A DNA stretch of 64,000 nt from Sphingomonas sp. M1-B02 (GTDB lineage: Bacteria; Pseudomonadota; Alphaproteobacteria; Sphingomonadales; Sphingomonadaceae): NCBI RefSeq assembly GCF_026167525.1, contig NZ_CP110679.1, forward strand, positions 1,778,501 through 1,842,500, in the 5' to 3' direction. Below are positions 1-64,000 of this stretch, in pieces. The notes under the pieces are model-generated. The model was not told the DNA's origin and made no database searches. It saw only the letters and a program-made list of their open reading frames with translations. Position numbers and translations under genes: made by a program. Numbering within the stretch: position 1 is the first letter of the stretch; every line of letters begins with the position of its first letter.

Positions 1-2
1 AT

Positions 3-1808
3 GCCGACCATCGGCGTCCGCACGCCCGCGGCGGCCAGACCGTCCTTCTCAATGCGCAGCCCCTCTGCGCCGACTGCAATCTCAAGAAAGGCTCCCACAT
101 GCCGCAATTGCGCCCTTGGCAGAATGCCGCACATGACATGGCGATCCGACGCTTCCTCACCTCCGACGATCCGCGCCTCTTCATGGTCAATGCGGCACCC
201 GGGGCCGGCAAGACGCTGCTCAGCTGCGCGATTGCAGCGACCCTCCTCCAGGACGGCGCCATCGACCGCGTCGTCGTGATCGCGCCGCGAAGCGAGGTCG
301 TGAACCAGTGGGCGGCCGACTTCCTCCAGATGACCGGCCGGCCGATGAGTCGTGTGACGGGCCGCGACGAGGACATGCATGCGCTCGGTCTCGACATCTG
401 CGCCACCTGGGCGGCGGTCGCTTCGCGGCAGGACGCCTTCGCGCATCTCTGCACGCAGTCGCGCGTCCTCGTCATCTGCGACGAGCATCATCACGCCGCC
501 GTCGATGCCGCCTGGGGCGAAGGCGCCGACGCGGCCTTCGCCAGAGCCGCGCACGTGCTCATCCTGACGGGCACGCCGCTGCGCTCCGATGGCGGCGAGA
601 CCGTCTGGACGGTGCGCGGCGCCGACGGCTCGGCTGCCCTCCCCGCCGACGCAGTCTATACGCTGACCTACGGCGAGGCCGTCGATCTCGGCTACTGCCG
701 GCCGGTCACGTTCCACCGCCACGAAGGCCGCTTCCGAATCGTCCTCGACGATTCGTCAAGCGCCGATGCCGGTGGCACCGCCCTTCCCGATGGCCTGACC
801 GTGAGCAGCCAGGAAGCAGCACCGATCGCCGACGAGCACCCCGCTGCCCAGGCGCTGCGCCGGGCGCTCGACTTCTACCGCTTGGCTTGCTCGCCACACT
901 ATAATGCCGACGGCACGCCGTCGCAGGAGAGCTTCCAGGCAAGCATGCTGTCCTGCGCCACGGCAGAGCTCGACCGCATTCGGGAGCGCATGCCGAGGGC
1001 CGGTGGCCTCGTCATCGCCCCGACGATCGAAGTTGCCGAATATTTCTCCGACCTGCTGCACGCAATCGAAGGCGAGCGCCCGATGCTCGTCCACTCCAAC
1101 ATGACCGGCGCGGACGGCCGCATCGACGCGTTCCGCCGCTCGACCAAGCGCTGGATCGTATCGGTGGCGATGATCACCGAAGGCGTCGATATCCCGCGGC
1201 TACGCGTCCTCGTATATCTTCCCTCGGCGCTGACCGAACTCGCCTTCCGGCAAGCGGTCGGGCGAGTGGTGCGAAGCGCTGGTCCCGACGACGACAGCCG
1301 CGCCTATGTCGTGATGCCGGCGTTTCACATCCTCGACGCGTTCGCCCAGCGCGTGGAGGAGGAGATGCCGCCGCGCATCGCACGCGAGGAGCGGCCGCCG
1401 ACCAAGCGCTGCAAAAACTGTCGGGCGGAGAACCTCCGCTTCGCGGTGGAATGCGAGAAGTGCGGCGAGCCTTTCCCCATGCCCGTGCCGCGTTTTCAAA
1501 CTTGCGCCAGCTGCGACGAGCTTACGCCGGCTGCGGCCAGCGCATGCCAAGGCTGCGGCACGAAGTTCGAGCAGGCCTATACCGTCACCTTGCGCGAGGC
1601 TCTTCGCGACGGCGCGATTTCGCGCGGCGTGCGCCTCCAAGAAGACGAGCTGGCGGGGCTCGACACCAACGCCGAACGCGTTCGGACGGCCGTCCTGCAA
1701 TCCGGGGACGACGCTCTCATCCGTGTGATGCGTACGGTGCCCGAGGAGTGCCTCGGCCGGCTTCGTCGCATACTTTCGGAGGTCGCGTTTGAAGAAGGCG
1801 CAGGATGA
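3..1808 (+). CDS. HNH nuclease-SF2 (DEAD/DEAH) helicase with C-terminal zinc ribbons, 5' partial
   Basis: The frame is open from base 3, so the true start lies upstream; 601 residues are visible. Residues 2-31 carry the end of an HNH nuclease fold: DH, then HARGG, then an Asn, then LCADCN and KKG. A superfamily 2 helicase follows, with Q-like LRPWQ, Walker A APGAGKT, DEHH Walker B, motif III LTGTPLR, a second RecA lobe and motif VI QAVGRVVRS. Two four-cysteine knuckles (CKNC...CEKC and CASC...CQGC) form C-terminal zinc ribbons. Such fusions are usually annotated as restriction or repair-type DNA translocases. The substrate is unknown, and a defence role is only inferred from the island context. 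An ATG at base 99 lies inside the HNH/helicase linker and would give a nuclease-less protein. Confidence 0.8.
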   Translation, partial: ADHRRPHARGGQTVLLNAQPLCADCNLKKGSHMPQLRPWQNAAHDMAIRRFLTSDDPRLFMVNAAPGAGKTLLSCAIAATLLQDGAIDRVVVIAPRSEVVNQWAADFLQMTGRPMSRVTGRDEDMHALGLDICATWAAVASRQDAFAHLCTQSRVLVICDEHHHAAVDAAWGEGADAAFARAAHVLILTGTPLRSDGGETVWTVRGADGSAALPADAVYTLTYGEAVDLGYCRPVTFHRHEGRFRIVLDDSSSADAGGTALPDGLTVSSQEAAPIADEHPAAQALRRALDFYRLACSPHYNADGTPSQESFQASMLSCATAELDRIRERMPRAGGLVIAPTIEVAEYFSDLLHAIEGERPMLVHSNMTGADGRIDAFRRSTKRWIVSVAMITEGVDIPRLRVLVYLPSALTELAFRQAVGRVVRSAGPDDDSRAYVVMPAFHILDAFAQRVEEEMPPRIAREERPPTKRCKNCRAENLRFAVECEKCGEPFPMPVPRFQTCASCDELTPAAASACQGCGTKFEQAYTVTLREALRDGAISRGVRLQEDELAGLDTNAERVRTAVLQSGDDALIRVMRTVPEECLGRLRRILSEVAFEEGAG

Positions 1809-1876
1809 GGCGATCGATATCATCGGTGCCATGGCCCTGCCCTATCCGCCGGCCAGGCGTTGCAGCGCTTGTCGGG

Positions 1877-2098
1877 TTAGGGGCCGGGCGTTCCACGTTC
1901 GGCCAATACAGGCCTGTCGACCGCCACGAGGTTGAAGCCATCGCGCGTGCCGACGATCGACACTCTTCGCCCAGCCAGCTTCCACGCCCACCTTCCGGCC
2001 TCGACGCGCCAGACACCGCCATCGTCCATACGGAGCACAAGCTGCCGGCCCTCCTCGAGCAGCATGCCTTCCAGCTCGAGGCGGCCACCAAGCGGCAC
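1877..2098 (-). CDS. DUF5818 domain-containing small protein
   Basis: This 73-residue protein starts at a GTG directly after the TGA of the upstream SNase-like gene (TGAGTG junction), which suggests translational coupling. It resembles the small DUF5818 proteins frequent in sphingomonads: a compact, probably all-beta domain with LEEGRQLVLRMDDGG, VWRVEAG and LAGRRVSIVG segments. No catalytic motif is visible and the function of the family is unknown. It sits head-to-head with the HNH-helicase gene across a short gap. Confidence 0.65.
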   Translation of the reverse strand: MPLGGRLELEGMLLEEGRQLVLRMDDGGVWRVEAGRWAWKLAGRRVSIVGTRDGFNLVAVDRPVLAERGTPGP

Positions 2099-2551
2099 TC
2101 AGCGGCACACCGCATCACCACCATAGGCGCGCCAGCGAAGCGCTGTGCCCGAGCGCACCATCGCGCACGACAGGTCGCCGGTCCTAGGGCCCGAGCAGGA
2201 GGCATCGGTTCGCCCTCCCTTGGCGGACCCGTAGGAAATGCAGGACAGGATTCGGCTTCGCACACGGACATGGCCGGTGCGAAGTGCCCCTTTTGCACCG
2301 CCGAGCAACGCGACCAGTTTGTCGCGGGCCACAACGCCCGAGACGTTCGGACATGGATGCCCGCGACTGCAGCCACCATCGACGATCTGGCCGGCGACCC
2401 GTTTGACCTCGCGCGCGGCAATGCCGTGCAGCCGGATCTTGGGGCCTTCGGCGCACAAGATCGGACCGTCGCCGTCCCAGACTGCGGTTGGCGTGCAGGT
2501 GAAGGATGTGCCGGCCGCGACCAGCCAGACAAGCGGTGACAGGAAGATCAT
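2099..2551 (-). CDS. Secreted thermonuclease (SNase)-like protein
   Basis: From the ATG at 2551 the protein is 150 residues and begins with a hydrophobic export segment (MIFLSPLVWLVAAGTSFTC). The SNase-type core follows: WDGDGP, then IRLHGIAARE with the family Arg and Glu, then a cysteine-rich C-terminal half ending in a WRAYGG segment, all typical of the alphaproteobacterial thermonuclease family. A longer frame runs upstream to 2773, but its extra N-terminus is Arg-rich and has no export signal. It is coupled to the DUF5818 gene. Nuclease activity is expected from the family; the biological substrate is unknown. Confidence 0.7.
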   Translation of the reverse strand: MIFLSPLVWLVAAGTSFTCTPTAVWDGDGPILCAEGPKIRLHGIAAREVKRVAGQIVDGGCSRGHPCPNVSGVVARDKLVALLGGAKGALRTGHVRVRSRILSCISYGSAKGGRTDASCSGPRTGDLSCAMVRSGTALRWRAYGGDAVCR

Positions 2552-2646
2552 GCTCAGTGCGGCGCCGCCCCCGCCCGCTCGCTGCCGAAGCACCGTGCTC
2601 GCCACTGGGGCTTGACGCCGCCGACCTCCTTTTGCCTTCTGTCGAA

Positions 2647-3480
2647 ATGACGACGTCACCATCGCCAGGCATCGATGCCGCCGCATATTCGGGCACGATG
2701 CGCCCAATCGAGCCGCTCCTGCGCGGCATGGATCTGGACACGCTTCAGCGCGAGCTCGAGGCGCACGCGACACGTCCGCCGCCTCGTCCCGTCGCCGCAG
2801 CCATGGTCGAGTTCTGGAGCGATTGCGCGGCCTACCTCCATATGTCCTTCATCCATGCCGACCTGGAGCCGCAGCCACCCGTCCGGGGCCGACGGGAGGC
2901 GCTCACTTTGCTCCAAACTCTCGAGCGACATCTGCTCTCTTCGGCTGCTATCGTCGCACGCTTCCGCACGACTGCGGTGCACGCGCGAATGACTGCGGAA
3001 ATCGACCAGATGGAGTTCCACGACGCTGCCACCAGACTCGAACGCGCCATAGCAGCCGCCCACCTGCCGGAGGACCTCGCCCGCGAGGCGGTGCGGCATT
3101 CTGTGCCGCTGCGCGACTATCCTCTGGGCAGCACGACGGTCCTTGGAGACTACCGCCCCGGCGCACTGGTTGCCGGTGCGGAAGCCGCAGCCTCGCTCGC
3201 CCTGGACATCGAGAAGGGCGAACTGTTCCACAAGGACCGATCGGCGGGGCAGCGGTCCGACTGGCTGACGGCGAGGCTGATCTCCTCGGCGGCAGTCCTT
3301 TTTGAGGAAGTCACCGGACGCAAGCCGACTGCCCATATTTCTGAAGGCCGGGACCCGGATCCTTCCCGGTTCCTCGCGTTTCTGCATTCGCTATGGCGAG
3401 AGTTCGCCCGCACCGTCCACGCTCCGTGCCTTCCACCGCCGCCCAAAGTGCGCTTCGTGCAGAAGGCTTTGAAGAAATAG
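2647..3480 (+). CDS. Hypothetical island protein, 277 aa
   Basis: I do not recognise this protein. The ATG at 2647 was chosen because residues encoded further upstream in the same frame are Arg/Pro-rich and overlap the divergent SNase gene. The sequence looks predominantly alpha-helical (many Leu/Ala/Arg heptad-like stretches, for example around REALTLLQTLERHLL), has no signal peptide or transmembrane segment and ends with a Lys-rich tail. Genes on both sides belong to the island, so it is probably an accessory gene of the element. Confidence 0.55.
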   Translation: MTTSPSPGIDAAAYSGTMRPIEPLLRGMDLDTLQRELEAHATRPPPRPVAAAMVEFWSDCAAYLHMSFIHADLEPQPPVRGRREALTLLQTLERHLLSSAAIVARFRTTAVHARMTAEIDQMEFHDAATRLERAIAAAHLPEDLAREAVRHSVPLRDYPLGSTTVLGDYRPGALVAGAEAAASLALDIEKGELFHKDRSAGQRSDWLTARLISSAAVLFEEVTGRKPTAHISEGRDPDPSRFLAFLHSLWREFARTVHAPCLPPPPKVRFVQKALKK

Positions 3481-3645
3481 GCAACGGAGTGCGAGTTTTG
3501 CCCAGCAGCCACGACTAGCGGGCTATGCGTCTGCAGGTAGCCCTGCCCCAGATCGTCCTGAAGTCGCGACGAAGTAGGGAAAGGTAAGCGGGCCTCGAAG
3601 TCGATACACGCATCTTATCCGAGTTCATTCGGAAGGATGTAGCAA

Positions 3646-4104
3646 GTGCGCGACGGCAACGACGACAAGGACCAACCAGCGAGCCTAGGCTCGACGGACG
3701 CCCCGAGCATGTCGGGCGAAGCATTCATCGGGCTAGCGGACGATCTCGCACGAGGTGCCGCGGTTCTGGCCAGGCCCTTCAGCGAGACCGTCGACCGCAT
3801 CGAGCTCTCGGCGAGCACAGGAAGGCCACTGGTGCTTTCCGCCCATCACGCGCTCGCTTTGCTTCACAGCGACATCTTTCTCGAACTCACCAAGCGCAAG
3901 ATCAAGGAGTCGCGGGCTTCATGGAACACTCAGGCATACGTCCGAGCGGACGATTTCAATTCGGGGAGTATCACCTCTGGTACCGGCGCGACCGGGATGA
4001 CTGGGCCATCTGCTGGTACGCCGACGGCAAGACTCACCGTGTCCAGACCGGTATCGGTGGAGGCGATGCGGATAATCCGCCTCAGCAGGCGATCGAAGCG
4101 CTGA
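3646..4104 (+). CDS. Hypothetical protein overlapping the first recombinase
   Basis: This frame of 152 residues begins with a GTG preceded by GGAAGG about nine bases upstream. The first ~95 residues look protein-like (LADDLARGAAVLARPF, SAHHALALLHSDIF, LTKRKIKES). The last ~60 residues overlap the recombinase gene by 184 bases and are Ser/Thr/Gly/Arg-rich, which suggests a non-native tail. The recombinase ATG has its own AAGGAG inside this frame. It may be a short coupled gene whose original stop has been lost. Confidence 0.35.
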   Translation: MRDGNDDKDQPASLGSTDAPSMSGEAFIGLADDLARGAAVLARPFSETVDRIELSASTGRPLVLSAHHALALLHSDIFLELTKRKIKESRASWNTQAYVRADDFNSGSITSGTGATGMTGPSAGTPTARLTVSRPVSVEAMRIIRLSRRSKR

Positions 4105-5315
4105 CCGACCATCACAGGCGGCACGCCTCGCCAAACAAGGGCGGGCCTGCGGCGCCCGAGGTCCTGTTGATCGGGCCGGTCCTCGACCGCTGGCTCCTCG
4201 AGCATGTCTCGGGGCTGGCTGCCCCCCAGCGCTACGCCTGGTCGGTCGTGGCGTGGCAGCGCTTCTTCGACGACCGCGAAAAGAAGGGCGACCTGCGCGC
4301 CCGCACCGTGAGCATCCTCGACGACGATCTCCTCGAGGACTTCCTCGCATTTCGCCAGGCCGAAGGCGTCTGCGCGCCCACGATCGAACGGGACTTCGGC
4401 GCGGTCCGCTCCGCCTTGAACTGGGCCGTCACCAAGCACCTGCTGACGTTCGCGCCCCGGATCCCCAAGGTCGAGGGGCACAAGGTTAAGCGGCAGATCG
4501 AATTCTCGGTGCCGCAGCTGGCCGCGATCTTCGAGTCGGCGGCCAGCATGCCCGACGGAGAGCACCTCTTCCTCTTCATCCTCCTCATGGTCTTCGAGCA
4601 CGCCCGGGGGGAGGCTGTGCTGGAGCTCTACTCGGCACAGATCAAAGGCGACCGGATCCACTTCAACGCCGAAGAGAGGCCCCAGACGAGGAAGCACCGC
4701 GCCATCGTCCCCATAGTGCCCAGCGTGGCTCCCTGGCTTCAAGGCATCGAGGGCAAGGTCGTCATGTACCGGCGGTCGCGCACCCAGGCGGAGATCCAGG
4801 CGGGCAAGGGCACGTTCGAGGAGCGCCAGACCCATCGGCTCCAGCGCTCCTGGCGGACCTGCCTCCTGCGGGCGCATGCCGCGCATCCCGAGCTCGACCT
4901 GGCCCGGCAGGCGACCACGGGCACGGGCGAGCTGCTCTGGCTGCGGCCGCGCAACGCCCGCAACCTGAAGGACCGCGAATGGCGGCCCAAGATGGAAATC
5001 ATGGGTCCGCCCAATGCGTTGCGTCACACCAGCCACACCTGGCTCGAGCGCACGGGCGTACCCCGCGCGCAGATCGAGACGGCGGCCGGACACGAGGCGG
5101 GGGGCGATGGTTCGGGATCGATCTATACGCACGTGAGGCCCGACTATCTCTCGGATTTCGTGGCGGGGATGGAAAAGCTGTTCGACGAACTCGATGCCTA
5201 TACGAGCGCCCACCGGCACCCGAGCGATCCGAAGCACGCGCGCAACCGCACGGTCATCGGAGCTGCGCGGCGCTGGGTATCGCGCGCGTTGGGCGCAGTC
5301 GGCAGGCGCCCGTGA
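3921..5315 (+). CDS. Tyrosine recombinase / integrase (paralogue 1)
   Basis: The protein has 464 residues. The N-terminus carries a short domain (LWYRRDRDDWAICW) shared with the second recombinase in the window. An SAM-like core-binding region follows, then the catalytic domain: box I arginine in EHARGEAVLEL, a basic beta-hairpin around QTRKHRAIVP, box II as NALRH, then AAGHEAG and the tyrosine in SIYTHVRPDY. The usual first His of HxxR is Asn here. The start ATG at 3921 has AAGGAG eleven bases upstream. It is an element integrase, presumably for integration and excision of this island or of an older one stacked beside it. Confidence 0.85.
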   Translation: MEHSGIRPSGRFQFGEYHLWYRRDRDDWAICWYADGKTHRVQTGIGGGDADNPPQQAIEALTDHHRRHASPNKGGPAAPEVLLIGPVLDRWLLEHVSGLAAPQRYAWSVVAWQRFFDDREKKGDLRARTVSILDDDLLEDFLAFRQAEGVCAPTIERDFGAVRSALNWAVTKHLLTFAPRIPKVEGHKVKRQIEFSVPQLAAIFESAASMPDGEHLFLFILLMVFEHARGEAVLELYSAQIKGDRIHFNAEERPQTRKHRAIVPIVPSVAPWLQGIEGKVVMYRRSRTQAEIQAGKGTFEERQTHRLQRSWRTCLLRAHAAHPELDLARQATTGTGELLWLRPRNARNLKDREWRPKMEIMGPPNALRHTSHTWLERTGVPRAQIETAAGHEAGGDGSGSIYTHVRPDYLSDFVAGMEKLFDELDAYTSAHRHPSDPKHARNRTVIGAARRWVSRALGAVGRRP

Positions 5316-5358
5316 GCGGCCGACTCGCCCGCCGCGACGTTCGCCCGGCGTTGCGGAG

Positions 5359-5380
5359 CCCCGCGGTGGATCCCGCGGGG
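5359..5380 (+). terminator. GC-rich hairpin after recombinase 1
   Basis: A perfect 8-bp stem (CCCCGCGG / CCGCGGGG) with a 6-base loop lies 44 bases past the recombinase stop codon. There is no T-tract, so intrinsic termination is uncertain. It may simply insulate the downstream GntR gene. Confidence 0.35.
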
Positions 5381-5514
5381 GATGCGCAGCGGCGCCGGGG
5401 CATTGTCCAGGCGGGCCTGCGGGCTGCGCGTGAAGGAAACGGCCGGCGTCTATCGAGGCACGGTGCCGGCTGCCCTTTGCTTGCGGCGTCGGCGACGCAT
5501 GCTTCCATCTGCGG

Positions 5515-6153
5515 ATGACGGAATTGACATCGAAGCACCCTGATGGCGCACGCGAGCACGCCCGATCCTTTATCGAACGGCGCCTCATCGAGGGCTATTG
5601 GAGCTTCGGTACGCCGATCCCGGCCGTTACCCTGGCCGATGAAATCGGCATGAGCCCCAGCCCGGTTCGCGAGGCGCTCGCGACGCTGCACGGCGAAGGC
5701 GCAATCGAGGTTCGGCACCGCGACGGCTATTCAGTTCCCCGCCTGATGCCGCACGAACTCGCGGACGAATATCATGTGCTCGGCATCCTGGCCGAAGGGG
5801 TCGCACCCCATGTCGTTGCACCTCCCCTTACCGAGGCCGGAGTCCGGGCCGAGCCGCATGCCCGCGCCCGGCGCCTGGTGATGGCAATAGCGACAGCAGC
5901 CGGGTCCAATGTGGCGGCAGCGATATTCGAACGCTCGGCGCTTCGCCTGGTCGGCTATCAGCGCCTCGAGCCCGAGCTGTTCAGCGATTGGGAAGGGGAG
6001 CTGGCTCTTCTCGAGGCACTGCTTGCCGGCGGCGAGAAGGCGCCGCTGCGCGCCGCTCTGCGTCGTTACTATGCCCGGCGCATCAAGGCGGCGGGGATGT
6101 TGTCCAGGCTCGCCGAACAGATTGCGAAAAGAGAGCGGAAAGCATTCGAGTAG
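5515..6153 (+). CDS. GntR-family transcriptional regulator of the lasso cluster
   Basis: This 212-residue protein has an N-terminal winged helix of the GntR/FadR type (PAVTLADEIGMSPSPVREALATLHGEGAIEV, residues about 35-65) and a helical C-terminal region consistent with an FCD-like effector domain. It lies 69 bases upstream of the lasso precursor on the same strand and is probably cotranscribed or autoregulatory. GntR regulators accompany some proteobacterial lasso clusters. The effector is unknown. Confidence 0.85.
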   Translation: MTELTSKHPDGAREHARSFIERRLIEGYWSFGTPIPAVTLADEIGMSPSPVREALATLHGEGAIEVRHRDGYSVPRLMPHELADEYHVLGILAEGVAPHVVAPPLTEAGVRAEPHARARRLVMAIATAAGSNVAAAIFERSALRLVGYQRLEPELFSDWEGELALLEALLAGGEKAPLRAALRRYYARRIKAAGMLSRLAEQIAKRERKAFE

Positions 6154-6180
6154 ATTGCGCGATCGGCCTTTGATGCATGT

Positions 6181-6198
6181 TGCCGCAGTCCCGCGGCA
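6181..6198. promoter_or_regulatory. Dyad just upstream of the lasso precursor
   Basis: TGCCGC and GCGGCA form a perfect 6-bp inverted repeat around a 6-base loop. It lies between the GntR stop and the precursor AAGGAG ribosome binding site (6208-6213). It could be an operator half-site pair for the GntR protein or an RNA stem affecting precursor translation; the sequence cannot decide. Confidence 0.3.
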
Positions 6199-6222
6199 CA
6201 ATGTACCAAGGAGTATTTTGCC

Positions 6223-6345
6223 ATGAACCATACGAACAAGCCGCAGCCGATCGCGCTCGGCAGCGCTCGCCGGCTCACCCGGACCGTCTTCGCCGGCGAC
6301 CGGACCGAGCTCGAGACCCCGATCATGTTTCGCGAGAAGGCGTGA
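6223..6345 (+). CDS. Lasso peptide precursor (A), 40 aa
   Basis: A 40-residue ORF with a strong AAGGAG nine bases upstream precedes the B and C genes, and its TGA overlaps the GTG of B (GTGA). The leader contains PIALGSARRLTR, matching the LG-x-A-x-x-LT-x ending typical of proteobacterial lasso leaders, where Thr is the penultimate leader residue. Cleavage after Arg20 gives a 20-residue core, T21 to A40, starting TVFAGDRTE with Glu at core position 9 for a 9-residue macrolactam and the tail LETPIMFREKA. An alternative cleavage after Val22 (Thr21 at -2) gives a core starting FAGDRTELE, also with Glu9. Either way residue 1 would not be Gly, which is unusual for this group. Confidence 0.8.
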   Translation: MNHTNKPQPIALGSARRLTRTVFAGDRTELETPIMFREKA

Positions 6346-6995
6346 ACGACCAGGCGGAGGTGGCATTGCCGCCTCCGCCGATTCGAGCGCCCGCCATGCT
6401 TCCCCGCTTCCGCATCGCTATCCTGGACGCGTTCCATATTGTCCTCGACATGCAGGACGATCGCTATCTGGCGGTTGCCCGCGACGCGGGCGCCTGCGGC
6501 TTGGCGGACGAAGGGGCGCTGCTTGCCGAAACCTTAGCGGCTTCTAGCGCCGATATCGGATTTGCGGCGTCGCTTCACCCGCGCTTCCAGATGCCCAGGC
6601 GCGATCTCGGCGTCGACCTCGGCGAGCACCCTGCCCTGGTTGACTGGGCGGCGCTGCTCGCCGCGCTGCCGCTCAGCCTTTTCCAGCTTCGTATCGCCCC
6701 GCCCTCCGCCTGGTTCAGGGGCGATGCGAGCGCTCCCTTGCGCCCAATCGGCGAGCTCGTCGCAGCGGCGCGACGTTTCCGTTCGATGCGGCCCTATGTG
6801 CCGGGCGTTCGGCGTTGCCTGCCGCGCTCGCTGCTGCTCCTCTCCTATCTGCGGGTCCTGGGGCTTGATGCGCGCCTCGTCATTGGCGTTCGGCTCTTCC
6901 CCTTCGACGCCCATAGCTGGGTGCAGGCCGGCGACGTCGTCCTCACCGACGACTTGGAACAGCTCTCGGGCTACGCGCCCATCGTAGTGGGCTGA
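6342..6995 (+). CDS. Lasso peptide B protein: fused leader-binding domain and transglutaminase-like protease
   Basis: The 217-residue protein starts at the GTG overlapping the precursor stop. Residues about 20-80 (AILDAFHIVLDMQDDRYLAV) form the N-terminal domain that in proteobacterial B proteins binds the leader. The C-terminal half is the transglutaminase-like cysteine protease, with Cys159 in RRCLPRS, His191 in FDAHSWVQ and Asp203 or 204 in LTDDL. It would cut the leader from the core before cyclisation. The fused B1-B2 layout and its position between precursor and cyclase match MccJ25-type clusters. Confidence 0.9.
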   Translation: MNDQAEVALPPPPIRAPAMLPRFRIAILDAFHIVLDMQDDRYLAVARDAGACGLADEGALLAETLAASSADIGFAASLHPRFQMPRRDLGVDLGEHPALVDWAALLAALPLSLFQLRIAPPSAWFRGDASAPLRPIGELVAAARRFRSMRPYVPGVRRCLPRSLLLLSYLRVLGLDARLVIGVRLFPFDAHSWVQAGDVVLTDDLEQLSGYAPIVVG

Positions 6996-6999
6996 GTGG

Positions 7000-8751
7000 A
7001 TGCCCCCGGCCTTCTTCATCCTGCGACATGGGCATGCGGGCGGGCCGCCGGACGGCGCGGATAGGTTCGCCGATGCCATTCTCCGGGAATTCCCGGGCGT
7101 GACGCGCGTCATCGACAATGGAGTCATCCTCGCGCTGGCCGCGCCGGGACACCTGCAGAGCATCGATGGCGAGACGCCGAACTGGATTTTGGGCGACGTT
7201 TGTCCTTCGGGCGGACTGGCTATGTATCGGAGCGCGGCGAGGACCACGCCCGACGGGAGGTCAGCGGCTCTCGCGCGGACCCTGACCCGCACGTGCTGGG
7301 GCAGCTATGTCGCTCTCCTGGGCGACGGCGCGGATGCATTTGTCCTGCGCGATCCCTCGGGGGGCGTGCCGCTCTTCGTGCTGGGCGGCCGCGGCATCAC
7401 CATCGCAGCAACGGCGCTGACACCTCGTCTGCTGCGCGCGGCAGGGCTTCCGCCCGATCCCGACCTTAACAATGTCGCGCACGTCCTCGCCCATCCCCCG
7501 GCGGCCGCGCACCTGTCGCTTCTGAAGGGCATCTCGATTGTCACGCCCGGCGATGCCGTACTCCTTGCAGAGCCCGAGCGAAGGGAGACGGTCTGGTCGC
7601 CCGCCAGCATCGCCGCGACGCCACAGCCTCTGACCCCCGGGGACATCCTCGCCACATTGGATGCGGTCACCGGCAAGTTCGCGACCGACAAATTGACGGG
7701 CGTGGAGCTATCGGGCGGCTTCGATTCCTCGAGCGTATTCGCAAGCCTCGCAGCAACTGGCCGGCGTATGCGCCCCTTCAACGTGGCAACCGCCTCGAGT
7801 GCTGGCGACGAGCGGAACTTTGCCCGCTCGGTCGCAGCCCGATGGAGCACACCACTCAGGGAGTTCGAAGCCGGGGCCGCACTTCCGGACTATGGGCCGC
7901 TTCTCGACCTCCACCATGAAGTGCAACCCGCGCTCACCGGACTGGACAGCGTGTTCGCAGCCGCGCGCGAGACGTTCGCCGCCGAGGAGAAGCTGGACCT
8001 GGTGATGACCGGACAAGGCGGCGACGCCTTGTTCTTCCAGCTGCCAACCCGGCTTGTCGCCGTCGACAGACTGCAAGCACAGGGACTACGCGGGCTCGCT
8101 GTCACCAAGCTGCGCGACGATGCGGTCCGCAGCGGATCCTCGATCTGGAGCGTCGCCGCGACGGCCATGGGCGTGCGTATGGAAGCGGATCGGGACGCGC
8201 TGCCGCCGCTCACGCCGCACCTGCTCGGGCATGTCTCGCTTGGGGCACTCCAGCGCCCAGCGCCGACCCATCCATGGCTTTCCCAAGGGGGCAAGTTGCC
8301 GCCGGCAAAACGCCGACACCTGATGATGCTCGCCAACTCGCAGCTGGTCCACGGTCCCCGCCTCTTCCACCCGAGCGCGCCGCTCCATCATCCCCTCCTG
8401 GCCCAGCCGCTCGTCGAGCGCCTCCTCGCATGCCCGGTGCACCTGCTGGCCAAGGGGCCCCTCGACCGGGGCCTCGCCCGCGACGCCATGCGCGACAGGC
8501 TTTCCGAGGCGGTCCTCCATCGTCGCAGCAAGGGAGAAGCATCGGATCACTATGCCCGCGCGGTGCTGCACAACCGCGACTGGCTGCTGAGCGTATTGCT
8601 GGATGGTGCCCTCGCGCGCGCCGGTCTCATCGACCGGCAGGCCGTGGAACAAGCGCTTCAGATTGAGCAGATTGCAATCAGCACCGATTATCGAGCTTTC
8701 GCCGTCTATGCCTGTCTCGAGGCCTGGCTGCGCTACTGGACCGCTGATTGA
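7000..8751 (+). CDS. Lasso peptide cyclase (C), asparagine synthetase homologue
   Basis: This 583-residue protein is an asparagine-synthetase-like ATP-dependent macrolactam synthetase. The PP-loop ELSGGFDSSS lies near residue 237 and a second conserved segment VMTGQGGDALFF near residue 335. The N-terminal amidotransferase-like domain lacks a Cys at position 2, as expected for lasso cyclases that do not use glutamine. It would adenylate the core Glu side chain and join it to the new N-terminus while the peptide is threaded. It begins four bases after the B stop and its 3' end overlaps the convergent isopeptidase gene by 19 bases. Confidence 0.92.
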   Translation: MPPAFFILRHGHAGGPPDGADRFADAILREFPGVTRVIDNGVILALAAPGHLQSIDGETPNWILGDVCPSGGLAMYRSAARTTPDGRSAALARTLTRTCWGSYVALLGDGADAFVLRDPSGGVPLFVLGGRGITIAATALTPRLLRAAGLPPDPDLNNVAHVLAHPPAAAHLSLLKGISIVTPGDAVLLAEPERRETVWSPASIAATPQPLTPGDILATLDAVTGKFATDKLTGVELSGGFDSSSVFASLAATGRRMRPFNVATASSAGDERNFARSVAARWSTPLREFEAGAALPDYGPLLDLHHEVQPALTGLDSVFAAARETFAAEEKLDLVMTGQGGDALFFQLPTRLVAVDRLQAQGLRGLAVTKLRDDAVRSGSSIWSVAATAMGVRMEADRDALPPLTPHLLGHVSLGALQRPAPTHPWLSQGGKLPPAKRRHLMMLANSQLVHGPRLFHPSAPLHHPLLAQPLVERLLACPVHLLAKGPLDRGLARDAMRDRLSEAVLHRRSKGEASDHYARAVLHNRDWLLSVLLDGALARAGLIDRQAVEQALQIEQIAISTDYRAFAVYACLEAWLRYWTAD

Positions 8752-11105
8752 GCGCGGCTACCCGTCTCGTCCCGAAGCGCCTTGGCAAGGAAGGCAAGAA
8801 TGGTATCCCATTGCAGGCGCAGATTGGCGGGGCTCTGGACTACGTGCCCCTCGCCGTAAAAGCGCAGCAAGGTCGCATCCCGCCCCATGCGATTGAGGCT
8901 GACGAACAAGCGTTCAGCCTGCTCCATCGGCACATAATCGATGTCTCCCCCGATGAGCAGCAGCGGCGCGGTGATTCGCTCAGCTTCCAGGAAACTGCTC
9001 GCCTGCCGGTAGCGTGTTGGATCGATCCAGGGTGGCGCGCCGAACTGCCCCTGTCCGGTCTCATACCAAGCGGCGGCTGCTTCGAGCGGCACGCCTTCCC
9101 CCAGCACGACGCGCTGGGCGGGCGGTACGGTGCCGTAAGCCGACCCCGGATCACTCAGGCCGCTGGCCGACACAATCGCTCGAAACCGCTTGCTTTCCGC
9201 AGCGAGGGTCAGCGCATTTACACCACCATAGCTGTGTCCGTGCGCGGCCAGCCGTTCGGGATCGACGCGCCCAGTTCCGACCGCGGCGTCGATCGCTGCG
9301 TCCACATCACGCACCAACACGCTTTGCGGGGCACCAGGCGGACCTGCAGGCAAGCTGGGCAAGAGCACTGCGTAGCCGTTCGCAACGAGAAGCAGCGCGT
9401 TCTTGGCCGAGCCGAAATAGTCGGCACGCGCAGCCGCCGGCAGCGACCGGGTATAAACTGTGCCTTGATAGGGTACGACAACGAGGGGTGACCGCGACGA
9501 TCCGGCAGGCAGGAGAAGCCAGTCGATCAGCTTCTTGCCGTTGTGGCCCTGTCGCACAAGTGGCAGCGCCTCTGGACGGTCGACGTGGGCGAGATGCGTG
9601 GAGATCCGGTCCACGACGATGCGCTTTCGTCCTTTCTCGTGAAGCACGAGATAGCCCACGCCATAGGCGTCGGTTTGCAGCGTGATGGCCGCGCCACCTT
9701 TCGGCGATACGGCGAGGAGTTCGTCGCGCTCGCTCAACGGGGCGCTCACCGGCTGGCCTGCTTCAAAGCCAAAATATGCCGTGATGCGGTTCCCATCGCG
9801 GCACCCGAGAACCGGGCTCGGCGGCCTCCGAACGGCGCGGATGCCGGTGCTCGAGTCGTCCAGATATTCGAGGCCGCTGCGCACGATGGCGCATCGATGG
9901 ATACGCTTCAACGCGCCGGAGCGGTCGAGCCGCCACAGGGAATTTCCGCCTGCGGCCAGCCAAGCCGCCTTAAAGTCCCCGGCAACCAGGCGCGCGCTCC
10001 GCTCGATGCCGACCCGCAAGGCGCCATCACCCTGCCCCAGCATCCAAGAGCCGTCCTCTGCCTGGAACAGAAGACGCTCCCCGAGCCAGAGCGCGGACTT
10101 CGCCGGGCCCAGCGTCCCAATGTCCAGCGCAGACCTCCCGGCGCCAATTAGCCGCAGCGCCATTGCGCTCCATGGTTCACCATCGAGGCGGCTTAAGAAG
10201 ACAAGCGCACCGAGCCTAGAGATCTCGACGCTTCTCGCCATGACATCGCAGCGCCCGCAGGGCTGCGAAACGGTTCCGGAACGCAGATTGAGCAACAGCA
10301 GACGACGGCGGCGGGGCTCGTAGTTTGCAGTAATTGGGACGCCGCTGTCAGGTTGAACCGCTTCTCCACGGACGAGAATCGCGACCCGGTTGTCTCCCTG
10401 TGTCGCGACAAACTCATCTGCAGCGCCAGTGAATAGAACGCGCGCCTCTCCGCTCTCGACATCCACCACCACGAGCTCTCGGATTTCCCGGGACCGCGCT
10501 TCTGAAATGCCCCGCAAACGCGCCAGATCGGCAGACGCTAGCTTGCCCTCTGCGGCTGCGGCCCACCGCGCGGTGATCGTCTTTTGAACCACGCCGGGGT
10601 GATCGAGAACAAATGGAAGTCGCTCCTCCTTGAATCGCAGATAGAGGATACGATGCGAATCCAGCCACACCGGCGCCGGCGCTGCGAGGGGAAGATCGGG
10701 CGCGCCCTCCAGCCAGCGGACGCTGCCGCGCTTAAGATCGGCGACGCCTAGGCGCAGCCGATCCTGTTGCAGCCGGTATACGGTGAGCTTTGCGCCCGAT
10801 CGCGAAAAGCCGCCGGCCCAATAACCGGCATCTGCCTCTTGGTGGAATGCCGGCCGAAGTGCGTGCGACGTCCCGAGGTCGAGACGCAGAACCTGCGAGT
10901 TCATCCGTTGCACCAAGTAGCCATAGGAGTAGCGCGAGGCGCTGTCATAGGCGCCCCGGCGCTCGACGATCGCCGACCGTCCGTCCGGCGCTATCAGCAT
11001 CTGACCATAGCTCTCGAGCTTGAGCATATCCTCAAGCGTGTAGGGGCGCGCGGAGGCGGCCGAAGCGAGGCACAGAAGAGCCAGGCCCGCGAGGAAGGCT
11101 CGCAT
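8733..11105 (-). CDS. Secreted lasso peptide isopeptidase (S9 prolyl-oligopeptidase family, AtxE-like)
   Basis: The protein has 790 residues and a cleavable signal peptide (MRAFLAGLALLCLASAASA). A large beta-propeller-like region is followed by an alpha/beta hydrolase domain with the triad: Ser in GHSYGG near residue 625, Asp in GGDIDYV near 720 and His in GEGHVV near 752. AtxE-type enzymes from Asticcacaulis, Caulobacter and Sphingopyxis hydrolyse the isopeptide bond of the cognate lasso peptide. The location between the cyclase and the TonB receptor makes this much more likely than a general dipeptidyl peptidase. The signal peptide suggests action in the periplasm. Confidence 0.85.
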   Translation of the reverse strand: MRAFLAGLALLCLASAASARPYTLEDMLKLESYGQMLIAPDGRSAIVERRGAYDSASRYSYGYLVQRMNSQVLRLDLGTSHALRPAFHQEADAGYWAGGFSRSGAKLTVYRLQQDRLRLGVADLKRGSVRWLEGAPDLPLAAPAPVWLDSHRILYLRFKEERLPFVLDHPGVVQKTITARWAAAAEGKLASADLARLRGISEARSREIRELVVVDVESGEARVLFTGAADEFVATQGDNRVAILVRGEAVQPDSGVPITANYEPRRRRLLLLNLRSGTVSQPCGRCDVMARSVEISRLGALVFLSRLDGEPWSAMALRLIGAGRSALDIGTLGPAKSALWLGERLLFQAEDGSWMLGQGDGALRVGIERSARLVAGDFKAAWLAAGGNSLWRLDRSGALKRIHRCAIVRSGLEYLDDSSTGIRAVRRPPSPVLGCRDGNRITAYFGFEAGQPVSAPLSERDELLAVSPKGGAAITLQTDAYGVGYLVLHEKGRKRIVVDRISTHLAHVDRPEALPLVRQGHNGKKLIDWLLLPAGSSRSPLVVVPYQGTVYTRSLPAAARADYFGSAKNALLLVANGYAVLLPSLPAGPPGAPQSVLVRDVDAAIDAAVGTGRVDPERLAAHGHSYGGVNALTLAAESKRFRAIVSASGLSDPGSAYGTVPPAQRVVLGEGVPLEAAAAWYETGQGQFGAPPWIDPTRYRQASSFLEAERITAPLLLIGGDIDYVPMEQAERLFVSLNRMGRDATLLRFYGEGHVVQSPANLRLQWDTILAFLAKALRDETGSRAQSAVQ

Positions 11106-11171
11106 GACGATGTTCCTTCGAAAGGGTGGGCTGGACGCCGCTGCGCTAGGTCGCAGCGGCGTCCCTCGGGA

Positions 11172-14100
11172 TCACCAGGTCTTCGAGACCTGAACCGAGA
11201 TCAGGCGACCGAGTACATCCGCGTTGGCCGGATCGTAGCCCACGCCGGCGGCGCGGTTCACGAAAGGGGGCGAGCGGTCGAACAGGTTTCTGGCGTCAAG
11301 AGACAGGGTGAACCCCCTGGCCGACTGCGGTGTCGCGCGAAGCTGCAAGTCGAACGTCAGCCAGGCCGGAACCCTCCGCGAGGGTACGCTGTCGATGTCG
11401 CGGTAGCTCCCGACATAGGTCGCTGACAGGGTCGCGCCGAAGCCACCGTCCGACCAGTCGAGGCTGGATCGGCTCTTGAACCGCGCCGGATAACCCACCG
11501 TCGAAACCAGACCGAGCGTCGGAGCCGTAGGGGTGATCTGCTGCGAATACCGAAAAAGGTACGAGGCTCCGGCAGTCGCAGAAATGGTGCCCGCGCCCAA
11601 CGCCATGTTCGCATCTACTTCCACATCGAGGCCTTCGACTTCCACCTTGGATGTGTTCACATACCGGCCATCGACGATTGCTCGGTATGAGTTGATAGGA
11701 AGTGCGTCGACATCGACTGCGCCGGGATCGGCTAGAAGCGTCTGCACCCTTGCGAGATCCGCCGGATTCGTCACGGGATCGAGCCGCTCCACGAAAGGGG
11801 AAAGCGATGCGTCGGTCAGCGCCGTCAGGATCGACTGCAGCGCGGGCCGATCGATCCTGTTCACGAAACGCGTGCGGAAGTAGTTGATGTCGAGGCGCAC
11901 GCGCCGGCTCATCTGAAAGGCGAGGCCGCCAGTAATCGTGTCCGCAGTCTCGGGTTTAAGGGCTGGGTTGCCACCGCTCAGGAACAGGACCGGAGTGGTG
12001 GTGCCGGCGCCGGTGGGTAGCAGCGTCGGTGAAACGCCGAACGTGCTGTAGATCTCGGGCAATGCGGGGGCCCGAAACGATCGTCCCCAGCTCGCGCGAA
12101 GGCTCAGCGGACCTGCAATCCGCCACGTCGCACCAACCTTGGGCGTCGTCGTCTTGCCGAAATCGCTATACTCTTCGTGGCGAATGGCAGCCGACAGGTC
12201 GAGCTTACCAGGCCCCGCGTCCTGCGCCACATCGAAGACCGGAATGCTCAGCTCTCCGAAGACCGCCTTGATCTGCCGGTCGGCGTAGGTCGTGGAGACG
12301 GGACGCGGCGCCGTGCCGCTGTCGAAATTGAATCCGCCACTTTCGAGCGTCTCGCCGCGCCAGGCACCCCCCACCGCGAGCCGGAGCGACCCTGCAGGCA
12401 AGCGGAGGAGGGGCCCGTCGAGCTTGGCGACCGCAGTAGCGAGAGAACTGCGCCCGGTGCTGCCCGAAACGCCGGACCCTATGAAACGCAGAACGCTTTG
12501 CGAGTTGGACATGCCGGAACCGAAAGGATTGAAATAGCCATCGCGCGCAGCGCGAAATTGTGTCGCCGGATTGTCCGGCGCCGTGCCGAGCGCTTCGGAA
12601 AGCGCGCTGGAGTTGATCTTGTTGCTGGTTGTGCTGCCCGAGCGCTCCCGACTGTGCAGGAAATAGGCATCGAGCTGCCAGCCGCTCCAGATGTCCGCAG
12701 TCATGCCGCCGGTGATGCTGGCTGCATCGACCCAGCCTCGCGCATCGATCGGGCCCAGATCATCACCGAAGGAATAGGCGATGATCGTGGCCGGCGTGCC
12801 GTCGGGGCTCGCGAAATAGGGATTGGCGGCCGTCACGGCGATCGTCGCGGTCGAAGGCGGCAACGCGTAGGAAAAGCGCCGCCGTGCCCAGCGTCCCTCG
12901 AGAAAGAACTCGATGCCCGACGCTACCTCCTGATCACCTCGAACATAAACGGAGTGACGTTCCTGCAGGGGCAGCGTGTCGGTGAGCTCGAACTGGCTCT
13001 CTAGGTTGCGGCCGGGTGTGAAGTCCTGCCGCGACGGTCGATCGGTCGAGGCGGGGATCGCAAACGCCGGGACATAGGCACGCGCGACCGTATCATATCG
13101 TAGAACCGTGCCAGGAGCCGACAGGTAGGAACGCCAGTCGCTTCCGCCCAACGGGCGCAGATCCGCCGAACGCGTGACCGCGCGCTCGCTGGAGGCAAGT
13201 GAGCCGCGCCGGTCATACTCGTAGGCGACCAGGACACCGCCACCCCCCCACCGCACACCCGCAAGCTGGCTCGCCTGGTAGTTCGCCGGCGCGCCGCTCG
13301 TGCCGATGCCGGAGCGCAGTCGCGTGTCTGCGCCCTCATAATCCTGCTTGAGAATGATGTTGACGACGCCACCGATCGCATCGGAACCGTAAATCGCCGA
13401 TGCCCCGTCCTTCAGGACCTCGATCCGTTCCACTGCCGCGAGCGGGATCGTCGAGAGGTCGGAATAGTCGCCCCGCCCGCCCGAGCCGGCCTGGCGCCGC
13501 CCGTTAACCAGGGTCAATGTCGCATCGCTCCCAAGACCGCGCAGGTTCGGCGACGAGGCTAGCGAATAGTTGAGGCTGGAGCGGTCAAGGATTCCCAGCG
13601 TCGCCGCGTCGCTGCCGGTCGCTCCGGAATTTTGCGGCAGGAGCGATACGACATCGGCGACGCTCGCCCGGGTGGAGCGGTCGATTGCCCGGCGATCGAT
13701 GGTCGTAACGGAAGCACCCGCCGGCATCGCTCCTCGGATGGTGGTGCCTGTCACGACGATCGGTTCCGAGGCCTGCGCGGCCGCCTCCATATCTCGGCCC
13801 TGGACCGGGGCAATCTCGCTGACCTGCGCAGCATCGCCCGCCGCCGAGATGACGATAACATCGGGCCGCACATGCTCGACCCGCACGGTTACGCCGTTCA
13901 GCAAAAGCGCGAGAGCGGTATCCGCATCATATGTCCCGATCAACTTTGGCGCGGGTCGGCCGGCGACCGTTTCCGGGCGGAATATGATCTGCCGGCCGGT
14001 GATCCTCGAATATTGCCGCAGGGCCGCGTCCAGTGAGAGGCCGCTCAGCGAAAAGCGATAGCTCTGCGCGGCCTGCGCCTGAACGCTGTCGAGAGGGATC

Positions 14101-14174
14101 ATTGCCGCCCCGCTCAACAGGCTCGCCGCAACCGGGAGTATCCACCGCGCTGTCTTTGCCCTGCCCATCTTCAT
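11172..14174 (-). CDS. STN-domain TonB-dependent receptor (FecA-like transducer)
   Basis: From the ATG at 14174 (an alternative ATG lies two codons on) the protein has 1000 residues. It has a signal peptide ending near VQAQA, an STN signalling domain (YRFSLSGLSLDAALRQYS to about residue 105), a TonB-box-like EPIVVTGT, a plug (SVADVVSLLPQ, LVNGRRQ, VLKDGASAIYGSDAIGG) and a 22-strand-type barrel ending in a C-terminal Trp. The longer frame to 14498 overlaps the upstream XRE gene and has no signal. STN receptors pass ligand occupancy to FecR. Here the probable ligand is the lasso peptide itself. Confidence 0.88.
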   Translation of the reverse strand: MKMGRAKTARWILPVAASLLSGAAMIPLDSVQAQAAQSYRFSLSGLSLDAALRQYSRITGRQIIFRPETVAGRPAPKLIGTYDADTALALLLNGVTVRVEHVRPDVIVISAAGDAAQVSEIAPVQGRDMEAAAQASEPIVVTGTTIRGAMPAGASVTTIDRRAIDRSTRASVADVVSLLPQNSGATGSDAATLGILDRSSLNYSLASSPNLRGLGSDATLTLVNGRRQAGSGGRGDYSDLSTIPLAAVERIEVLKDGASAIYGSDAIGGVVNIILKQDYEGADTRLRSGIGTSGAPANYQASQLAGVRWGGGGVLVAYEYDRRGSLASSERAVTRSADLRPLGGSDWRSYLSAPGTVLRYDTVARAYVPAFAIPASTDRPSRQDFTPGRNLESQFELTDTLPLQERHSVYVRGDQEVASGIEFFLEGRWARRRFSYALPPSTATIAVTAANPYFASPDGTPATIIAYSFGDDLGPIDARGWVDAASITGGMTADIWSGWQLDAYFLHSRERSGSTTSNKINSSALSEALGTAPDNPATQFRAARDGYFNPFGSGMSNSQSVLRFIGSGVSGSTGRSSLATAVAKLDGPLLRLPAGSLRLAVGGAWRGETLESGGFNFDSGTAPRPVSTTYADRQIKAVFGELSIPVFDVAQDAGPGKLDLSAAIRHEEYSDFGKTTTPKVGATWRIAGPLSLRASWGRSFRAPALPEIYSTFGVSPTLLPTGAGTTTPVLFLSGGNPALKPETADTITGGLAFQMSRRVRLDINYFRTRFVNRIDRPALQSILTALTDASLSPFVERLDPVTNPADLARVQTLLADPGAVDVDALPINSYRAIVDGRYVNTSKVEVEGLDVEVDANMALGAGTISATAGASYLFRYSQQITPTAPTLGLVSTVGYPARFKSRSSLDWSDGGFGATLSATYVGSYRDIDSVPSRRVPAWLTFDLQLRATPQSARGFTLSLDARNLFDRSPPFVNRAAGVGYDPANADVLGRLISVQVSKTW

Positions 14175-14243
14175 CCTTCGTCCCCCTGTGATTCCGGGGG
14201 GGGCGAGAAGCTCTACGTATCGCCGGCCTCCCCGATCATGAAG

Positions 14244-14273
14244 GAAACGCCGCAGAACCCGCTCACCCCTAAC
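14244..14273 (-). promoter_or_regulatory. Candidate FecI-type promoter of the TonB receptor
   Basis: Read on the - strand, GTTAGGGGT is followed 12 bases later by CGGCGTTTC, about 70 bases upstream of the receptor ATG, and is preceded by an A/T-rich AAAGAAATTCTCTC stretch. This resembles the GTTAGGG / CGTC layout I associate with FecI-group promoters of sphingomonad TonB receptors. The match is by eye from memory, not computed. Confidence 0.35.
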
Positions 14274-14451
14274 GGCCGAGAGAATTTCTTTGCATGGGCG
14301 ACCGCGGCGATCGCGGGCACGGGCGGACTTTTTTCTTTCTTCGCGGGTCGCGTGCTGGCTACAGAGGCGCCCAAGTGTCGCTGGCACCCGAAAATCCGCA
14401 AGAACCTTGCGGGAAGCACGCAGAGTGGAAGCGAATCGGCCGTATCGTCGC

Positions 14452-14985
14452 TCAGTCGTCCCCAGAGCCCTTGGGTCCGTCGTTGAGCCACCGGCCAAGC
14501 ATCGGAGCCTTTTCGTTCAGCCAGGTTTCGGCGAATTGGTCCCGCTTGCGCACATGCTGCGTCAGATCGTTGCGGACCCGGGTGAAGGCGCCGATCAGCG
14601 CCCCCGGCTCGAGAAAGACGATGTCGTCGCCGAGATCTTCGTCGAGTTCCTTCATGGTGATCATCAAAATCGTCATCAGCTTATTGTCGGCACAACGAAG
14701 CGCGAACTCAGGCGAATTGAGAGGGCCGCTTGCCAGGAGCGCCCACCCGTCGGTGTCGGTCGCGCGCGCAAATGCCATCACGCGCTCGAAGCTTACACGA
14801 CCTTTTCCGCTCTCCAGATATTCGTATGAGCGCAGCGGCATCTTCATTTCGCGCGCTATATCGTTGACGCGCAGCCGCCGGGCGCGGCGAATGAGGCGCA
14901 TCGTCGCGCCAATCGTTGCCGCGCTTATGTCTCCGGGATGCTTTGCGACATCGCGAGCCGGTTCGGTGCCGTCGCCCTCAGCCAA
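14452..14985 (-). CDS. XRE-family HTH regulator within the lasso cluster
   Basis: The 177-residue protein has an XRE-type HTH (MRLIRRARRLRVNDIAREMKMPLRSYEYLESGKG, residues about 29-62) and a C-terminal region with a run of acidic residues (ELDEDLGDD). It lies between fecR and the TonB receptor on the same strand: the gap to FecR is 54 bases and to the receptor start 277 bases. It may respond to cell or phage state and add a control layer to the FecI/FecR circuit. I know no exact counterpart in described lasso clusters. Confidence 0.75.
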   Translation of the reverse strand: MAEGDGTEPARDVAKHPGDISAATIGATMRLIRRARRLRVNDIAREMKMPLRSYEYLESGKGRVSFERVMAFARATDTDGWALLASGPLNSPEFALRCADNKLMTILMITMKELDEDLGDDIVFLEPGALIGAFTRVRNDLTQHVRKRDQFAETWLNEKAPMLGRWLNDGPKGSGDD

Positions 14986-15039
14986 CCGAGATGCTCCACG
15001 CTCGATGCACGCAGTCGATCAGAAACTCGCTGGTGGGCT

Positions 15040-16032
15040 TCATCGGCGCTCCGACAAACGAATGGTGCCGCTCTCGTCGACCGTTTTCTGCAAGGGCAGC
15101 AGCGCGGTCACCGCAGCGGCGAACGCGTCCTCGTCTCCGGCGAGAAAAGCACCGGAAATGCGCGTCTGCGCCTGCGCAGGAGCATCTAGGACGATGGGCT
15201 TGCTGGTGTATCGGTTGATCTCGGCGATGGCGCTCGCCAGCGGCACATCTCGTAGATCCACCTTGCCATTGATCCAGCTCGTCGCGACGGCCGGATCGCT
15301 GCGCCGTATCCCAACGCGCACGGCGCCGCTCTCCATTGTTTCGCCCGGATGCTCCAGCGTCGCCGGCGACGACGCATGTGCCGACACGACCGACACGCGC
15401 CCCTCAACCAGTGTGACGCGGACCTGGTCACCGTCGCGGCGCACCTCGAAGACCGTTCCAAGCGCAGTGACGCTGGTGCCATCCGACGTCACCTTGAAGG
15501 GGCGCTGCGGGTCATGCGCCACCTCGAACATCGCCTGGCCACGTTCCAATTCTACGCGGCGCTCGCCTCTAGCCAAGCGCACCGAAAGGCTTGTCGCGGT
15601 GTTGAGCGTCAGCCGGCTTCCATCCTCTAACTCCACCACAAGCCGTTCACCTACGCCGGTGCGATAGGTCGCCGGCTGGTTCGTAATCGCCCATGCCGTC
15701 ACCATCACTGCAAGCGCAGCGAAGGCGCCGGGAATCCACAGCAGTCTCGCTCGGCCGCGCAAGAGGCCAAGTATGTAAGTGCCAAAGGACATCCGCTGGC
15801 TCTTTACACTCCGCAGGGCTCGCATGATGTCCGGATCGCGGGATAGTCCGGACGCCTGACCCCAGATGTTGTCGAGTTCGGCGAAGGCGCGTTCATGGCT
15901 GGGATTGCTTCGCCAGGCGTAAAAGCGTTCGAGTTCGTCATGGGTGACGGCACGCGACTGAAGTCGCGCGTACCATTCGGCAGCCTCGAGGCGGGCATCT
16001 TGATCCTTTGCGCTCGACATCCCGGACAGCAT
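15040..16032 (-). CDS. FecR-like anti-sigma factor / inner-membrane signal transducer
   Basis: From the ATG at 16032, which shares its A with the upstream sigma-factor stop (TGATG), the protein has 330 residues; an ATG four codons on is equally possible. The N-terminal DUF4880-type segment (ARLEAAEWYARL, SHERAFAELDNIW) binds the sigma factor. One transmembrane helix (LLWIPGAFAALAVMVTAWAI) is followed by the periplasmic FecR domain (GERLVVELEDGSRLTLNTATSL, RGQAMFEVAHDPQRPF, ALGTVFEVR) and an STN-contact C-terminus (PLASAIAEINRYTSKPIVL). It links the receptor to the FecI-like sigma factor. Confidence 0.9.
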   Translation of the reverse strand: MLSGMSSAKDQDARLEAAEWYARLQSRAVTHDELERFYAWRSNPSHERAFAELDNIWGQASGLSRDPDIMRALRSVKSQRMSFGTYILGLLRGRARLLWIPGAFAALAVMVTAWAITNQPATYRTGVGERLVVELEDGSRLTLNTATSLSVRLARGERRVELERGQAMFEVAHDPQRPFKVTSDGTSVTALGTVFEVRRDGDQVRVTLVEGRVSVVSAHASSPATLEHPGETMESGAVRVGIRRSDPAVATSWINGKVDLRDVPLASAIAEINRYTSKPIVLDAPAQAQTRISGAFLAGDEDAFAAAVTALLPLQKTVDESGTIRLSERR

Positions 16033-16553
16033 CACTCTGCGATCCGATCCGCGCAATAGGCGAGCGCCTTGGCAAGCCTCCACTCGACGGTTTTGATCGA
16101 AATGCCCAGACGCGTCGCGATTTCAGCTTGGCTCAGCGGCGTAAACCTGACGAGCAGGAACACGTCGCGTTGTGGCGCGGGCATTCCAAGCACGATCTGC
16201 TTGAGGACCAGCATATGATGCTGGTCTGCTTCGCTGGGCCCGCCCTCTCCTCCTTCGACGCCAAATGCCTTATAGCCAGCCCTCTCCCGAGCATTTGCCC
16301 GAAAACGATCCTTGATGAGGTTGCCAAGGATGCGTGCCAGCAGGGAGCGCGGTTCGAGACGCGCCTTGGCGGGATAGCGAGAGGCCCGTATGTAAGTCTC
16401 CTGCACAAGATCCTCGGCGTCTTCCGATCGACCCAAACGGCGACGCGCTAAATTCGCCAGCCACGGGGCGTGCGCGCGGTAGTCGCGCTCCAGCGCGGCA
16501 CGCTCGAGCCCCTCGGTGGTTCGCGAATGATCCTGCGCTCTTTTTGCCGTCAC
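16032..16553 (-). CDS. FecI-like ECF sigma factor
   Basis: The GTG at 16553 is preceded by a strong GAGGAGG seven bases upstream and gives 173 residues. Upstream in-frame residues are Arg/Pro-rich and unlikely to be translated. Sigma region 2 (WLANLARRRLGRSEDAEDLVQETYIRA) and region 4 (LPLSQAEIATRLGISIKTVEWRL-like, written here as PLSQAEIATRLGISIKTVE) are clear. The gene is first in a sigma-FecR-XRE-receptor-isopeptidase series read leftwards. It should direct transcription of the receptor, and perhaps the isopeptidase, when the receptor signals occupancy. Confidence 0.9.
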   Translation of the reverse strand: MTAKRAQDHSRTTEGLERAALERDYRAHAPWLANLARRRLGRSEDAEDLVQETYIRASRYPAKARLEPRSLLARILGNLIKDRFRANARERAGYKAFGVEGGEGGPSEADQHHMLVLKQIVLGMPAPQRDVFLLVRFTPLSQAEIATRLGISIKTVEWRLAKALAYCADRIAE

Positions 16554-17072
16554 GGTCTTGCCTCCTCGATGACAAGGGAGTGGAAAGACAAACGTGTGAG
16601 GGCGACGGCCGCGCGAAGACGCGCGCGCTCGATGTGAAAGCATGGGCACTACCCGCTTCCAGCTGTTCCCGACACAAGGGTTTCCACACCCTGCACCCGG
16701 CCGGCGCCGCGTGCTTATCAAGCCTGACTCAGGCAAATCCCGCGGGCAAGCCCGGCGGAGGGGGGGCGGGCGTTGGAAACCCATTGTGAGGGTCCGCTAT
16801 TTGCGATCGCGCCACGCCAACGCTCGATGAGCCCCCCAGCACTCAGGCACGATCCCTATTTCACGGCGCCCGCCAACCTCAGACTAGCAATAGCCGGGTC
16901 AGCGGACAAACATCCGGCTCGGTGGAATGCGTAGGAACGAGCGAATCAATCTCCGATGTCGCAATGGTCAGTAGGCCGACTGCGCGCTGAGGGCTGGGCG
17001 CTGCAGAGCGCATGGCCGCGAGGAAGGTCAATCGAAGGGAAGTTGCCGACACGGTTTGTCGGAGGAAAATAC
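16554..17072. other. Non-coding gap between the sigma factor and recombinase 2
   Basis: About 520 bases separate the FecI-like gene from the ATG of recombinase 2. The frame of the recombinase extends back to 16956, but the extra residues are Arg/Gly/Trp-rich and lack homology to recombinase 1. The gap should hold divergent promoters. I see no RNA gene, strong repeat or copy of the tRNA-Ala 3' end in it. Confidence 0.4.
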
Positions 17073-18398
17073 ATGAAGTCGGAAAGTGCCCTCAGGGTGC
17101 AGTTGGGCCCCTACTGGCTTTGGTACAGGCGTGATCGCGACGACTGGCAAATCTGCTGGCTCGACCGTCGTGCGGTCCGCCGTCGCAGCACCGGCATCAA
17201 GGGGGCGGGAGTCACCCCGCCCCGCGAAGCTCAGGCAGCGCTGGGGAAGCATTTTCTGGAGAACCAGCGACCAGAAACGGGTTTTCAGGATCCCTCAGAA
17301 CTGACGATCGAGGAGATCACCCGACTTTGGCGACGTGATCATGTAGCCTACCTCAAGGCGCCTGAGCGCTACGACCCTTCGATCGCGACGCTTGCTCGCT
17401 TCTTTGAGCGTGAGCAGGCACGAGGCACGCTGCGGGGGGCACCCACGATCGCCGACATCCGCACCGGCTTGGTGCGCGCCTTCATCCGCTTTCGTGAGCA
17501 GGAGGGCGCAAGTCCCCCCACTATCGCACGCGATCTTGCGGCACTTCGCGGTCCGGTGATGTGGGCGCGCAATGAAAACATGGTCGCCTCGGTCCCGAAG
17601 GTCATCGTCCCCGAGGGCAGCAACCGTTCGCGCGAGGATGTCTATACGCCCGAGCAGATTGCCGCGCTCTTAGAGCGGGCAGCGGCGTTGCCGGAAAGGC
17701 GACACCTGCTTTTGTATATGGTTATCTCCCTGTCGACGCTCGCACGATCACAAGCGATTTTGGAGCTTGTGGCAGAGACGCAGATCAAGGGCGATCGGAT
17801 CTACTTCAATGCGCCTGGCCGCCAGCAGACCCGTAAACGCCGCGCCGTGGTGCCGATCGCGCCAACCTTGAGGCCGTGGCTGGAAGGGATCACTGGCAAA
17901 GTGATCGTGTATCGCGCGGTCATCTTCGAGGCTGCCCGCGTCTGCGGGGGACCAGACCACTTTCACCATCCGACGGCAGACGTCGGACGTGCGTTCAAGA
18001 GTTGCCTAATAGAAGCCGGCCTGAAGCAGCCAGCCCTCGATCTATGTCGCCCCGTCCTTGATGAGCATGGCGTGCCGATCACGCTTCCGCCGCGCCTGAA
18101 GCTTCGGGAAAACAAGCCTCGGCCGCTGATGCAAGGCGTGGGCACGCCCAACACGCTGCGTCACTCCTTGCACACGTTCCTCGCATCGAAGGGCGTGCCT
18201 TCGGCTCAAGTAAAGACCGCCGCCGGCCACACGACCGAAGACGGCTGCGGCGACAGATACAATCATCTTCGGCCCGAGTATCTGATGGAGTTCGTTGCTG
18301 GTATCGAGGCCTTCTGGAGCGAGGTGGGCCGCTTCACTTCGGTACACTTGCGATACCAGAGCGATACCAAAGGGCTAGTTCAGCACCCCGGCCCCTGA
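17073..18398 (+). CDS. Tyrosine recombinase / integrase (paralogue 2, tRNA-proximal)
   Basis: The ATG at 17073 has GGAGGA six bases upstream, deciding the start over the ATG at 16956; the protein has 441 residues. It shares with recombinase 1 the N-terminal YWLWYRRDRDDWQICW, the core-binding domain (PTIARDLAALRGPVMWA) and the catalytic domain: box I Arg in LARSQAILEL, basic QTRKRRAVVPI, NTLRHSLHTFL, AAGHTTEDG and the tyrosine in DRYNHLRPEYL. As in the paralogue, the first His of HxxR is Asn. It stops 43 bases from the tRNA-Ala 3' end and is the likely integrase of the island. Confidence 0.88.
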   Translation: MKSESALRVQLGPYWLWYRRDRDDWQICWLDRRAVRRRSTGIKGAGVTPPREAQAALGKHFLENQRPETGFQDPSELTIEEITRLWRRDHVAYLKAPERYDPSIATLARFFEREQARGTLRGAPTIADIRTGLVRAFIRFREQEGASPPTIARDLAALRGPVMWARNENMVASVPKVIVPEGSNRSREDVYTPEQIAALLERAAALPERRHLLLYMVISLSTLARSQAILELVAETQIKGDRIYFNAPGRQQTRKRRAVVPIAPTLRPWLEGITGKVIVYRAVIFEAARVCGGPDHFHHPTADVGRAFKSCLIEAGLKQPALDLCRPVLDEHGVPITLPPRLKLRENKPRPLMQGVGTPNTLRHSLHTFLASKGVPSAQVKTAAGHTTEDGCGDRYNHLRPEYLMEFVAGIEAFWSEVGRFTSVHLRYQSDTKGLVQHPGP

Positions 18399-18441
18399 TG
18401 TCAAAAGCCGACTTTCTACAACTATATCAATAACATGCGGT

Positions 18442-18517
18442 TGGTGGAGCTGAGGGGAATCGAACCCCTGGCCTCTGCAGTGCGATTGCAGCGCTCTCCC
18501 ATCTGAGCTACAGCCCC
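18442..18517 (-). tRNA. tRNA-Ala (anticodon CGC)
   Basis: A 76-base cloverleaf is read on the - strand: acceptor GGGGCTG / CAGCTCC, D-arm GCTCAGATGGGAGAGC, anticodon stem CTGCA / TGCAG with loop ATCGCAC (anticodon CGC), T-arm with GGTTCGATTCC and an encoded CCA end. Its 3' end faces the island recombinase, so it is the probable attachment site. Confidence 0.95.
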
Positions 18518-18592
18518 GCCGCCTCGTCGGGGCCGGCCCGGGAGGCGCTGCAATTAGCCACCCCCGGACCCCTTTGCAACTCCGTGCGCCCT

Positions 18593-19549
18593 TCAACCTG
18601 CGACGAATGCGGTCAGCAAACTGGCGAACGCCTCGGGCTGATCGAGCATCACGAAATGGCCCGCCTCACCCGGCTCCACAAAACGGATGCGCGGCGTACC
18701 GGCATATTCCTTGCGGAAGAAGGCGTCCGCCGGGTCCTTGCGCGGGTAGCTCTGGTTCCAGGCATAGACGATCGTCACCGGCGCGCGGATCGCCGCCAGT
18801 TCGGGGCGCATATCGGTGGTCAGGTCCTCGTACATCGCCTGGGCAGCAACGCGCGGATCCGATGCCATCGCCCATGCCTTCATCCTCGCCAGAGTCTCTT
18901 CCGGTTTCACCGTCAGCCCGCGCACGTTCGCCTCGGCGGCGGCAGCATCGGCGGGCTTGCCATAGCTCGCGGCGACGGCGTCACGCATCTGCGCCGCGCG
19001 CGGCTCGACCATCGCCGGAGTCACTGCTGTGCCCGGAGGCGCCATCAGCACCCCGAAATAGGGCAGCGCGTCGACCACCATCAGCCGGGCCACGCTATCG
19101 GGATGGCGCGCGGCGAGCATCAGCCCGACCAGCCCACCCATCGAATGGCCCGCCAGTGCGACGTTCTTGAGCTTGCGACCCTTAATCAGCGTCTGCAGAT
19201 CGGCGACGATGCCGGAGAGAATGCCGGGCTTGAGGTTGGCGCGCGGGTCGTCGCCAGCGAAGCCATTGACCTGGACGAGGTAGACGGTGTGCGCCCTGGC
19301 GAGCTCCGGGACCACGCCGTCCCAGGCGGCGCGGGGGCTGGAAAGGCCGGGGACGAGGATGACCGGGCTGCCCTTGCCGATCACCTGCACCGAGATGTGG
19401 TCCATCTGGATCAGCGGCGCCGACACCGCGGTTGCGGCCTGGGCCGGCTGAGCCTGGGCGCTGCTCTGGTGCGGAAACAGCGCCGCCCACAATGCGATCA
19501 GGATAGCGAAGAGCGGCAGGCGGCCCTTGCAAAGCTTGACGCGGATCAT
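18593..19549 (-). CDS. Exported alpha/beta hydrolase
   Basis: The ATG at 19549 overlaps the upstream XRE stop (ATGA) and gives 318 residues with a signal anchor or signal peptide (LPLFAILIALWAALFPHQSSAQA). The hydrolase fold shows the oxyanion-region LVPGLSSPRAAWD, nucleophile Ser in GHSMGG, and a C-terminal His in GEAGHFVMLD. The substrate is unknown. It is the last gene of a three-gene operon with tight overlaps. Confidence 0.85.
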   Translation of the reverse strand: MIRVKLCKGRLPLFAILIALWAALFPHQSSAQAQPAQAATAVSAPLIQMDHISVQVIGKGSPVILVPGLSSPRAAWDGVVPELARAHTVYLVQVNGFAGDDPRANLKPGILSGIVADLQTLIKGRKLKNVALAGHSMGGLVGLMLAARHPDSVARLMVVDALPYFGVLMAPPGTAVTPAMVEPRAAQMRDAVAASYGKPADAAAAEANVRGLTVKPEETLARMKAWAMASDPRVAAQAMYEDLTTDMRPELAAIRAPVTIVYAWNQSYPRKDPADAFFRKEYAGTPRIRFVEPGEAGHFVMLDQPEAFASLLTAFVAG

Positions 19550-19755
19550 TGCGAATTCTCCTTGGCGGGATTGGTGAAGATGTCCTCGATCGCCATCTCG
19601 AACAGATCGGCGATGCGGAAGGCGAGCGGCAGCGAAGGATCGTAGCGGCCGGTCTCGATGGCGTTGACGCTCTGGCGCGAGACTTCGAGCCGTTCGGCCA
19701 GATCCTGCTGGCTCCACGCGCGCTCGGCGCGCAGCACGCGGAGACGGTTCTTCAT
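19546..19755 (-). CDS. Small XRE-family HTH regulator
   Basis: The protein has 69 residues and consists almost entirely of an HTH (LRVLRAERAWSQQDLAERLEVSRQSVNAIETGRYDPSLPLAFRIA), of the type seen in small stand-alone XRE repressors. It overlaps the upstream membrane-protein gene and the downstream hydrolase by four bases each (ATGA). It probably autoregulates the operon through the palindrome at 20202-20217. Confidence 0.88.
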   Translation of the reverse strand: MKNRLRVLRAERAWSQQDLAERLEVSRQSVNAIETGRYDPSLPLAFRIADLFEMAIEDIFTNPAKENSQ

Positions 19756-20180
19756 GCGCTCTCGCCCGCCAGCCGGTCGCGCAAGCTCAGCCCACACTGC
19801 ACCAGCCCGAAACTCCCGCACCAAAGCGGGAAGGTGAGCATCGTCTCGAAATGCGGGACCACGCCGCCATTTTCGAGGAAGCCCCAAATGGTGGTGACCG
19901 CCAGCGTCGCCGCGAGACCGCCGAGCATCGCCGTGACCAACCGCGCGCGCAGAAACTCGTCGGCTTCCTCCGCGAGATAGACGCCCATCACGCCGATCAC
20001 GGCGAGAAGCGGCAGCGCCGGCAATGCCGACAGGACGACCAGCATCGCGCCCTGGGGCGGATGGAAGCGCATCAGCCAGGTGCACGCAAACAGCACGACG
20101 ACATAGCTGATCATCGTCGGCATGAAGCGACGGATGTAGCGCCGCTGGGCGGCATTATGACGCTGGCGTAGCGAAAACAT
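19752..20180 (-). CDS. Multi-pass membrane protein of an XRE operon
   Basis: The 142-residue protein has about four hydrophobic segments (ISYVVVLFACTWLMRF, AMLVVLSALPALPLLAVIGVMGVYLAE, LVTAMLGGLAATLAVTTIWGFLE, MLTFPLWCGSFGLVQCGL). It is coupled to a small XRE regulator, a pairing common in proteobacteria. No enzymatic motif is visible and the function is unknown. Confidence 0.8.
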   Translation of the reverse strand: MFSLRQRHNAAQRRYIRRFMPTMISYVVVLFACTWLMRFHPPQGAMLVVLSALPALPLLAVIGVMGVYLAEEADEFLRARLVTAMLGGLAATLAVTTIWGFLENGGVVPHFETMLTFPLWCGSFGLVQCGLSLRDRLAGESA

Positions 20181-20201
20181 GTCAAGCTCCCTTTCGAATC
20201 A

Positions 20202-20217
20202 GTAAAGGAGGCTTTAC
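20202..20217. promoter_or_regulatory. Palindromic operator candidate of the XRE operon
   Basis: GTAAAG-GAGG-CTTTAC is a perfect 6-bp inverted repeat 22 bases upstream of the membrane-protein ATG at 20180. Its size and place fit a dimeric XRE repressor site. The rest of 20218-20467 shows no gene. Confidence 0.45.
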
Positions 20218-20467
20218 GTGCACAAAGCGTGCAATGTCAATGTCGCTTTCCACAAGGGAAAGTGTGGTGGACACCGGTCACCCGCGAAGGCAGCAAGCAA
20301 CGAAGTGGGGCTTCCAGAAAAAACCGCGTTTCGTGATTTTTACGATATTTTCGCGGAACCAAGTCGCCCAAGCCGAGTTATGCCTCCCAGTTCCGAGGGC
20401 CAACGGCTTTCCGGGTCTAGGGCTGGGCCTCTTGTCGGGGTCCAGCCCCTCCCCCCAAAATGCTATC

Positions 20468-21865
20468 TCAGGCGGACAGCTCGTCCAGCATGCTCTGCGC
20501 CAGGGTGCTAAGCGTATCGTCGCGCGCTCCCATCACGACGATTCGATCGCCCGGGCGCGCCTGGGCCACCAGGTGCGCAGCCGCCGCCGCGCGATCGGGA
20601 AGGTGGATCGCATGCCGCCCGGCTGCCGCGACTTCGCCGGCGATGTCCGCGCTGGTGACCTCGCGCGCCACGGTGCCGCCCTGATAGACCGGGTCGGGCA
20701 TCACCAGCACATCCTCCGCCGCCATCCGCTCGGCGAACATCGCCACCAGTTCGCGCCGCATCACCCTGAGCGGGCCATAGCCGTGCGGCTGGAACAGCAG
20801 CAGCAGCCGCCCCGGAAAGGCGTGGAGCGTCTCGAGCGTGGCCGCGATCTTGTCGGGATTATGCCCGAAATCGTCGATCACCGCGACACCGCGCGCCTCG
20901 CCGACCAGTTCGAAACGCCGCTTGAGCCCGACGAAGCCTTCGATCGCGCGCGCCGCATCGAGGAGCGGAACCCCCGCCGCCCGCGCCGCGCCGATCGCCG
21001 CCAACGCGTTGGAAACATTGTGCCGACCCGGCACCTGCAACGTGACGCGGACCGGCGCCGCGCCCCGCTCGATCAGGTCGAACGACGCGCCGAACCGCTC
21101 CGGCGCGACGTTGCGCGCCACCAGATCGGCCTCGGCCTCGATCGCGAAGGTCGTGAGCCGCCCGGCCGGCAGCGCCATCGCCAGCGCGGCACCCTCGCCA
21201 TTGTCCAGATTGACTACCGCCGTCCGCGCCTTGGCGATGAAGCCGCCGAACAGGTCGCGCAGCTCCTCCATCGATTTATGGTCGAGGCTGACATTGTTGA
21301 GCACTGCGATGTGCGGCGAATAGAGCGCGATCGAACCGTCGCTCTCGTCGACTTCGCTGACGAAGGCGTCGCCCTCGCCCACCAGCGCGCTGGCGAAGGG
21401 CGCGTCGGGCGACACGAAATTCTTCATCACCGCGCCGTTCATCACCGTCGGATCGCGCCCACAGGCATGGAGGATCCAGCCGATCATGCCGGTGACGGTC
21501 GATTTGCCGCTGGTCCCCGCCACGCCGATCGAAAGCGGCGCGGCGTTGAACAGGCTGGCGAGCAGCTCCGCCCGGCTCCTGCGCTCGGCGCCCAGCGCCG
21601 TCGCCGCGACGATGTCGGGCACGCTGTCCTCGACCGCGGCCGAGGCGACGACGATCTGGTCCGACGACACGACCCCGCTGCCGTCCTGCGGAAAGAGCGC
21701 CACCCCGGCCTTCGCCAGATAATCGAACTTCGCGGGCAGCCGGCCTGAATCGAGGCTGCGATCCGATCCGGCGACGCGCGCGCCCTGCCCCGCCAGGATC
21801 ATTGCCAGGGGCATCATGCCCGATCCGCCGATGCCGACGAAGAAGTATGGTTTGCGATGATGCAT
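20468..21865 (-). CDS. mpl: Mur ligase family protein, MurC/Mpl-like
   Basis: This 465-residue ATP-dependent ligase has an N-terminal UDP-MurNAc binding domain ([13 protein letters not shown]), the ATP loop [10 protein letters not shown], a central domain with NNVSLDHKS and a C-terminal domain with DDFGHNPDK. MurC-type proteins of this class either add L-Ala in de novo synthesis or, as Mpl, attach the recycled murein tripeptide to UDP-MurNAc. The divergent neighbour is an LD-carboxypeptidase, which makes that tripeptide, so Mpl is favoured; the sequence alone does not exclude a MurC paralogue. Confidence 0.75.
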
Positions 21866-21928
21866 GGCGTCGCGCTATCGCAGTTTGGGCTGGGGGGGCA
21901 AGGGATTGGCCCATATCTCCCCGCCGTC

Positions 21929-22011
21929 ACCCTGAACTTGTTTCAGGGTCCCACCCTCCGCGGGCTATGGTGTCCGTTGTTGCGCGTTGGATGCTGAAAC
22001 GAGTTCAGCAT
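21929..22011. repeat. Pair of intergenic dyads (REP-like)
   Basis: Two 21-base inverted repeats lie between the divergent Mpl-like and LD-carboxypeptidase genes: ACCCTGAA-CTTGT-TTCAGGGT at 21929-21949 and ATGCTGAA-ACGAG-TTCAGCAT at 21991-22011. Both share the CTGAA/TTCAG arms and 5-base loops. They look like members of one dispersed intergenic family. Confidence 0.7.
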
Positions 22012-22042
22012 GGCGGACTGACTTGTTGGGGATTGTACGCAA

Positions 22043-22876
22043 ATGCGCATCGGAGTCGTCGCACCGGCACGGACCGTCAGCAGGGAATCCTCGCTGCGGG
22101 TGGCCGGGTTCATGGCGCTCACCTATCCCGAACATGACATCGTCTTCCATCCGCAATGCTATCTGGAAGAGGGCCATTTCGCCGGCTCCGATGCGGTGCG
22201 CGCCGCCGCCTTCCTCGAATTCGCCAACGATCCGGGGTTCGACGCGATCTGGTTCGCGCGCGGCGGCTATGGCTCGAACCGCATCCTTCACGAAGTCATG
22301 CCCAAGCTCAACGCGTCGGCAGGGCACAAGACCTATGCCGGCTTTTCCGACATGGGGTTCCTGCTCGGCGCACTCTATGCCCGGCGGATCGGCCGCTCGG
22401 TCCATGCCTCGATGGCGAGCAGCCTGGGCAGGAATGACCCCGGTGACGCCACCGCCTGGGCGCTGGGCTGGCTGATCGACAAGGATCGCCGCGGGCTCGA
22501 TCCCAGCCTGGCCGACGGACGCCCGGCGGCCGCGTTCAACCTCTCGATCCTCGATGCGCTGATCGGCACGCCGTGGCTGCCCGATCTCACCGATCACGTG
22601 CTGATGATCGAGGAAGTGGGCGAGCCGCTCTATCGGATCGATCGCATGCTCTTCACGATGGCGCACGCCACCCAGCTCCAGGGCATCGCCGGGGTTCGCC
22701 TCGGCAAGGTCACCGCCATCACCGACAATGGCGAGCAGGAAGGCAGCTATAGTTTCGGCGAGACGGTGGAGCAGATGATCGTGCGCTGGTGCCGCGAGAT
22801 GGGCGTGCCCTATCTGGGCGCAGCGGAGATCGGCCATGTGAAGCTCAACCGGGTCGTGCCGTTCGGCATTTTCTGA
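22043..22876 (+). CDS. ldcA: LD-carboxypeptidase (peptidase S66)
   Basis: The protein has 277 residues in the S66 fold: N-terminal IGVVAPA, ARGGYGSNRIL, the nucleophile Ser in GFSDMGFLLGAL, LGWLIDK, and MLFTMAHATQLQGIAGVRLGKV with the C-terminal catalytic residues. LdcA removes the terminal D-Ala from murein tetrapeptides in the cytoplasm. It is divergent from the Mpl-like ligase, which would reuse the resulting tripeptide, so the pair forms a cell-wall recycling unit. Confidence 0.88.
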   Translation: MRIGVVAPARTVSRESSLRVAGFMALTYPEHDIVFHPQCYLEEGHFAGSDAVRAAAFLEFANDPGFDAIWFARGGYGSNRILHEVMPKLNASAGHKTYAGFSDMGFLLGALYARRIGRSVHASMASSLGRNDPGDATAWALGWLIDKDRRGLDPSLADGRPAAAFNLSILDALIGTPWLPDLTDHVLMIEEVGEPLYRIDRMLFTMAHATQLQGIAGVRLGKVTAITDNGEQEGSYSFGETVEQMIVRWCREMGVPYLGAAEIGHVKLNRVVPFGIF

Positions 22877-22904
22877 CTGTCTTTCCCCTCCCTGCAAGGC
22901 GGGG

Positions 22905-22949
22905 AGTCGCCGGGCCCAAGGCTCCAAATGCAGCGCTTCCCCGGCGACT
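22905..22949. repeat. Stem-loop between ldcA and thrS
   Basis: AGTCGCCGGG and CCCGGCGACT form a 10-bp inverted repeat with a 25-base loop between ldcA and thrS. It could end ldcA transcription or lie in the thrS leader. No T-tract follows, and I do not see a T-box or tRNA-Thr-like mimic. Confidence 0.4.
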
Positions 22950-23028
22950 TTGGCGCGCCGCTTGCCTATATCGCACCCGCGAAGGCATAAGCCGCGCTCC
23001 AATAATCGCCTAGAACGTGAGAATCACC

Positions 23029-25032
23029 GTGTCCGAGATGTTCCGCATTACGCTGCCCGACGGTTCCGTCCGCGAGGTAGCCCCGGGGACTACCCCGGCG
23101 GACATCGCCGCGGCGATCGGTCCGGGCCTCGCCAAGGCGGCGATCGCCGCGCGCGTCGACGGCGAACTGCGCGACATCATGCGCCCGTTCGAGGGCGACG
23201 CGCAGCTGGCGCTGGTCACCAGCCGCGACGAGAAGGATGCGCTCGAGCTCGCCCGCCACGATTATGCGCATATCCTTGCCGAAGCGGTGCAGCACCTTTT
23301 CCCCGGCACCCAGATCACCTTCGGCCCCTCCACCGACGACGGTTTCTATTATGATTTCGCCCCCAGGGACCGGCAATTCACCGACGAGGACCTGCCCGCG
23401 ATCGAGGAGGAGATGCGCCGCATCATCGCCCGCGACGAGCCGCTGATCCGCGAAGTCTGGAGCCGCGAGGATCTGATCGCGCGCTGGAAGGCCGAGGGCG
23501 AGCGTTTCAAGGCCGAATGGGCCGCCGAACTGCCCGAGGGCGAGGAACTGACCGTCTATCGCGCCGGTAAGGGCGAAAACGCCTGGCTCGACATGTGCCG
23601 CGGGCCGCATCTCGCCTCGACCGGCAAGGTCGACCCCCAGGCGTTCAAGCTTACGCGCGTCTCGGGCGCCTATTGGCGCGGCGACCAGAAGAACGCGATG
23701 CTCAGCCGCATCTACGGCACCGGCTGGCTCAACAAGAAGCAGCTCGACGCGCACCTCCTCCAGCTCGAGGAAGCCGCCAAGCGCGACCATCGCCGCATCG
23801 GCCAGGACATGGACCTGTTCCATCTCCAGTCCGAAGCGCAGGGCTCGGTCTTCTGGCACCCCAAGGGCTTCGTCCTGTGGCGCCAGCTTGAGGCCTATAT
23901 GCGCCGCCGGCTAGACGCCGCGGGCTATGAGGAGATCAAGACTCCGCAGCTGATGGACGCCCGCCAGTGGGAACAGTCGGGCCATTGGGGCAAATATCGC
24001 GAGAATATGTTCGTCGTCCCCGACGAAATCCCCGGCACCGAGGAGGAAGGTCCGGTTCTGACCGGCACCGGCGATCTGATGGCGCTCAAGCCGATGAACT
24101 GCCCCGCGCATATCCTGGTCTTCAAGCAGGGCATCAAATCCTATCGCGACCTGCCGATCCGGCTCGCCGAATTCGGCTGCTGCCACCGCAACGAGCCGCA
24201 CGGCGCGCTCCACGGCATCATGCGCGTCCGCCAGTTCACCCAGGACGACGCGCATATCTTCGTGCGCGAGGACCAGCTGATCGAGGAAGTGAAGAACTTC
24301 TGCGACCTGCTCGACAGCGTCTACAAGGACCTCGGCTTCGACCAATATGCCATCAAGCTCGCGCTGCGCCCCGACAAGCGCTTCGGCAGCGAAGAGATGT
24401 GGGACTGGTCCGAGCAGAGCCTGCGCGACGCGGTCGAGGCGACCGGCCGCCACACCGCGGAATATGGCTGGGAGGAACTTCCCGGCGAAGGCGCCTTCTA
24501 CGCCCCCAAGCTCGAATTCCACCTCACCGACGCGATCGGCCGCACCTGGCAGGTCGGCACGATCCAGACCGACACGGTGCTGCCCGAGCGGCTCGACGCG
24601 TCCTACGTCGGCGAGGATGGCGAGCGCCACCGCCCGGTGATGCTCCACCGCGCGATCCTCGGCACGTTCGAGCGCTTCATCGGCATATTGATCGAGCATC
24701 ATGCCGGCCGCTTCCCGCTCTGGCTCTCGCCGGTGCAGGCGGTGGTGGCGACGATCGTCTCCGATGCCGATGACTACGCCCGCGAGGTTGCGGCGAAGCT
24801 GGCCGCGGCGGGCATCCGAGTCGAAACCGACCTGCGCAACGAGAAGATCAACTACAAGGTCCGCGAGCATTCGGTCGCCAAGGTCCCGAACCTGCTGGTG
24901 ATCGGCAAGCGCGAGGCCGAGGAGGGCACGATCGCGCTGCGCGTGCTCGGCAGCCAGGGCCAGCAGATGCTGACGCTGGACGAAGCGGTCGCCAGGCTGG
25001 TCGCGGAGGCGACCCCGCCCGATCTGCGCTGA
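23029..25032 (+). CDS. thrS: Threonyl-tRNA synthetase
   Basis: The GTG at 23029 gives 667 residues starting [12 protein letters not shown]; a GTG at 23017 and an ATG at 23038 are alternatives. Domains in order are TGS ([13 protein letters not shown]), the second-additional editing domain ([18 protein letters not shown]), the class II catalytic core (motif 2 around [16 protein letters not shown], zinc ligand Cys in MNCPAHI) and the anticodon-binding domain ([11 protein letters not shown]). It charges tRNA-Thr in the cytoplasm. It lies upstream of infC, the conserved bacterial order. Confidence 0.97.
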
Positions 25033-25035
25033 ATC

Positions 25036-25150
25036 CCTCTCCCTTTGGGAGAGGGAGGGAGCCGCGAAGCGGCGGAAGGGTGAGGGCGACCGCGCCTCGC
25101 CCTCACCCCTCGCGGCTGCGCCGCTCGACCCTCTCCCAATGGGAGAGGGT
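25036..25150. repeat. Large inverted repeat between thrS and infC
   Basis: A hairpin CCTCTCC-CTTT-GGGAGAGG opens the element. Its arms recur inverted 90 bases on: GGGAGCCGCGAAGCGGCGG, GGTGAGGGCG and their counterparts CGCCCTCACC, CGGCTGCGCCGC and CTCTCCCAATGGGAGAG. This is a multi-armed dyad of the kind dispersed between alphaproteobacterial genes. The remaining 25151-25319 shows no further gene. Confidence 0.65.
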
Positions 25151-25319
25151 AGCAGGCGACGCCCGCCGCCCCGAGCCCCGCACTGTGGCCCGCGCGCATC
25201 GCGAACGCCACAAATTGCAGCTTCGTGCGTTCTCCCCCTGTTCGGATGGCCCCACAGGCGCTATCTTGTCGTAGCAACTATTCTCATCAACTATCGGAGC
25301 AAGTCTTATACGTCCTCCC

Positions 25320-25853
25320 ATGACCCGGCGCCCTCTGGCACCGCCGCCGATGAACGGCCCCCGCTTCAATGAATTCATTCAGTCGCCCAAGGTCCGCGTG
25401 ATCGATCAGGACGGCGAGAATCTCGGCGTCATGTACACGCGCGAGGCGATGGAGCAGGCTCAGTCGGTCGGGCTTGACCTTGTCGAAGTGTCGCCCAACG
25501 CCGATCCGCCCGTCGCCAAGTTCCTCGACGTCGGCAAGTTCAAGTATGAGGCGCAGAAAAAGGCCAACATCGCGCGCAAGTCGCAGAAGACGCAGGAGGT
25601 CAAGGAGATCAAGATGCGTCCGAACATCGACGACCATGATTACGATGTGAAGATGCGCTCGATCCACAAGTTCATCGGCGAGGGCGACAAGGTCAAGGTC
25701 ACGCTGCGCTTCCGCGGCCGCGAGCTTTCGCACGGCCAGCTCGGCATGGCGCTGCTCAAGCGCGTGCAGGACGATACCGTCGAAGACGCGAAGGTCGAAT
25801 CCTATCCGCGTATGGAAGGCCGTCAGATGCTGATGGTGCTTTCGCCCAAATAA
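25320..25853 (+). CDS. infC: Translation initiation factor IF-3
   Basis: The ATG at 25320 gives 177 residues: the IF3 N-terminal domain ([26 protein letters not shown]), a Lys-rich linker ([17 protein letters not shown]) and the C-terminal 30S-binding domain ([39 protein letters not shown]). It prevents premature subunit joining and checks start codons. The start is an ordinary ATG, unlike the AUU used in E. coli. The ribosomal protein genes rpmI-rplT do not follow; a convergent VOC gene does. Confidence 0.96.
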
Positions 25854-25869
25854 GGCGCGCGCCGGAATA

Positions 25870-25894
25870 ACCACCCCGGCGTGACCGGGGTGGT
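25870..25894 (+). terminator. infC terminator hairpin
   Basis: ACCACCCCGG-CGTGA-CCGGGGTGGT is a perfect 10-bp stem 16 bases after the infC stop codon. Only a weak T-rich stretch (CCTTTGATTTAT) follows. It probably ends infC transcription before the convergent VOC gene. Confidence 0.6.
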
Positions 25895-25998
25895 AAGCCT
25901 TTGATTTATATAGACAATTGTGAAAGCGCCCTGTTAAGCGCTGGGCTAGACAAAGACGCTCTTGGTGCGACTTTCTGTGACTTTCGGCAGCGAGGCGT

Positions 25999-26382
25999 TC
26001 AGGCCGCCGGCGGCTCCCACAGCTCGATCGGATTGCCTTCGGGATCATGGATCCGCGCGAACTGGCCGGTCTCCGGCGTGTTCCACTCCGCCTTGGTGAT
26101 GATCTCGATCCCCAGCGCATTGAGCTGCTCGAGCAGCCCGTCGAGGTCGCGCACCCGGAAATTGAGCATCGCCTGCTTGTCCGCCGCGAAATAATCGGTG
26201 CTGTCCTTGAACGGCGCGAACACGATCGGGCCGGGCTCGGGATACCAGAACCAGTCGCTCGACTGCCCCTGCTCGTCCTTGCCGCAGCCCCCGCCGACGC
26301 CCAGCGTCTCGCGATACCAGGCGGTCAGCCCCTCGGGATCCTTCGCGCGGAAGAAATAGCCACCCATTCCGATCACCGGCAT
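25999..26382 (-). CDS. VOC (glyoxalase/bleomycin-resistance fold) protein
   Basis: The protein has 127 residues with the VOC pattern: GGYFFRAKDPEGLTAWYRETLGV, a central SSDWFWYPEPGPIVFAPF and the C-terminal RIHDPEGNPIELWEPP with the usual metal-ligand Glu. It is a single-domain dioxygenase/glyoxalase-fold enzyme or binding protein of unknown substrate. It lies 14 bases downstream of glnD and may be cotranscribed. Confidence 0.85.
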   Translation of the reverse strand: MPVIGMGGYFFRAKDPEGLTAWYRETLGVGGGCGKDEQGQSSDWFWYPEPGPIVFAPFKDSTDYFAADKQAMLNFRVRDLDGLLEQLNALGIEIITKAEWNTPETGQFARIHDPEGNPIELWEPPAA

Positions 26383-26396
26383 CGCATTCCCCTTGT

Positions 26397-29144
26397 TCAG
26401 GCGGCCTGGGCAACCTCCTGCCCCGCCGCGGCCTCGAGCAGGCGGCGCTCGATCGTCTTGAGCCGCGCTGCGCTCTCGATCTTATCACCAATCAGGTCGG
26501 TCAAATAGAAGGTGTCGACTGCGCGCTCGCCATAGGTCGCGACATGCGCCGAATGGATCGTCACCTTCGACTGGAACAGCGCGTGGGCGAGGTGATAGAG
26601 CAAGGCCGGCCGGTCGCGCGCATTGACTTCGATCACCGTGAAGCGGTTCGACGCCTTGTTCTCGATCAAGACGTTGGGCTCGATCGAAAAGGCATCGGCG
26701 CGCGGGCGTGACAAGGGTCGCGTCTTGAGCCGCTCGGAAAGCTTGGCGCGGTTGGCCAGCGCGTCGGTGATGCTCGCCTGGATGCGTTGGAGCCTAATCT
26801 CTTCGTCGAACGGACGGCCGAGCGGGTCCTGCACCAGGAAATTGTCGAGCGCCATGCCGTCGCGGGTGGTGTGGATGCGGGCGTCGATGATGTTGCCACC
26901 CGCGACATGGATCGCCCCGGCAATACGGTAGAAGAGCCCGGGATGGTCCGAGGCATAGACCGTCACCAGCGTCGCGCCGCGCTCGGGATAGACGCGCGCC
27001 TCGATCGAAAGCGGCTTGTCGCCCGCCCCGTCGATCAGCCGGACGTTGCGCTCGAGCACGTCGAGCGGCTCGGCGATCCAATAGGGCTCGGTCAGGCGCT
27101 TGTTGAGCGCCGCCAGGCGCGCGGGCTCCCAGCCGAGTATTTCGGCCAGCGCTTCCTGCTTGGCGGCGACGCGCTCGCCGCGCCCCTTCTGCTTGTGCCC
27201 GAGCCGCAGCACTTCCTCCGCGGACTCGTAAAGGTTGGTGAGCAACTGGCGCTTCCAGCTGTTCCACACACCCGGGCCAACCGCGCGGATGTCGACGATC
27301 GTCAGCACCAGCAGCATGCGCAGCCGCTCGGGGCTCTGCACGTGCGCGGCGAAGTCGAGGATCGTCTTGAAGTCGCTGAGGTCGCGCTTGAAGGCGGTTG
27401 CGGACATCAGCAGATGCCAGCGCACCAGCCAGGCCACCGTCTCGGTCTCGGCTGCCGTGAGCCCCAGCCGCGGGCACAGCCGCTCGGCGACTTCGGCGCC
27501 CAGGATCGAATGATCGCCGCCGCGCCCCTTGGCAATATCGTGCAGCAGCACCGCCACGAACAAGGCGCGGCGCGACACGATCTGCTCGAAGATCGCCGAC
27601 GCGAGCGGGTGGTCCTCCTGCAGGTCGCCTTTCTCGATCTGGTTGAGCAAACCGATCGCGCGGATCGAATGTTCGTCGACCGTATAATGATGATACATGT
27701 CGAACTGCATCTGCGCGACGACGCGGCCGAAATCGGGAACGAAGCGGCCGAAGACGCCTGCCTCGTTCATCCAGCGCAGCACGGTTTCGGGATCGCGGGG
27801 CGATGCCAGCACGTCGAGGAACAGTGCGTTGGCGCGCGGATCCTTCCGCACCTCATCGACCAGCTTCGAATCGCGCGTGGCGATCCGCATCGCCAGCGGA
27901 TGGATTTCCAGGCCGTGGAGGTCGGCCAGCTGGAACAGCTCGACCAGCCGGACCGGGTCCTCGCGAAAGAAGTCGTCGCTCGGAAGCGCCAGCCGGCCGC
28001 GGTCGATCTTGAAGCCGTTGAGCTTGCGCGGGCTGCGGAACAGCGTCGTAAGGCCGAAGCGCGAGCCGCGGGCGGCGAACTTCTCGTCGAGATGCGCCAG
28101 GAACACCCCGGTCAGGTCCCCCACCACCTTCGCCTGCAGGAAGTAGAAGTGCATGAAGCGCTCGACCTTCGACTTCCCCGGCCGATCCGAATAGCGCATC
28201 CGCTCGGCGATCTCGCGCTGGACGTCGAAGGTCAGCCGGTCCTCGGCGCGGCCGGTGATCAGGTGAAGCTGGCACCGCACCGCCCACAGGAAATTCTCGG
28301 CCCGCCGGAACTGGCGATATTCGAGCGGCGTGAGCAGCCCGGCTTCGACCAATGCCGCCTGCTCGCCGACATTATAGGCATATTTGCCGATCCAGAAGAG
28401 CGTGTGGAGATCGCGCAGGCCGCCTTTGCCCTCCTTGATATTGGGCTCGACCACGTAGCGGCTGTCGCCCATCCTTTTGTGGCGCGCGTTCCGCTCTTCC
28501 AGCTTCTGCGCGATGAAGGTGCGCGCGGTATCGGCCTGGACCTCGCTCTTGAAGCGGCGCGCCGCCTCGTCATACAGATCGACGTCACCCCATACGTAAC
28601 GCGCCTCCAGCAAGGCGGTGCGCACAGTCACATCGGCCTTGGCCTGCCGCACCATCTCGTCGAGCGAGCGCGACGAATGGCCGATCTTCAGCTGCAGGTC
28701 CCACAGCGAATAGAGCATCGATTCGATGACCTGCTCGCACCAGCCGCTGACCTTCCAGGGGGTGAGAAAGCCGATGTCGATATCCGAATGCGACGCCATC
28801 TCGCCGCGCCCGTAACCGCCGACCGCGATCAGCACCATGCGCTCCGAGGTCGTCGGGTTGGAATTCGGGTGCAGCCGCTCGACGGTGAAGTCCCAGAGCA
28901 GGCGCAAAATCTGGTCAGTCAGGAAGGCGCCGGCCGCGGCCATTTCGAGCCCGCGCGACGGATGCTCGATCAGCCGCCTGGCGATCTCGCCATGCCCGGC
29001 ATCCAGCGCCGTCTTCAACTCGACCGTGGCTGCGCGGCGAAGCGCGGCGGTGTCCCGCGCATCTAGCGCCGCAAGCCGCTCCGCGACCGCACGCCGATCG
29101 ATCAATGCGCGGCGATTGGGGACGGTATCGAAACGCGAGGACAT
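26397..29144 (-). CDS. glnD: [Protein-PII] uridylyltransferase / uridylyl-removing enzyme
   Basis: The ATG at 29144 gives 915 residues, normal for alphaproteobacterial GlnD. The order is nucleotidyltransferase (AVGGYGRGEMASHSDIDIGFL), helical linker (FLWAVRCQLHLITGRAEDRL), HD phosphohydrolase (VAVLLHDIAKGRGGDHS) and two C-terminal ACT domains (VTVYASDHPGLFYRIAGA, EVNARDRPALLYHLAHAL). It uridylylates PII under nitrogen limitation and removes UMP when glutamine is high. The frame extends to 29222 through the grpE-glnD spacer, without support. Confidence 0.96.
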   Translation of the reverse strand: MSSRFDTVPNRRALIDRRAVAERLAALDARDTAALRRAATVELKTALDAGHGEIARRLIEHPSRGLEMAAAGAFLTDQILRLLWDFTVERLHPNSNPTTSERMVLIAVGGYGRGEMASHSDIDIGFLTPWKVSGWCEQVIESMLYSLWDLQLKIGHSSRSLDEMVRQAKADVTVRTALLEARYVWGDVDLYDEAARRFKSEVQADTARTFIAQKLEERNARHKRMGDSRYVVEPNIKEGKGGLRDLHTLFWIGKYAYNVGEQAALVEAGLLTPLEYRQFRRAENFLWAVRCQLHLITGRAEDRLTFDVQREIAERMRYSDRPGKSKVERFMHFYFLQAKVVGDLTGVFLAHLDEKFAARGSRFGLTTLFRSPRKLNGFKIDRGRLALPSDDFFREDPVRLVELFQLADLHGLEIHPLAMRIATRDSKLVDEVRKDPRANALFLDVLASPRDPETVLRWMNEAGVFGRFVPDFGRVVAQMQFDMYHHYTVDEHSIRAIGLLNQIEKGDLQEDHPLASAIFEQIVSRRALFVAVLLHDIAKGRGGDHSILGAEVAERLCPRLGLTAAETETVAWLVRWHLLMSATAFKRDLSDFKTILDFAAHVQSPERLRMLLVLTIVDIRAVGPGVWNSWKRQLLTNLYESAEEVLRLGHKQKGRGERVAAKQEALAEILGWEPARLAALNKRLTEPYWIAEPLDVLERNVRLIDGAGDKPLSIEARVYPERGATLVTVYASDHPGLFYRIAGAIHVAGGNIIDARIHTTRDGMALDNFLVQDPLGRPFDEEIRLQRIQASITDALANRAKLSERLKTRPLSRPRADAFSIEPNVLIENKASNRFTVIEVNARDRPALLYHLAHALFQSKVTIHSAHVATYGERAVDTFYLTDLIGDKIESAARLKTIERRLLEAAAGQEVAQAA

Positions 29145-29188
29145 GCGCGGGAGATAGGGGAGCCTGCGCGCCGATTCCAGCCACTTAT

Positions 29189-29214
29189 CCCTCTCCCGCT
29201 TTCGCAGGAGAGGG
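29189..29214. terminator. Hairpin between grpE and glnD
   Basis: CCCTCTCC and GGAGAGGG form an 8-bp stem around a 10-base loop in the 79-base spacer between the grpE stop and the glnD start. It has the same arms as the dyad at 25036-25150, so it may be a repeat copy reused as the grpE terminator. Confidence 0.45.
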
Positions 29215-29223
29215 TGCAGCACC

Positions 29224-29784
29224 TCAGTCCGGCTTCTTCGCGACCCCGACGAGCGCAGGACGGAGCAGACGATCGCGGATCATATAGCCCGTCTGGATTT
29301 CCTGGACGACCGTGCCCGGCTCGGCGTCGGCGGTCGGGATTTCCATCATCGCCTGGTGGCGATTGGGATCGAGCGCCTCGCCGACCGCGACGATCTTCGA
29401 AATCCCATGCCGCCCGAACACCGAATCGACTTCGCGGCCCGTCGCTTCGAGGCCCGTCACCAGACCCTTGAGCTTCTCGTCCTCGCGCAACGCCTGCGGG
29501 ATCGCGGCCAGCGCACGGGTGATATTGTCGGCAACCGACAGCACGTCACGGGCGAAACCGGTCGCGGCATAAGCCCGCGCGTCCTGCGCTTCCTTCTCCG
29601 CGCGGCGGCGGACGTTCTGCGTCTCGGCCTGGGCATAGAGCACCGCTGCCTTCGCCTCGGCCAGCTGGGCTTCGAGCGCCGCGACGCGATCGTGATTGGC
29701 CACTTCGGGAGCAGCTTCGGCGGTTTCGTCGCGCAAATTGGTATCCGCGTCCTGCACGTCCGTCATCTTCTCTTCGTGTTCCAT
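29224..29784 (-). CDS. grpE: Nucleotide exchange factor GrpE
   Basis: The ATG at 29784 gives 186 residues (MEHEEKMTDV; a second ATG six codons on is possible). A long N-terminal coiled coil (RVAALEAQLAEAKAAVLYAQAETQNVRRRAEKE) leads to the C-terminal beta domain (GISKIVAVGEALDPNRHQAMMEIP, VVQEIQTGYMIRDRLLRPALVGV). GrpE releases ADP from DnaK. It lies 17 bases after hrcA on the same strand, the usual heat-shock pair. The longer frame to 30471 is antisense to nothing useful and overlaps hrcA. Confidence 0.95.
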   Translation of the reverse strand: MEHEEKMTDVQDADTNLRDETAEAAPEVANHDRVAALEAQLAEAKAAVLYAQAETQNVRRRAEKEAQDARAYAATGFARDVLSVADNITRALAAIPQALREDEKLKGLVTGLEATGREVDSVFGRHGISKIVAVGEALDPNRHQAMMEIPTADAEPGTVVQEIQTGYMIRDRLLRPALVGVAKKPD

Positions 29785-29801
29785 TAAGTCCCTGTTCGTC
29801 T

Positions 29802-30845
29802 TCAGGCCAATATCCGGGCCAGTGTGGCGGCCGTGAAATCCACCATGGGTACTACCCGCGCATAGTTCAACCGAGTCGGGCCGATCACCCCGACCACGCC
29901 GACCACGCGCCCGTCCAACGCACGAACCGGCTTTGCGATCACCGACGAGCCGGACAAGGCGAACAACTTGTTCTCCGAACCGATGAAGATGCGCGTCGCC
30001 TCGCCCTCGCGCGCACTGTCGAGCAAGCGGGCAATCTCTTCCTTGCCCTCCAGCTCGTCGAGCAACTGGCGAACGCGATCGAGATCCTCGGTGGCGGCCG
30101 CGTCGATCAAATTGGCCTGGCCGCGTACGATCAGCACCGGACGCCGATCGCCATCCTCGCTCCAAACCGCCAGCCCGCGCTCGACCAGCGCAGCGGCCAC
30201 CGAATCGAGCGCCGCCTTCTGCTGGCCTAACTCGCGCTCGACCCGCGCGCGCGCCTCGCCGAGGGTCAGGCCGTTCACCGTCGCGCTCAGATAGTTCGCC
30301 GCCTGCTGCAGCGTCGAAGGGTCCATTCCCGGCGGAAGCTCCACCACGCGATTTTCCACCGAGCCATCGTCGCCGACCAGTACCGCCAGCGCACGATCGT
30401 CGCTGAGCGGCACGAAGCCGAACTGGCGAAGCCGCGGCTCGGCCTTGGGGACCAGCACCAGCCCGGCGCACGCCGACAGGCCCGAGAGCGCGGCGGTGGT
30501 ACTGGCGACCGCATCCTCGATCGGGCCGCCCTGCCCCGCGCGCATCTCGATCGCGGCACGCTCCTCGGCGGACGGCTCGTTCGCCTGCATCATCCCGTCG
30601 ACGAACAGCCGCAGTCCGGTCTGCGTCGGCATCCGGCCCGCACTTGTATGCGGGGCCGCGAGCAGCCCCGCTTCCTCGAGATCCTGCATCACGTTGCGGA
30701 TCGAGGCGGGCGAAAGGTTGAGCGCCGACACCTTGGAGATCGTCCGCGACCCCACCGGCGCGCCGGTATCCAGGTAGGATTCGACGACCACCCGAAAGAC
30801 GTCGCGGGCGCGATTGGTAAGCTCGTGGATCGGCGAGTTGCTCAA
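29802..30845 (-). CDS. hrcA: Heat-inducible transcriptional repressor HrcA
   Basis: From a TTG at 30845 the protein has 347 residues ([22 protein letters not shown]). It has the N-terminal winged helix ([35 protein letters not shown]) and the C-terminal GAF-like and dimer regions ([46 protein letters not shown]). HrcA represses chaperone operons at CIRCE sites. I do not see a CIRCE element in the window. The TTG overlaps the stop of the upstream lipoprotein gene (TTGA), which supports this start. Confidence 0.95.
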
Positions 30846-31348
30846 GGGCGCGGACCGATCAGTTGCTCGAGAGGAAGCAGATCGGGCGCGTTGCCCAGCG
30901 CCGTCGCCATCGCCCGGTTCTTCTCGCGATCGCAGCCATAATAGAAATAGAGCCGCTGCGGCTCGCTGCGCGAGATCGCCCAGCGGATATCGACGCTCGG
31001 CATGTCGGTCGGCGCATTCGCGCACAGCGCATTGCCGGGCTGATAGATACGATCCCCGGTCGACGGGCGATAAGGCGAAAGCGCGTCGGCGAAGGCGCGA
31101 TACTGGCCGGCGCTCAGCGTGAAGGCCCGTTCGCCCGTCACCGCGGTATTGCGGATGCCGGTGAAGACCCCCTTTCCGTCCGCGCCCACGACGATGCGAT
31201 AGACCGGGCAGGTGCCGTAGCAGGGACCGGTTTCGTAGGTGACGCGCTCCACTGCACCCGCCGGTACCGTGGAAATGCCGTCATAATTCGTCGCACAGCC
31301 GGCCAGCAGCGATGCCGCCGCACTCACCCATATCCACTGCTTCGCCAT
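30842..31348 (-). CDS. DUF6438 domain lipoprotein
   Basis: The ATG at 31348 gives 168 residues with a lipoprotein signal ([13 protein letters not shown]). The mature part has the DUF6438 core: [27 protein letters not shown] and a C-terminal cysteine pair. The CYGTCP and YYGCD cysteines may be disulphide-bonded in the periplasm. Function unknown. It overlaps hrcA by four bases and runs divergently from rph with a gap of 90 bases. Confidence 0.82.
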
Positions 31349-31438
31349 CTGATGCTCCCAAGGATCGCCCGCCGACACTGGCGCGTTCGCCATGCAGCGT
31401 CTAGTTGCCCGAGCCAACCTTGCAGGAGACTGAAGCAG

Positions 31439-32152
31439 ATGCGCCCATCCGGCCGCGCCCCCGATCAGATGCGTGAAATCACCATCGAACCCAATTTCAC
31501 GCGCCATGCCGAGGGATCCGTCCTGATCGGCTTCGGCGACACCCGCGTGCTCGTGACCGCGAGCATCGAGGAGCGGATTCCGCCCTGGCTGCGCGGCAAG
31601 GGCGAAGGCTGGGTCACCGCCGAATATGGCATGCTCCCCCGCGCCACCCATACGCGCAGCGCGCGCGAAGCGGCCAAGGGCAAGCAATCGGGCCGCACCC
31701 AGGAAATCCAGCGGCTGATCGGCCGCTCGTTGCGCGCCGTTACCGATCTCAAGCTGCTCGGCGAGCGCCAGATCACGCTCGATTGCGACGTGATCCAGGC
31801 CGATGGCGGCACCCGCACTGCGGCGATCAGCGGCGCCTGGGTCGCGCTGCGACTCGCCACCAACAAGCTGATTGCCGACGGGCTGCTCGAAAAGGATCCG
31901 ATCCTGACTCAGGTCGCGGCGGTAAGCTGCGGCATCTATCAGGGCAATCCGGTGCTCGACCTCGACTATGACGAGGATTCGAATGCCGATGCCGACGCCA
32001 ATTTCGTGCTGCTCGCCGACGGCAAGATCGCCGAGGCGCAGGCGACCGCCGAGGGCGCGACCTATGATGAAGAGGGCCTGCTGCGGCTGCTCCGCTTGGC
32101 CCGCATCGGCTGCACGCGCATCTTCGAGGCGCAGTTGAAGGCCGTCCAGTGA
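31439..32152 (+). CDS. rph: Ribonuclease PH
   Basis: The ATG at 31439, after an AGGAG, gives 237 residues: [72 protein letters not shown] and [17 protein letters not shown], all hallmark segments of RNase PH. It trims tRNA 3' ends phosphorolytically. Its TGA overlaps the GTG of rdgB. Confidence 0.96.
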
Positions 32153-32793
32153 GCGGTCCCGACGAGGGCATCGGCGGCGAGGCGCCCCAGGCGATCCGCA
32201 AGCTCCAGCCCGGCAAGCTGGTGATCGCCAGCCACAACCCGGGCAAGGTGCGCGAAATCCGCGCGCTGCTCGCGCCGTTCGGGATCGAACCGGTCTCCGC
32301 GGCCGAGCTCGATTTGCCCGAGCCGGAGGAAACCGGCGTCACCTTCATCGCCAATGCCGAGCTGAAAGCGCTGCAAGCGGCCGATCTTTCCGGCCTCCCC
32401 GCTCTGTCCGACGATAGCGGCCTATGCGTCGAGGCGCTGGGCAACGAGCCCGGCATCTTCTCCGCGCGCTGGGCGGGCGAGGCCAAGGACTTCGCCGTGG
32501 CGATGCAGCGCATCGAGGATCGCCTATCGGCGCTTCCCCCGGGAACCGGACGCGACGCCCATTTCATCTGCGCGCTGGCGCTCGCCTGGCCCGACGGCCA
32601 TGTCGAATGGTTCGAGGGGCGGGTTGACGGCACCCTGGTCTGGCCGCCTCGGGGCGACAAGGGCTTCGGCTATGATCCGATGTTCGTGCCGCTGGGGCAT
32701 AGCGAGACGTTTGGCGAGATGAACCCCGATACGAAGCACGCGATGAGCCACCGGGCAAAAGCGTTCGCGCAATTGGTGGACGCTATTTTCTAG
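32149..32793 (+). CDS. rdgB: Non-canonical purine NTP pyrophosphatase (RdgB/HAM1)
   Basis: The GTG at 32149 overlaps the rph stop (GTGA). The 214-residue protein has the substrate loop [45 protein letters not shown] and [29 protein letters not shown]. It hydrolyses ITP, XTP and dITP, keeping deaminated purines out of nucleic acids. The hemW gene that often follows is replaced here by an intergenic dyad and a convergent lyase gene. Confidence 0.95.
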
Positions 32794-32814
32794 CGCGCGA
32801 AGGGAGCGGCTCTC

Positions 32815-32902
32815 CCGTTCGTGCTGAGCTTGTCGAAGCACCGCTCTCTCTCGCGACCGAGTGAGCAGAAGAACGGCCCTTCGACAAGCTCAGGGCGAAC
32901 GG
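32815..32902. repeat. Intergenic inverted repeat of the CTGAGCTTGTCGAAG type
   Basis: Two arms, CCGTTCGTGCTGAGCTTGTC at 32815 and its near reverse complement ending at 32902 (CGACAAGCTCAGGGCGAACG), enclose about 36 bases. This dyad is dispersed in many sphingomonad genomes. It lies in the convergent gap between rdgB and the lyase gene and may terminate both. Confidence 0.7.
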
Positions 32903-32909
32903 GGTGAGG

Positions 32910-35618
32910 TCAGTCTCCGCCCCCCGCCCCGCCCCTCCGCCGCGGTGCCGGCACCGGCACCACGTCCAGCGCCTCCGGCACCAGCGCGAGCGTCTGGATC
33001 GCCGCCAGCCCCCATTGCGACGCGCCGTTGGTCGAGACGCCGGGCCATTCGACTATCCCGCCCGGCAGCGTCCGTCGTGGATCGCCCTCAGTCATTCCCA
33101 TGCCGGCATCGGCCGAATAGAATTCCTCCGCCGCGCGGCGGGCCAGCCCCTCGTCCGACGTCGCCCTGGCGGCATAAGCGGTGAGCCGCGAATGCCCTTG
33201 GCGCAAATTCCGACCGCCGCCGGCGGTGCCGAACTGCGCGACGAAGGCTTCGCGCGAAGCATTGTACCAGCGGCAATAATCGAGCCAGGCAGTGCGATAG
33301 CGCGGCACGTCGAGCAGCTGGAGCAGCTCGGCGTTGATCTCGACGGCGCCGAACACGGCGTTGAGGTGCGACAGGCTGACCTTGTCGCCCGGACCCAGGA
33401 AGCGCCCGCTCTTATAGTCGAACGGCGCGGTGCCCGCGAGCCAGCCGCGCTCGAGCCGGCCGATACTGTCCATCCCCGCGGCGATGCGATCGCGCCATTT
33501 GCGATCGCCGGTTCGCTCCCATTCGGTGAGCCAGGCGCCCGCCAGCACCGACCAGGTGGTGCCGAAGCTCATCTGGATCGTGCCCGCGGGCAGCGGCGTC
33601 GGATCGCGGCTCGGGACTTTCCGCCCGATCTCGACGGTCTTCAGCGCCTCCTCGGAGGTTGAAAGCGCGCGCATCAGATCGCCCACCCGCTCGTCCGCGG
33701 TCAGATAGTAAAAGATGCGGCGATAGGAGACGTTGCTGACCCGCGGTTGCTTCGAGCTGTCGCTCCAATGCTGGACGCCGTGGCGGGTGCCGAGGCCGGC
33801 GAAGCGCCCGGCATGATGGACGTCGACCTCGCCGGTATGCCGGGTCATCGCCTCGGCGAGCCGGAAGGTCTTGGCGTCGCCCGAGCGCAGCGCCGCATAC
33901 CAGAGCCAAAGATCGGGCGAGAGTTCGCTGTTCGCCCAGGCGAAGCCGCCGATATCATATTTCCATTCGTGGCGATCGGCATCGTAACTGTGCATCACGT
34001 CGCCATGATCCCAGAAGCCATACCAGCCGCGGCGATCGACTTCGCCGTCATAGAAATCGATCAGCCGACCGAGCTGGTCCTCGATCCGCGCACGCTGCGG
34101 AGTCGAGCGATCGGGCAAGCCCCAGTCGCCGAACACCCCGGCGGCGTGGAGCGTGGCGGGCTCGGCCATCAGCTGCGGCGGGGTGACGGCGCTGCGCGCC
34201 ATCGCCTGAAGCAGCGGCGTCTGGGGGGTGGCGTCGAGCGCCCAGAGCATCAGCTCGCTGGTACGGGCGATCCCCAGAGGTTCATCCCAGCCTGGCTCAT
34301 AATCCTCATAGGTGATCTGGAGGCCTTCATTCTGCGCGGCGAAGGTCTCCATGCCCATCGTGCCGTGATAGGGGCGCAGGTCCATCGGCTTGGCGTCGGG
34401 CGACCAGAGCCAGGCGGTGAGGCTCGCGGTCTCGCCGGTGGCACCACGAATGTCGATCTGGCCAGGGTGGCGCTGCCAGAAATAGCGGGCGGCGATCGCC
34501 GCGCCGCCCTGCGGCGAGCCGACATAGCCGAAGCCCAGCGCGCGCTTGCCCTCGGTCGCATCGATCCAGCCATGGCCGGCGCCGGTGCGCTTGGTGAGGG
34601 TGAAGCCGTTAGCCGAAAGCTGCGACAGGCTGAAATCGGACCAGGGCGGGATGCGTTCGAGCAACGCCCCCACCGGCGCAGCCATCTCGGCCACCGGCGG
34701 CACCGCCTTGCCCGCCACCTGCGCCTCGCGGAAGGCGGTGCCGGGATCGCGCCGCAGCCCGGTTAGCGGGCGCACCGCTTCGGCGAACATCGCGTCGCTG
34801 CCGGTCGCGAGGCGGATATGGCGATCGTGCAGCGCGCCGCGCATCGGCACGTCGGTCGCGATCCCCAGCCCCGAGACGAAATCGGCCTTGTCGACGTCGT
34901 AGATAAAGCTGTGGACGATCCGCAGCGCATCCGATCCGGCATAGGCATAGAGCCGCACGATGAACGGCATCACGGTCCGCCCGCCGCCCTGATGCTTGCC
35001 CTCCAGCCGGATCACCGCGCGCACCGGCCCGCTTTGCTCGACCACCGCTCGCGCGATCGTCCCCGCCAGCGGCACCCGCTCGCCATCCTCCGATCCCGCG
35101 CGCAATTCGCCCAGCAGCCGCGCGTTGGACAGCAACACCCGCCTGCCGCGCCGCGCCGCGCGCACCGCCGCCGTCCCGCTCCGTCCAATCTCCCATTCCA
35201 GCCCGCCCATCCGCACGAAGATCGCGTCCGCAGTCTCACGCACCGAAACCGGCGCCTTCGGCACGGCAGGTCTCCCCGCCCCCACGCTAAGCCGGTCCAC
35301 CCCGCCTTCGCCGGCCGCTATCGCGTGCGCGGTCCATTTGATCGAGCCATCGGGCCAGTAGGCGGTAGGCCAGCTTTGCGAGGGCACCGCCTCGCCCCCG
35401 GCGCGCACCGTCAGCGCCTGCCCCTTGGCAACCGTGCCGCGCGGCCATGCCATGCCGAAGGTCTGCCCGGCATGCGCCTCGGGCGCAGCGCCATCGATCC
35501 AGCGCACCGGCGCCTCGAGGATCTTGCCGCGTGATTGCGCACGCACCGTGCCGGCCGTGCCGGATGCCGCCGCGATCAGCGCGCTTTGCAGGATCGTCCG
35601 CCGACTGACGCGCATCAT
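32910..35618 (-). CDS. Exported PcRGLX/YetA-like polysaccharide lyase-family protein
   Basis: The protein has 902 residues and an N-terminal Tat signal (SRRTILQSALIAAASG). It resembles the PcRGLX/YetA family, with an N-terminal RIFT-like beta barrel (PVRWIDGA, GQTFGMAWPRGTV, SWPTAYWPDGSIKW), a central beta-sandwich and a C-terminal alpha/alpha toroid with many Trp and Tyr residues (GWYGFWDHGDVMHSYD, DIGGFAWANSE, LWLWYAALRSGD). Family members include exo-rhamnogalacturonan lyase. It is the second gene after a DUF6250 lipoprotein, six bases away, as in pectin or plant-glycan utilisation loci. Confidence 0.75.
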   Translation of the reverse strand: MMRVSRRTILQSALIAAASGTAGTVRAQSRGKILEAPVRWIDGAAPEAHAGQTFGMAWPRGTVAKGQALTVRAGGEAVPSQSWPTAYWPDGSIKWTAHAIAAGEGGVDRLSVGAGRPAVPKAPVSVRETADAIFVRMGGLEWEIGRSGTAAVRAARRGRRVLLSNARLLGELRAGSEDGERVPLAGTIARAVVEQSGPVRAVIRLEGKHQGGGRTVMPFIVRLYAYAGSDALRIVHSFIYDVDKADFVSGLGIATDVPMRGALHDRHIRLATGSDAMFAEAVRPLTGLRRDPGTAFREAQVAGKAVPPVAEMAAPVGALLERIPPWSDFSLSQLSANGFTLTKRTGAGHGWIDATEGKRALGFGYVGSPQGGAAIAARYFWQRHPGQIDIRGATGETASLTAWLWSPDAKPMDLRPYHGTMGMETFAAQNEGLQITYEDYEPGWDEPLGIARTSELMLWALDATPQTPLLQAMARSAVTPPQLMAEPATLHAAGVFGDWGLPDRSTPQRARIEDQLGRLIDFYDGEVDRRGWYGFWDHGDVMHSYDADRHEWKYDIGGFAWANSELSPDLWLWYAALRSGDAKTFRLAEAMTRHTGEVDVHHAGRFAGLGTRHGVQHWSDSSKQPRVSNVSYRRIFYYLTADERVGDLMRALSTSEEALKTVEIGRKVPSRDPTPLPAGTIQMSFGTTWSVLAGAWLTEWERTGDRKWRDRIAAGMDSIGRLERGWLAGTAPFDYKSGRFLGPGDKVSLSHLNAVFGAVEINAELLQLLDVPRYRTAWLDYCRWYNASREAFVAQFGTAGGGRNLRQGHSRLTAYAARATSDEGLARRAAEEFYSADAGMGMTEGDPRRTLPGGIVEWPGVSTNGASQWGLAAIQTLALVPEALDVVPVPAPRRRGGAGGGD

Positions 35619-35624
35619 AATCTC

Positions 35625-36320
35625 CTAAGGCTTGGAAATGCGGAGGTTCCGCACGCGGATGTGGCTTTTCGTGGTGCGCAGCGCGAACCAGCCGCGCGTG
35701 TAGGGTGCGGGGTCGCGCATCATGAAGATTCGGCGCCCGTCGCGCTCGACGGCAATGTCTTGGCCGTTCGCGATCAGGCGGACCTGCGTCCAGCGATTGG
35801 GCACCAGCATGTCGGCCGCTCCGGCAAGATCATGCTCCGGCAGCAGCGGACGATCCCCCGCCCGCCCGGTGTAGCGGCGAAAGCGAGTCGTGCTGTTCCG
35901 ATTGCCGCCGATGCCGACATAATAGGTCGTCAGATCGTCATAGGTCGCAAAGGCGCCCGAACGCCCCGGATCGAGCACCGATCCCGCCTTAGCCTTGGGG
36001 TCGGTGGCCATCCAGAAGGCGTTGAGATCGCTGACCTCGTCATTGGCCCCGCCCTCGGACACCGCCATCGCCTCGAACTCAATGGCTACCGGCCCGGTCA
36101 GCTCTTGCTTGTGCCAGAGCGACAACCCGGCGGGCGTATCGATGTCGATGACCTCACCGAACGTCACCCGCGCTGGCTGTTCCGCCTCGATGGTCCAGTC
36201 CGCCGACGCGGCGGTGGCGAGCGGCGCGGGCCGCCCAGCGCAGGCCGTGACCGCAAGAAGAAGTGTGGCGCATGCGGTACCGATTGCTCGCTTTGCCTTC
36301 CTCCCAGCGTCTCCGCGCAT
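35625..36320 (-). CDS. DUF6250 domain lipoprotein
   Basis: The 231-residue protein has a lipoprotein signal (CATLLLAVTACAG) and a concanavalin-like beta domain with WTIEAEQPARVTFGEVIDIDTPAGLSLW, LNAFWMATDP, YYVGIGGN and GWFALRTTKSHIRVRNLRI, matching DUF6250 proteins found next to glycan-degrading enzymes. It is probably cotranscribed with the downstream YetA-like lyase. The specific glycan is unknown. Confidence 0.75.
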   Translation of the reverse strand: MRGDAGRKAKRAIGTACATLLLAVTACAGRPAPLATAASADWTIEAEQPARVTFGEVIDIDTPAGLSLWHKQELTGPVAIEFEAMAVSEGGANDEVSDLNAFWMATDPKAKAGSVLDPGRSGAFATYDDLTTYYVGIGGNRNSTTRFRRYTGRAGDRPLLPEHDLAGAADMLVPNRWTQVRLIANGQDIAVERDGRRIFMMRDPAPYTRGWFALRTTKSHIRVRNLRISKP

Positions 36321-36539
36321 GGATCACATCCCCTATCGCCGGCTCGGTCGGCGCTTGCGACCGCCGAACTTGGTCAGACCAATATCAGCGAGGCTCCCGG
36401 AAGGGAAATAAATCCTTGCATGTGAAATCGGATCCCATTTTTCGGGATCGACTGCACTAGCGCAGAGCTGATTGCACCTCGTCAGGGAGTAGAGGAGGCC
36501 GACCCTCCCAGGCCCGGCGGGCGGCGCCCCGGGGGCACC

Positions 36540-36625
36540 TGGTGGACAGGGCTGGATTCGAACCAGCGTACGCTTGCACGGGCAGATTTACAGTCTGCTG
36601 CCTTTAACCACTCGGCCACCTGTCC
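36540..36625 (-). tRNA. tRNA-Tyr (anticodon GTA)
   Basis: An 86-base class II tRNA is read on the - strand: acceptor GGACAGG with encoded CCA, D-arm GCCGAGTGGTTAAAGGC, anticodon stem GCAGA / TCTGC with loop CTGTAAA, a long variable arm and T-arm GGTTCGAATCC. The anticodon GTA and long variable arm identify Tyr. The 218 bases to the DUF6250 gene hold nothing recognisable. Confidence 0.95.
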
Positions 36626-36744
36626 ATCGGGCCGCTTATTCAGCGAGCGCGGTCCATTGCCGGGCGCAAGGCGGGCTGTCAACGCCTTGCGCGCCACGCG
36701 TGCGCCGCATAGCGTCGGCAACCACTTATTCGACCAGGAGTCTC

Positions 36745-38343
36745 ATGCGCACCGCCACCGCAATCGCCGCCCTCATGCTCGCCGCAACGCCGGTTGTCGC
36801 CCAGACGGTCGATCGGACCGAAGTCGCCCGGATCGTCGACGAAGGCACCGCCGACTCCGAAGTGATGCGCATCGCGCAATATCTGACCGACGTGATCGGT
36901 CCGCGCCTGACCAACTCGCCGGGCATGCGACGCGCCGAGGATTGGACCGCGGCCAAGTTCCGCGAATGGGGCTTGAGCAACGTCCACAAGGAGGGCTTCG
37001 AATTCGGCCGTGGCTGGGAATCGGAAGGGGCCTTCATGCGGCTGATCGAACCGCGCGCGATTCCGCTCACTATCGCCCCGATCACCTGGACGCCGGGCAC
37101 CGCCGGGACCATGCGCGCGCCGATCGTGCTCGCCGCGCTGACCGATCCCGGCGCGCTGGCGCAGTATAAGGGCAAGCTCGCCCGCAAGATCGTCCTCGTC
37201 TCCGATCCCGAGGAGCCCAAGGATGCGGACACCGTCCCTTTCCGCCGCTGGACCGATGCGGAACTCGCCAAGTTCGATACGTTCGAGATGCCCGCCAATC
37301 GCCCGCGCCCGCCCAGCGCCGGCCGCACCTTCGCGCAGATTCGCGACGATTTCCTGAAGGCCGAGGGTGCCGTCGCTTATGCCACCATGTCGGGCCGCCC
37401 GGGCAAGATCGTCCACGGTTCGGGCTCGCGCTTCGGCGTGGGCGACACCCCGCCGCTCCCCGGCTTCGAGATCGCGCAGGAGGATTATCGCCGGCTCGCG
37501 CGGCTTTCCAAGATGGGCGCAGCGCCGGTCGTCGAATTCGCCAGCGCCGTCCGCTTCGACGATAGCGACACCCAGGGCTACAATATCATCGGCGACATCG
37601 CCGGCAGCGATTCGCGTGCAGGCTATGTGATGGCCGGCGCCCATCTCGACAGCTGGGCGGCCGGCGACGGCGCCGCGGACAATGCCGCCGGCGTCGCAAT
37701 GGTGATGGAGGCCGCGCGCATCATCCGCGCGTTGGGCATCAAGCCGAAGCGGACGATCCGCTTCGCTTTGTGGTCGGGAGAGGAGCAGGGCCTGTTCGGC
37801 TCGCTCAATTATGTCGAGCGCCATCTCGCCGCCCGTCCGGTCGAGGAAGGGATCACCGGTTTGGCGCGCTTCTATGGCTGGACCCGCGGCTGGCCGATCA
37901 CGCCCAAGCCCGATCATGCGCGCCTCGCCGCCTATTTCAACATCGACAACGGCTCGGGCCGGATCCGCGGCATCAACACGCAGAACAATTCGGCGGTGGT
38001 GCCGATCTTCAAGGAATGGCTGGCGCCGTTCGAATCGATGGGGGCGACCCAGGTCGCGATCCGCAAGGTCGGCGGCACCGATCATATGTTCTTCGACGCG
38101 GTGGGCATTCCCGCCTTCCAGTTCATCCAGGATCCGCTCGATTATGGTTCGCTGCGGCACCACACCAATCTCGACACGTTCGACGCGCTGAGGGCCGACG
38201 ACATGCGCCAGGGCGCGATCATCCTGGCAGCGTTCCTGGTCAATGCCGCTAATTCGGATCGCCCGTTGCCGCGGGTGCCGATGCCGACCGAGCCCAAACC
38301 GTCCGACGGCCTCTATCCCTACACCGCTCCGGCCGCGAACTGA
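36745..38343 (+). CDS. Exported M28-family zinc aminopeptidase
   Basis: The ATG at 36745 has CAGGAG five bases upstream and gives 532 residues with a signal peptide (ATAIAALMLAATPVVAQ). A PA-like inserted domain precedes the M28 core, whose zinc ligands are visible: His in GAHLDSW, Asp in GAADNAAG, Glu pair in SGEEQGL, Asp in FNIDNGSG and His in LRHHTNLD. It probably releases N-terminal residues from peptides in the periplasm. Its stop overlaps the rlmB start (TGATG). Confidence 0.9.
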   Translation: MRTATAIAALMLAATPVVAQTVDRTEVARIVDEGTADSEVMRIAQYLTDVIGPRLTNSPGMRRAEDWTAAKFREWGLSNVHKEGFEFGRGWESEGAFMRLIEPRAIPLTIAPITWTPGTAGTMRAPIVLAALTDPGALAQYKGKLARKIVLVSDPEEPKDADTVPFRRWTDAELAKFDTFEMPANRPRPPSAGRTFAQIRDDFLKAEGAVAYATMSGRPGKIVHGSGSRFGVGDTPPLPGFEIAQEDYRRLARLSKMGAAPVVEFASAVRFDDSDTQGYNIIGDIAGSDSRAGYVMAGAHLDSWAAGDGAADNAAGVAMVMEAARIIRALGIKPKRTIRFALWSGEEQGLFGSLNYVERHLAARPVEEGITGLARFYGWTRGWPITPKPDHARLAAYFNIDNGSGRIRGINTQNNSAVVPIFKEWLAPFESMGATQVAIRKVGGTDHMFFDAVGIPAFQFIQDPLDYGSLRHHTNLDTFDALRADDMRQGAIILAAFLVNAANSDRPLPRVPMPTEPKPSDGLYPYTAPAAN

Positions 38344-39089
38344 TGGCACGCAAAGGCCATCGCCCGAGTAAGGCACCCTCGTCGCACCCGCGTTTCTATG
38401 GGCGCCACGCAGTGCTCGCCGCGCTCGCCAATCCCGAGCGGACCGTCCGGAAAATCTGGGGCACGCGCGAGGCGCTGGCCGCGCTCGATATCCCGCCGAC
38501 GATCCAGATCACCTTTGCCGAGGTCGCCGATCTGGCCCGGCTGGTGCCTGGCGATGCGCCGCACCAGGGGTTGGTCGCCGAAGTCGATCCGCTCGAGGAA
38601 ATCTGGCTGGGCGACCTGCTCGAGCAGGGCAAGGGCGACCGGCGGCCGCTGGTGATCCTCGATCAGGTCACCGATCCGCACAATGTCGGCGCGGTGCTGC
38701 GTTCCGCCGCGGCGTTCGACGCGCTTGGCATCATCACCCAGGACCGCCACGCGCCGCCCGAATCGGGCTCGCTGGCGCGCTCCGCCTCGGGCACGCTAGA
38801 GACGGTGCCCTGGGTCCGCGTGGTCAATCTGGCGCGCGCGCTCGATGAGATTGCCGAGGTGGGCTTCTGGCGGATCGGTCTCACCGGCCACGCCGAAAGC
38901 ACGCTGGGCGAAGTGATGGGCGAAGGCCGGATCGCGCTGGTCCTCGGCGCCGAGGGCGAGGGCATGCGCCAGAATACCGAGGCGCATTGCGATCAGCTTG
39001 CGCGCCTCCCCATCTCGGATAAGGTCGAGAGCCTTAACGTGTCCAATGCCGCGGCCGTCGCGCTTTATGCGATCGCCACCCGCGGCTGA
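38343..39089 (+). CDS. rlmB: 23S rRNA (guanosine-2'-O)-methyltransferase RlmB
   Basis: The protein has 248 residues, a typical length. An N-terminal substrate-binding domain (RFYGRHAVLAALANPER) is followed by the SPOUT knot: VILDQVTDPHNVGAVLRSAAAF, ALVLGAEGEGM and LPISDKVESLNVSNAAAVALY. This family 2'-O-methylates G2251 in the peptidyl-transferase loop. A tRNA (TrmH-like) target is a less likely alternative. Confidence 0.92.
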   Translation: MARKGHRPSKAPSSHPRFYGRHAVLAALANPERTVRKIWGTREALAALDIPPTIQITFAEVADLARLVPGDAPHQGLVAEVDPLEEIWLGDLLEQGKGDRRPLVILDQVTDPHNVGAVLRSAAAFDALGIITQDRHAPPESGSLARSASGTLETVPWVRVVNLARALDEIAEVGFWRIGLTGHAESTLGEVMGEGRIALVLGAEGEGMRQNTEAHCDQLARLPISDKVESLNVSNAAAVALYAIATRG

Positions 39090-39100
39090 ACCTGGGGGGA

Positions 39101-39883
39101 ATGATGCATCTTGGGAAGGCGATCGTCGCTGCGCTGATAGTGCCGCTGTTGCTGACGGCATGCCTGTTCACGCCGGGCAAGTTCCAGTCGACGCTCGACA
39201 TCCGCGCCGACCGCAGCTTCACCTTCACCTACAAAGGTGAGGTTCTGGCGGTCGACATGAAGGGGTTGATGGGCAAGGCAATGGCGATGGGCATGTCCGA
39301 AGCCGCCAAGAAGTCCGCTGGTACGGACGATGCCGACAAGGAAGCCGGAGTCCCCGACCTGGCGCCCACGCCCGAGGAAAAGGCTAAGCGCGACGCCGAC
39401 TATCGCGAACTGGCGGCGCTGATCGCCAAGGAAGGCGGCTATCGCCAAGTCGAATATCGCGGCGACGGGCTATTCTATGTCGATTACGCGATTTCCGGAA
39501 AACTGAGCCACGGCTTCGTATTCCCGTTCAACCCGGACGCCCAGATGATGCTGCCGTTCGTGACGGTCGAACTGCGCGGTAAGGACGGGGTGCGCGTCAA
39601 GGCGCCCGGCTTCGCCAAGCAGGACACATCGGGCGGCCTGGGCGCCATGGGTGGCCTCGGCTCGATGGGCGAGGGCATGAGCGACGGCATGGGCAAGGCG
39701 ATGGGGATGAACACCGACGTCAAGATTGACGGCACCTTCGTGCTCACCACCAACGCCGAAATCGTCAGCCAGAACGAGGAGGCGGGCGCCGCGACCGCTG
39801 CGAACGGCAAGAGCATCACCTGGAAGGTCAACGCGCGTACCAAGGATGCGCCGATGGCGACGCTGAAGGTCGCGGGGCTCTAA
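39101..39883 (+). CDS. Hypothetical lipoprotein with a Met/Gly-rich segment
   Basis: The 260-residue protein has a lipobox (LIVPLLLTAC) and a mature region with FTFTYKGEVLAVDMKGL, an acidic Lys-rich linker and a C-terminal Gly/Met-rich stretch (GLGAMGGLGSMGEGMSDGMG) at about residues 177-197. I do not recognise a characterised family. It follows rlmB by 11 bases and may be cotranscribed. Confidence 0.8.
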   Translation: MMHLGKAIVAALIVPLLLTACLFTPGKFQSTLDIRADRSFTFTYKGEVLAVDMKGLMGKAMAMGMSEAAKKSAGTDDADKEAGVPDLAPTPEEKAKRDADYRELAALIAKEGGYRQVEYRGDGLFYVDYAISGKLSHGFVFPFNPDAQMMLPFVTVELRGKDGVRVKAPGFAKQDTSGGLGAMGGLGSMGEGMSDGMGKAMGMNTDVKIDGTFVLTTNAEIVSQNEEAGAATAANGKSITWKVNARTKDAPMATLKVAGL

Positions 39884-39893
39884 AGGCCCGCGA

Positions 39894-40211
39894 TCAGTCT
39901 TCGGCGGCGATCGTCACGCGCAGACCGTCGAGGTCCGGCGTGAACGGGATCTGGCACGAGAGGCGCGAGCTCGAATCGCGATCCGAGGTGCTTTCGAGCA
40001 GATCATCCTCATCCTCGCTCATCGGCGGGAGTTTGGCCGCAAATTCCGGATCGACATGGATATGGCAGGTGGCGCAGCTGCAGCAGCCGCCGCACAAAGC
40101 GAGCAATTCATCCAGCCCCGCCTCGCGGATCGCTTCCATCACGCTCAGGCCGTTTCCGCTCATGATCTCGGTTTCTTCCCCTGCGCGGGTCACGACGATA
40201 AGCTTGGGCAT
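39894..40211 (-). CDS. 2Fe-2S ferredoxin (adrenodoxin type)
   Basis: The protein has 105 residues. Cysteine ligands are visible in [13 protein letters not shown] and the final one in SRLSCQI. The segments [17 protein letters not shown] and [10 protein letters not shown] match the ISC/P450-type vertebrate-like ferredoxins. It would carry electrons for Fe-S assembly or for cytochromes P450, such as those of sphingomonads. The P450 at 41826-43061 is a possible but unproven client. Confidence 0.93.
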
Positions 40212-40274
40212 GCATCTCTCCTCTGTCGGTCGCGTCCATGCCGCCGATGCCCCTTCGTTTCAAGGACGCCGGAC

Positions 40275-40898
40275 ATGGGCCTGACCGCCGATCAGCTGCA
40301 GCACTCGATCGACGCGCTGGCGAAAGTCGAGCCCGCCTTCGCAGCGGGGCTTCAGCGCGCCGGCTATCCGCCGGAGCGGATTCGCGATCCGGGCTATGAA
40401 ACGCTGTTGCGCACGATCGTCGGCCAGCAGGTCAGCGTCGCTGCGGCAGCATCGATCTGGAACAAGCTGGCCGGGCTGCTGGGCGACCTGACCGATCCCG
40501 CCACGGTCGCCGCCGCAGCGGACGAGACGCTGCGCGCCGCCGGCCTCTCGCGCCAGAAAGCGAGCTACGCGCGCAGCCTGGCCGAGGAGGTCAGCAGCGG
40601 ACGGCTCGACCTCGCGAGCCTTCCCGCCGACGACGAGGAAGCGATCGCCGCGCTCACCCACATCAAGGGCATCGGCCGCTGGTCGGCGGAAATCTATCTG
40701 TTGTTCGCCGAGGGGCGCGCCGACATCTGGCCGGCGGGCGACCTGGCGGTGCAGATCGAGATCGGGCGGATGCTTGGCCTCGCCGAGCGGCCCTCGGAGA
40801 AGCAACTCCGCGCGCTGTCGGAGCCGTGGCGCCCGCACCGCGGCGCGGCGGCGATCTTCGCCTGGCACCATTACAAGACCGACATGGATGTGATCTAG
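40275..40898 (+). CDS. DNA-3-methyladenine glycosylase II (AlkA-like)
   Basis: The ATG at 40275 gives 207 residues, a short AlkA. It has the HhH-GPD core: TLLRTIVGQQVSVAAAASIW, AAGLSRQKASYARSLAE, the hairpin LTHIKGIGRWSAEIYLLF and the catalytic Asp in WPAGDLAVQ. It removes alkylated bases in base excision repair. Its 3' end overlaps the convergent ROK gene by four bases. Confidence 0.9.
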   Translation: MGLTADQLQHSIDALAKVEPAFAAGLQRAGYPPERIRDPGYETLLRTIVGQQVSVAAAASIWNKLAGLLGDLTDPATVAAAADETLRAAGLSRQKASYARSLAEEVSSGRLDLASLPADDEEAIAALTHIKGIGRWSAEIYLLFAEGRADIWPAGDLAVQIEIGRMLGLAERPSEKQLRALSEPWRPHRGAAAIFAWHHYKTDMDVI

Positions 40899-41779
40899 CC
40901 GGCAGCATCCAGCCCGATGGCGATCGCCCCCAGCGGCCCGGCCATCGCGCCGAGCCCCGGCTCGCCCAGCCGCTGGTCGAGCTGCTCCGCATAGGCCGCG
41001 AGCGAGCCGTAGCCGCCGATGCTTTCCGCCAGCCGGGCGCGCAGACGCGGCATCAGCTGTGGGCGCGACGCGAGGACGCCGCCGCCGATCGCGATCCGCT
41101 CCGGTGCGGCAGTCACCACGAGATTGTGGAGCAGCCCTGCCAGATCATGCACGAACAGGTCCCACTGCGGACCGTCCTGCGGCAACTGGTCGGCCGGACA
41201 GCCGAAGCGTTCGGCGAGCGCCGGCCCGGAGATCAACCCCTCGACGCAGTCGCCGTGGAAGCGACACCAGCCGGGATAGGGGTCCCCGGGCGCGCGGGGC
41301 ACGCGCATATGCCCGGCCTCGCCGTGCGCCACGCCGTGGACAGGCACCCCGCCGGCGATGAGCCCCACCCCGACGCCGGTGCCGATCGTGATGTAGGCGT
41401 GGGTGGCCATCCCCATCGCCGCACCCCAGCGCGCCTCCGCCAGCGCGGCAGCGACGACATCGGTCTGGATCGCGCGCGGCTTTGCATAACGACGCTCCAA
41501 CCTTCGGACGAGGTCGGTGCCGGTCCAGCCGGGCTTGGTGGTGGCGGTGATCGAGCCGAAATCCGCGGCGCGCGGATCAAGCTCGAGCGGCCCGAAACTG
41601 CCGATCCCGATCGCGTCGAACGCCCAGCGATCTAGCACGGCCTCGATCGCGGCGAGCGTCGTCGCCGGATCGGTGGTGGGGATGACGATCTGCTCGCGCA
41701 CGTCCGTCGGGCCGGTGGCCAGCACCGCCACGCATTTGGTGCCGCCCAGTTCGAGCCCTGCGATCAGCGCTGTGTCCAT
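40895..41779 (-). CDS. ROK-family sugar kinase, fructokinase-like
   Basis: The protein has 294 residues with the ROK phosphate loop LELGGTKCVAVLA, a second ATP motif IGTGVGVGLIAGG, the conserved HGEAGHMRV and a zinc-binding CRFHGDCVEGLISGPAL typical of YdhR/Mak-type fructokinases, and IAIGGGVLASRP near the C-terminus. It phosphorylates a hexose, probably fructose. No transporter or sugar operon is adjacent. Confidence 0.9.
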   Translation of the reverse strand: MDTALIAGLELGGTKCVAVLATGPTDVREQIVIPTTDPATTLAAIEAVLDRWAFDAIGIGSFGPLELDPRAADFGSITATTKPGWTGTDLVRRLERRYAKPRAIQTDVVAAALAEARWGAAMGMATHAYITIGTGVGVGLIAGGVPVHGVAHGEAGHMRVPRAPGDPYPGWCRFHGDCVEGLISGPALAERFGCPADQLPQDGPQWDLFVHDLAGLLHNLVVTAAPERIAIGGGVLASRPQLMPRLRARLAESIGGYGSLAAYAEQLDQRLGEPGLGAMAGPLGAIAIGLDAAG

Positions 41780-41825
41780 GACCCTGGACTAGCCCAGCCG
41801 CTCGGTCCGGGGAAGCCGGCCGCCT

Positions 41826-43061
41826 TCAATCGAATTCGACCACCAATCGCTCGGCGAACGCCCCATTCTTGGAAAGCCGACCCTCGGCGCCCGCCGCCCG
41901 GCGCAGGTTCGGGCGTACCAGCAGCGGCTTGAGCATCAGATGCAGCGTGGCATGATTGATGTGCCGACCGAAACATTCATGCAGGCCATAGCCGAAATGG
42001 ATATAGTCGCTCGCCGGACGATCGGGGTCGAAGACGCGTGGGTTCGCAACGCGGCGCGGGTCCATCATCGCCGATGCGAAGGCGGCCAGCACGGTGGCGC
42101 CCTTGGGGATCGTGGTGGCATGCCGCGTGCCTTTGGCGATCGTCCAGTCGGTCAGCACTTCGCGCGGCAGGCCCGGCGCGAGCGGATCGAAGCGCATCGC
42201 CTCATAGACATAGCGCCGCAGCCGCTCGTCATCGCCGGCGCGCGCGGCAGCCTGCGCTTCGGCGAGTGCGGCGGGACGGCGGAGCAATTGCTCCATCGCC
42301 TGCGGCACCACCATCGGCGGTTGCGGGGGGCCGCCGACGATGAAGCCCATCAGCGAGGTGCGGATCTGATCGTCGCTATAGCCCGGCTCGCCCGCCGCCT
42401 GCATCGCCAGGCTGCGCGCGAGCACGTCGTCCTTGCCAGGATCGGCGCGGCGACGGTCGATCTCGTCCTGGATATGCGCGCGCAGCGCGGGCGCGATTTC
42501 GTCGACATCGGCGCGCAGCTTGGGGTCGTTGCCACCGTCGGCGAACTGGAATTCGAACAATCGCGTCGCCCATACCCGGAGGTCCCCGCCCGCCGGTTCG
42601 GGCACGCCCAGATAGTCGCTCAGGACGGTGAAGGTGACGCGGCGCACCAGCGTATCGACGACGTCGATCCGCCCGGGCGCGCGATCGACGATCGTCGCTG
42701 CCAGTGCCTCGGTCTGCACCGCCAGCATCGGCAGGTCGGCCGGCAGGACCACCTTGCGCATCGCCGCGACGTCCGCATGATATTGCGGCGTATCGTGCAT
42801 GCCGAGGAAGAAGGGCTGGCCGCCCATGATGACGTCGAGCTTGGGCTTGTAGACCACCCCGAACGCGGCATCGGTGGCGAAGACTTCGCGAACGTCGTCA
42901 TAGCGCGAGGTGAGAACCATGCCGCTGAGCTTCGCGACCGGCTTGACGCGCCGCAGCAGGCTGAAGAACCAGGGCATGGCGGCGAACACAAGCCGCTGGA
43001 TCCACGCCTTGATCCCCTTCGGCCCCGGGCGGAGCACGTCGCGCGAGCTGAGCGCGCTCAT
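41826..43061 (-). CDS. Cytochrome P450 with a non-canonical I-helix
   Basis: The protein has 411 residues. The ExxR pair is in YEAMRFDP and the heme Cys in FGYGLHECFGRHI. The I-helix segment reads GFIVGGPPQPPM, lacking the acid-alcohol pair (usual AGxDTT) used for oxygen activation, so it may be peroxide-driven or a rearrangement enzyme. Its ATG overlaps the DyP stop (ATGA) and it is the third gene of a membrane protein-DyP-P450 operon. Confidence 0.9.
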   Translation of the reverse strand: MSALSSRDVLRPGPKGIKAWIQRLVFAAMPWFFSLLRRVKPVAKLSGMVLTSRYDDVREVFATDAAFGVVYKPKLDVIMGGQPFFLGMHDTPQYHADVAAMRKVVLPADLPMLAVQTEALAATIVDRAPGRIDVVDTLVRRVTFTVLSDYLGVPEPAGGDLRVWATRLFEFQFADGGNDPKLRADVDEIAPALRAHIQDEIDRRRADPGKDDVLARSLAMQAAGEPGYSDDQIRTSLMGFIVGGPPQPPMVVPQAMEQLLRRPAALAEAQAAARAGDDERLRRYVYEAMRFDPLAPGLPREVLTDWTIAKGTRHATTIPKGATVLAAFASAMMDPRRVANPRVFDPDRPASDYIHFGYGLHECFGRHINHATLHLMLKPLLVRPNLRRAAGAEGRLSKNGAFAERLVVEFD

Positions 43062-44671
43062 AAAGCCGCCAGATACCGCAACGCCGGCATGCTCGGGAGG
43101 AAGAAATATTCGCCGCCCGCCATCGAGACGAAGGTGTCGACATGGATGATCCGCCGAATCGGCTCTTCGGGAATCGTGAGATTGCCCTTCGGCCCAAGCA
43201 GCGGATCGACTTCGTCATAGAGCGTCGCGAAATTGGGATTGAGCATCCAGGTCTGCTGGACGAACTCGAACTGGCGAGTGATGTCGGTGTTCAGGCAGAT
43301 GAACAGCAGCCCCCTGTCCTGCCCGTCGTCCTCCAGCGGATCGGCGAGCGTGGTGCCATATTTGCGGCCCCGGCGCAGGATGCGGTGGTTGTTGGCGGCA
43401 TCGAGCAGCGTCTGCTTGGCCGATGGCGTCGGCGCGAGCCCGTCGCGCGGATTACCGCGGCGGACGTGCGAGCCGAGCGGGCAACCGTGCCCATGCACGT
43501 CTCGATCGTAGAAGCCGAAATCATTGTCGGGCTGGCCATATTGGTCGACCGGAAGCACCCCGTCCGGGCACAGCAGATTGCCGTCGACGTCGCGCCCGAT
43601 CACGCGGCTGGCGAGCCACTTGGCATCGATATGGCCGCAATGTTCGGGATCGCGCTTGCAGATGCGATCGGCCGCTTCCGCCATCGAACGCCAGAAGGCG
43701 GCGACGTCCTGCTTGAGCTCGCGCACGGCCATGTAGCTGCCGTCGAGCCCGAGATCGAGAAAGCCCTCGCCGCGCGGGTGGGGGGCGAGGCCAGCCTCGC
43801 GGCCGCTTGGCGTATCTGGCACCACGGGGCCGGGCGCGACTTCGTGGTGGCCATTCACATGGCCCATCAATATCTCGCCGAGAGGAACGCCGTTCCAAGC
43901 GTCCTTCGGCGCCTCGTCGCCGGCCTTGCCCAGCGTGACGGCGCCCGGCTCGAACGGCGCCGGCTGCGATATTCCGTCGGCGAAGCCGAAATGCTCGCGG
44001 GCGATGCCGCGCGCATCCGGGCGCAGATCGAGGTGGAGCCGGTGGACGATCCGGACCTGATGCGGTGCCAGCGCTTCTGTCACTTGCTCGCACCAGGCCT
44101 CGGCGCTGGCTTCGTCCTTTTCGTAGAGCAACAGCAGCGCGTGGACGGTAATCGGCGTGGCGATATGATGCTCGCGGAACAGCTGTTCGTCGTCGCCGAA
44201 TGCGCGCGCCTCCTCCGCGGTGGCGGCGTCGTCCAGCGGGGTGTTGCCGCTCCACTTGGGGCCACCGGGGATGACAGTATCGCACCAGATCCCGTCGCGG
44301 CGATCGCCGAGGCGGCGCAGGCGGTCCTCCTGGAACATCCCCTCCTTGAAGGGACGATCGAACGAGGCGAGCGTGTTCGCATCGAGCCCCATCCGGCGCA
44401 GACCATCCCAGCCGAAGGCGAGGCAGGCCGCACGCGGATCCTTTTCGTCGGCGTCGGTGATCGGGGCGACTTGCTGCAACGCCCGCAACCAGGCGCCACC
44501 GCCCCGCCCCAGCACTCCGTCCCAGCCGAATTCGAGGAACAGCGCGCGTCCGCTCGGCAGCGACGCGAAGCCGCTCACGACCAGCCCCTGGGTCAATTTG
44601 TCGTGCGGCGGGGCGAGCCGCCAGCTGGGCGGCCCCTTCTTGCGCGGCGCGCTCACAGGTCGAGGATCCAT
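43058..44671 (-). CDS. DyP-type heme peroxidase
   Basis: The protein has 537 residues, longer than usual DyPs. The GxxDG motif appears as HFGFADGISQP with the catalytic Asp, and the heme-binding His/Arg region as GCPLGSHVRRGNPRD. No Tat or Sec signal is evident, so it should be cytoplasmic or membrane-associated. It overlaps its upstream membrane-protein gene by 19 bases and the P450 by four, suggesting a coordinated complex or pathway. Confidence 0.93.
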   Translation of the reverse strand: MDPRPVSAPRKKGPPSWRLAPPHDKLTQGLVVSGFASLPSGRALFLEFGWDGVLGRGGGAWLRALQQVAPITDADEKDPRAACLAFGWDGLRRMGLDANTLASFDRPFKEGMFQEDRLRRLGDRRDGIWCDTVIPGGPKWSGNTPLDDAATAEEARAFGDDEQLFREHHIATPITVHALLLLYEKDEASAEAWCEQVTEALAPHQVRIVHRLHLDLRPDARGIAREHFGFADGISQPAPFEPGAVTLGKAGDEAPKDAWNGVPLGEILMGHVNGHHEVAPGPVVPDTPSGREAGLAPHPRGEGFLDLGLDGSYMAVRELKQDVAAFWRSMAEAADRICKRDPEHCGHIDAKWLASRVIGRDVDGNLLCPDGVLPVDQYGQPDNDFGFYDRDVHGHGCPLGSHVRRGNPRDGLAPTPSAKQTLLDAANNHRILRRGRKYGTTLADPLEDDGQDRGLLFICLNTDITRQFEFVQQTWMLNPNFATLYDEVDPLLGPKGNLTIPEEPIRRIIHVDTFVSMAGGEYFFLPSMPALRYLAAL

Positions 44672-46278
44672 GCGGCGGCCTCCTTGGGGGTGAGCGTTCG
44701 CTTGCGCAGGCCGATGGCGATGCGGAAATTGCGCTCGATCTGATCGGCGGTGAGATCCTTATAGGCCGAATACCAGAAGCGGCTGACGGTCATCGAATGC
44801 CGCGCCCACTCCTTGAACTGGCGTCCGTGGCTCGCGCCGTCCTTCACCAGGAAGCGCGTCGGCGGGAAGCCGACGCCACAACTCCAGGCAAGCGTGAGGC
44901 CGGCATGCGCCTTCTCGATGAAGTCATCGAGATAGCTTTCCCAGGCCTGGTCGAAGTTCGAGAAGAACATCAGTCGGCTGCCATTGTTGACCCGCGCCCA
45001 ATGCGCGAAATGGATCGTCCGCATCGAGCCGAGATAGCCTTGCCGCGCGATGATGCGCAGCAGCAGCCCGAGCCCGAAATGCCCGACGCGGATGATGATC
45101 GCGCGGAGCATGCCCGGCTTGATCAGCACGACCGAGCCCATGTGGTTCTGGGGGATCCAGTCCTCGCGCCGGGCCATTTCGCGCAGCATGCGCGGATCGA
45201 CCGGCGGGGCGTCCTGCGCCGAATCGCCACGCTCGAGCGTGCGCAGCCAGAGGATCAGCCCGGCCAGCATGACCGGCAGGCTGAGCAGCCCCCAACCAAG
45301 CCAGACGAGCATGCCATACCAAGCGGCATCGAGCGACTGGCCGGCGAGAAGCAGCGCGAGCGGGACCAGGACGGCGGCGGCCACCAAGACGTAGAGCAGC
45401 AGGAACAGCACGAGCGGCAGGGCCAGTCGCACGAACAGCTTTAGGAAGCTGAAACTGGTCTGGATCGCCGTTCCCGGGAGGGCAACGCCGATCTTCTTCA
45501 GAAGCAGCGCGAAGATCACGAAGCTTACGCCCAAAAGGATCAGATAACGCTCCCAGGGCAACGCCAGGCTGAGGATCAGGCCGGGGATGGTCAGGACCAG
45601 AACCGTTCCCAGCACGAAGGCGATCAGGCGAAGCCAATCGCCGATATTCTCGAGCAACGTTATGCGCTGGGGTGCAGGTTGCTCAAGCCAGGGGAAGGCC
45701 GGCACGAGCGCCGCGCGGAGGCGGGCGTGGATCTCGACCGGGGACAGCCGGCGATAGGGATTGGGGCCGTCGACATTGGCGGAGACGAGCTCGTCGCGCG
45801 ACGCCAGAAACAGCTTTCCCTCGGCGAGGATGCGATCGCGCGGCATGCCGCGATTGCCGTGATGATAGACCGACGGTGTCAGTGTCCGCGCTTCGAGATA
45901 GGGCGCGATCGGCGCGCGCGCATCGAGCGCGGTGATCGAATCGAACAGCGGTCCATCATTGTCGAGCGGGCGCTTGCAGCAGCGCAGCATCGTGCGGAGA
46001 TCGGGACCGATCGCCGATTCGAGCTGGTTCCAGAAGGGCCCCGGCCGGCCGTCGAAATTGGCTTCGATGACGAACAGCGGGTCGTAATCGAAGCCGGGGA
46101 AGACGCTGAGCGACAGGAAATGAAGCGCGGGCACGAGGTTCAGGAAATCGGCGAAGGGCCCCTTCCCACCCGAGGGATCGCGGCTGCGGCGATCGCGCAG
46201 TCCGTCGAGCAGGCCCGATAGATGGTCATAGCTCTCAGGCTTGACTTCAAGCGCCACGGACAAGGTGGTTTGCCGCAT
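44653..46278 (-). CDS. Membrane protein linked to DyP and P450
   Basis: The ATG at 46278 gives 541 residues. Soluble N- and C-terminal parts flank about five hydrophobic helices (LIAFVLGTVLVLTIPGLILSL, YLILLGVSFVIFALLL, LVLFLLLYVLVAAAVLVPLAL, MLVWLGWGLLSLPVMLAGLILW). The N-part (FLSLSVFPGFDYDPLFVIEANFDG) and the C-part (RLMFFSNFDQAWESYLDDFIEKAHAGLTLAWS) resemble each other and the ferredoxin-like barrel halves of dimeric heme-peroxidase folds. No heme motif is visible. It may be the membrane anchor or sensor for the DyP-P450 pair. Confidence 0.82.
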   Translation of the reverse strand: MRQTTLSVALEVKPESYDHLSGLLDGLRDRRSRDPSGGKGPFADFLNLVPALHFLSLSVFPGFDYDPLFVIEANFDGRPGPFWNQLESAIGPDLRTMLRCCKRPLDNDGPLFDSITALDARAPIAPYLEARTLTPSVYHHGNRGMPRDRILAEGKLFLASRDELVSANVDGPNPYRRLSPVEIHARLRAALVPAFPWLEQPAPQRITLLENIGDWLRLIAFVLGTVLVLTIPGLILSLALPWERYLILLGVSFVIFALLLKKIGVALPGTAIQTSFSFLKLFVRLALPLVLFLLLYVLVAAAVLVPLALLLAGQSLDAAWYGMLVWLGWGLLSLPVMLAGLILWLRTLERGDSAQDAPPVDPRMLREMARREDWIPQNHMGSVVLIKPGMLRAIIIRVGHFGLGLLLRIIARQGYLGSMRTIHFAHWARVNNGSRLMFFSNFDQAWESYLDDFIEKAHAGLTLAWSCGVGFPPTRFLVKDGASHGRQFKEWARHSMTVSRFWYSAYKDLTADQIERNFRIAIGLRKRTLTPKEAAAWILDL

Positions 46279-46572
46279 GCGTGTCCCCCAAGACACGGCG
46301 CACCCCCCTGGCACGCCGCGTGTCGTGCGCCGTTGTCTCACAGTCGATCCGAAATGAATAGAAAAGAAGCGGCTTCCGCCGACAGGCTCGAATAATAGCG
46401 AAGGCTCACCCGCACAGTGAGATGCCAGTGCAGATTAAGTCATTGGTAAATAATGATGACCACGCGTTCTTGGGAAGCTCCGTCGGGGCTGCGGGGGAGT
46501 GAAATCGCCCGGAACACAGCAGAGTGCCACCCGTTGAGGGGCCGAACCTATATAGAATCAGGAACGCAGATC

Positions 46573-46968
46573 ATGGCCGCAGCCAAAAAGCCCACCAAGA
46601 CCCGTACGCCCTCGACAAGCGCCAAACCGGCCGCCGGCGCTAAGGCCGGCAGCCGATCAGGCTTGGGCCTCTTCTCGCTGACCGCAATTGCCGGCGTCGC
46701 GGCGGCGGGGTTGTTCGGCCTGTTCAAGCTGGGCAAAAATGCGGCCGCCGGGCGCGGCGGGGAACATGTCCCGACCGACCTGATGGGCGACGTCCATCCG
46801 GACGGCAGCGCACGCGCGATCGAGGCGTTCCGCCCTGACCCCACCGCGCCGATCCCCGCAAGCGAGCGCGACGCCTTCCGCCCCGCGCTGGCGGGCGCTC
46901 AGGCGCCTACGCTGGTTGCCGGTCAAGCGAACGACATCCCGCAGCGGGCCGGCGTGACCCCGGCCTGA
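46573..46968 (+). CDS. Hypothetical single-pass membrane protein
   Basis: The ATG at 46573 gives 131 residues: a basic, Ala/Lys/Thr-rich N-terminus, one hydrophobic helix (LGLFSLTAIAGVAAAGLFGLF) and an acidic/Pro-rich tail with APIPASERDAFRPALAGA. I do not recognise it. The region 46279-46572 between it and the divergent membrane-protein gene should contain both promoters; nothing else is visible there. Confidence 0.6.
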   Translation: MAAAKKPTKTRTPSTSAKPAAGAKAGSRSGLGLFSLTAIAGVAAAGLFGLFKLGKNAAAGRGGEHVPTDLMGDVHPDGSARAIEAFRPDPTAPIPASERDAFRPALAGAQAPTLVAGQANDIPQRAGVTPA

Positions 46969-47042
46969 TTTCCGCCACGGCGATAGACCCCGATCTTAGG
47001 CAACGCTATTTTCGGTGCCCCGGGTCCGCGAAGGAGACGATC

Positions 47043-47468
47043 ATGACAACACGTACTGCAACCGCACGCTATGTTGGTTTCGGCAAAGAGGGCAAAGGCC
47101 AGATCAGCACCCAGTCCGGAGTGCTCGACGCCACCCCTTATGGCTTCAACACCCGCTTCGGCGATGAGAAGGGCTCAAACCCCGAGGAACTGATTGCCGC
47201 GGCGCATGCGAGCTGTTTCACGATGGCACTGAGCTTCGCGCTGGCCAAGGCCGGCTTCAGCGACGGCACGCTGGAGACAAGTGCGGCGGTGAAACTCGAA
47301 GCCGAGGGCGACGGATTCACAGTGACCCGATCGGACCTGACGCTGAAGGCCGAGGTGCCGGGGATCGCACCCGACCAATTCGAGGCGCTCGCCGCAGGCG
47401 CGAAAGCGAACTGCCCGATTTCCAAGCTGCTCAACGCCGAGATTACGCTCACGCACACACTGGCCTGA
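47043..47468 (+). CDS. OsmC-family peroxiredoxin-like protein
   Basis: The protein has 141 residues with the OsmC fold and both redox cysteines, in [15 protein letters not shown] and [18 protein letters not shown]. It reduces organic hydroperoxides. The start ATG has GGAGAC shortly upstream. It precedes the molybdenum oxidoreductase operon by 113 bases. Confidence 0.93.
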
Positions 47469-47581
47469 CAGGGAATTGCGCCATGGCCGAACCAGCTCCC
47501 GCCTTTTTGCAGGACGGCGGACCCTCCGTCACGCCCGATCGTTGGCGTAACGAAAATATTCGACAAAGGACTGAATGGTTT

Positions 47582-48217
47582 ATGGGCGAAAGCGCACAAT
47601 TCGGGGTGTCGCGTCGCGGCGTGTTGGCAGGCGGTGCGGCTTCAGTCGCCGTATCGGCGGTGCCGGCTGCAGCCGCACAGACTGCGCCAATCGGAGCGCC
47701 GCCGGCGCTTGCGAAGATGGCCTTCGAGGTGAATGGCAAGCGCGAGACGCTGGAGCTCGACACCCGAACCACGCTGCTCGACGCGCTGCGCGAACATCTG
47801 AAACTCACCGGCACCAAGAAGGGCTGCGACCATGGCCAGTGCGGCGCCTGCACCGTGCTGGTCGACGGCGTCCGGATCAACAGCTGCCTTAGCCTGGCGG
47901 TGATGCACGAAGGCGACAAGATCACCACGGTGGAGGGTCTTGGCACGCCGGGAGACCTGCATCCGATGCAGGCCGCATTCGTGAAGCATGACGGTTATCA
48001 GTGCGGCTATTGCACCCCCGGCCAGATCTGCTCGGCGGTGGCCACGCTCAGCGAGATCAAGGCGGGCATCCCCAGCCATGTCACCGAGGACCTGATGGCG
48101 AAGCCGCGCGCGACCAATGACGAGATGCGCGAGCGGATGAGCGGCAATATCTGTCGCTGCGGGGCCTATTCCAACATCCTCGAGGCGATGAACGAAGTCG
48201 CGGGAGGCCGCTCGTGA
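47582..48217 (+). CDS. paoA: Aldehyde oxidoreductase iron-sulphur subunit
   Basis: The ATG at 47582 gives 211 residues with a Tat signal ([24 protein letters not shown]); an ATG at 47483 would extend it without extra homology. Two 2Fe-2S domains are clear: the plant-ferredoxin type ([18 protein letters not shown]) and the C-terminal type ([28 protein letters not shown]). It resembles PaoA/YagT, so the complex should be periplasmic. Confidence 0.92.
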
Positions 48218-49164
48218 AGGCCTTCACCTACGAACGCGCCGCATCCCCCGCACAGGCGGCAGCCGCAGCCTTGCGCATGCAGGGCGCGCGCTTCATCGCC
48301 GGCGGGACCAACCTGCTCGACCTCATGAAGCTGCAGATCGAGACGCCGACCCATCTGATCGACGTCAACGGGCTCGGCCTCGACGACATTTCCAAAACCG
48401 AAGAGGGCGGGCTGAGGATCGGCGCGCTGGTGCGCAACACCACCCTCGCCGCGGACAAGACCGTGCGGCGCGACTATGGCGTGCTCAGCCGCGCCTTGCT
48501 CTCGGGCGCCAGCGGCCAGCTGCGCAACAAGGCGACGACCGCGGGCAATCTGCTCCAGCGCACCCGCTGCCCCTATTTCTACGACACCAACCAGCCCTGT
48601 AACAAGCGCCAGCCGGGCTCGGGCTGTGCGGCGATCGGCGGCTATAGCCGCCAGCTCGCGGTTATCGGCACCAGCGACGCCTGCATCGCCACGCACCCCA
48701 GCGACATGGCAGTGGCGATGCGGCTGCTCGACGCGAAAGTGGAAACGGTGAAGGCCGATGGCGCGACCCGCGCGATTCCGATGTCGCAATTCCATCGCCT
48801 CCCGGGCGATACGCCGCATATCGACACGGTGCTCGAGCCGGGCGAGCTGATCACCGCGGTGACTCTGCCCAAGCCGATCGGCGGCACCCACATCTATCGC
48901 AAGGTGCGTGATCGTGCCTCCTACGCCTTCGCACTCGTCTCGGTCGCGGCCGTGGTCCAGAAGGACGGCAGCGGTCGGGTCGCCGTCGGCGGCATCGCAC
49001 ACAAGCCATGGCGGGTCGAAGCAGCCGAAGCGGAACTGCCGCGCGGCGCGAAGGCGGTCGCCGGATCGCTGCTGGCCGGCGCCAAACCCTCCCACGACAA
49101 TTCCTTCAAGATCCCGCTTGTCGAGCGCACGCTCGCCGCGGTCATCGCCGAAGCGAAGGGCTGA
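48214..49164 (+). CDS. paoB: Aldehyde oxidoreductase FAD-binding subunit
   Basis: A GTG overlaps the paoA stop (GTGA). The 316-residue protein has the FAD motifs [15 protein letters not shown] and [22 protein letters not shown], followed by a Cys-rich insertion ([20 protein letters not shown]) that in PaoB binds an extra 4Fe-4S cluster. It has no export signal of its own and would travel with PaoA through Tat. Confidence 0.92.
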
Positions 49165-49169
49165 AACCC

Positions 49170-51374
49170 ATGAAGTTCGACAAACCCGCCGGCACCAATC
49201 CGATCGACCAGCTCAAGGTGATCGGCAAGCCGCACGACCGCATCGATGGCCCGCGCAAGACCAGCGGCACCGCGCCTTATGCCTATGAGCATCACGACGC
49301 CGTCCCCAACCAGGCCTATGGCCAGATCGTCGGATCGGCGATCGCCAAGGGCCGGATCGCCTCGATCGACCTGAGCGAGGCCAAGGCCGCGCCGGGCGTG
49401 CTCGCGATCGTCACCGCCGAAAATGCCGGCAAGCTGGGCAAGGGTGACAACAACACCGCCAAGCTGCTCGGTGGACCCGAGATCGACCATTATCACCAGG
49501 CGGTCGCGGTCGTCGTCGCCGAGACGTTCGAGCAGGCGCGCGCCGCCGCGGCACTGGTGCGAGTGGAATATACGCGCGGCAAGGGTCGCTTCGACCTGGC
49601 GACCGAGCTCAAATCGGCGCCGCTCAAGGGCGACGACGAGAATGAGCCGGTCGACAAGGTCGGCGACTTCGAAGGCGCGTTCCAGCGCGCTGCGGTGAAG
49701 CTCGATGCGACCTACTCCACGCCCGACCAGACGCATGCGATGATGGAGCCGCACGCGACCATTGCAGCGTGGGAAGGCGACCAACTGACGTTGTGGACGT
49801 CGAACCAGATGATCGCCTGGGGCGTCGGCGACGTCGCGTTGACGCTCGGCATCCCCAAGGAGAAGGTCAGGCTGATCTCGCCTTATATCGGCGGCGGATT
49901 TGGCGGGAAGCTGTTCGTCCGCGCCGATGCGGTGCTGGCGGCGCTGGGCGCGAAGGCGGCCGGCCGTCCGGTCAAGCTCGCGCTCGCGCGGCCGATGATC
50001 GCCAACAACACCACCCATCGCCCGGCGACCATCCAGCGCATCCGGATCGGCGCGGGTACCGATGGCAGGATCAGCGCAATCGCGCATGAGAGCGGATCGG
50101 GGGATCTGCCCGACGGCGGGCCGGAGACCGCGGTGGCGCAGACCAAGTTGCTGTATGCGGGCGCCAACCGGCTGACTTCGATGCGGCTGGCAGTGCTCGA
50201 TTTGCCCGAGGGCAATGCGATGCGCGCGCCCGGCGAGGCGCCGGGCATGATGGCGCTCGAAGTGGCGATGGACGAGATGGCCGAGAAGCTCGGCATGGAT
50301 CCGGTCGAGTTCCGCATCGTCAACGATACTCAGGTCGATCCCGAGAAGCCCGACCGCCCCTTCTCGCAGCGCAACATGATCCAATGCCTGCGCACCGGCG
50401 CGGATCGCTTCGGCTGGAGCAAGCGCAGCGCCAGGCCGGCGCAGCGCCGCGACGGCAAATGGCTGGTCGGCATGGGCATGGCGGTCGGCTTCCGCAACAA
50501 TCTGTTGATGAAGTCGGCGGCGCGGGTGCGGCTGGATGCCAAGGGCATCGTCACGGTCGAGACCGACATGACCGACATCGGCACCGGCAGCTATACGATC
50601 CTCGCCCAGACCGCGGCGGAGACGATGGGGCTCGATCTCGACCAGATCGTCGTGACGCTCGGCGATTCGAGCTTCCCGGCCTCGGCCGGATCGGGCGGGC
50701 AATGGGGCGCCAACAATTCGACCGCCGGCGTCTATGCGGCATGCATGAAGCTGCGCGAAGCGGTCGCGCAGAAGCTTGGTTTCAACACCGGCGAAGTCGA
50801 ATTTGCCGACGGCAAGGTCCGCGCCGGCAATCGCAGCGTCAAGCTGGCGGAGGCGGCCAAGGACGGCCCGGTCATTGCCGAGGATCACATCGAATATGGC
50901 GATCTCGACAAGAAGTATCAGCAATCGACCTTTGCCGGCCACTTTGTCGAGGCTGCAGTCGACGCCTATACCGGCGAAGTCCGGATCCGGCGCATGCTGG
51001 CGGTCTGTTCGGCCGGCCGCATGCTCAATCCCAAGTCGGCGCGCAGCCAGGTGATCGGCGCGATGACGATGGGCGTCGGCGCGGCGCTGATGGAAGAGCT
51101 CGCGGTCGACAAGCGCTTCGGCTTCTTCGTCAATCACGATCTCGCCGGATATGAAGTGCCGGTCCATGCCGACATTCCGCACCAGGAAGTCATCTTCCTC
51201 GACGAGGTCGATCCGATCTCTTCGCCGATGAAGGCCAAGGGTGTCGGCGAGCTGGGCCTGTGCGGCGTAGGCGCGGCGATTGCCAACGCGATCTACAACG
51301 CCACCGGGGTGCGCGTGCGCGATTATCCGATCACCTTGGACAAGCACCTGGAACGACTGCCGGCGGTGGCCTGA
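49170..51374 (+). CDS. paoC: Aldehyde oxidoreductase molybdenum-binding subunit
   Basis: The ATG at 49170 gives 734 residues of the xanthine-dehydrogenase-family large subunit: KTSGTAPYAYEHH, ENAGKLGKG, IGGGFGGKLFVRADAVLA, RAPGEAPGMMALEVAMDE, SGGQWGANNSTAGVY and the catalytic-Glu region GVGELGLCGVGAAIANA. It oxidises aldehydes with molybdopterin cytosine dinucleotide. The cofactor chaperone gene (paoD type) is not visible within the window. Confidence 0.93.
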   Translation: MKFDKPAGTNPIDQLKVIGKPHDRIDGPRKTSGTAPYAYEHHDAVPNQAYGQIVGSAIAKGRIASIDLSEAKAAPGVLAIVTAENAGKLGKGDNNTAKLLGGPEIDHYHQAVAVVVAETFEQARAAAALVRVEYTRGKGRFDLATELKSAPLKGDDENEPVDKVGDFEGAFQRAAVKLDATYSTPDQTHAMMEPHATIAAWEGDQLTLWTSNQMIAWGVGDVALTLGIPKEKVRLISPYIGGGFGGKLFVRADAVLAALGAKAAGRPVKLALARPMIANNTTHRPATIQRIRIGAGTDGRISAIAHESGSGDLPDGGPETAVAQTKLLYAGANRLTSMRLAVLDLPEGNAMRAPGEAPGMMALEVAMDEMAEKLGMDPVEFRIVNDTQVDPEKPDRPFSQRNMIQCLRTGADRFGWSKRSARPAQRRDGKWLVGMGMAVGFRNNLLMKSAARVRLDAKGIVTVETDMTDIGTGSYTILAQTAAETMGLDLDQIVVTLGDSSFPASAGSGGQWGANNSTAGVYAACMKLREAVAQKLGFNTGEVEFADGKVRAGNRSVKLAEAAKDGPVIAEDHIEYGDLDKKYQQSTFAGHFVEAAVDAYTGEVRIRRMLAVCSAGRMLNPKSARSQVIGAMTMGVGAALMEELAVDKRFGFFVNHDLAGYEVPVHADIPHQEVIFLDEVDPISSPMKAKGVGELGLCGVGAAIANAIYNATGVRVRDYPITLDKHLERLPAVA

Positions 51375-51395
51375 GGAACCGCCGCGGCCTTGCGG

Positions 51396-52103
51396 TCAGC
51401 GACAGTCCGTCGTCAGATAATGGTCCAGGATCTTGCGGGCGCTCAGGATATGCTTGGCGAAGACCGTCGCGCCCGGCAGGGGATCGCCAAGCGTCGCTAG
51501 CGCCTCGCGGCTTAGCCGGTAGGAGCGGCAGGAGACCGCCGTCTCCCCCTTGAAGCCGTGATACTGGCCCTCGCATAAGCGCGCCAACCCGACCATCGTT
51601 TGCCGGAGATATTCGGCGGTGGTAAGCAAGGTACAGGTCTTCGCAAGCGCATCGATCTGCGCAGCCCTCATCGGGTCGTCGGCCTTCATGTCCATCAGCG
51701 CAACAATCTCGTCGGTCATGATGCGGAGCAGATCCTCGAAGGCGCTGTTCTTCGCCTCGAGCATCGCGTCCTCCGGAGCCGCGGCGGAAGTGGCCGCAGG
51801 GCCTCCACCGAAACACAACTCGCGCGGATCGAGGCCGATCAGGCTCTCATAGTCCACCCGCTGCCACCAGTCGCAGGCGAGCTGCTTGTTGCCGCGGCTG
51901 GCCGCGAATGCACGGTTGACCAGCGCGCGGCGGAGCGAGCCCTCGCTGAACACCCTGTTGATCGCAGTGCCGGTTTTGCCAACCCGCTGGCCGACCGAGC
52001 GGATCCCTCCCGCCTGCCACCCGGCTTCCGCAACGAGTTCGGTCGCCGCCTGAAGATAGGTCTCGCGCAGACCTGCCCAATGATCGTCGGTGTATCGCGG
52101 CAT
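51396..52103 (-). CDS. TetR-like transcriptional regulator
   Basis: The ATG at 52103 gives 235 residues. The N-terminal HTH (YLQAATELVAEAGWQAGGIRSVGQRVGKTGTAINRVFSEGSLRRALVNRAF) is TetR-like; the rest is a helical ligand domain without recognisable motif. It is convergent with paoC, 22 bases apart, and may control the oxidoreductase. The Gly-rich HTH is divergent from typical TetR recognition helices. Confidence 0.72.
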   Translation of the reverse strand: MPRYTDDHWAGLRETYLQAATELVAEAGWQAGGIRSVGQRVGKTGTAINRVFSEGSLRRALVNRAFAASRGNKQLACDWWQRVDYESLIGLDPRELCFGGGPAATSAAAPEDAMLEAKNSAFEDLLRIMTDEIVALMDMKADDPMRAAQIDALAKTCTLLTTAEYLRQTMVGLARLCEGQYHGFKGETAVSCRSYRLSREALATLGDPLPGATVFAKHILSARKILDHYLTTDCR

Positions 52104-52131
52104 AGGACCAGTATAGTGTGGATTACACCCG

Positions 52132-53130
52132 TCATCCATCTCTATTCATCTCGGTGAGAAGCGCCTCCCACTCCGCGGCGAGCATGGCTCGGGTGAGATG
52201 GACGAAAGGCCCAAAGGTGCCTGCCAAGGTTCTGACCGGATAGAGAACATGGATATGCGGCTTGTGCGCCCGAGCGGCGAGCGCTGGCACATGGTGCACC
52301 ATGACGGCGGCTAGATCGCGTGCGTTGAAGCTGGCGCGAACCCAGGCGCGCGCCAGTTCCCACTGACGGTGGAAGGCAAGGCCGTGGTCGAACCGAACTG
52401 TGGCGATGCCGAGCAAATAGGCCTCGAGCCAGAAGTCACGGCCACCAGGCGAGTAGCGCTCGAAGCTGGACAGCCATCCCGACAGCTCGTCGCGCATGTG
52501 GAGCATACCGTTTGGGTTGCTCGCGAGCAGCTCGCACATCGACTCTGGTGTAGCATCTTGCACCAGGAGGCGGCGGCGAACCGGATCGTCCGGGAGCTCT
52601 GCTGCGGCCGGGATGCTGGGCGTCGAACTGCCGTCCCGCGTGGCAGCTTTGACGGCCTCCTGCCACCGGTTCCGCTCGGCCTTGGCGCGCTCGGCGACTG
52701 CCTGATGCGCGACCAGCTCCAGCTTGTGTGCTTCGGCATATTCGAGCTCGATCGCGCGTAGCGGTGCCACGACGGCATCTATAGCCGGGGACTTGTTCGA
52801 CGAAGGATCACCGACCAGCGCTATCCAGAGCACAGGAGGATCGCGCCACAAGGGCGCGGACTCGAATGGCTGCACTCGCCGCTTGCTGCCAATGAGCGAG
52901 GCTGCAACGGCAAGCAGGCTGCACCCGACGTAATCGACAGGGGCGCCGGTTCCCTCGGCCAGGTCCGCCACGAGCGGCCAGAGATCACCGAACACCGCTC
53001 GTGACATGGACACGGGAGCTGTGCGCCCGCCCACCAGCACAGACATGTCTGGTGTCGCCCACAGCCCTGATGAGGGCGTAAATTCAGGCGTCGCGTCGAG
53101 GCGCTCTTGAAAGGAGCCAACATGCATCAC
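52132..53130 (-). CDS. Truncated DUF3987 protein fused to a mobilisation-protein-like fragment
   Basis: The ORF codes for 332 residues. Residues 1-238 look like the first half of a DUF3987 (YfjI-like) phage/satellite protein: LVADLAEGTGAPVDYVGCSLLAVAASLIGSKRRV, LWIALVGDPSSNKSPAID, HMRDELSGWLSSFERYSPGGRDFWLEAY. After about residue 239 the sequence changes to a different type: LAFHRQWELARAWVRASF, VMVHHVPALAARAHKPHIHVLYPVRTL and GTFGPFVHLTRAMLAAEWEALL, resembling the histidine region of Mob-type relaxases. The reading frame is intact across the junction near base 52413. Full DUF3987 proteins are longer, so this is probably an in-frame deletion fusion. Confidence 0.6.
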   Translation of the reverse strand: MMHVGSFQERLDATPEFTPSSGLWATPDMSVLVGGRTAPVSMSRAVFGDLWPLVADLAEGTGAPVDYVGCSLLAVAASLIGSKRRVQPFESAPLWRDPPVLWIALVGDPSSNKSPAIDAVVAPLRAIELEYAEAHKLELVAHQAVAERAKAERNRWQEAVKAATRDGSSTPSIPAAAELPDDPVRRRLLVQDATPESMCELLASNPNGMLHMRDELSGWLSSFERYSPGGRDFWLEAYLLGIATVRFDHGLAFHRQWELARAWVRASFNARDLAAVMVHHVPALAARAHKPHIHVLYPVRTLAGTFGPFVHLTRAMLAAEWEALLTEMNRDG

Positions 53131-54059
53131 TGCCGAGCGCCCGTGAGTTCGGCGTTGAAGTCCTTGTAGCCAGGTGCCGGACGCAGGATCCTGACGCGGC
53201 GACCTGAGGCGTGGAACACCTCCGCAGCCTTTTGCGCCGCTCGCTCGCCTGACTCGTCATTGTCGGCGCCGATCACGACGGCCTCAACGATATCCGGCAG
53301 CTTCATTGCCGACAGCATCCCCGCCCCCGCGGCAACCCACACGGGTCGTCCAAGCTTCTGCAGCAGGGTAAGTCCGTCCTCCAGGCCCTCGGACACGAGC
53401 AGCGACCGCTCAGCGCATCCGAGCCGAATTGCGCCGCCGAGCACGCGGCCTAGGGAAAACTTGGCTTTGCCTCCCGGCAGCGGCGCCTTGCCGATCGGAT
53501 CGGTCGCGAGGAAGGTCCGCTGAACTCCGCAGACATCACCACTGATCGTGGACACACCCGCCACCAGCGCCGGCATGGGTGCGCGACGGCCAAGCGGCAG
53601 CCGCGCGAAGCGAATGGCCTCTGGCAAGTCGATGGTGATTCCGCGGGAGCGCAGGTAAGTATCTGCCAGTGTGCCGCCCGCCGCGGCTGCCCCTGCCCAC
53701 AGCGAGGCGGCTTCTTCAGCTCGGTCCTCGGGCTGCCGCCCGCTAGCTGCTGGCATGTCGGCCGCACACGGCAACTCGCCATCACCAAGCATTTGCAGGG
53801 CCTCGGGCAGCCGCACACGGTGCAGGCGCATGACGAAGTCCAGCACGTCTCCCTCTGCGCCACAGCCGAAGCACATGAATCGGCGGTCACCAGCGTAAAT
53901 GGTGAAGCTGGGCGTCCGGTCGGCATGGAAGGGGCAGCACGCCTTCCACTCGCGGCCGGCACGGATTAGCTTCAGCGATGCCGCAGCGATGCTGGCCAGG
54001 GACACGCGATCGCGAATCTTGTCGCATTGTTCCCGAAGTGACGGTTCCGCCCTCGTCAC
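53127..54059 (-). CDS. CHC2 zinc finger-Toprim primase-like protein
   Basis: This 310-residue protein starts at a GTG. The N-terminal CHC2 zinc finger has Cys42, His45, Cys63 and Cys66 (CCPFHADRTP, FMCFGCGAEGD). The Toprim domain has the Glu in LLVSEGLEDGLTLL and the acidic pair in VVIGADNDESGE. It is a compact DnaG-like primase without helicase, typical of P4-like satellites and integrative elements. It overlaps both neighbours by four bases. Confidence 0.88.
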   Translation of the reverse strand: MTRAEPSLREQCDKIRDRVSLASIAAASLKLIRAGREWKACCPFHADRTPSFTIYAGDRRFMCFGCGAEGDVLDFVMRLHRVRLPEALQMLGDGELPCAADMPAASGRQPEDRAEEAASLWAGAAAAGGTLADTYLRSRGITIDLPEAIRFARLPLGRRAPMPALVAGVSTISGDVCGVQRTFLATDPIGKAPLPGGKAKFSLGRVLGGAIRLGCAERSLLVSEGLEDGLTLLQKLGRPVWVAAGAGMLSAMKLPDIVEAVVIGADNDESGERAAQKAAEVFHASGRRVRILRPAPGYKDFNAELTGARQ

Positions 54060-54253
54060 GGCTGAGCGATTGCGCTGGTGCTGTCACGGACGTTCGCCGC
54101 CTCGAACTCTTCGATATCGTCCAGCCGGTAAACGACCCGACCGCCGATCTTCAGGTGACGAGGCCCCTGCCCCAGCCACCGCCAGCGCTCGAGTGTGCGC
54201 GGGCTCAGTTTCCAGCGTCGGGCCAGTTCACATTGGTGCAGGTGGGTAAGCAT
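54056..54253 (-). CDS. AlpA-like helix-turn-helix protein
   Basis: The ATG at 54253 has GAGGAG seven bases upstream and gives 65 residues (MLTHLHQCELARRWKLSPRTLERWRWLGQGPRHLKIGGRVVYRLDDIEEFE). This is the excisionase/AlpA-type HTH found at the head of satellite replication genes. The next gene, a primase, overlaps it by four bases. Confidence 0.85.
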   Translation of the reverse strand: MLTHLHQCELARRWKLSPRTLERWRWLGQGPRHLKIGGRVVYRLDDIEEFEAANVRDSTSAIAQP

Positions 54254-54334
54254 TTCCAAACTCCTCGCAGTGTTGAGCAATGCAGCGAGGATGGAAGCAT
54301 GTTGACGTCTGAAACATGGGGGGAAAGATACCCC

Positions 54335-55348
54335 CTACCTTTTAAATCCCGGAGCTTTCTCGGGCGGACGGCCGCCGTACGTGAACCCATCCGGGATCTG
54401 TCCCGCCTTCCTAAGGGTATCCCAAACTTCTTCGAAGAGATTCCGGCTGATGTGATTGGAAACCGCTGATCTCAGCTCCAGGAACAGATCGTCCTTTTTC
54501 ACCGGCCCAACCCTCGTTTCGAATTGCTCTCTCAGGAACACGCCGACGGCCCTTCTGAGCGTGCCAGGAGTCTCTTCAGACGCGTCAGTGCTCGCCTTGC
54601 GTGGCCGCACGGTCACATGAGCAATTTCAACAGTGCCACCCGCAACGAAGACCTCGTCGCGCCAGAAGCGACATTCCAGCACTCGCCACAGTTCAGGCTG
54701 AATGTCGGTAATTTCGTGAGTGCCCTTGGGCAGTCCCCGAGCTCGCCATTGCCCTGAGATCAGGATCTGTCTCGCCCGCAGCCAAAGCTGCTCCTCAAGC
54801 TCGCCCAATCGATCGTAGTGATGAGCGTGTGGATCCGGAGCACCCAGGATCAAGAGGCGCGGCCGCGGTGTGAGGGGTCTGAGACTCGCCAACTCGATGC
54901 GCTCCTCCGACGTCGCAACCAGATCGAGGACTTGCGAGAGGGGTACCGGATCCTGCGACGCCAAGCTCGGAATGAGCGCAGACTTTGCAGAAAGCAGCAA
55001 GTTCGAAAACTTGAAGCCGCTGCCGACTGCGGCTTGCTCGAAAATGTCGAACTCAAGCGATCGCCAAAGATTAGAGTCGATGGATATCGGATGTGCTCCG
55101 CTTTCGGGAGCGAAGCCCTCCGCCGCCCACTCCCCTGCCAAGAGCTTGTGCTTCACCGCCGAGGCAAGGCCGCTCCAGAGCTCTTCAAATCCGTCGAGAC
55201 GATGAGGCGCACCCGGACCGGAGCCGGCAGCCATACTACTCACCCAGAGGTCCGTCCCGGTTACTTCACCGTAGCGGCAAAAGTCCGTCCACTGTTTCGT
55301 TGATGCCACGAAGCGGAACGACTCGGTTAGAGAAAGCCTGTAGAACAT
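54335..55348 (-). CDS. Hypothetical element protein with duplicated domains
   Basis: I do not recognise this 337-residue protein. Two copies of one module are visible: residues 56-120 (ELWSGLASAVKHKLLAGEWAAEGF...LWRSLEFDIFEQAAVGSGF) and 188-246 (QLWLRARQILISGQWRARGL...LWRVLECRFWRDEVFVAGG). Both show LW, a small helix, GxWxAxG and LWRxLE. The C-terminus (LRRAVGVFLREQFETRVGPVKKDDLFLELR) is a separate helical domain. It lies just upstream of the AlpA-like and primase genes and is probably part of the same element. Confidence 0.7.
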   Translation of the reverse strand: MFYRLSLTESFRFVASTKQWTDFCRYGEVTGTDLWVSSMAAGSGPGAPHRLDGFEELWSGLASAVKHKLLAGEWAAEGFAPESGAHPISIDSNLWRSLEFDIFEQAAVGSGFKFSNLLLSAKSALIPSLASQDPVPLSQVLDLVATSEERIELASLRPLTPRPRLLILGAPDPHAHHYDRLGELEEQLWLRARQILISGQWRARGLPKGTHEITDIQPELWRVLECRFWRDEVFVAGGTVEIAHVTVRPRKASTDASEETPGTLRRAVGVFLREQFETRVGPVKKDDLFLELRSAVSNHISRNLFEEVWDTLRKAGQIPDGFTYGGRPPEKAPGFKR

Positions 55349-55570
55349 TTAGCGAACATAGCACCTCGCAACGGTTGTGCAATTCTGCGCGCTAGCCTCC
55401 TTGCGCCTCCGGCACCTTCCGCCTTGTGTGTTTTGGCTCCTATGCGAGCTGGCAGCTTCCAGGTGTCTGCGTCGGGGGATGCTTCCGTTACCGCCGCCGG
55501 GCACTCGTGGCAGCTGGCCCCGAACTGGCGGGCATTCCCATTTGCGGAGATTGTAGCGCCGGAAGCGATC

Positions 55571-55612
55571 CTGAAAGCAGACGGACTGCTTCCGACCCAA
55601 TAGCGGTCGTTC
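55571..55612 (+). repeat. Intergenic repeat copy 1
   Basis: Contains CTGAAAGCAGACGGACTGC then CCGACCCAATAGCGGTCGTT, matching the B half of the repeat family found through 55.5-61.3 kb. The surrounding gap 55349-55644 has no credible gene; a partial copy (CCCATTTGCGGA) lies near 55539. Confidence 0.7.
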
Positions 55613-55644
55613 GGCCGCGATGGCGCGACCGCGAAAAGCCGACA

Positions 55645-56283
55645 TCACGGTGTGGCGACTGACGCCGTTGAGTATGGCGAGACCGTAATCCATCCTAGCG
55701 CCGAATAGAGGGCTTGGCCGTCTTCCGTTGCGACGAGTAGTTCCGGAACATTTGGTCGGTGCCGACCGGCATGCAGCGTCAGCATCAGGGCGTGGCCCAG
55801 CCCCTTCCGACGATGTGCAGGCTCCGTTACGATTCGGTCATAGATAAAGACGTCATGCGTCTCCACTGCATAACCACTGGCCGCGAGAACTCCTGTTTCG
55901 AAGAATATCTGTGCCTCTAGCACCGTGCCGATACGCTTCGTTTTGATCGCATACCCGTCGGGCAGCGGTCTCGCGGTTGGCGCACAGGTTGCCCGCATGA
56001 AGTAGCCTGGGGCGTAAAGCTGCCAGCCCGTCGGCAGCACCGCACGCAGTTCGTCGGCCGCCCCGCAGAGTTTCAGAAGGTAGAGCGGCTCGCTGATGGA
56101 ACGGGCAAGCTCTTCGAGACCGGGTCCCATCCTGGGGAAAACCCATCGGGCAACCTCGGAATCCGAATTTGTATCGACACGAAAGCCGCCACACGCGGGG
56201 ATCGGCAGAGGCAGCCCGCGCGCGATGGACCGGGCCGAAAGCCAAGCGTTCAAAATCTGCGGGTCAACGCCGTGGTTGCTCAT
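55645..56283 (-). CDS. GNAT-family acetyltransferase
   Basis: The protein has 212 residues. The C-terminal half has the GNAT acetyl-CoA loop IVTEPAHRRKGLGHALM with the R/Q-x-x-G-x-G pattern, then LLVATEDGQALYSALGW. The N-terminal half is divergent. The acceptor is unknown. It stands alone between repeat copies 1 and 2. Confidence 0.85.
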   Translation of the reverse strand: MSNHGVDPQILNAWLSARSIARGLPLPIPACGGFRVDTNSDSEVARWVFPRMGPGLEELARSISEPLYLLKLCGAADELRAVLPTGWQLYAPGYFMRATCAPTARPLPDGYAIKTKRIGTVLEAQIFFETGVLAASGYAVETHDVFIYDRIVTEPAHRRKGLGHALMLTLHAGRHRPNVPELLVATEDGQALYSALGWITVSPYSTASVATP

Positions 56284-56385
56284 CGTGTCTCGCGAATTGA
56301 ATGGCCGCTATTCCGACATGGAAGGCACAAAGCGGTCTGGCAACAATCCACCTAGTTTCAGCCGTTCCGGCCCGACGAAGAGTGC

Positions 56386-56427
56386 GCTGAAAGCGGACAG
56401 GCAGGAAGCGACCCAATTGCGGTCATT
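56386..56427 (+). repeat. Intergenic repeat copy 2
   Basis: GCTGAAAGCGGACAGGCAGG then AAGCGACCCAATTGCGGTCATT closely matches the B half of the family. It lies between the GNAT gene and the divergent membrane-protein gene. Confidence 0.75.
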
Positions 56428-56460
56428 GCGCTTGAAGGGCGAGGCTGCTCTACTCTTGCG

Positions 56461-56874
56461 ATGTGGGCATTCACGAAGTCGGTACTTTTGGGCACTCTCG
56501 CCGCTGCCGCCTTACCGTCAATCTTCACCGTCACGCTAGCGATCGACTCGTTGCCGGAAGGATTGGACGGCGGGGGACGCTTGTTCCCGTCTCTCTGGTT
56601 GGCGATCTTACCTATCGTCGTTACGATCCCGATTGTGCTCGGTACTAGCGTCCTTTTCGGGCTGGCGCTTACGGTGCTGCTCAAACGAACCGAACACGAA
56701 ACAGCGGCCGCATACATGATCAGCGGTGCTGTGTTGGGTTTTGCCGTTCCCTTGGTGATCCTCCTGATCATTGGCGCTCCCGAAGGCCACTGGGTTGCTT
56801 TGCTCGGGGCACTCAGCGGAGCCGTCACCGCGCACACATGGTGGCGATCGGCTCGCGAGCCGAACGGCAGCTAA
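56461..56874 (+). CDS. Hypothetical multi-pass membrane protein
   Basis: The 137-residue protein has about four hydrophobic segments (FTKSVLLGTLAAAALPSIFTV, LWLAILPIVVTIPIVLGTSVLFGLALTVLL, MISGAVLGFAVPLVILLIIG, WVALLGALSGAVTA). No characterised family is recognised. Its stop is immediately followed by repeat copy 3. Confidence 0.65.
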   Translation: MWAFTKSVLLGTLAAAALPSIFTVTLAIDSLPEGLDGGGRLFPSLWLAILPIVVTIPIVLGTSVLFGLALTVLLKRTEHETAAAYMISGAVLGFAVPLVILLIIGAPEGHWVALLGALSGAVTAHTWWRSAREPNGS

Positions 56875-56952
56875 CCACCCAATCTCGGACGTTAGGGCGG
56901 TCGACGCGTCGCGCCAAAAGCTGCCAGTCGGCAAACGACCCAAGACACGCCG
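56871..56952 (+). repeat. Intergenic repeat copy 3 (double unit)
   Basis: Begins CTAACCACCCAATCTCGGAC GTTAGG and continues to AAAAGCTGCCAGTCGGC then AAACGACCCAAGAC. Both A and B halves of the family are present, about 80 bases in all. It starts at the stop codon of the membrane-protein gene. Confidence 0.75.
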
Positions 56953-57041
56953 ATGAGAAATTGCCAGGAACTGCTTGGAAGTAGCCATGCACAGCTATAT
57001 CATTGCGGCATCGATCATGACGTACATTGCCGGAGCACCGA

Positions 57042-57866
57042 ATGCCTTGGCCGATCCGAAGCGTGGCGCTGGCTAGCCTGGTCCTGACTAGTTGCGGTAG
57101 CCCATTGCGGGCGTCATCAATTACCACGCCGCATCCTGAGAAGGACGGCGCCATCATCGAGTATTTCGAGGAACATCCGGCAGGCAGGGGGCCGTGGCCG
57201 ACCATCATCCTCCTGCACGGTCACCAAGGTCCGACGCAGCGGATCGGTGGACGGGCGTTCGTTAATTGGGGGGTACTCAGCCACCTCGCCGGGAAAGGCT
57301 ATCTGGCCGTTTCAGTGTCCCTGCCCGGTTATGGCCGCTCTAGCGGCCCCGACGACTTCGCCGGCCGCTTCGCTCAGCTCGCCGTGCGAGCCGTCATGGC
57401 AAAGCTTGCAGCCGATCGTCGCTCAATCCCAGACAAAGTTCTGATTCAGGGTGTCAGTCTGGGCGCGGTGACCGGCGCCCTTGTCGCCGCCGACGATCGA
57501 CAGCTCGCCGGGCTGGTCCTGATCTCGGGCCTCTACGATCTTCCGGCGTTCTTCGCGCATCCCAAATCGGCTGCAGCGTTGAGCATAAAAGCAGTTGCCG
57601 CTGCGCAGACAGGCGGGAGCTCGGAGGCGTTGCTGTCGCGTTCAGCGCTCCCGCTTGCGTCGCACATTCATGCTTCGACGCTGATCCTGAACGGGGCGAA
57701 GGACGACCGAACGGATGCGGGGCAGGCAAGACGCTTCGCCGCTGCGATCCAGGCGAATGGCGGGCGTGCCAAGGTCCATATCTACCCGGAATTCGGTCAC
57801 GAGATTCCCGTCAGGGCACGCGACGCAGAGGTTGCTGCCTTCATCGACGCTACGCTCCGCCCCTAA
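57042..57866 (+). CDS. Alpha/beta hydrolase lipoprotein
   Basis: The ATG at 57042 gives 274 residues with a lipobox (VALASLVLTSCGS); the TTG at 57027 is less likely. Hydrolase features are the HGHQGP oxyanion loop, YLAVSVSLPGYGRSSGP, Ser in GVSLGAVTGA, Asp in LNGAKDDRTD and His in EFGHEIP. It is a small exported esterase/peptidase-like enzyme of unknown substrate. Confidence 0.8.
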   Translation: MPWPIRSVALASLVLTSCGSPLRASSITTPHPEKDGAIIEYFEEHPAGRGPWPTIILLHGHQGPTQRIGGRAFVNWGVLSHLAGKGYLAVSVSLPGYGRSSGPDDFAGRFAQLAVRAVMAKLAADRRSIPDKVLIQGVSLGAVTGALVAADDRQLAGLVLISGLYDLPAFFAHPKSAAALSIKAVAAAQTGGSSEALLSRSALPLASHIHASTLILNGAKDDRTDAGQARRFAAAIQANGGRAKVHIYPEFGHEIPVRARDAEVAAFIDATLRP

Positions 57867-57902
57867 TCCGATCCGGCTTTTAACAGCAAAGAGCGGAGCA
57901 AG

Positions 57903-58020
57903 TGCGGCCTACCGGTTCCGACCCACTGAACGTCTGCTAACCACCCAATCTTGGACATTGAGCCTTGGCCCGCGCTGCGCTGAAAGCGGACGGTCGGCTA
58001 CCGACCCAGTTCCGGCCATG
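57903..58020 (+). repeat. Intergenic repeat copies 4 (tandem)
   Basis: A partial B unit (GGCCTACCGGTTCCGACCCA, 57906-57925) is followed by a full double unit: CTAACCACCCAATCTTGGAC ATTG at 57936 and CTGAAAGCGGACGGTCGGCT ACCGACCCAGTTCCGGCCAT ending at 58020. It lies between the hydrolase and DUF6894 genes. Confidence 0.75.
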
Positions 58021-58081
58021 CCGGCGGCGCTGGCGCACCGGGCCGCTTTCAAGTATCTTGGAATATCCGGGGAGATTGATT

Positions 58082-58351
58082 TTGCCACATTATTTTTTCG
58101 ACACGCGCGACAACGACGTGTCGATCCGTGATGACGAAGGTATGGAGCTTCCCGACGTCCAAGCTGCGGCGAAGGCCGCCGCGCGAAGCTTGGTCGAACT
58201 TGCGCAGGAAGTGCTTCCCGGCGTCAACGAACATTGTCTCGGAGTGGACGTGCGCGACGATCAGGATCGGGACGTGCTAACCACTGAGCTGACCTATAAG
58301 GCGGTGTTTCACTCGGCTACTTCTTCGGTCGCCGAAGGGGGCACGCAATGA
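58082..58351 (+). CDS. DUF6894 family protein
   Basis: A TTG at 58082 with GGAG seven bases upstream gives 89 residues. The start PHYFFDTRDNDVSIRDDEGMELPDVQAAAKAAARSLVE matches the MPxYFFxxRxG...DEEGxELPD pattern of DUF6894 proteins, common in Rhizobiales and Sphingomonadales. Its function is unknown. It overlaps the Crp/Fnr gene by four bases (ATGA). Confidence 0.75.
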   Translation: MPHYFFDTRDNDVSIRDDEGMELPDVQAAAKAAARSLVELAQEVLPGVNEHCLGVDVRDDQDRDVLTTELTYKAVFHSATSSVAEGGTQ

Positions 58352-59097
58352 AACCCGATCTTCGGCTCTTCGCAGATCGTCTGACTAACCGTTCTCGTCT
58401 AAGCGAGGTCGAGGTGAGGGCGGTTCTCGATCTACCGGCTCGCATGTTGAAAGTGGCGGCGCGGAGAGATTTCGTTCGTCTGGGCGAGACCGTCGATCAC
58501 GTCTCGGTCGTGGCGGAGGGTGTAGTTGCGCGTTTCGGGCAAAATTCGGAAGGGGAGCGGCAGATCAGCGCGTTCCACATCGCCGGTGATGCCCCTGACC
58601 TTCACACCGTGGTCGTCCCCAGCGACACAGTTCCGCTTCTAGCGCTTAGCGAGGCTACGATCCTAAGCATCCCGCACACGGCCCTGCGGGTAGTCGCGGC
58701 GCGTTATCCTGCTGTTGCCGAAGCGTTCTGGAGGGATTGCTCCATCGATGCGGCGATCACTGCCAACTGGGTTCTGAATGTGGGGCGGCGCGATGCCCAA
58801 ACGAGGATTGCACACCTTCTGTGCGAGATGGCGGTTCGCTACAACGCCCATGTCGGCGGCGGGGAGGTGTCTTACTCCTTCCCGCTCACCCAATTGCAAC
58901 TCGCCGACGCGGTCAGTATGACCTCAATCCACGTTAATAGGTCGCTCAGGGCGCTCGCGGAGCAAGGCCTCGTGACGTTCTCGGGGGGGCGCGTGCGAAT
59001 TCCTGACTGGAAGCGGCTTGTTCATCGCGGAGAGTTCGAGGACGACTACCTTCAAGCTGGCTGGCAGCCGGGAAACCGCTTGCGGATAATGGACTGA
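58348..59097 (+). CDS. Crp/Fnr-family regulator
   Basis: The protein has 249 residues. The N-terminal cyclic-nucleotide-like beta barrel (RDFVRLGETVDHVSVVAEGVVARFGQNSEGERQISAFHIAGDAPDL) leads to a dimer helix and a C-terminal HTH_Crp (FPLTQLQLADAVSMTSIHVNRSLRALAEQGLV). It lacks an Fnr Fe-S cysteine cluster. It is coupled to DUF6894 and may be autoregulatory. It resembles the short stress-type Crp regulators found in several copies in sphingomonads. Confidence 0.88.
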   Translation: MKPDLRLFADRLTNRSRLSEVEVRAVLDLPARMLKVAARRDFVRLGETVDHVSVVAEGVVARFGQNSEGERQISAFHIAGDAPDLHTVVVPSDTVPLLALSEATILSIPHTALRVVAARYPAVAEAFWRDCSIDAAITANWVLNVGRRDAQTRIAHLLCEMAVRYNAHVGGGEVSYSFPLTQLQLADAVSMTSIHVNRSLRALAEQGLVTFSGGRVRIPDWKRLVHRGEFEDDYLQAGWQPGNRLRIMD

Positions 59098-59109
59098 CAC
59101 CAAAGTCGG

Positions 59110-59197
59110 CTTTCCACCCAAATTCGGACATTGGAGCCCTCGACGCGCCGCGCCGAAAGCCGCCGGTCGGCTACGGACCCAGTTCCGGCCATCCCGG
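59110..59197 (+). repeat. Intergenic repeat copy 5 (double unit)
   Basis: CTTTCCACCCAAATTCGGAC ATTGG (A half) then GCCGAAAGCCGCCGGTCGGC TACGGACCCAGTTCCGGCCAT (B half), about 88 bases, just after the Crp/Fnr stop codon. Confidence 0.75.
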
Positions 59198-59310
59198 CTA
59201 TTGAATGAGCTGCGAAGGGGGCCGGCGGCAACCAAGTATCGGCCCCTTAGGATCTGGAGAGCCAGGGCGCGGCAACGCGATATTAACGCGGATAATGCGA
59301 GGCGATTTGC

Positions 59311-59877
59311 ATGCCGTTACTCGTCCTGGCCTGCACGCTGATCGCCGTGGACGGCGACACGCTACGGTGTGGCCGAGAACTCATTCGCCTAATAGGCATC
59401 GATGCGCCTGAATTGCCGGGTCACTGTCAGACAGGTCGCGACTGCGCTCCCGGCGATCCGATTGCGTCGAAGCTGGCACTGGATGCTCTATCGCGTGGCG
59501 CGGTGGTGATTGAGCGGGACGGTCGCGACGTCTACGGTCGAACGCTTGCTCGAGTGCGGGTCAATGGGGTGGATCTATCGTGCGCCCAGCTTGCCGGCGG
59601 GCACGCAATCTACCGTCCCGATTGGGACCAGTTCGGTTTGGTCGGCAAAGACTGTGGCGTCGCGAAGCCAAACGACGCCGTCCTAGCTTCACCGCGCCCC
59701 ACAAGCGGCCGTAAAGCTCGTCCAGCGTCCAAAGCTGCAGTGACCGGCTGGAGCTACCGAAATTGCGCTGAGGCTCGCCGTGCCGGCGCGGCCCCGTTGC
59801 GGCGTGGAACGCCGGGTTACGGTGTTCACATGGATGGTGACGGTGATGGCATCGCCTGCGAGCCGTTCAGGAGATAG
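59311..59877 (+). CDS. Thermonuclease with a C-terminal excalibur domain
   Basis: The 188-residue protein starts with a short export segment (MPLLVLACTLIAVDGDTLRC). The SNase core has LIRLIGIDAPELPGH, YGRTLARVRV and CAQLAGGHAIY. The C-terminus is an excalibur calcium-binding domain (YRNCAEARRAG...MDGDGDGIACEPF). It is probably an extracytoplasmic calcium-dependent nuclease. Its length and domain order match known SNase-excalibur proteins. Confidence 0.88.
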   Translation: MPLLVLACTLIAVDGDTLRCGRELIRLIGIDAPELPGHCQTGRDCAPGDPIASKLALDALSRGAVVIERDGRDVYGRTLARVRVNGVDLSCAQLAGGHAIYRPDWDQFGLVGKDCGVAKPNDAVLASPRPTSGRKARPASKAAVTGWSYRNCAEARRAGAAPLRRGTPGYGVHMDGDGDGIACEPFRR

Positions 59878-59890
59878 CTTCGCTAAACCT

Positions 59891-59922
59891 GGCCGGTCCG
59901 CTCCCGACCCACCAGCGGCCAT
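59891..59922 (+). repeat. Intergenic repeat copy 6 (half unit)
   Basis: GGCCGGTCCGCTCCCGACCC ACCAGCGGCCAT resembles the B half only, downstream of the SNase-excalibur gene. Confidence 0.55.
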
Positions 59923-59978
59923 GCAATCACGCTCAGCGCGGGCTATGTTTGGGTTCCGACTCAACATGGGAGCAAAGT

Positions 59979-60404
59979 ATGCCCGCTCAGAAGATCACCG
60001 TAGCAGCTGAGGTACCCCTTTCGCCGGAGGAGGCATGGCGGGTTCACACCGATCCAAGCGAGATCACTCGGTGGAACTTCGCCAACGATCAATGGCACTG
60101 TCCGTCGGCGACGACCGACCTTCAGGTCGGTGGGCTGCACAAGGCGCGGATGGAAGCGAAAGACGGAAGCTTTGGCTTCGACTTCGAGGGCACGTACACT
60201 GAAGTTGACGCGCCCCGCGCCTTAACGGTCCTGCTCGGCGATGGGCGGCATAGCCGGACGACCTTTCAGCCGTCCGCTACCGGGACCCTCGTCGAGACCA
60301 CGTTCGACGCCGAGACGGACAATTCCGTCGAGATGCAGCAGCAGGGTTGGCAAGCCATCCTGTCTAACTATGGGAAGCGGGCGGAAGAGGTGGCAGGGAG
60401 CTAA
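59979..60404 (+). CDS. SRPBCC (AHSA1-like) domain protein
   Basis: The ATG at 59979, preceded by GGGAGC, gives 141 residues. The fold is shown by VAAEVPLSPEEAWRVHTDPSEITRWNFANDQW, FDFEGTYTEVDAPRALTVLL, TTFDAET and GWQAILSNYGKRAEE at the C-terminus. These are single-domain START-like ligand-binding proteins, often annotated as polyketide-cyclase or ATPase-activator-like. The ligand is unknown. Confidence 0.85.
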   Translation: MPAQKITVAAEVPLSPEEAWRVHTDPSEITRWNFANDQWHCPSATTDLQVGGLHKARMEAKDGSFGFDFEGTYTEVDAPRALTVLLGDGRHSRTTFQPSATGTLVETTFDAETDNSVEMQQQGWQAILSNYGKRAEEVAGS

Positions 60405-60469
60405 GGTCGTTGCCCACCGTCAACCACAAGCGCACGCTCGCGAACGGCAGAACGCACTGTAATCGGACG

Positions 60470-60555
60470 GTCGGCTAACCACCCATTTGCGGACATCGGG
60501 ATGGGCGAAAGCGCTGACTGAGAGCGGACGGACAGGAATCGACCCAATAGCGGAC
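60470..60555 (+). repeat. Intergenic repeat copy 7 (double unit)
   Basis: CGGCTAACCACCCATTTGCG GACATCGGG (A half) then CTGAGAGCGGACGGACAGGA ATCGACCCAATAGCGGAC (B half), between the SRPBCC gene and the convergent unknown gene. Confidence 0.75.
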
Positions 60556-60568
60556 CCTAACCGCGAAG

Positions 60569-61117
60569 TTATCCAGCGGTCAGTGCGATAGCTTGAAGCT
60601 TCGCGCCGGGAATTAGGCTGCATCCTGCCCGCACGGCGCCGCTCGCCGACTGGTGCGACCCGGTGGGGATACGGAAGAAGACCGATTGCTGGGCGAACAT
60701 AGGCAATCCGCGTGGGCTTACCGGCGCGGCGTTGAACTGCTTCCGAGACGCGTCTGAAACTTGGTTGGCAGCCATGAGGATCGGACGCCCTCCGCCTCTT
60801 AACCCAGCGACCGTCAACTGCTCCAGCCGGTTCCGATCCATTTTCGACAAGTCGAAGGTGTAGGTACCATGGACTCGACCGGCTGAGATTGGCATCTTTT
60901 CAGCTTGCCGGGCGAACCGACCGGAGCACTGCTCAATCGTTTCAGGGCCACGGTCGCAACTGACCGCCAAGCACGCCGTGAGCGCCAGGGCGGCGACTTT
61001 CCGAAATTGCAGCGTAGGCGCTCTGCCTAACCAAGCGGTACCAATGAACGGCGCGACGCGACGCATGCGTTCAAGACGGGCCATCCGGCGGTCTAAACTA
61101 GCGTCGGCGGTATCCAC
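60569..61117 (-). CDS. Hypothetical lipoprotein-like protein
   Basis: The frame codes for up to 182 residues. A hydrophobic segment with lipobox-like ending (VAALALTACLAVSC) lies about 45 residues from the first ATG, so the N-terminus is uncertain (an ATG at 61066 is possible). The mature part (GTYTFDLSKMDRNRLEQLTVAGLRGGG, SRKQFNAAPVSPRGLPMF) matches nothing I know. Confidence 0.5.
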   Translation of the reverse strand: MDTADASLDRRMARLERMRRVAPFIGTAWLGRAPTLQFRKVAALALTACLAVSCDRGPETIEQCSGRFARQAEKMPISAGRVHGTYTFDLSKMDRNRLEQLTVAGLRGGGRPILMAANQVSDASRKQFNAAPVSPRGLPMFAQQSVFFRIPTGSHQSASGAVRAGCSLIPGAKLQAIALTAG

Positions 61118-61554
61118 GCGTCATACTCCAAACTGTATTGCCATCATAAAACACCTCGGTGTTTTAAGTGCAACGCTGAATCTCGCTCCCTCAGAGCTGC
61201 CGGACTGCTGTCCACCCAATCTCTGCCACCCCTTCGCCGATCCGTGGAACCCGAGGCCGCCGGTCGACTGACGATTCAGTTGCGGACATGCGGTTGCGTC
61301 GTAGAACAAACGGCAAACCCCGGGTCATTATGCTCCAGTTTGCACGTGCGGCGCGGCCACAGGTTTGGACTCCGGCGATCCACGCTGCCGTAAGAAGATC
61401 TACAGGACCACGAGGACTCCGGTGGGGAGGAACTCGCTTTCCAATTCTGGAATGATTCGAACCAGAGCTGCGCATTGCCAAGATACGCAGGTCTACGCGC
61501 CCTCTTGCTTCCGCCGTGCTTACACTGTGTAGTCCCGCGATCTCCGCCCGACGC
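61118..61554. other. Gap between the last accessory gene and the rRNA operon
   Basis: This stretch holds the hairpin at 61148, one degenerate copy of the intergenic repeat (61206-61290: TCCACCCAATCTCTGCC then GGCCGCCGGTCGACTG and GATTCAGTTGCGGACATGC), and no credible gene. The open frames across it lack start-signal support and recognisable domains. Confidence 0.5.
61148..61165. terminator. Short bidirectional hairpin
   Basis: AAAACAC-CTCG-GTGTTTT is a 7-bp stem with a CTCG tetraloop; its A and T arms can act as a weak terminator in either direction. It lies 30 bases upstream of the hypothetical lipoprotein-like gene. Confidence 0.4.
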
Positions 61555-61586
61555 AAAAAAGCCGCCAAGTCATTGACTCAGCGGCT
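61555..61586 (-). terminator. Rho-independent terminator of the rRNA operon
   Basis: On the - strand GCCGC...GCGGC encloses an inner AGTC/GACT stem and is followed directly by six T residues. It lies just past the initiator tRNA and should end the rRNA operon transcript. Confidence 0.8.
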
Positions 61587-61591
61587 ATATT

Positions 61592-61668
<77 letters not shown>

Positions 61669-61778
61669 ACACGGGCCAAAGGCCCTAAAGCTAACGCCCC
61701 CGGGACCTTGCGATTCCGGAGGTGATAAGGTGACAAGATGAATGGGTTTTCCTGATTAGCGCGCACACCGGCTGCAAT

Positions 61779-61893
61779 GCCTGGCGACGACCTACTCTTC
61801 CATCGCTTAAGCGATAGTACCATCGGCGCTGTCTGGTTTCACGTCCGAGTTCGGGATGGGATCGGGTGGGTCACAGACGCTATGGCCACCAAG
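61779..61893 (-). rRNA. rrf: 5S ribosomal RNA
   Basis: About 115 bases with the 5S core read on the - strand (TGACCCACCCGATCCCATCC, CCGAACTCGGACGTGAAACC, ATGGTACTATCGC) and a terminal helix formed by GCTTGGTGGC and GTCGCCAGGC. Ends are approximate. Confidence 0.92.
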
Positions 61894-62014
61894 CAATGAA
61901 GCCGGTGTGACGCGTTTATCAGGTTTTTCAAATCAATGCCGTGCACCGGCTAATACAAACTAAGATGATCATCCGATCAACAAGCAGCTACCAGAGCTGT
62001 CATTGATGGTGAGA

Positions 62015-64000
<1,986 letters not shown>

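Follow-up and report, generated by a model that had tools for sequence, protein, structure and literature searches.

The genes between positions 5515 and 16553 of the window, i.e., the whole stretch of 64,000 nucleotides that was analysed, raise the question whether this Sphingomonas strain carries a lasso peptide system that could make, sense, import and open its own product, how such a system would relate to those already described and whether it lies on a mobile island. The first-pass annotation had read nine genes into this interval, and all nine were found at the positions given there by means of open reading frames and family models. The plus strand encodes a GntR regulator, a 40-aa precursor and the biosynthetic proteins B and C, and the minus strand an S9 hydrolase, a TonB receptor, an XRE regulator, FecR and FecI:

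5515..6153, plus strand: GntR-family regulator, 212 aa (PF00392 43.9 bits, cut-off 27)
6223..6345, plus strand: lasso precursor, 40 aa (AAGGAG ahead of the ATG; alignment with 25 class precursors)
6342..6995, plus strand: lasso B protein, leader peptidase domain (NF033537 67.2 bits, cut-off 33)
7000..8751, plus strand: lasso C protein, 583 aa, a macrolactam cyclase resembling asparagine synthetase (PF00733 91.5 bits, cut-off 21)
8733..11105, minus strand: S9 serine hydrolase, putative lasso isopeptidase, 790 aa, signal-like N-terminus (PF00326 79.9 bits)
11172..14174, minus strand: TonB-dependent receptor, 1000 aa, its N-terminal domain STN-like (PF00593 and PF07715 above cut-off)
14452..14985, minus strand: XRE regulator associated with the class, no more than 177 aa, with an uncertain start (PF13560 30 bits, cut-off 27)
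15040..about 16020, minus strand: FecR-like anti-sigma factor/sensor (PF04773 89 bits, PF16220 36 bits)
16032..16553, minus strand: FecI-like ECF sigma factor, 173 aa (Sigma70_r2 51 bits, Sigma70_r4_2 42 bits)

The claim of a complete isopeptidase-type lasso cluster with TonB, FecI and FecR genes was borne out, and clusters of this type, with the GntR gene also named, are described in PMC9266682. As the same gene layout was seen in dozens of further genomes, the arrangement in the window is not a product of chance. This layout, together with an S9 protein of the same lineage near C, defines 64 de-duplicated loci (hereafter the class), which were selected for the presence of S9; with one locus containing a diverged S9 frame (L099) and six without S9, the number of distinct class-like loci amounts to 71. 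A GntR gene is present at 58 of 66 de-duplicated loci. No exporter gene was seen in the ORF lists for the interval 5515-16553, and the 13-kb block had no near match in a plasmid collection. The kind of system is already known; its unusual details are a predicted Thr at core position 1 (Thr1) and the class-wide XRE regulator. Neither Thr1 nor the class-wide occurrence of this regulator, nor its candidate operator, had been pointed out in the first-pass annotation.

Judged from its sequence, the window cluster belongs to the caulonodin IV-VII branch of the isopeptidase-type lasso clusters. Caulonodins IV-VII, whose source strain is Caulobacter sp. K31 (PMC7549694), have a nine-residue ring, Glu9 and either Ala or Ser at position 1 (PMC12427821). 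One class locus (L124) encodes exactly the published caulonodin VI core behind the leader FGSAKRLTR and exhibits the same layout, XRE included. The predicted window peptide shares the nine-residue ring plan with Glu9, but differs in core sequence outside this plan and starts with Thr1 instead of Ala or Ser. Furthermore, the XRE gene of the window lies between FecR and the receptor and not, as in the caulonodin-type locus, outside GntR. The AtxE2/benenodin-type clusters (astexins, benenodin-1, sphingocin) have the same order of GntR, A, B and C opposite isopeptidase, receptor, FecR and FecI (L086; PMC9266682). They are distinguished by S9 proteins of 652-674 aa, which form a separate lineage, and by benenodin-type precursors with Gly1, and no XRE homologue was found in the two loci of this type examined at length (L062, L086).

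With respect to sensing, an STN receptor, FecR and an ECF sigma factor, the set of a cell-surface signalling system, are encoded in one locus, with FecR and the sigma factor scoring over their cut-offs. The STN domain itself scored below (PF07660, 15.5 bits vs a cut-off of 28.4), and an alignment to the FecA model that starts at residue 26 covers this domain. By family matches the set resembles the ferric citrate system FecA-FecR-FecI, which likewise comprises an STN-type receptor, FecR and FecI; unlike the latter, the Fec-like set of the window is tied to a lasso peptide.

The XRE regulator, by sequence, belongs to the class and tracks the cluster. It occurs in 57 of the 64 class loci, and 16 of the 18 places where homologues were found genus-wide lie beside a class cluster (the window's own included). 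A literature search found no paper that joins lasso peptide isopeptidase systems with an XRE or helix-turn-helix regulator. Related Caulobacterales loci contain the palindrome CGCAA-N5-TTGCG ahead of both operons, namely in the interval that separates XRE from GntR and ahead of FecI. The window has one candidate site:

14397..14411, no strand assigned: candidate operator CGCAAGAACCTTGCG, located between the XRE and receptor genes; an exact CGCAAGNNNCTTGCG occurs nowhere else in the genome

The match at this site may possibly be due to chance, or the site may be a terminator hairpin downstream of the XRE gene rather than an operator. Given 30 genomic copies with one mismatch, about 0.8 exact copies would be expected by chance, the reversed pattern reaches a like total (32 vs 31), and a clear copy is found in almost none of the other Sphingomonadales class loci. 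In addition, the palindrome is located just after the XRE stop codon, where a 7-bp hairpin followed by ATTTT is possible. However, a terminator scan made no call at 14397-14411, and the lone exact copy falls within a cluster that makes up 0.3% of the genome, next to XRE and ahead of the receptor. Also speaking for an operator are the copies before both operons of the Caulobacterales clusters and the origin of the motif, which was derived from the regions ahead of GntR; in that region the window contains no good copy. As a genome-wide enriched motif the palindrome was rejected on the basis of the genome count.

More difficult to judge is the opening of the ring. The S9 protein of the window has the propeller and hydrolase domain of its fold (structure model, pLDDT 87.3) and the catalytic residues: in 32 class members Ser625 and His754 are invariant and Asp723 is kept in at least 90%. 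As these features are common to other S9 enzymes, they do not discriminate for the AtxE2 family. Membership in that family was rejected, with 52 bits against the 400-bit cut-off of model NF033523, and the sequence data place the window protein in a lineage separate from AtxE2. In a tree of the C proteins the two S9 types split with 2 changes, compared to a mean of 17 after shuffling. Ten class loci gave weak AtxE2-type matches (49-56 bits, E 1e-6). Due to the separate lineage, the label isopeptidase derives from gene position; in view of the family score, the lineage and six related clusters without S9, this part of the first-pass claim is weaker than it was put. In these six distinct clusters B and C are accompanied by GntR, XRE or both, and S9 is missing from the roughly 9-10 kb around C; receptor and FecR are present in one of the six (L056). 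Linearisation is accordingly not a constant feature of the class.

It is rather unlikely that the S9 protein, instead of being a lasso isopeptidase, serves as a general peptidase in the periplasm and breaks down peptide that is already linear or has been imported, or some other substrate. Besides the low family score and the clusters without S9, this alternative draws on the Foldseek comparison, in which the top solved structure was the S9 carboxypeptidase 8wt1 while AtxE2 and SpI-IsoP ranked 21 and 25, and on identities of 22% to AtxE2-type proteins vs 20% to housekeeping S9 paralogues, the former from only two AtxE2-type rows. Neither of these two groups emerged as the nearer one in the S9 domain tree, from which a motif filter had removed 5 of 28 rows, including those of the AtxE2-type loci L086 and L062, so that two AtxE2-type rows were left. 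A second look at structures did not return AtxE2 and SpI-IsoP among its best 50 rows; as Foldseek lists both, this absence carries no meaning. In favour of a lasso isopeptidase, by contrast, S9 occupies the AtxE2-type position in 64 of the 71 distinct class-like loci, bearing in mind that these 64 were selected for having it, and none of 49 small lasso loci matched both S9 types (E 1e-10), as expected if both share one role.

The biosynthetic proteins appear intact. B starts either at GTG 6342, which overlaps the precursor stop, or at ATG 6396, and has a leader-peptidase (transglutaminase-like) domain with its catalytic residues, of which Cys159 and His191 are invariant among 59 class B proteins. 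By eye, the N-terminal part of B looks like an RRE. C carries the motifs SGGFDSS and GQGGD and is of the asparagine-synthetase type, with scores under the cut-offs of the specific cyclase models (80.2 of 300 and 27.5 of 525). A first contig scan with the closest C proteins found no relative; nine proteins of 45-54% identity (P0002-P0010) are among the closest relatives of the window C.

The cluster had also been placed on a tRNA-associated mobile island, for which the following features are relevant:

3921..5315, plus strand: second tyrosine integrase, sharing 41% identity with the first (Phage_integrase 17.1 bits, below cut-off)
16956..18398, plus strand: tyrosine integrase from a family associated with tRNA-Ala(cgc) (Phage_integrase 25.7 bits, slightly below the cut-off of 27.1)
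18442..18517, minus strand: tRNA-Ala(cgc), thought likely to be the attachment site, with its 3' end towards the integrase

The tRNA association stood, as the integrase at 16956-18398 lies at the 3' end of a tRNA next to which its relatives are found in 6 of 10 other loci. In the single nearby relative with a conserved tRNA-Ala(cgc) context, the DNA beyond the tRNA is unrelated. The second integrase has no tRNA within 1.5 kb. A direct repeat of the tRNA end at a far boundary was not found: the best non-self match in 164 kb was 13 bp long, and the 29-mer of the tRNA end occurs exactly only once in the genome, the next copy, with 3 mismatches, being far away. Such a repeat may be short, decayed or beyond the stretch; its absence renders present mobility putative. 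The integrases of the window were also seen at no other class locus within the stretches examined. Composition was rejected as an island marker, as the G + C-content across the island (0.62-0.68) is similar to that of much of the window (0.54-0.70).

The cluster may be silent or in decay. It is improbable, though, that it is a remnant whose product is no longer made and whose block no longer moves. Thr1, the missing att repeat and the Ser that replaces, after the catalytic His of B, a Cys near-invariant elsewhere would fit such a remnant; against it stand nine open frames with intact catalytic positions.

As to the peptide itself, the window contains a single precursor and not two. Pfam and NCBIfam searches gave no match for it, and its leader/core register is fixed by the alignment of class precursors, with leader MNHTNKPQPIALGSARRLTR (ending in ...LGSARRLTR) and core TVFAGDRTELETPIMFREKA. 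Across the 26 aligned precursors (window and 25 of the class) Gly13, Thr19 at position -2 and Glu29, i.e., core Glu9, are invariant. The window precursor thereby shows the family register of the caulonodin IV-VII branch as well as the lasso signature of Thr at -2 plus Glu or Asp at core position 7-9, and of 70 precursors parsed from the database 69 have Glu9. The core of locus L117 has GDRTEL in register with the window core, and P0138 has DR.E. A nine-residue ring between Thr1 and Glu9 is predicted from the sequence, with a computed mass of 2292.157 for the lasso (linear minus water).

Unlike the four known caulonodins IV-VII, the window precursor has neither Ala nor Ser as its first core residue; as other class precursors start with Gly, this feature was not taken to define the branch. 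Thr1 was found in no other class precursor, in a comparison to which those of the nearest clade (P0002-P0010) did not belong, and it is absent from 62 published lasso peptides in one review table. The whole word Thr1 was also not found in the term-searched portion of the lasso peptide literature. The beta-branched Thr1 may slow cyclisation. In metanodin from a soil metagenome (PMC12670498) the ring likewise starts with an uncommon residue (Asn1), and the cluster includes an isopeptidase gene; the metanodin ring closes to Asp, and a term search of that paper's text did not find TonB. An alternative core start offered by the first-pass annotation did not fit the class alignment, which ruled out both Ala4 and Gly5: a core beginning at Ala4 (AGDRTELETPIMFREKA, computed mass 1944.973), with a ring from Ala1 to Glu8 or Glu6, would keep a conventional first residue, Ala being the most frequent one in the class, but is very improbable, as it shifts the leader end by three residues, disrupts both the invariant Thr at -2 and the distance from Gly to Thr, which is constant in 26 of 26 aligned precursors, and gives up the common register of GDRTEL with L117.

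Gene content, order, family membership and precursor register are read from the DNA, and together they suggest that the window probably contains a complete caulonodin IV-VII-type system for a proposed loop of making, sensing, importing and opening. B would remove the leader after ...LTR, and C would link the Thr1 amine to the Glu9 side chain, resulting in the nine-residue ring and an eleven-residue loop and tail. The lasso peptide would then exit the cell, bind the TonB receptor and be imported, with the N-terminal domain of the receptor signalling via FecR to FecI, which would raise expression of FecI, FecR, XRE, receptor and S9. S9 would open the ring in the periplasm. The role of the peptide as signal or carrier, as proposed in the first-pass annotation, is putative. 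XRE probably binds CGCAA-N5-TTGCG sites and would thereby link biosynthesis with expression of the receptor. An integrase using tRNA-Ala(cgc) most likely brought in the block.

Tentatively, the cluster may combine a second lasso-isopeptidase lineage apart from AtxE2, an XRE regulator that reads CGCAA-N5-TTGCG before both operons in an uptake-production loop, and the first natural Thr-closed ring. The role of isopeptidase-type lasso peptides for their makers is called enigmatic in PMC9266682. A class-wide XRE with a candidate operator before both operons would offer a direct handle on this role, as whatever releases XRE or triggers FecI would be the signal. The S9 lineage would provide a second test case for the cutting of a threaded bond, and the Thr1 ring, if true, would extend the known substrate range of lasso cyclases.

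The cluster at 5515-16553 is a real and complete member of an already known kind of lasso peptide locus. The full gene set claimed by the first-pass annotation is present, as a nine-gene block flanked by two tyrosine integrases:

3921-5315: second tyrosine integrase
5515-16553, plus strand: GntR, precursor, leader peptidase protein (B), asparagine-synthetase-like cyclase (C)
5515-16553, minus strand: S9 enzyme, TonB receptor, XRE regulator, FecR, FecI
16956-18398: tyrosine integrase beside tRNA-Ala(cgc)

The genome is a single contig of 3.6 Mb, and a search at E 1e-20 found no match to C in it other than this cluster. In B, the residue right after the catalytic His is Ser (residue 192 counted from the GTG at 6342; 6915-6917), whereas 98% of the B proteins compared across the class (59 in all) have Cys there. 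A ResIII/DEAD helicase frame with a zinc-ribbon-like part occupies 99-1808, to the left of the second integrase, and long frames lie further left (locus stretch L067).

When named genomes were scanned with aligned C proteins of the class, 68 loci emerged, chiefly from Sphingomonas, Brevundimonas, Caulobacter and their kin. After de-duplication on the N-terminal 300 residues of C, C and S9 stood close together in 66 loci, 64 with the S9 lineage of the window and two with the AtxE2 type. Over these 66 loci, some on contigs cut short, the neighbouring genes were GntR (58), receptor (64), FecR (60) and FecI (56). As L124, from a Caulobacter vibrioides assembly, encodes the caulonodin VI core letter for letter along with a near copy of caulonodin VII, the window cluster is assigned to the caulonodin IV-VII branch. 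Some loci vary this plan. In four rearranged class clusters (L190, L191, L193, L195) S9 and the receptor lie beyond XRE, so that XRE stands between two gene groups. The Polymorphobacter plasmid NZ_CP080242.1 (L087) carries the layout of the window with TraL/TraE genes nearby; its precursor is neither annotated nor found by the small-frame pattern. L063 is a mixed cluster: its S9 is of the class type, its precursor (LGAVSEETK, Gly1) is benenodin-like, and XRE is missing.

The isopeptidase function that had been assigned to the S9 enzyme is retained here as putative, based on gene position and on analogy between two S9 lineages. The predicted structure has the S9 fold (mean pLDDT 87.3), and Ser625 and His754 are invariant across 32 class members. 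Against the AtxE2 family model the enzyme scores 52 bits, with a cut-off of 400 bits. The class S9 profile reaches AtxE2 at E 1.3e-17 with other S9 peptidases scoring higher, and Foldseek ranked an S9 carboxypeptidase first, AtxE2 21st and SpI-IsoP 25th. Among 49 small lasso loci, own locus included (flank of about 1.5 kb, threshold E 1e-10), 20 carried the AtxE2 type, 18 the type of the window, none both and 11 neither. In a tree built from 70 C proteins (34 from the class after thinning, 21 AtxE2-type, 15 unlabelled) the S9 type needs two changes, versus a shuffled mean of 17. Because of the sub-cut-off score, the separate lineage and the better matches to other S9 peptidases, the isopeptidase reading depends on position and analogy.

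As the 64 class loci had been picked for S9, the remaining C loci were inspected separately. Thirteen have C with no class-type S9 near; L150-L154 account for five of them, as remote loci of lasso or asparagine-synthetase type, L093 repeats L054, and the S9 frame of L099 has diverged (profile E 2.3e-13). The other six distinct loci (L054, L056, L095, L106, L112, L119), three of which come from Sphingomonas kyeonggiensis strains, show no S9 in the 9-10 kb after C. All six keep B and C with GntR and/or XRE, and L056 also keeps receptor and FecR. L099 and all but one of the six carry XRE, which thus remains with the biosynthetic genes despite the missing S9.

XRE was found in 57 of the 64 class loci (the seven without it include two contigs below 8 kb), 54 times outside GntR and three times, including the window, between receptor and FecR; with L099 and the six loci lacking S9 counted in, XRE is present in 63 of 71 class-like loci. 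A search of 295 Sphingomonas genomes placed XRE homologues at 18 sites in 17 genomes, own included, and a class cluster adjoins 16 of these (L175-L177 and L179 among the loci checked). At the two exceptions no B, C or S9 matches were seen. L174 (G045:C1:2872000-2891000) has a fragment of GntR in addition to the class XRE and is likely the remnant of a cluster, and L178 (G276:C29:380000-398900), where FecI, FecR and a large TonB receptor accompany a partial XRE-like frame, is possibly a receiver without a producer.

Palindromes common to the regions ahead of GntR gave the motif CGCAA-N5-TTGCG. With one mismatch allowed, upstream sites occur in 34 of the 64 class loci, nearly all of them Caulobacterales related by descent, compared with 0 to 9 loci for 20 scrambled half-sites. 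Most positions fall in the XRE-GntR interval (35 matches) or before FecI (25), with 34 more inside genes; paired sites 22 bp apart were seen in L101, L102, L105, L114, L120-L122, L125 and L145. In the window a perfect palindrome occupies 14397-14411, in the stretch that separates XRE from the receptor gene; it is the sole exact copy in the genome and a likely operator. It scores 21.0 bits on a weight matrix, whereas across 25 other Sphingomonadales loci no site exceeds 13.6 bits. Twelve of these 25 have weak sites before GntR or XRE at p <= 0.05 (100 shuffles), these values being uncorrected over up to five regions per locus and some loci being near copies. A chance match or a hairpin terminator is a somewhat less probable explanation that deserves serious weight. 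The 30 one-mismatch copies in the genome are no more than chance would give.

The 40-aa precursor has no match in Pfam or NCBIfam, so automatic annotation may miss it. Class precursors were gathered from small frames ahead of B in related clusters, and three features are invariant in an alignment of 26: a leader Gly, a Thr at position -2 relative to the core and a Glu as the ninth core residue (in one row, aligned with a gap of one residue in the ring, the Glu itself is at 8). These columns place the window core at TVFAGDRTELETPIMFREKA, with a predicted Thr1-Glu9 ring. The L117 core contains GDRTEL in the same register, and the core of P0138, a database protein, follows a similar plan (GAFIPDRVEDQLLQTPGSMFPKAG).

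Among 68 distinct leader-end plus core strings, drawn from 86 of the 98 loci with C (some genomes entered twice, a few strings of AtxE2 type), the first core residue was A in 44, G in 14, S in 8, T in 1 and R in 1, this last row resembling a degenerate additional copy. Searching 5.8 billion proteins with a profile returned 71 precursor-like proteins; a script parsed 70 of them, with first residues A in 47, S in 16, G in 5 and T in 2. One of the two T calls is the window and the other, P0139, has Ala1 in the usual register; the unparsed protein, P0107, has Ala1 by eye. In a 2025 review, a table of 62 lasso peptide names with sequences, counted by eye, gives G, A, S, C, L or W first and never T (PMC12427821), and the metanodin paper presents Asn1 as not previously reported (PMC12670498). 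Thr1 would hence be new among the loci, database precursors, review table and metanodin paper compared.

The mobile tRNA island that had been proposed stands in part. A search of 150 other genomes at E 1e-60 found relatives of the integrase beside tRNA-Ala(cgc) in 10, and ARAGORN found tRNA-Ala(cgc) in the flanks of six of these, tRNA-Ala(ggc) and tRNA-Thr in one each and none in two. The nearest relative by the right-flank core gene (G004, 85% identity) is collinear with the window up to tRNA-Ala(cgc) and then continues into unrelated DNA, its contig ending 2.9 kb later. The nine-gene block most likely came in at a tRNA-Ala site. A search of the surrounding 164 kb showed no repeat of the tRNA end. 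The cluster genes and both integrases are absent from the stretches compared in six relatives, but five of these stretches also lack the tRNA-Ala gene, and neither integrase was seen in other class loci within the stretches compared.

The whole architecture, without the XRE gene, is described in the portion of PMC9266682 considered, where its role is called enigmatic. PMC11006600 reports that a Sphingomonas strain lost phenanthrene use when a transposon interrupted gene B of its benenodin/AtxE2-type cluster. That cluster belongs to another class than the window cluster and the observation concerns a single mutant, but it fits an uptake-related role. For the window cluster, the predicted Thr1 ring and the class regulator are the points worth testing.
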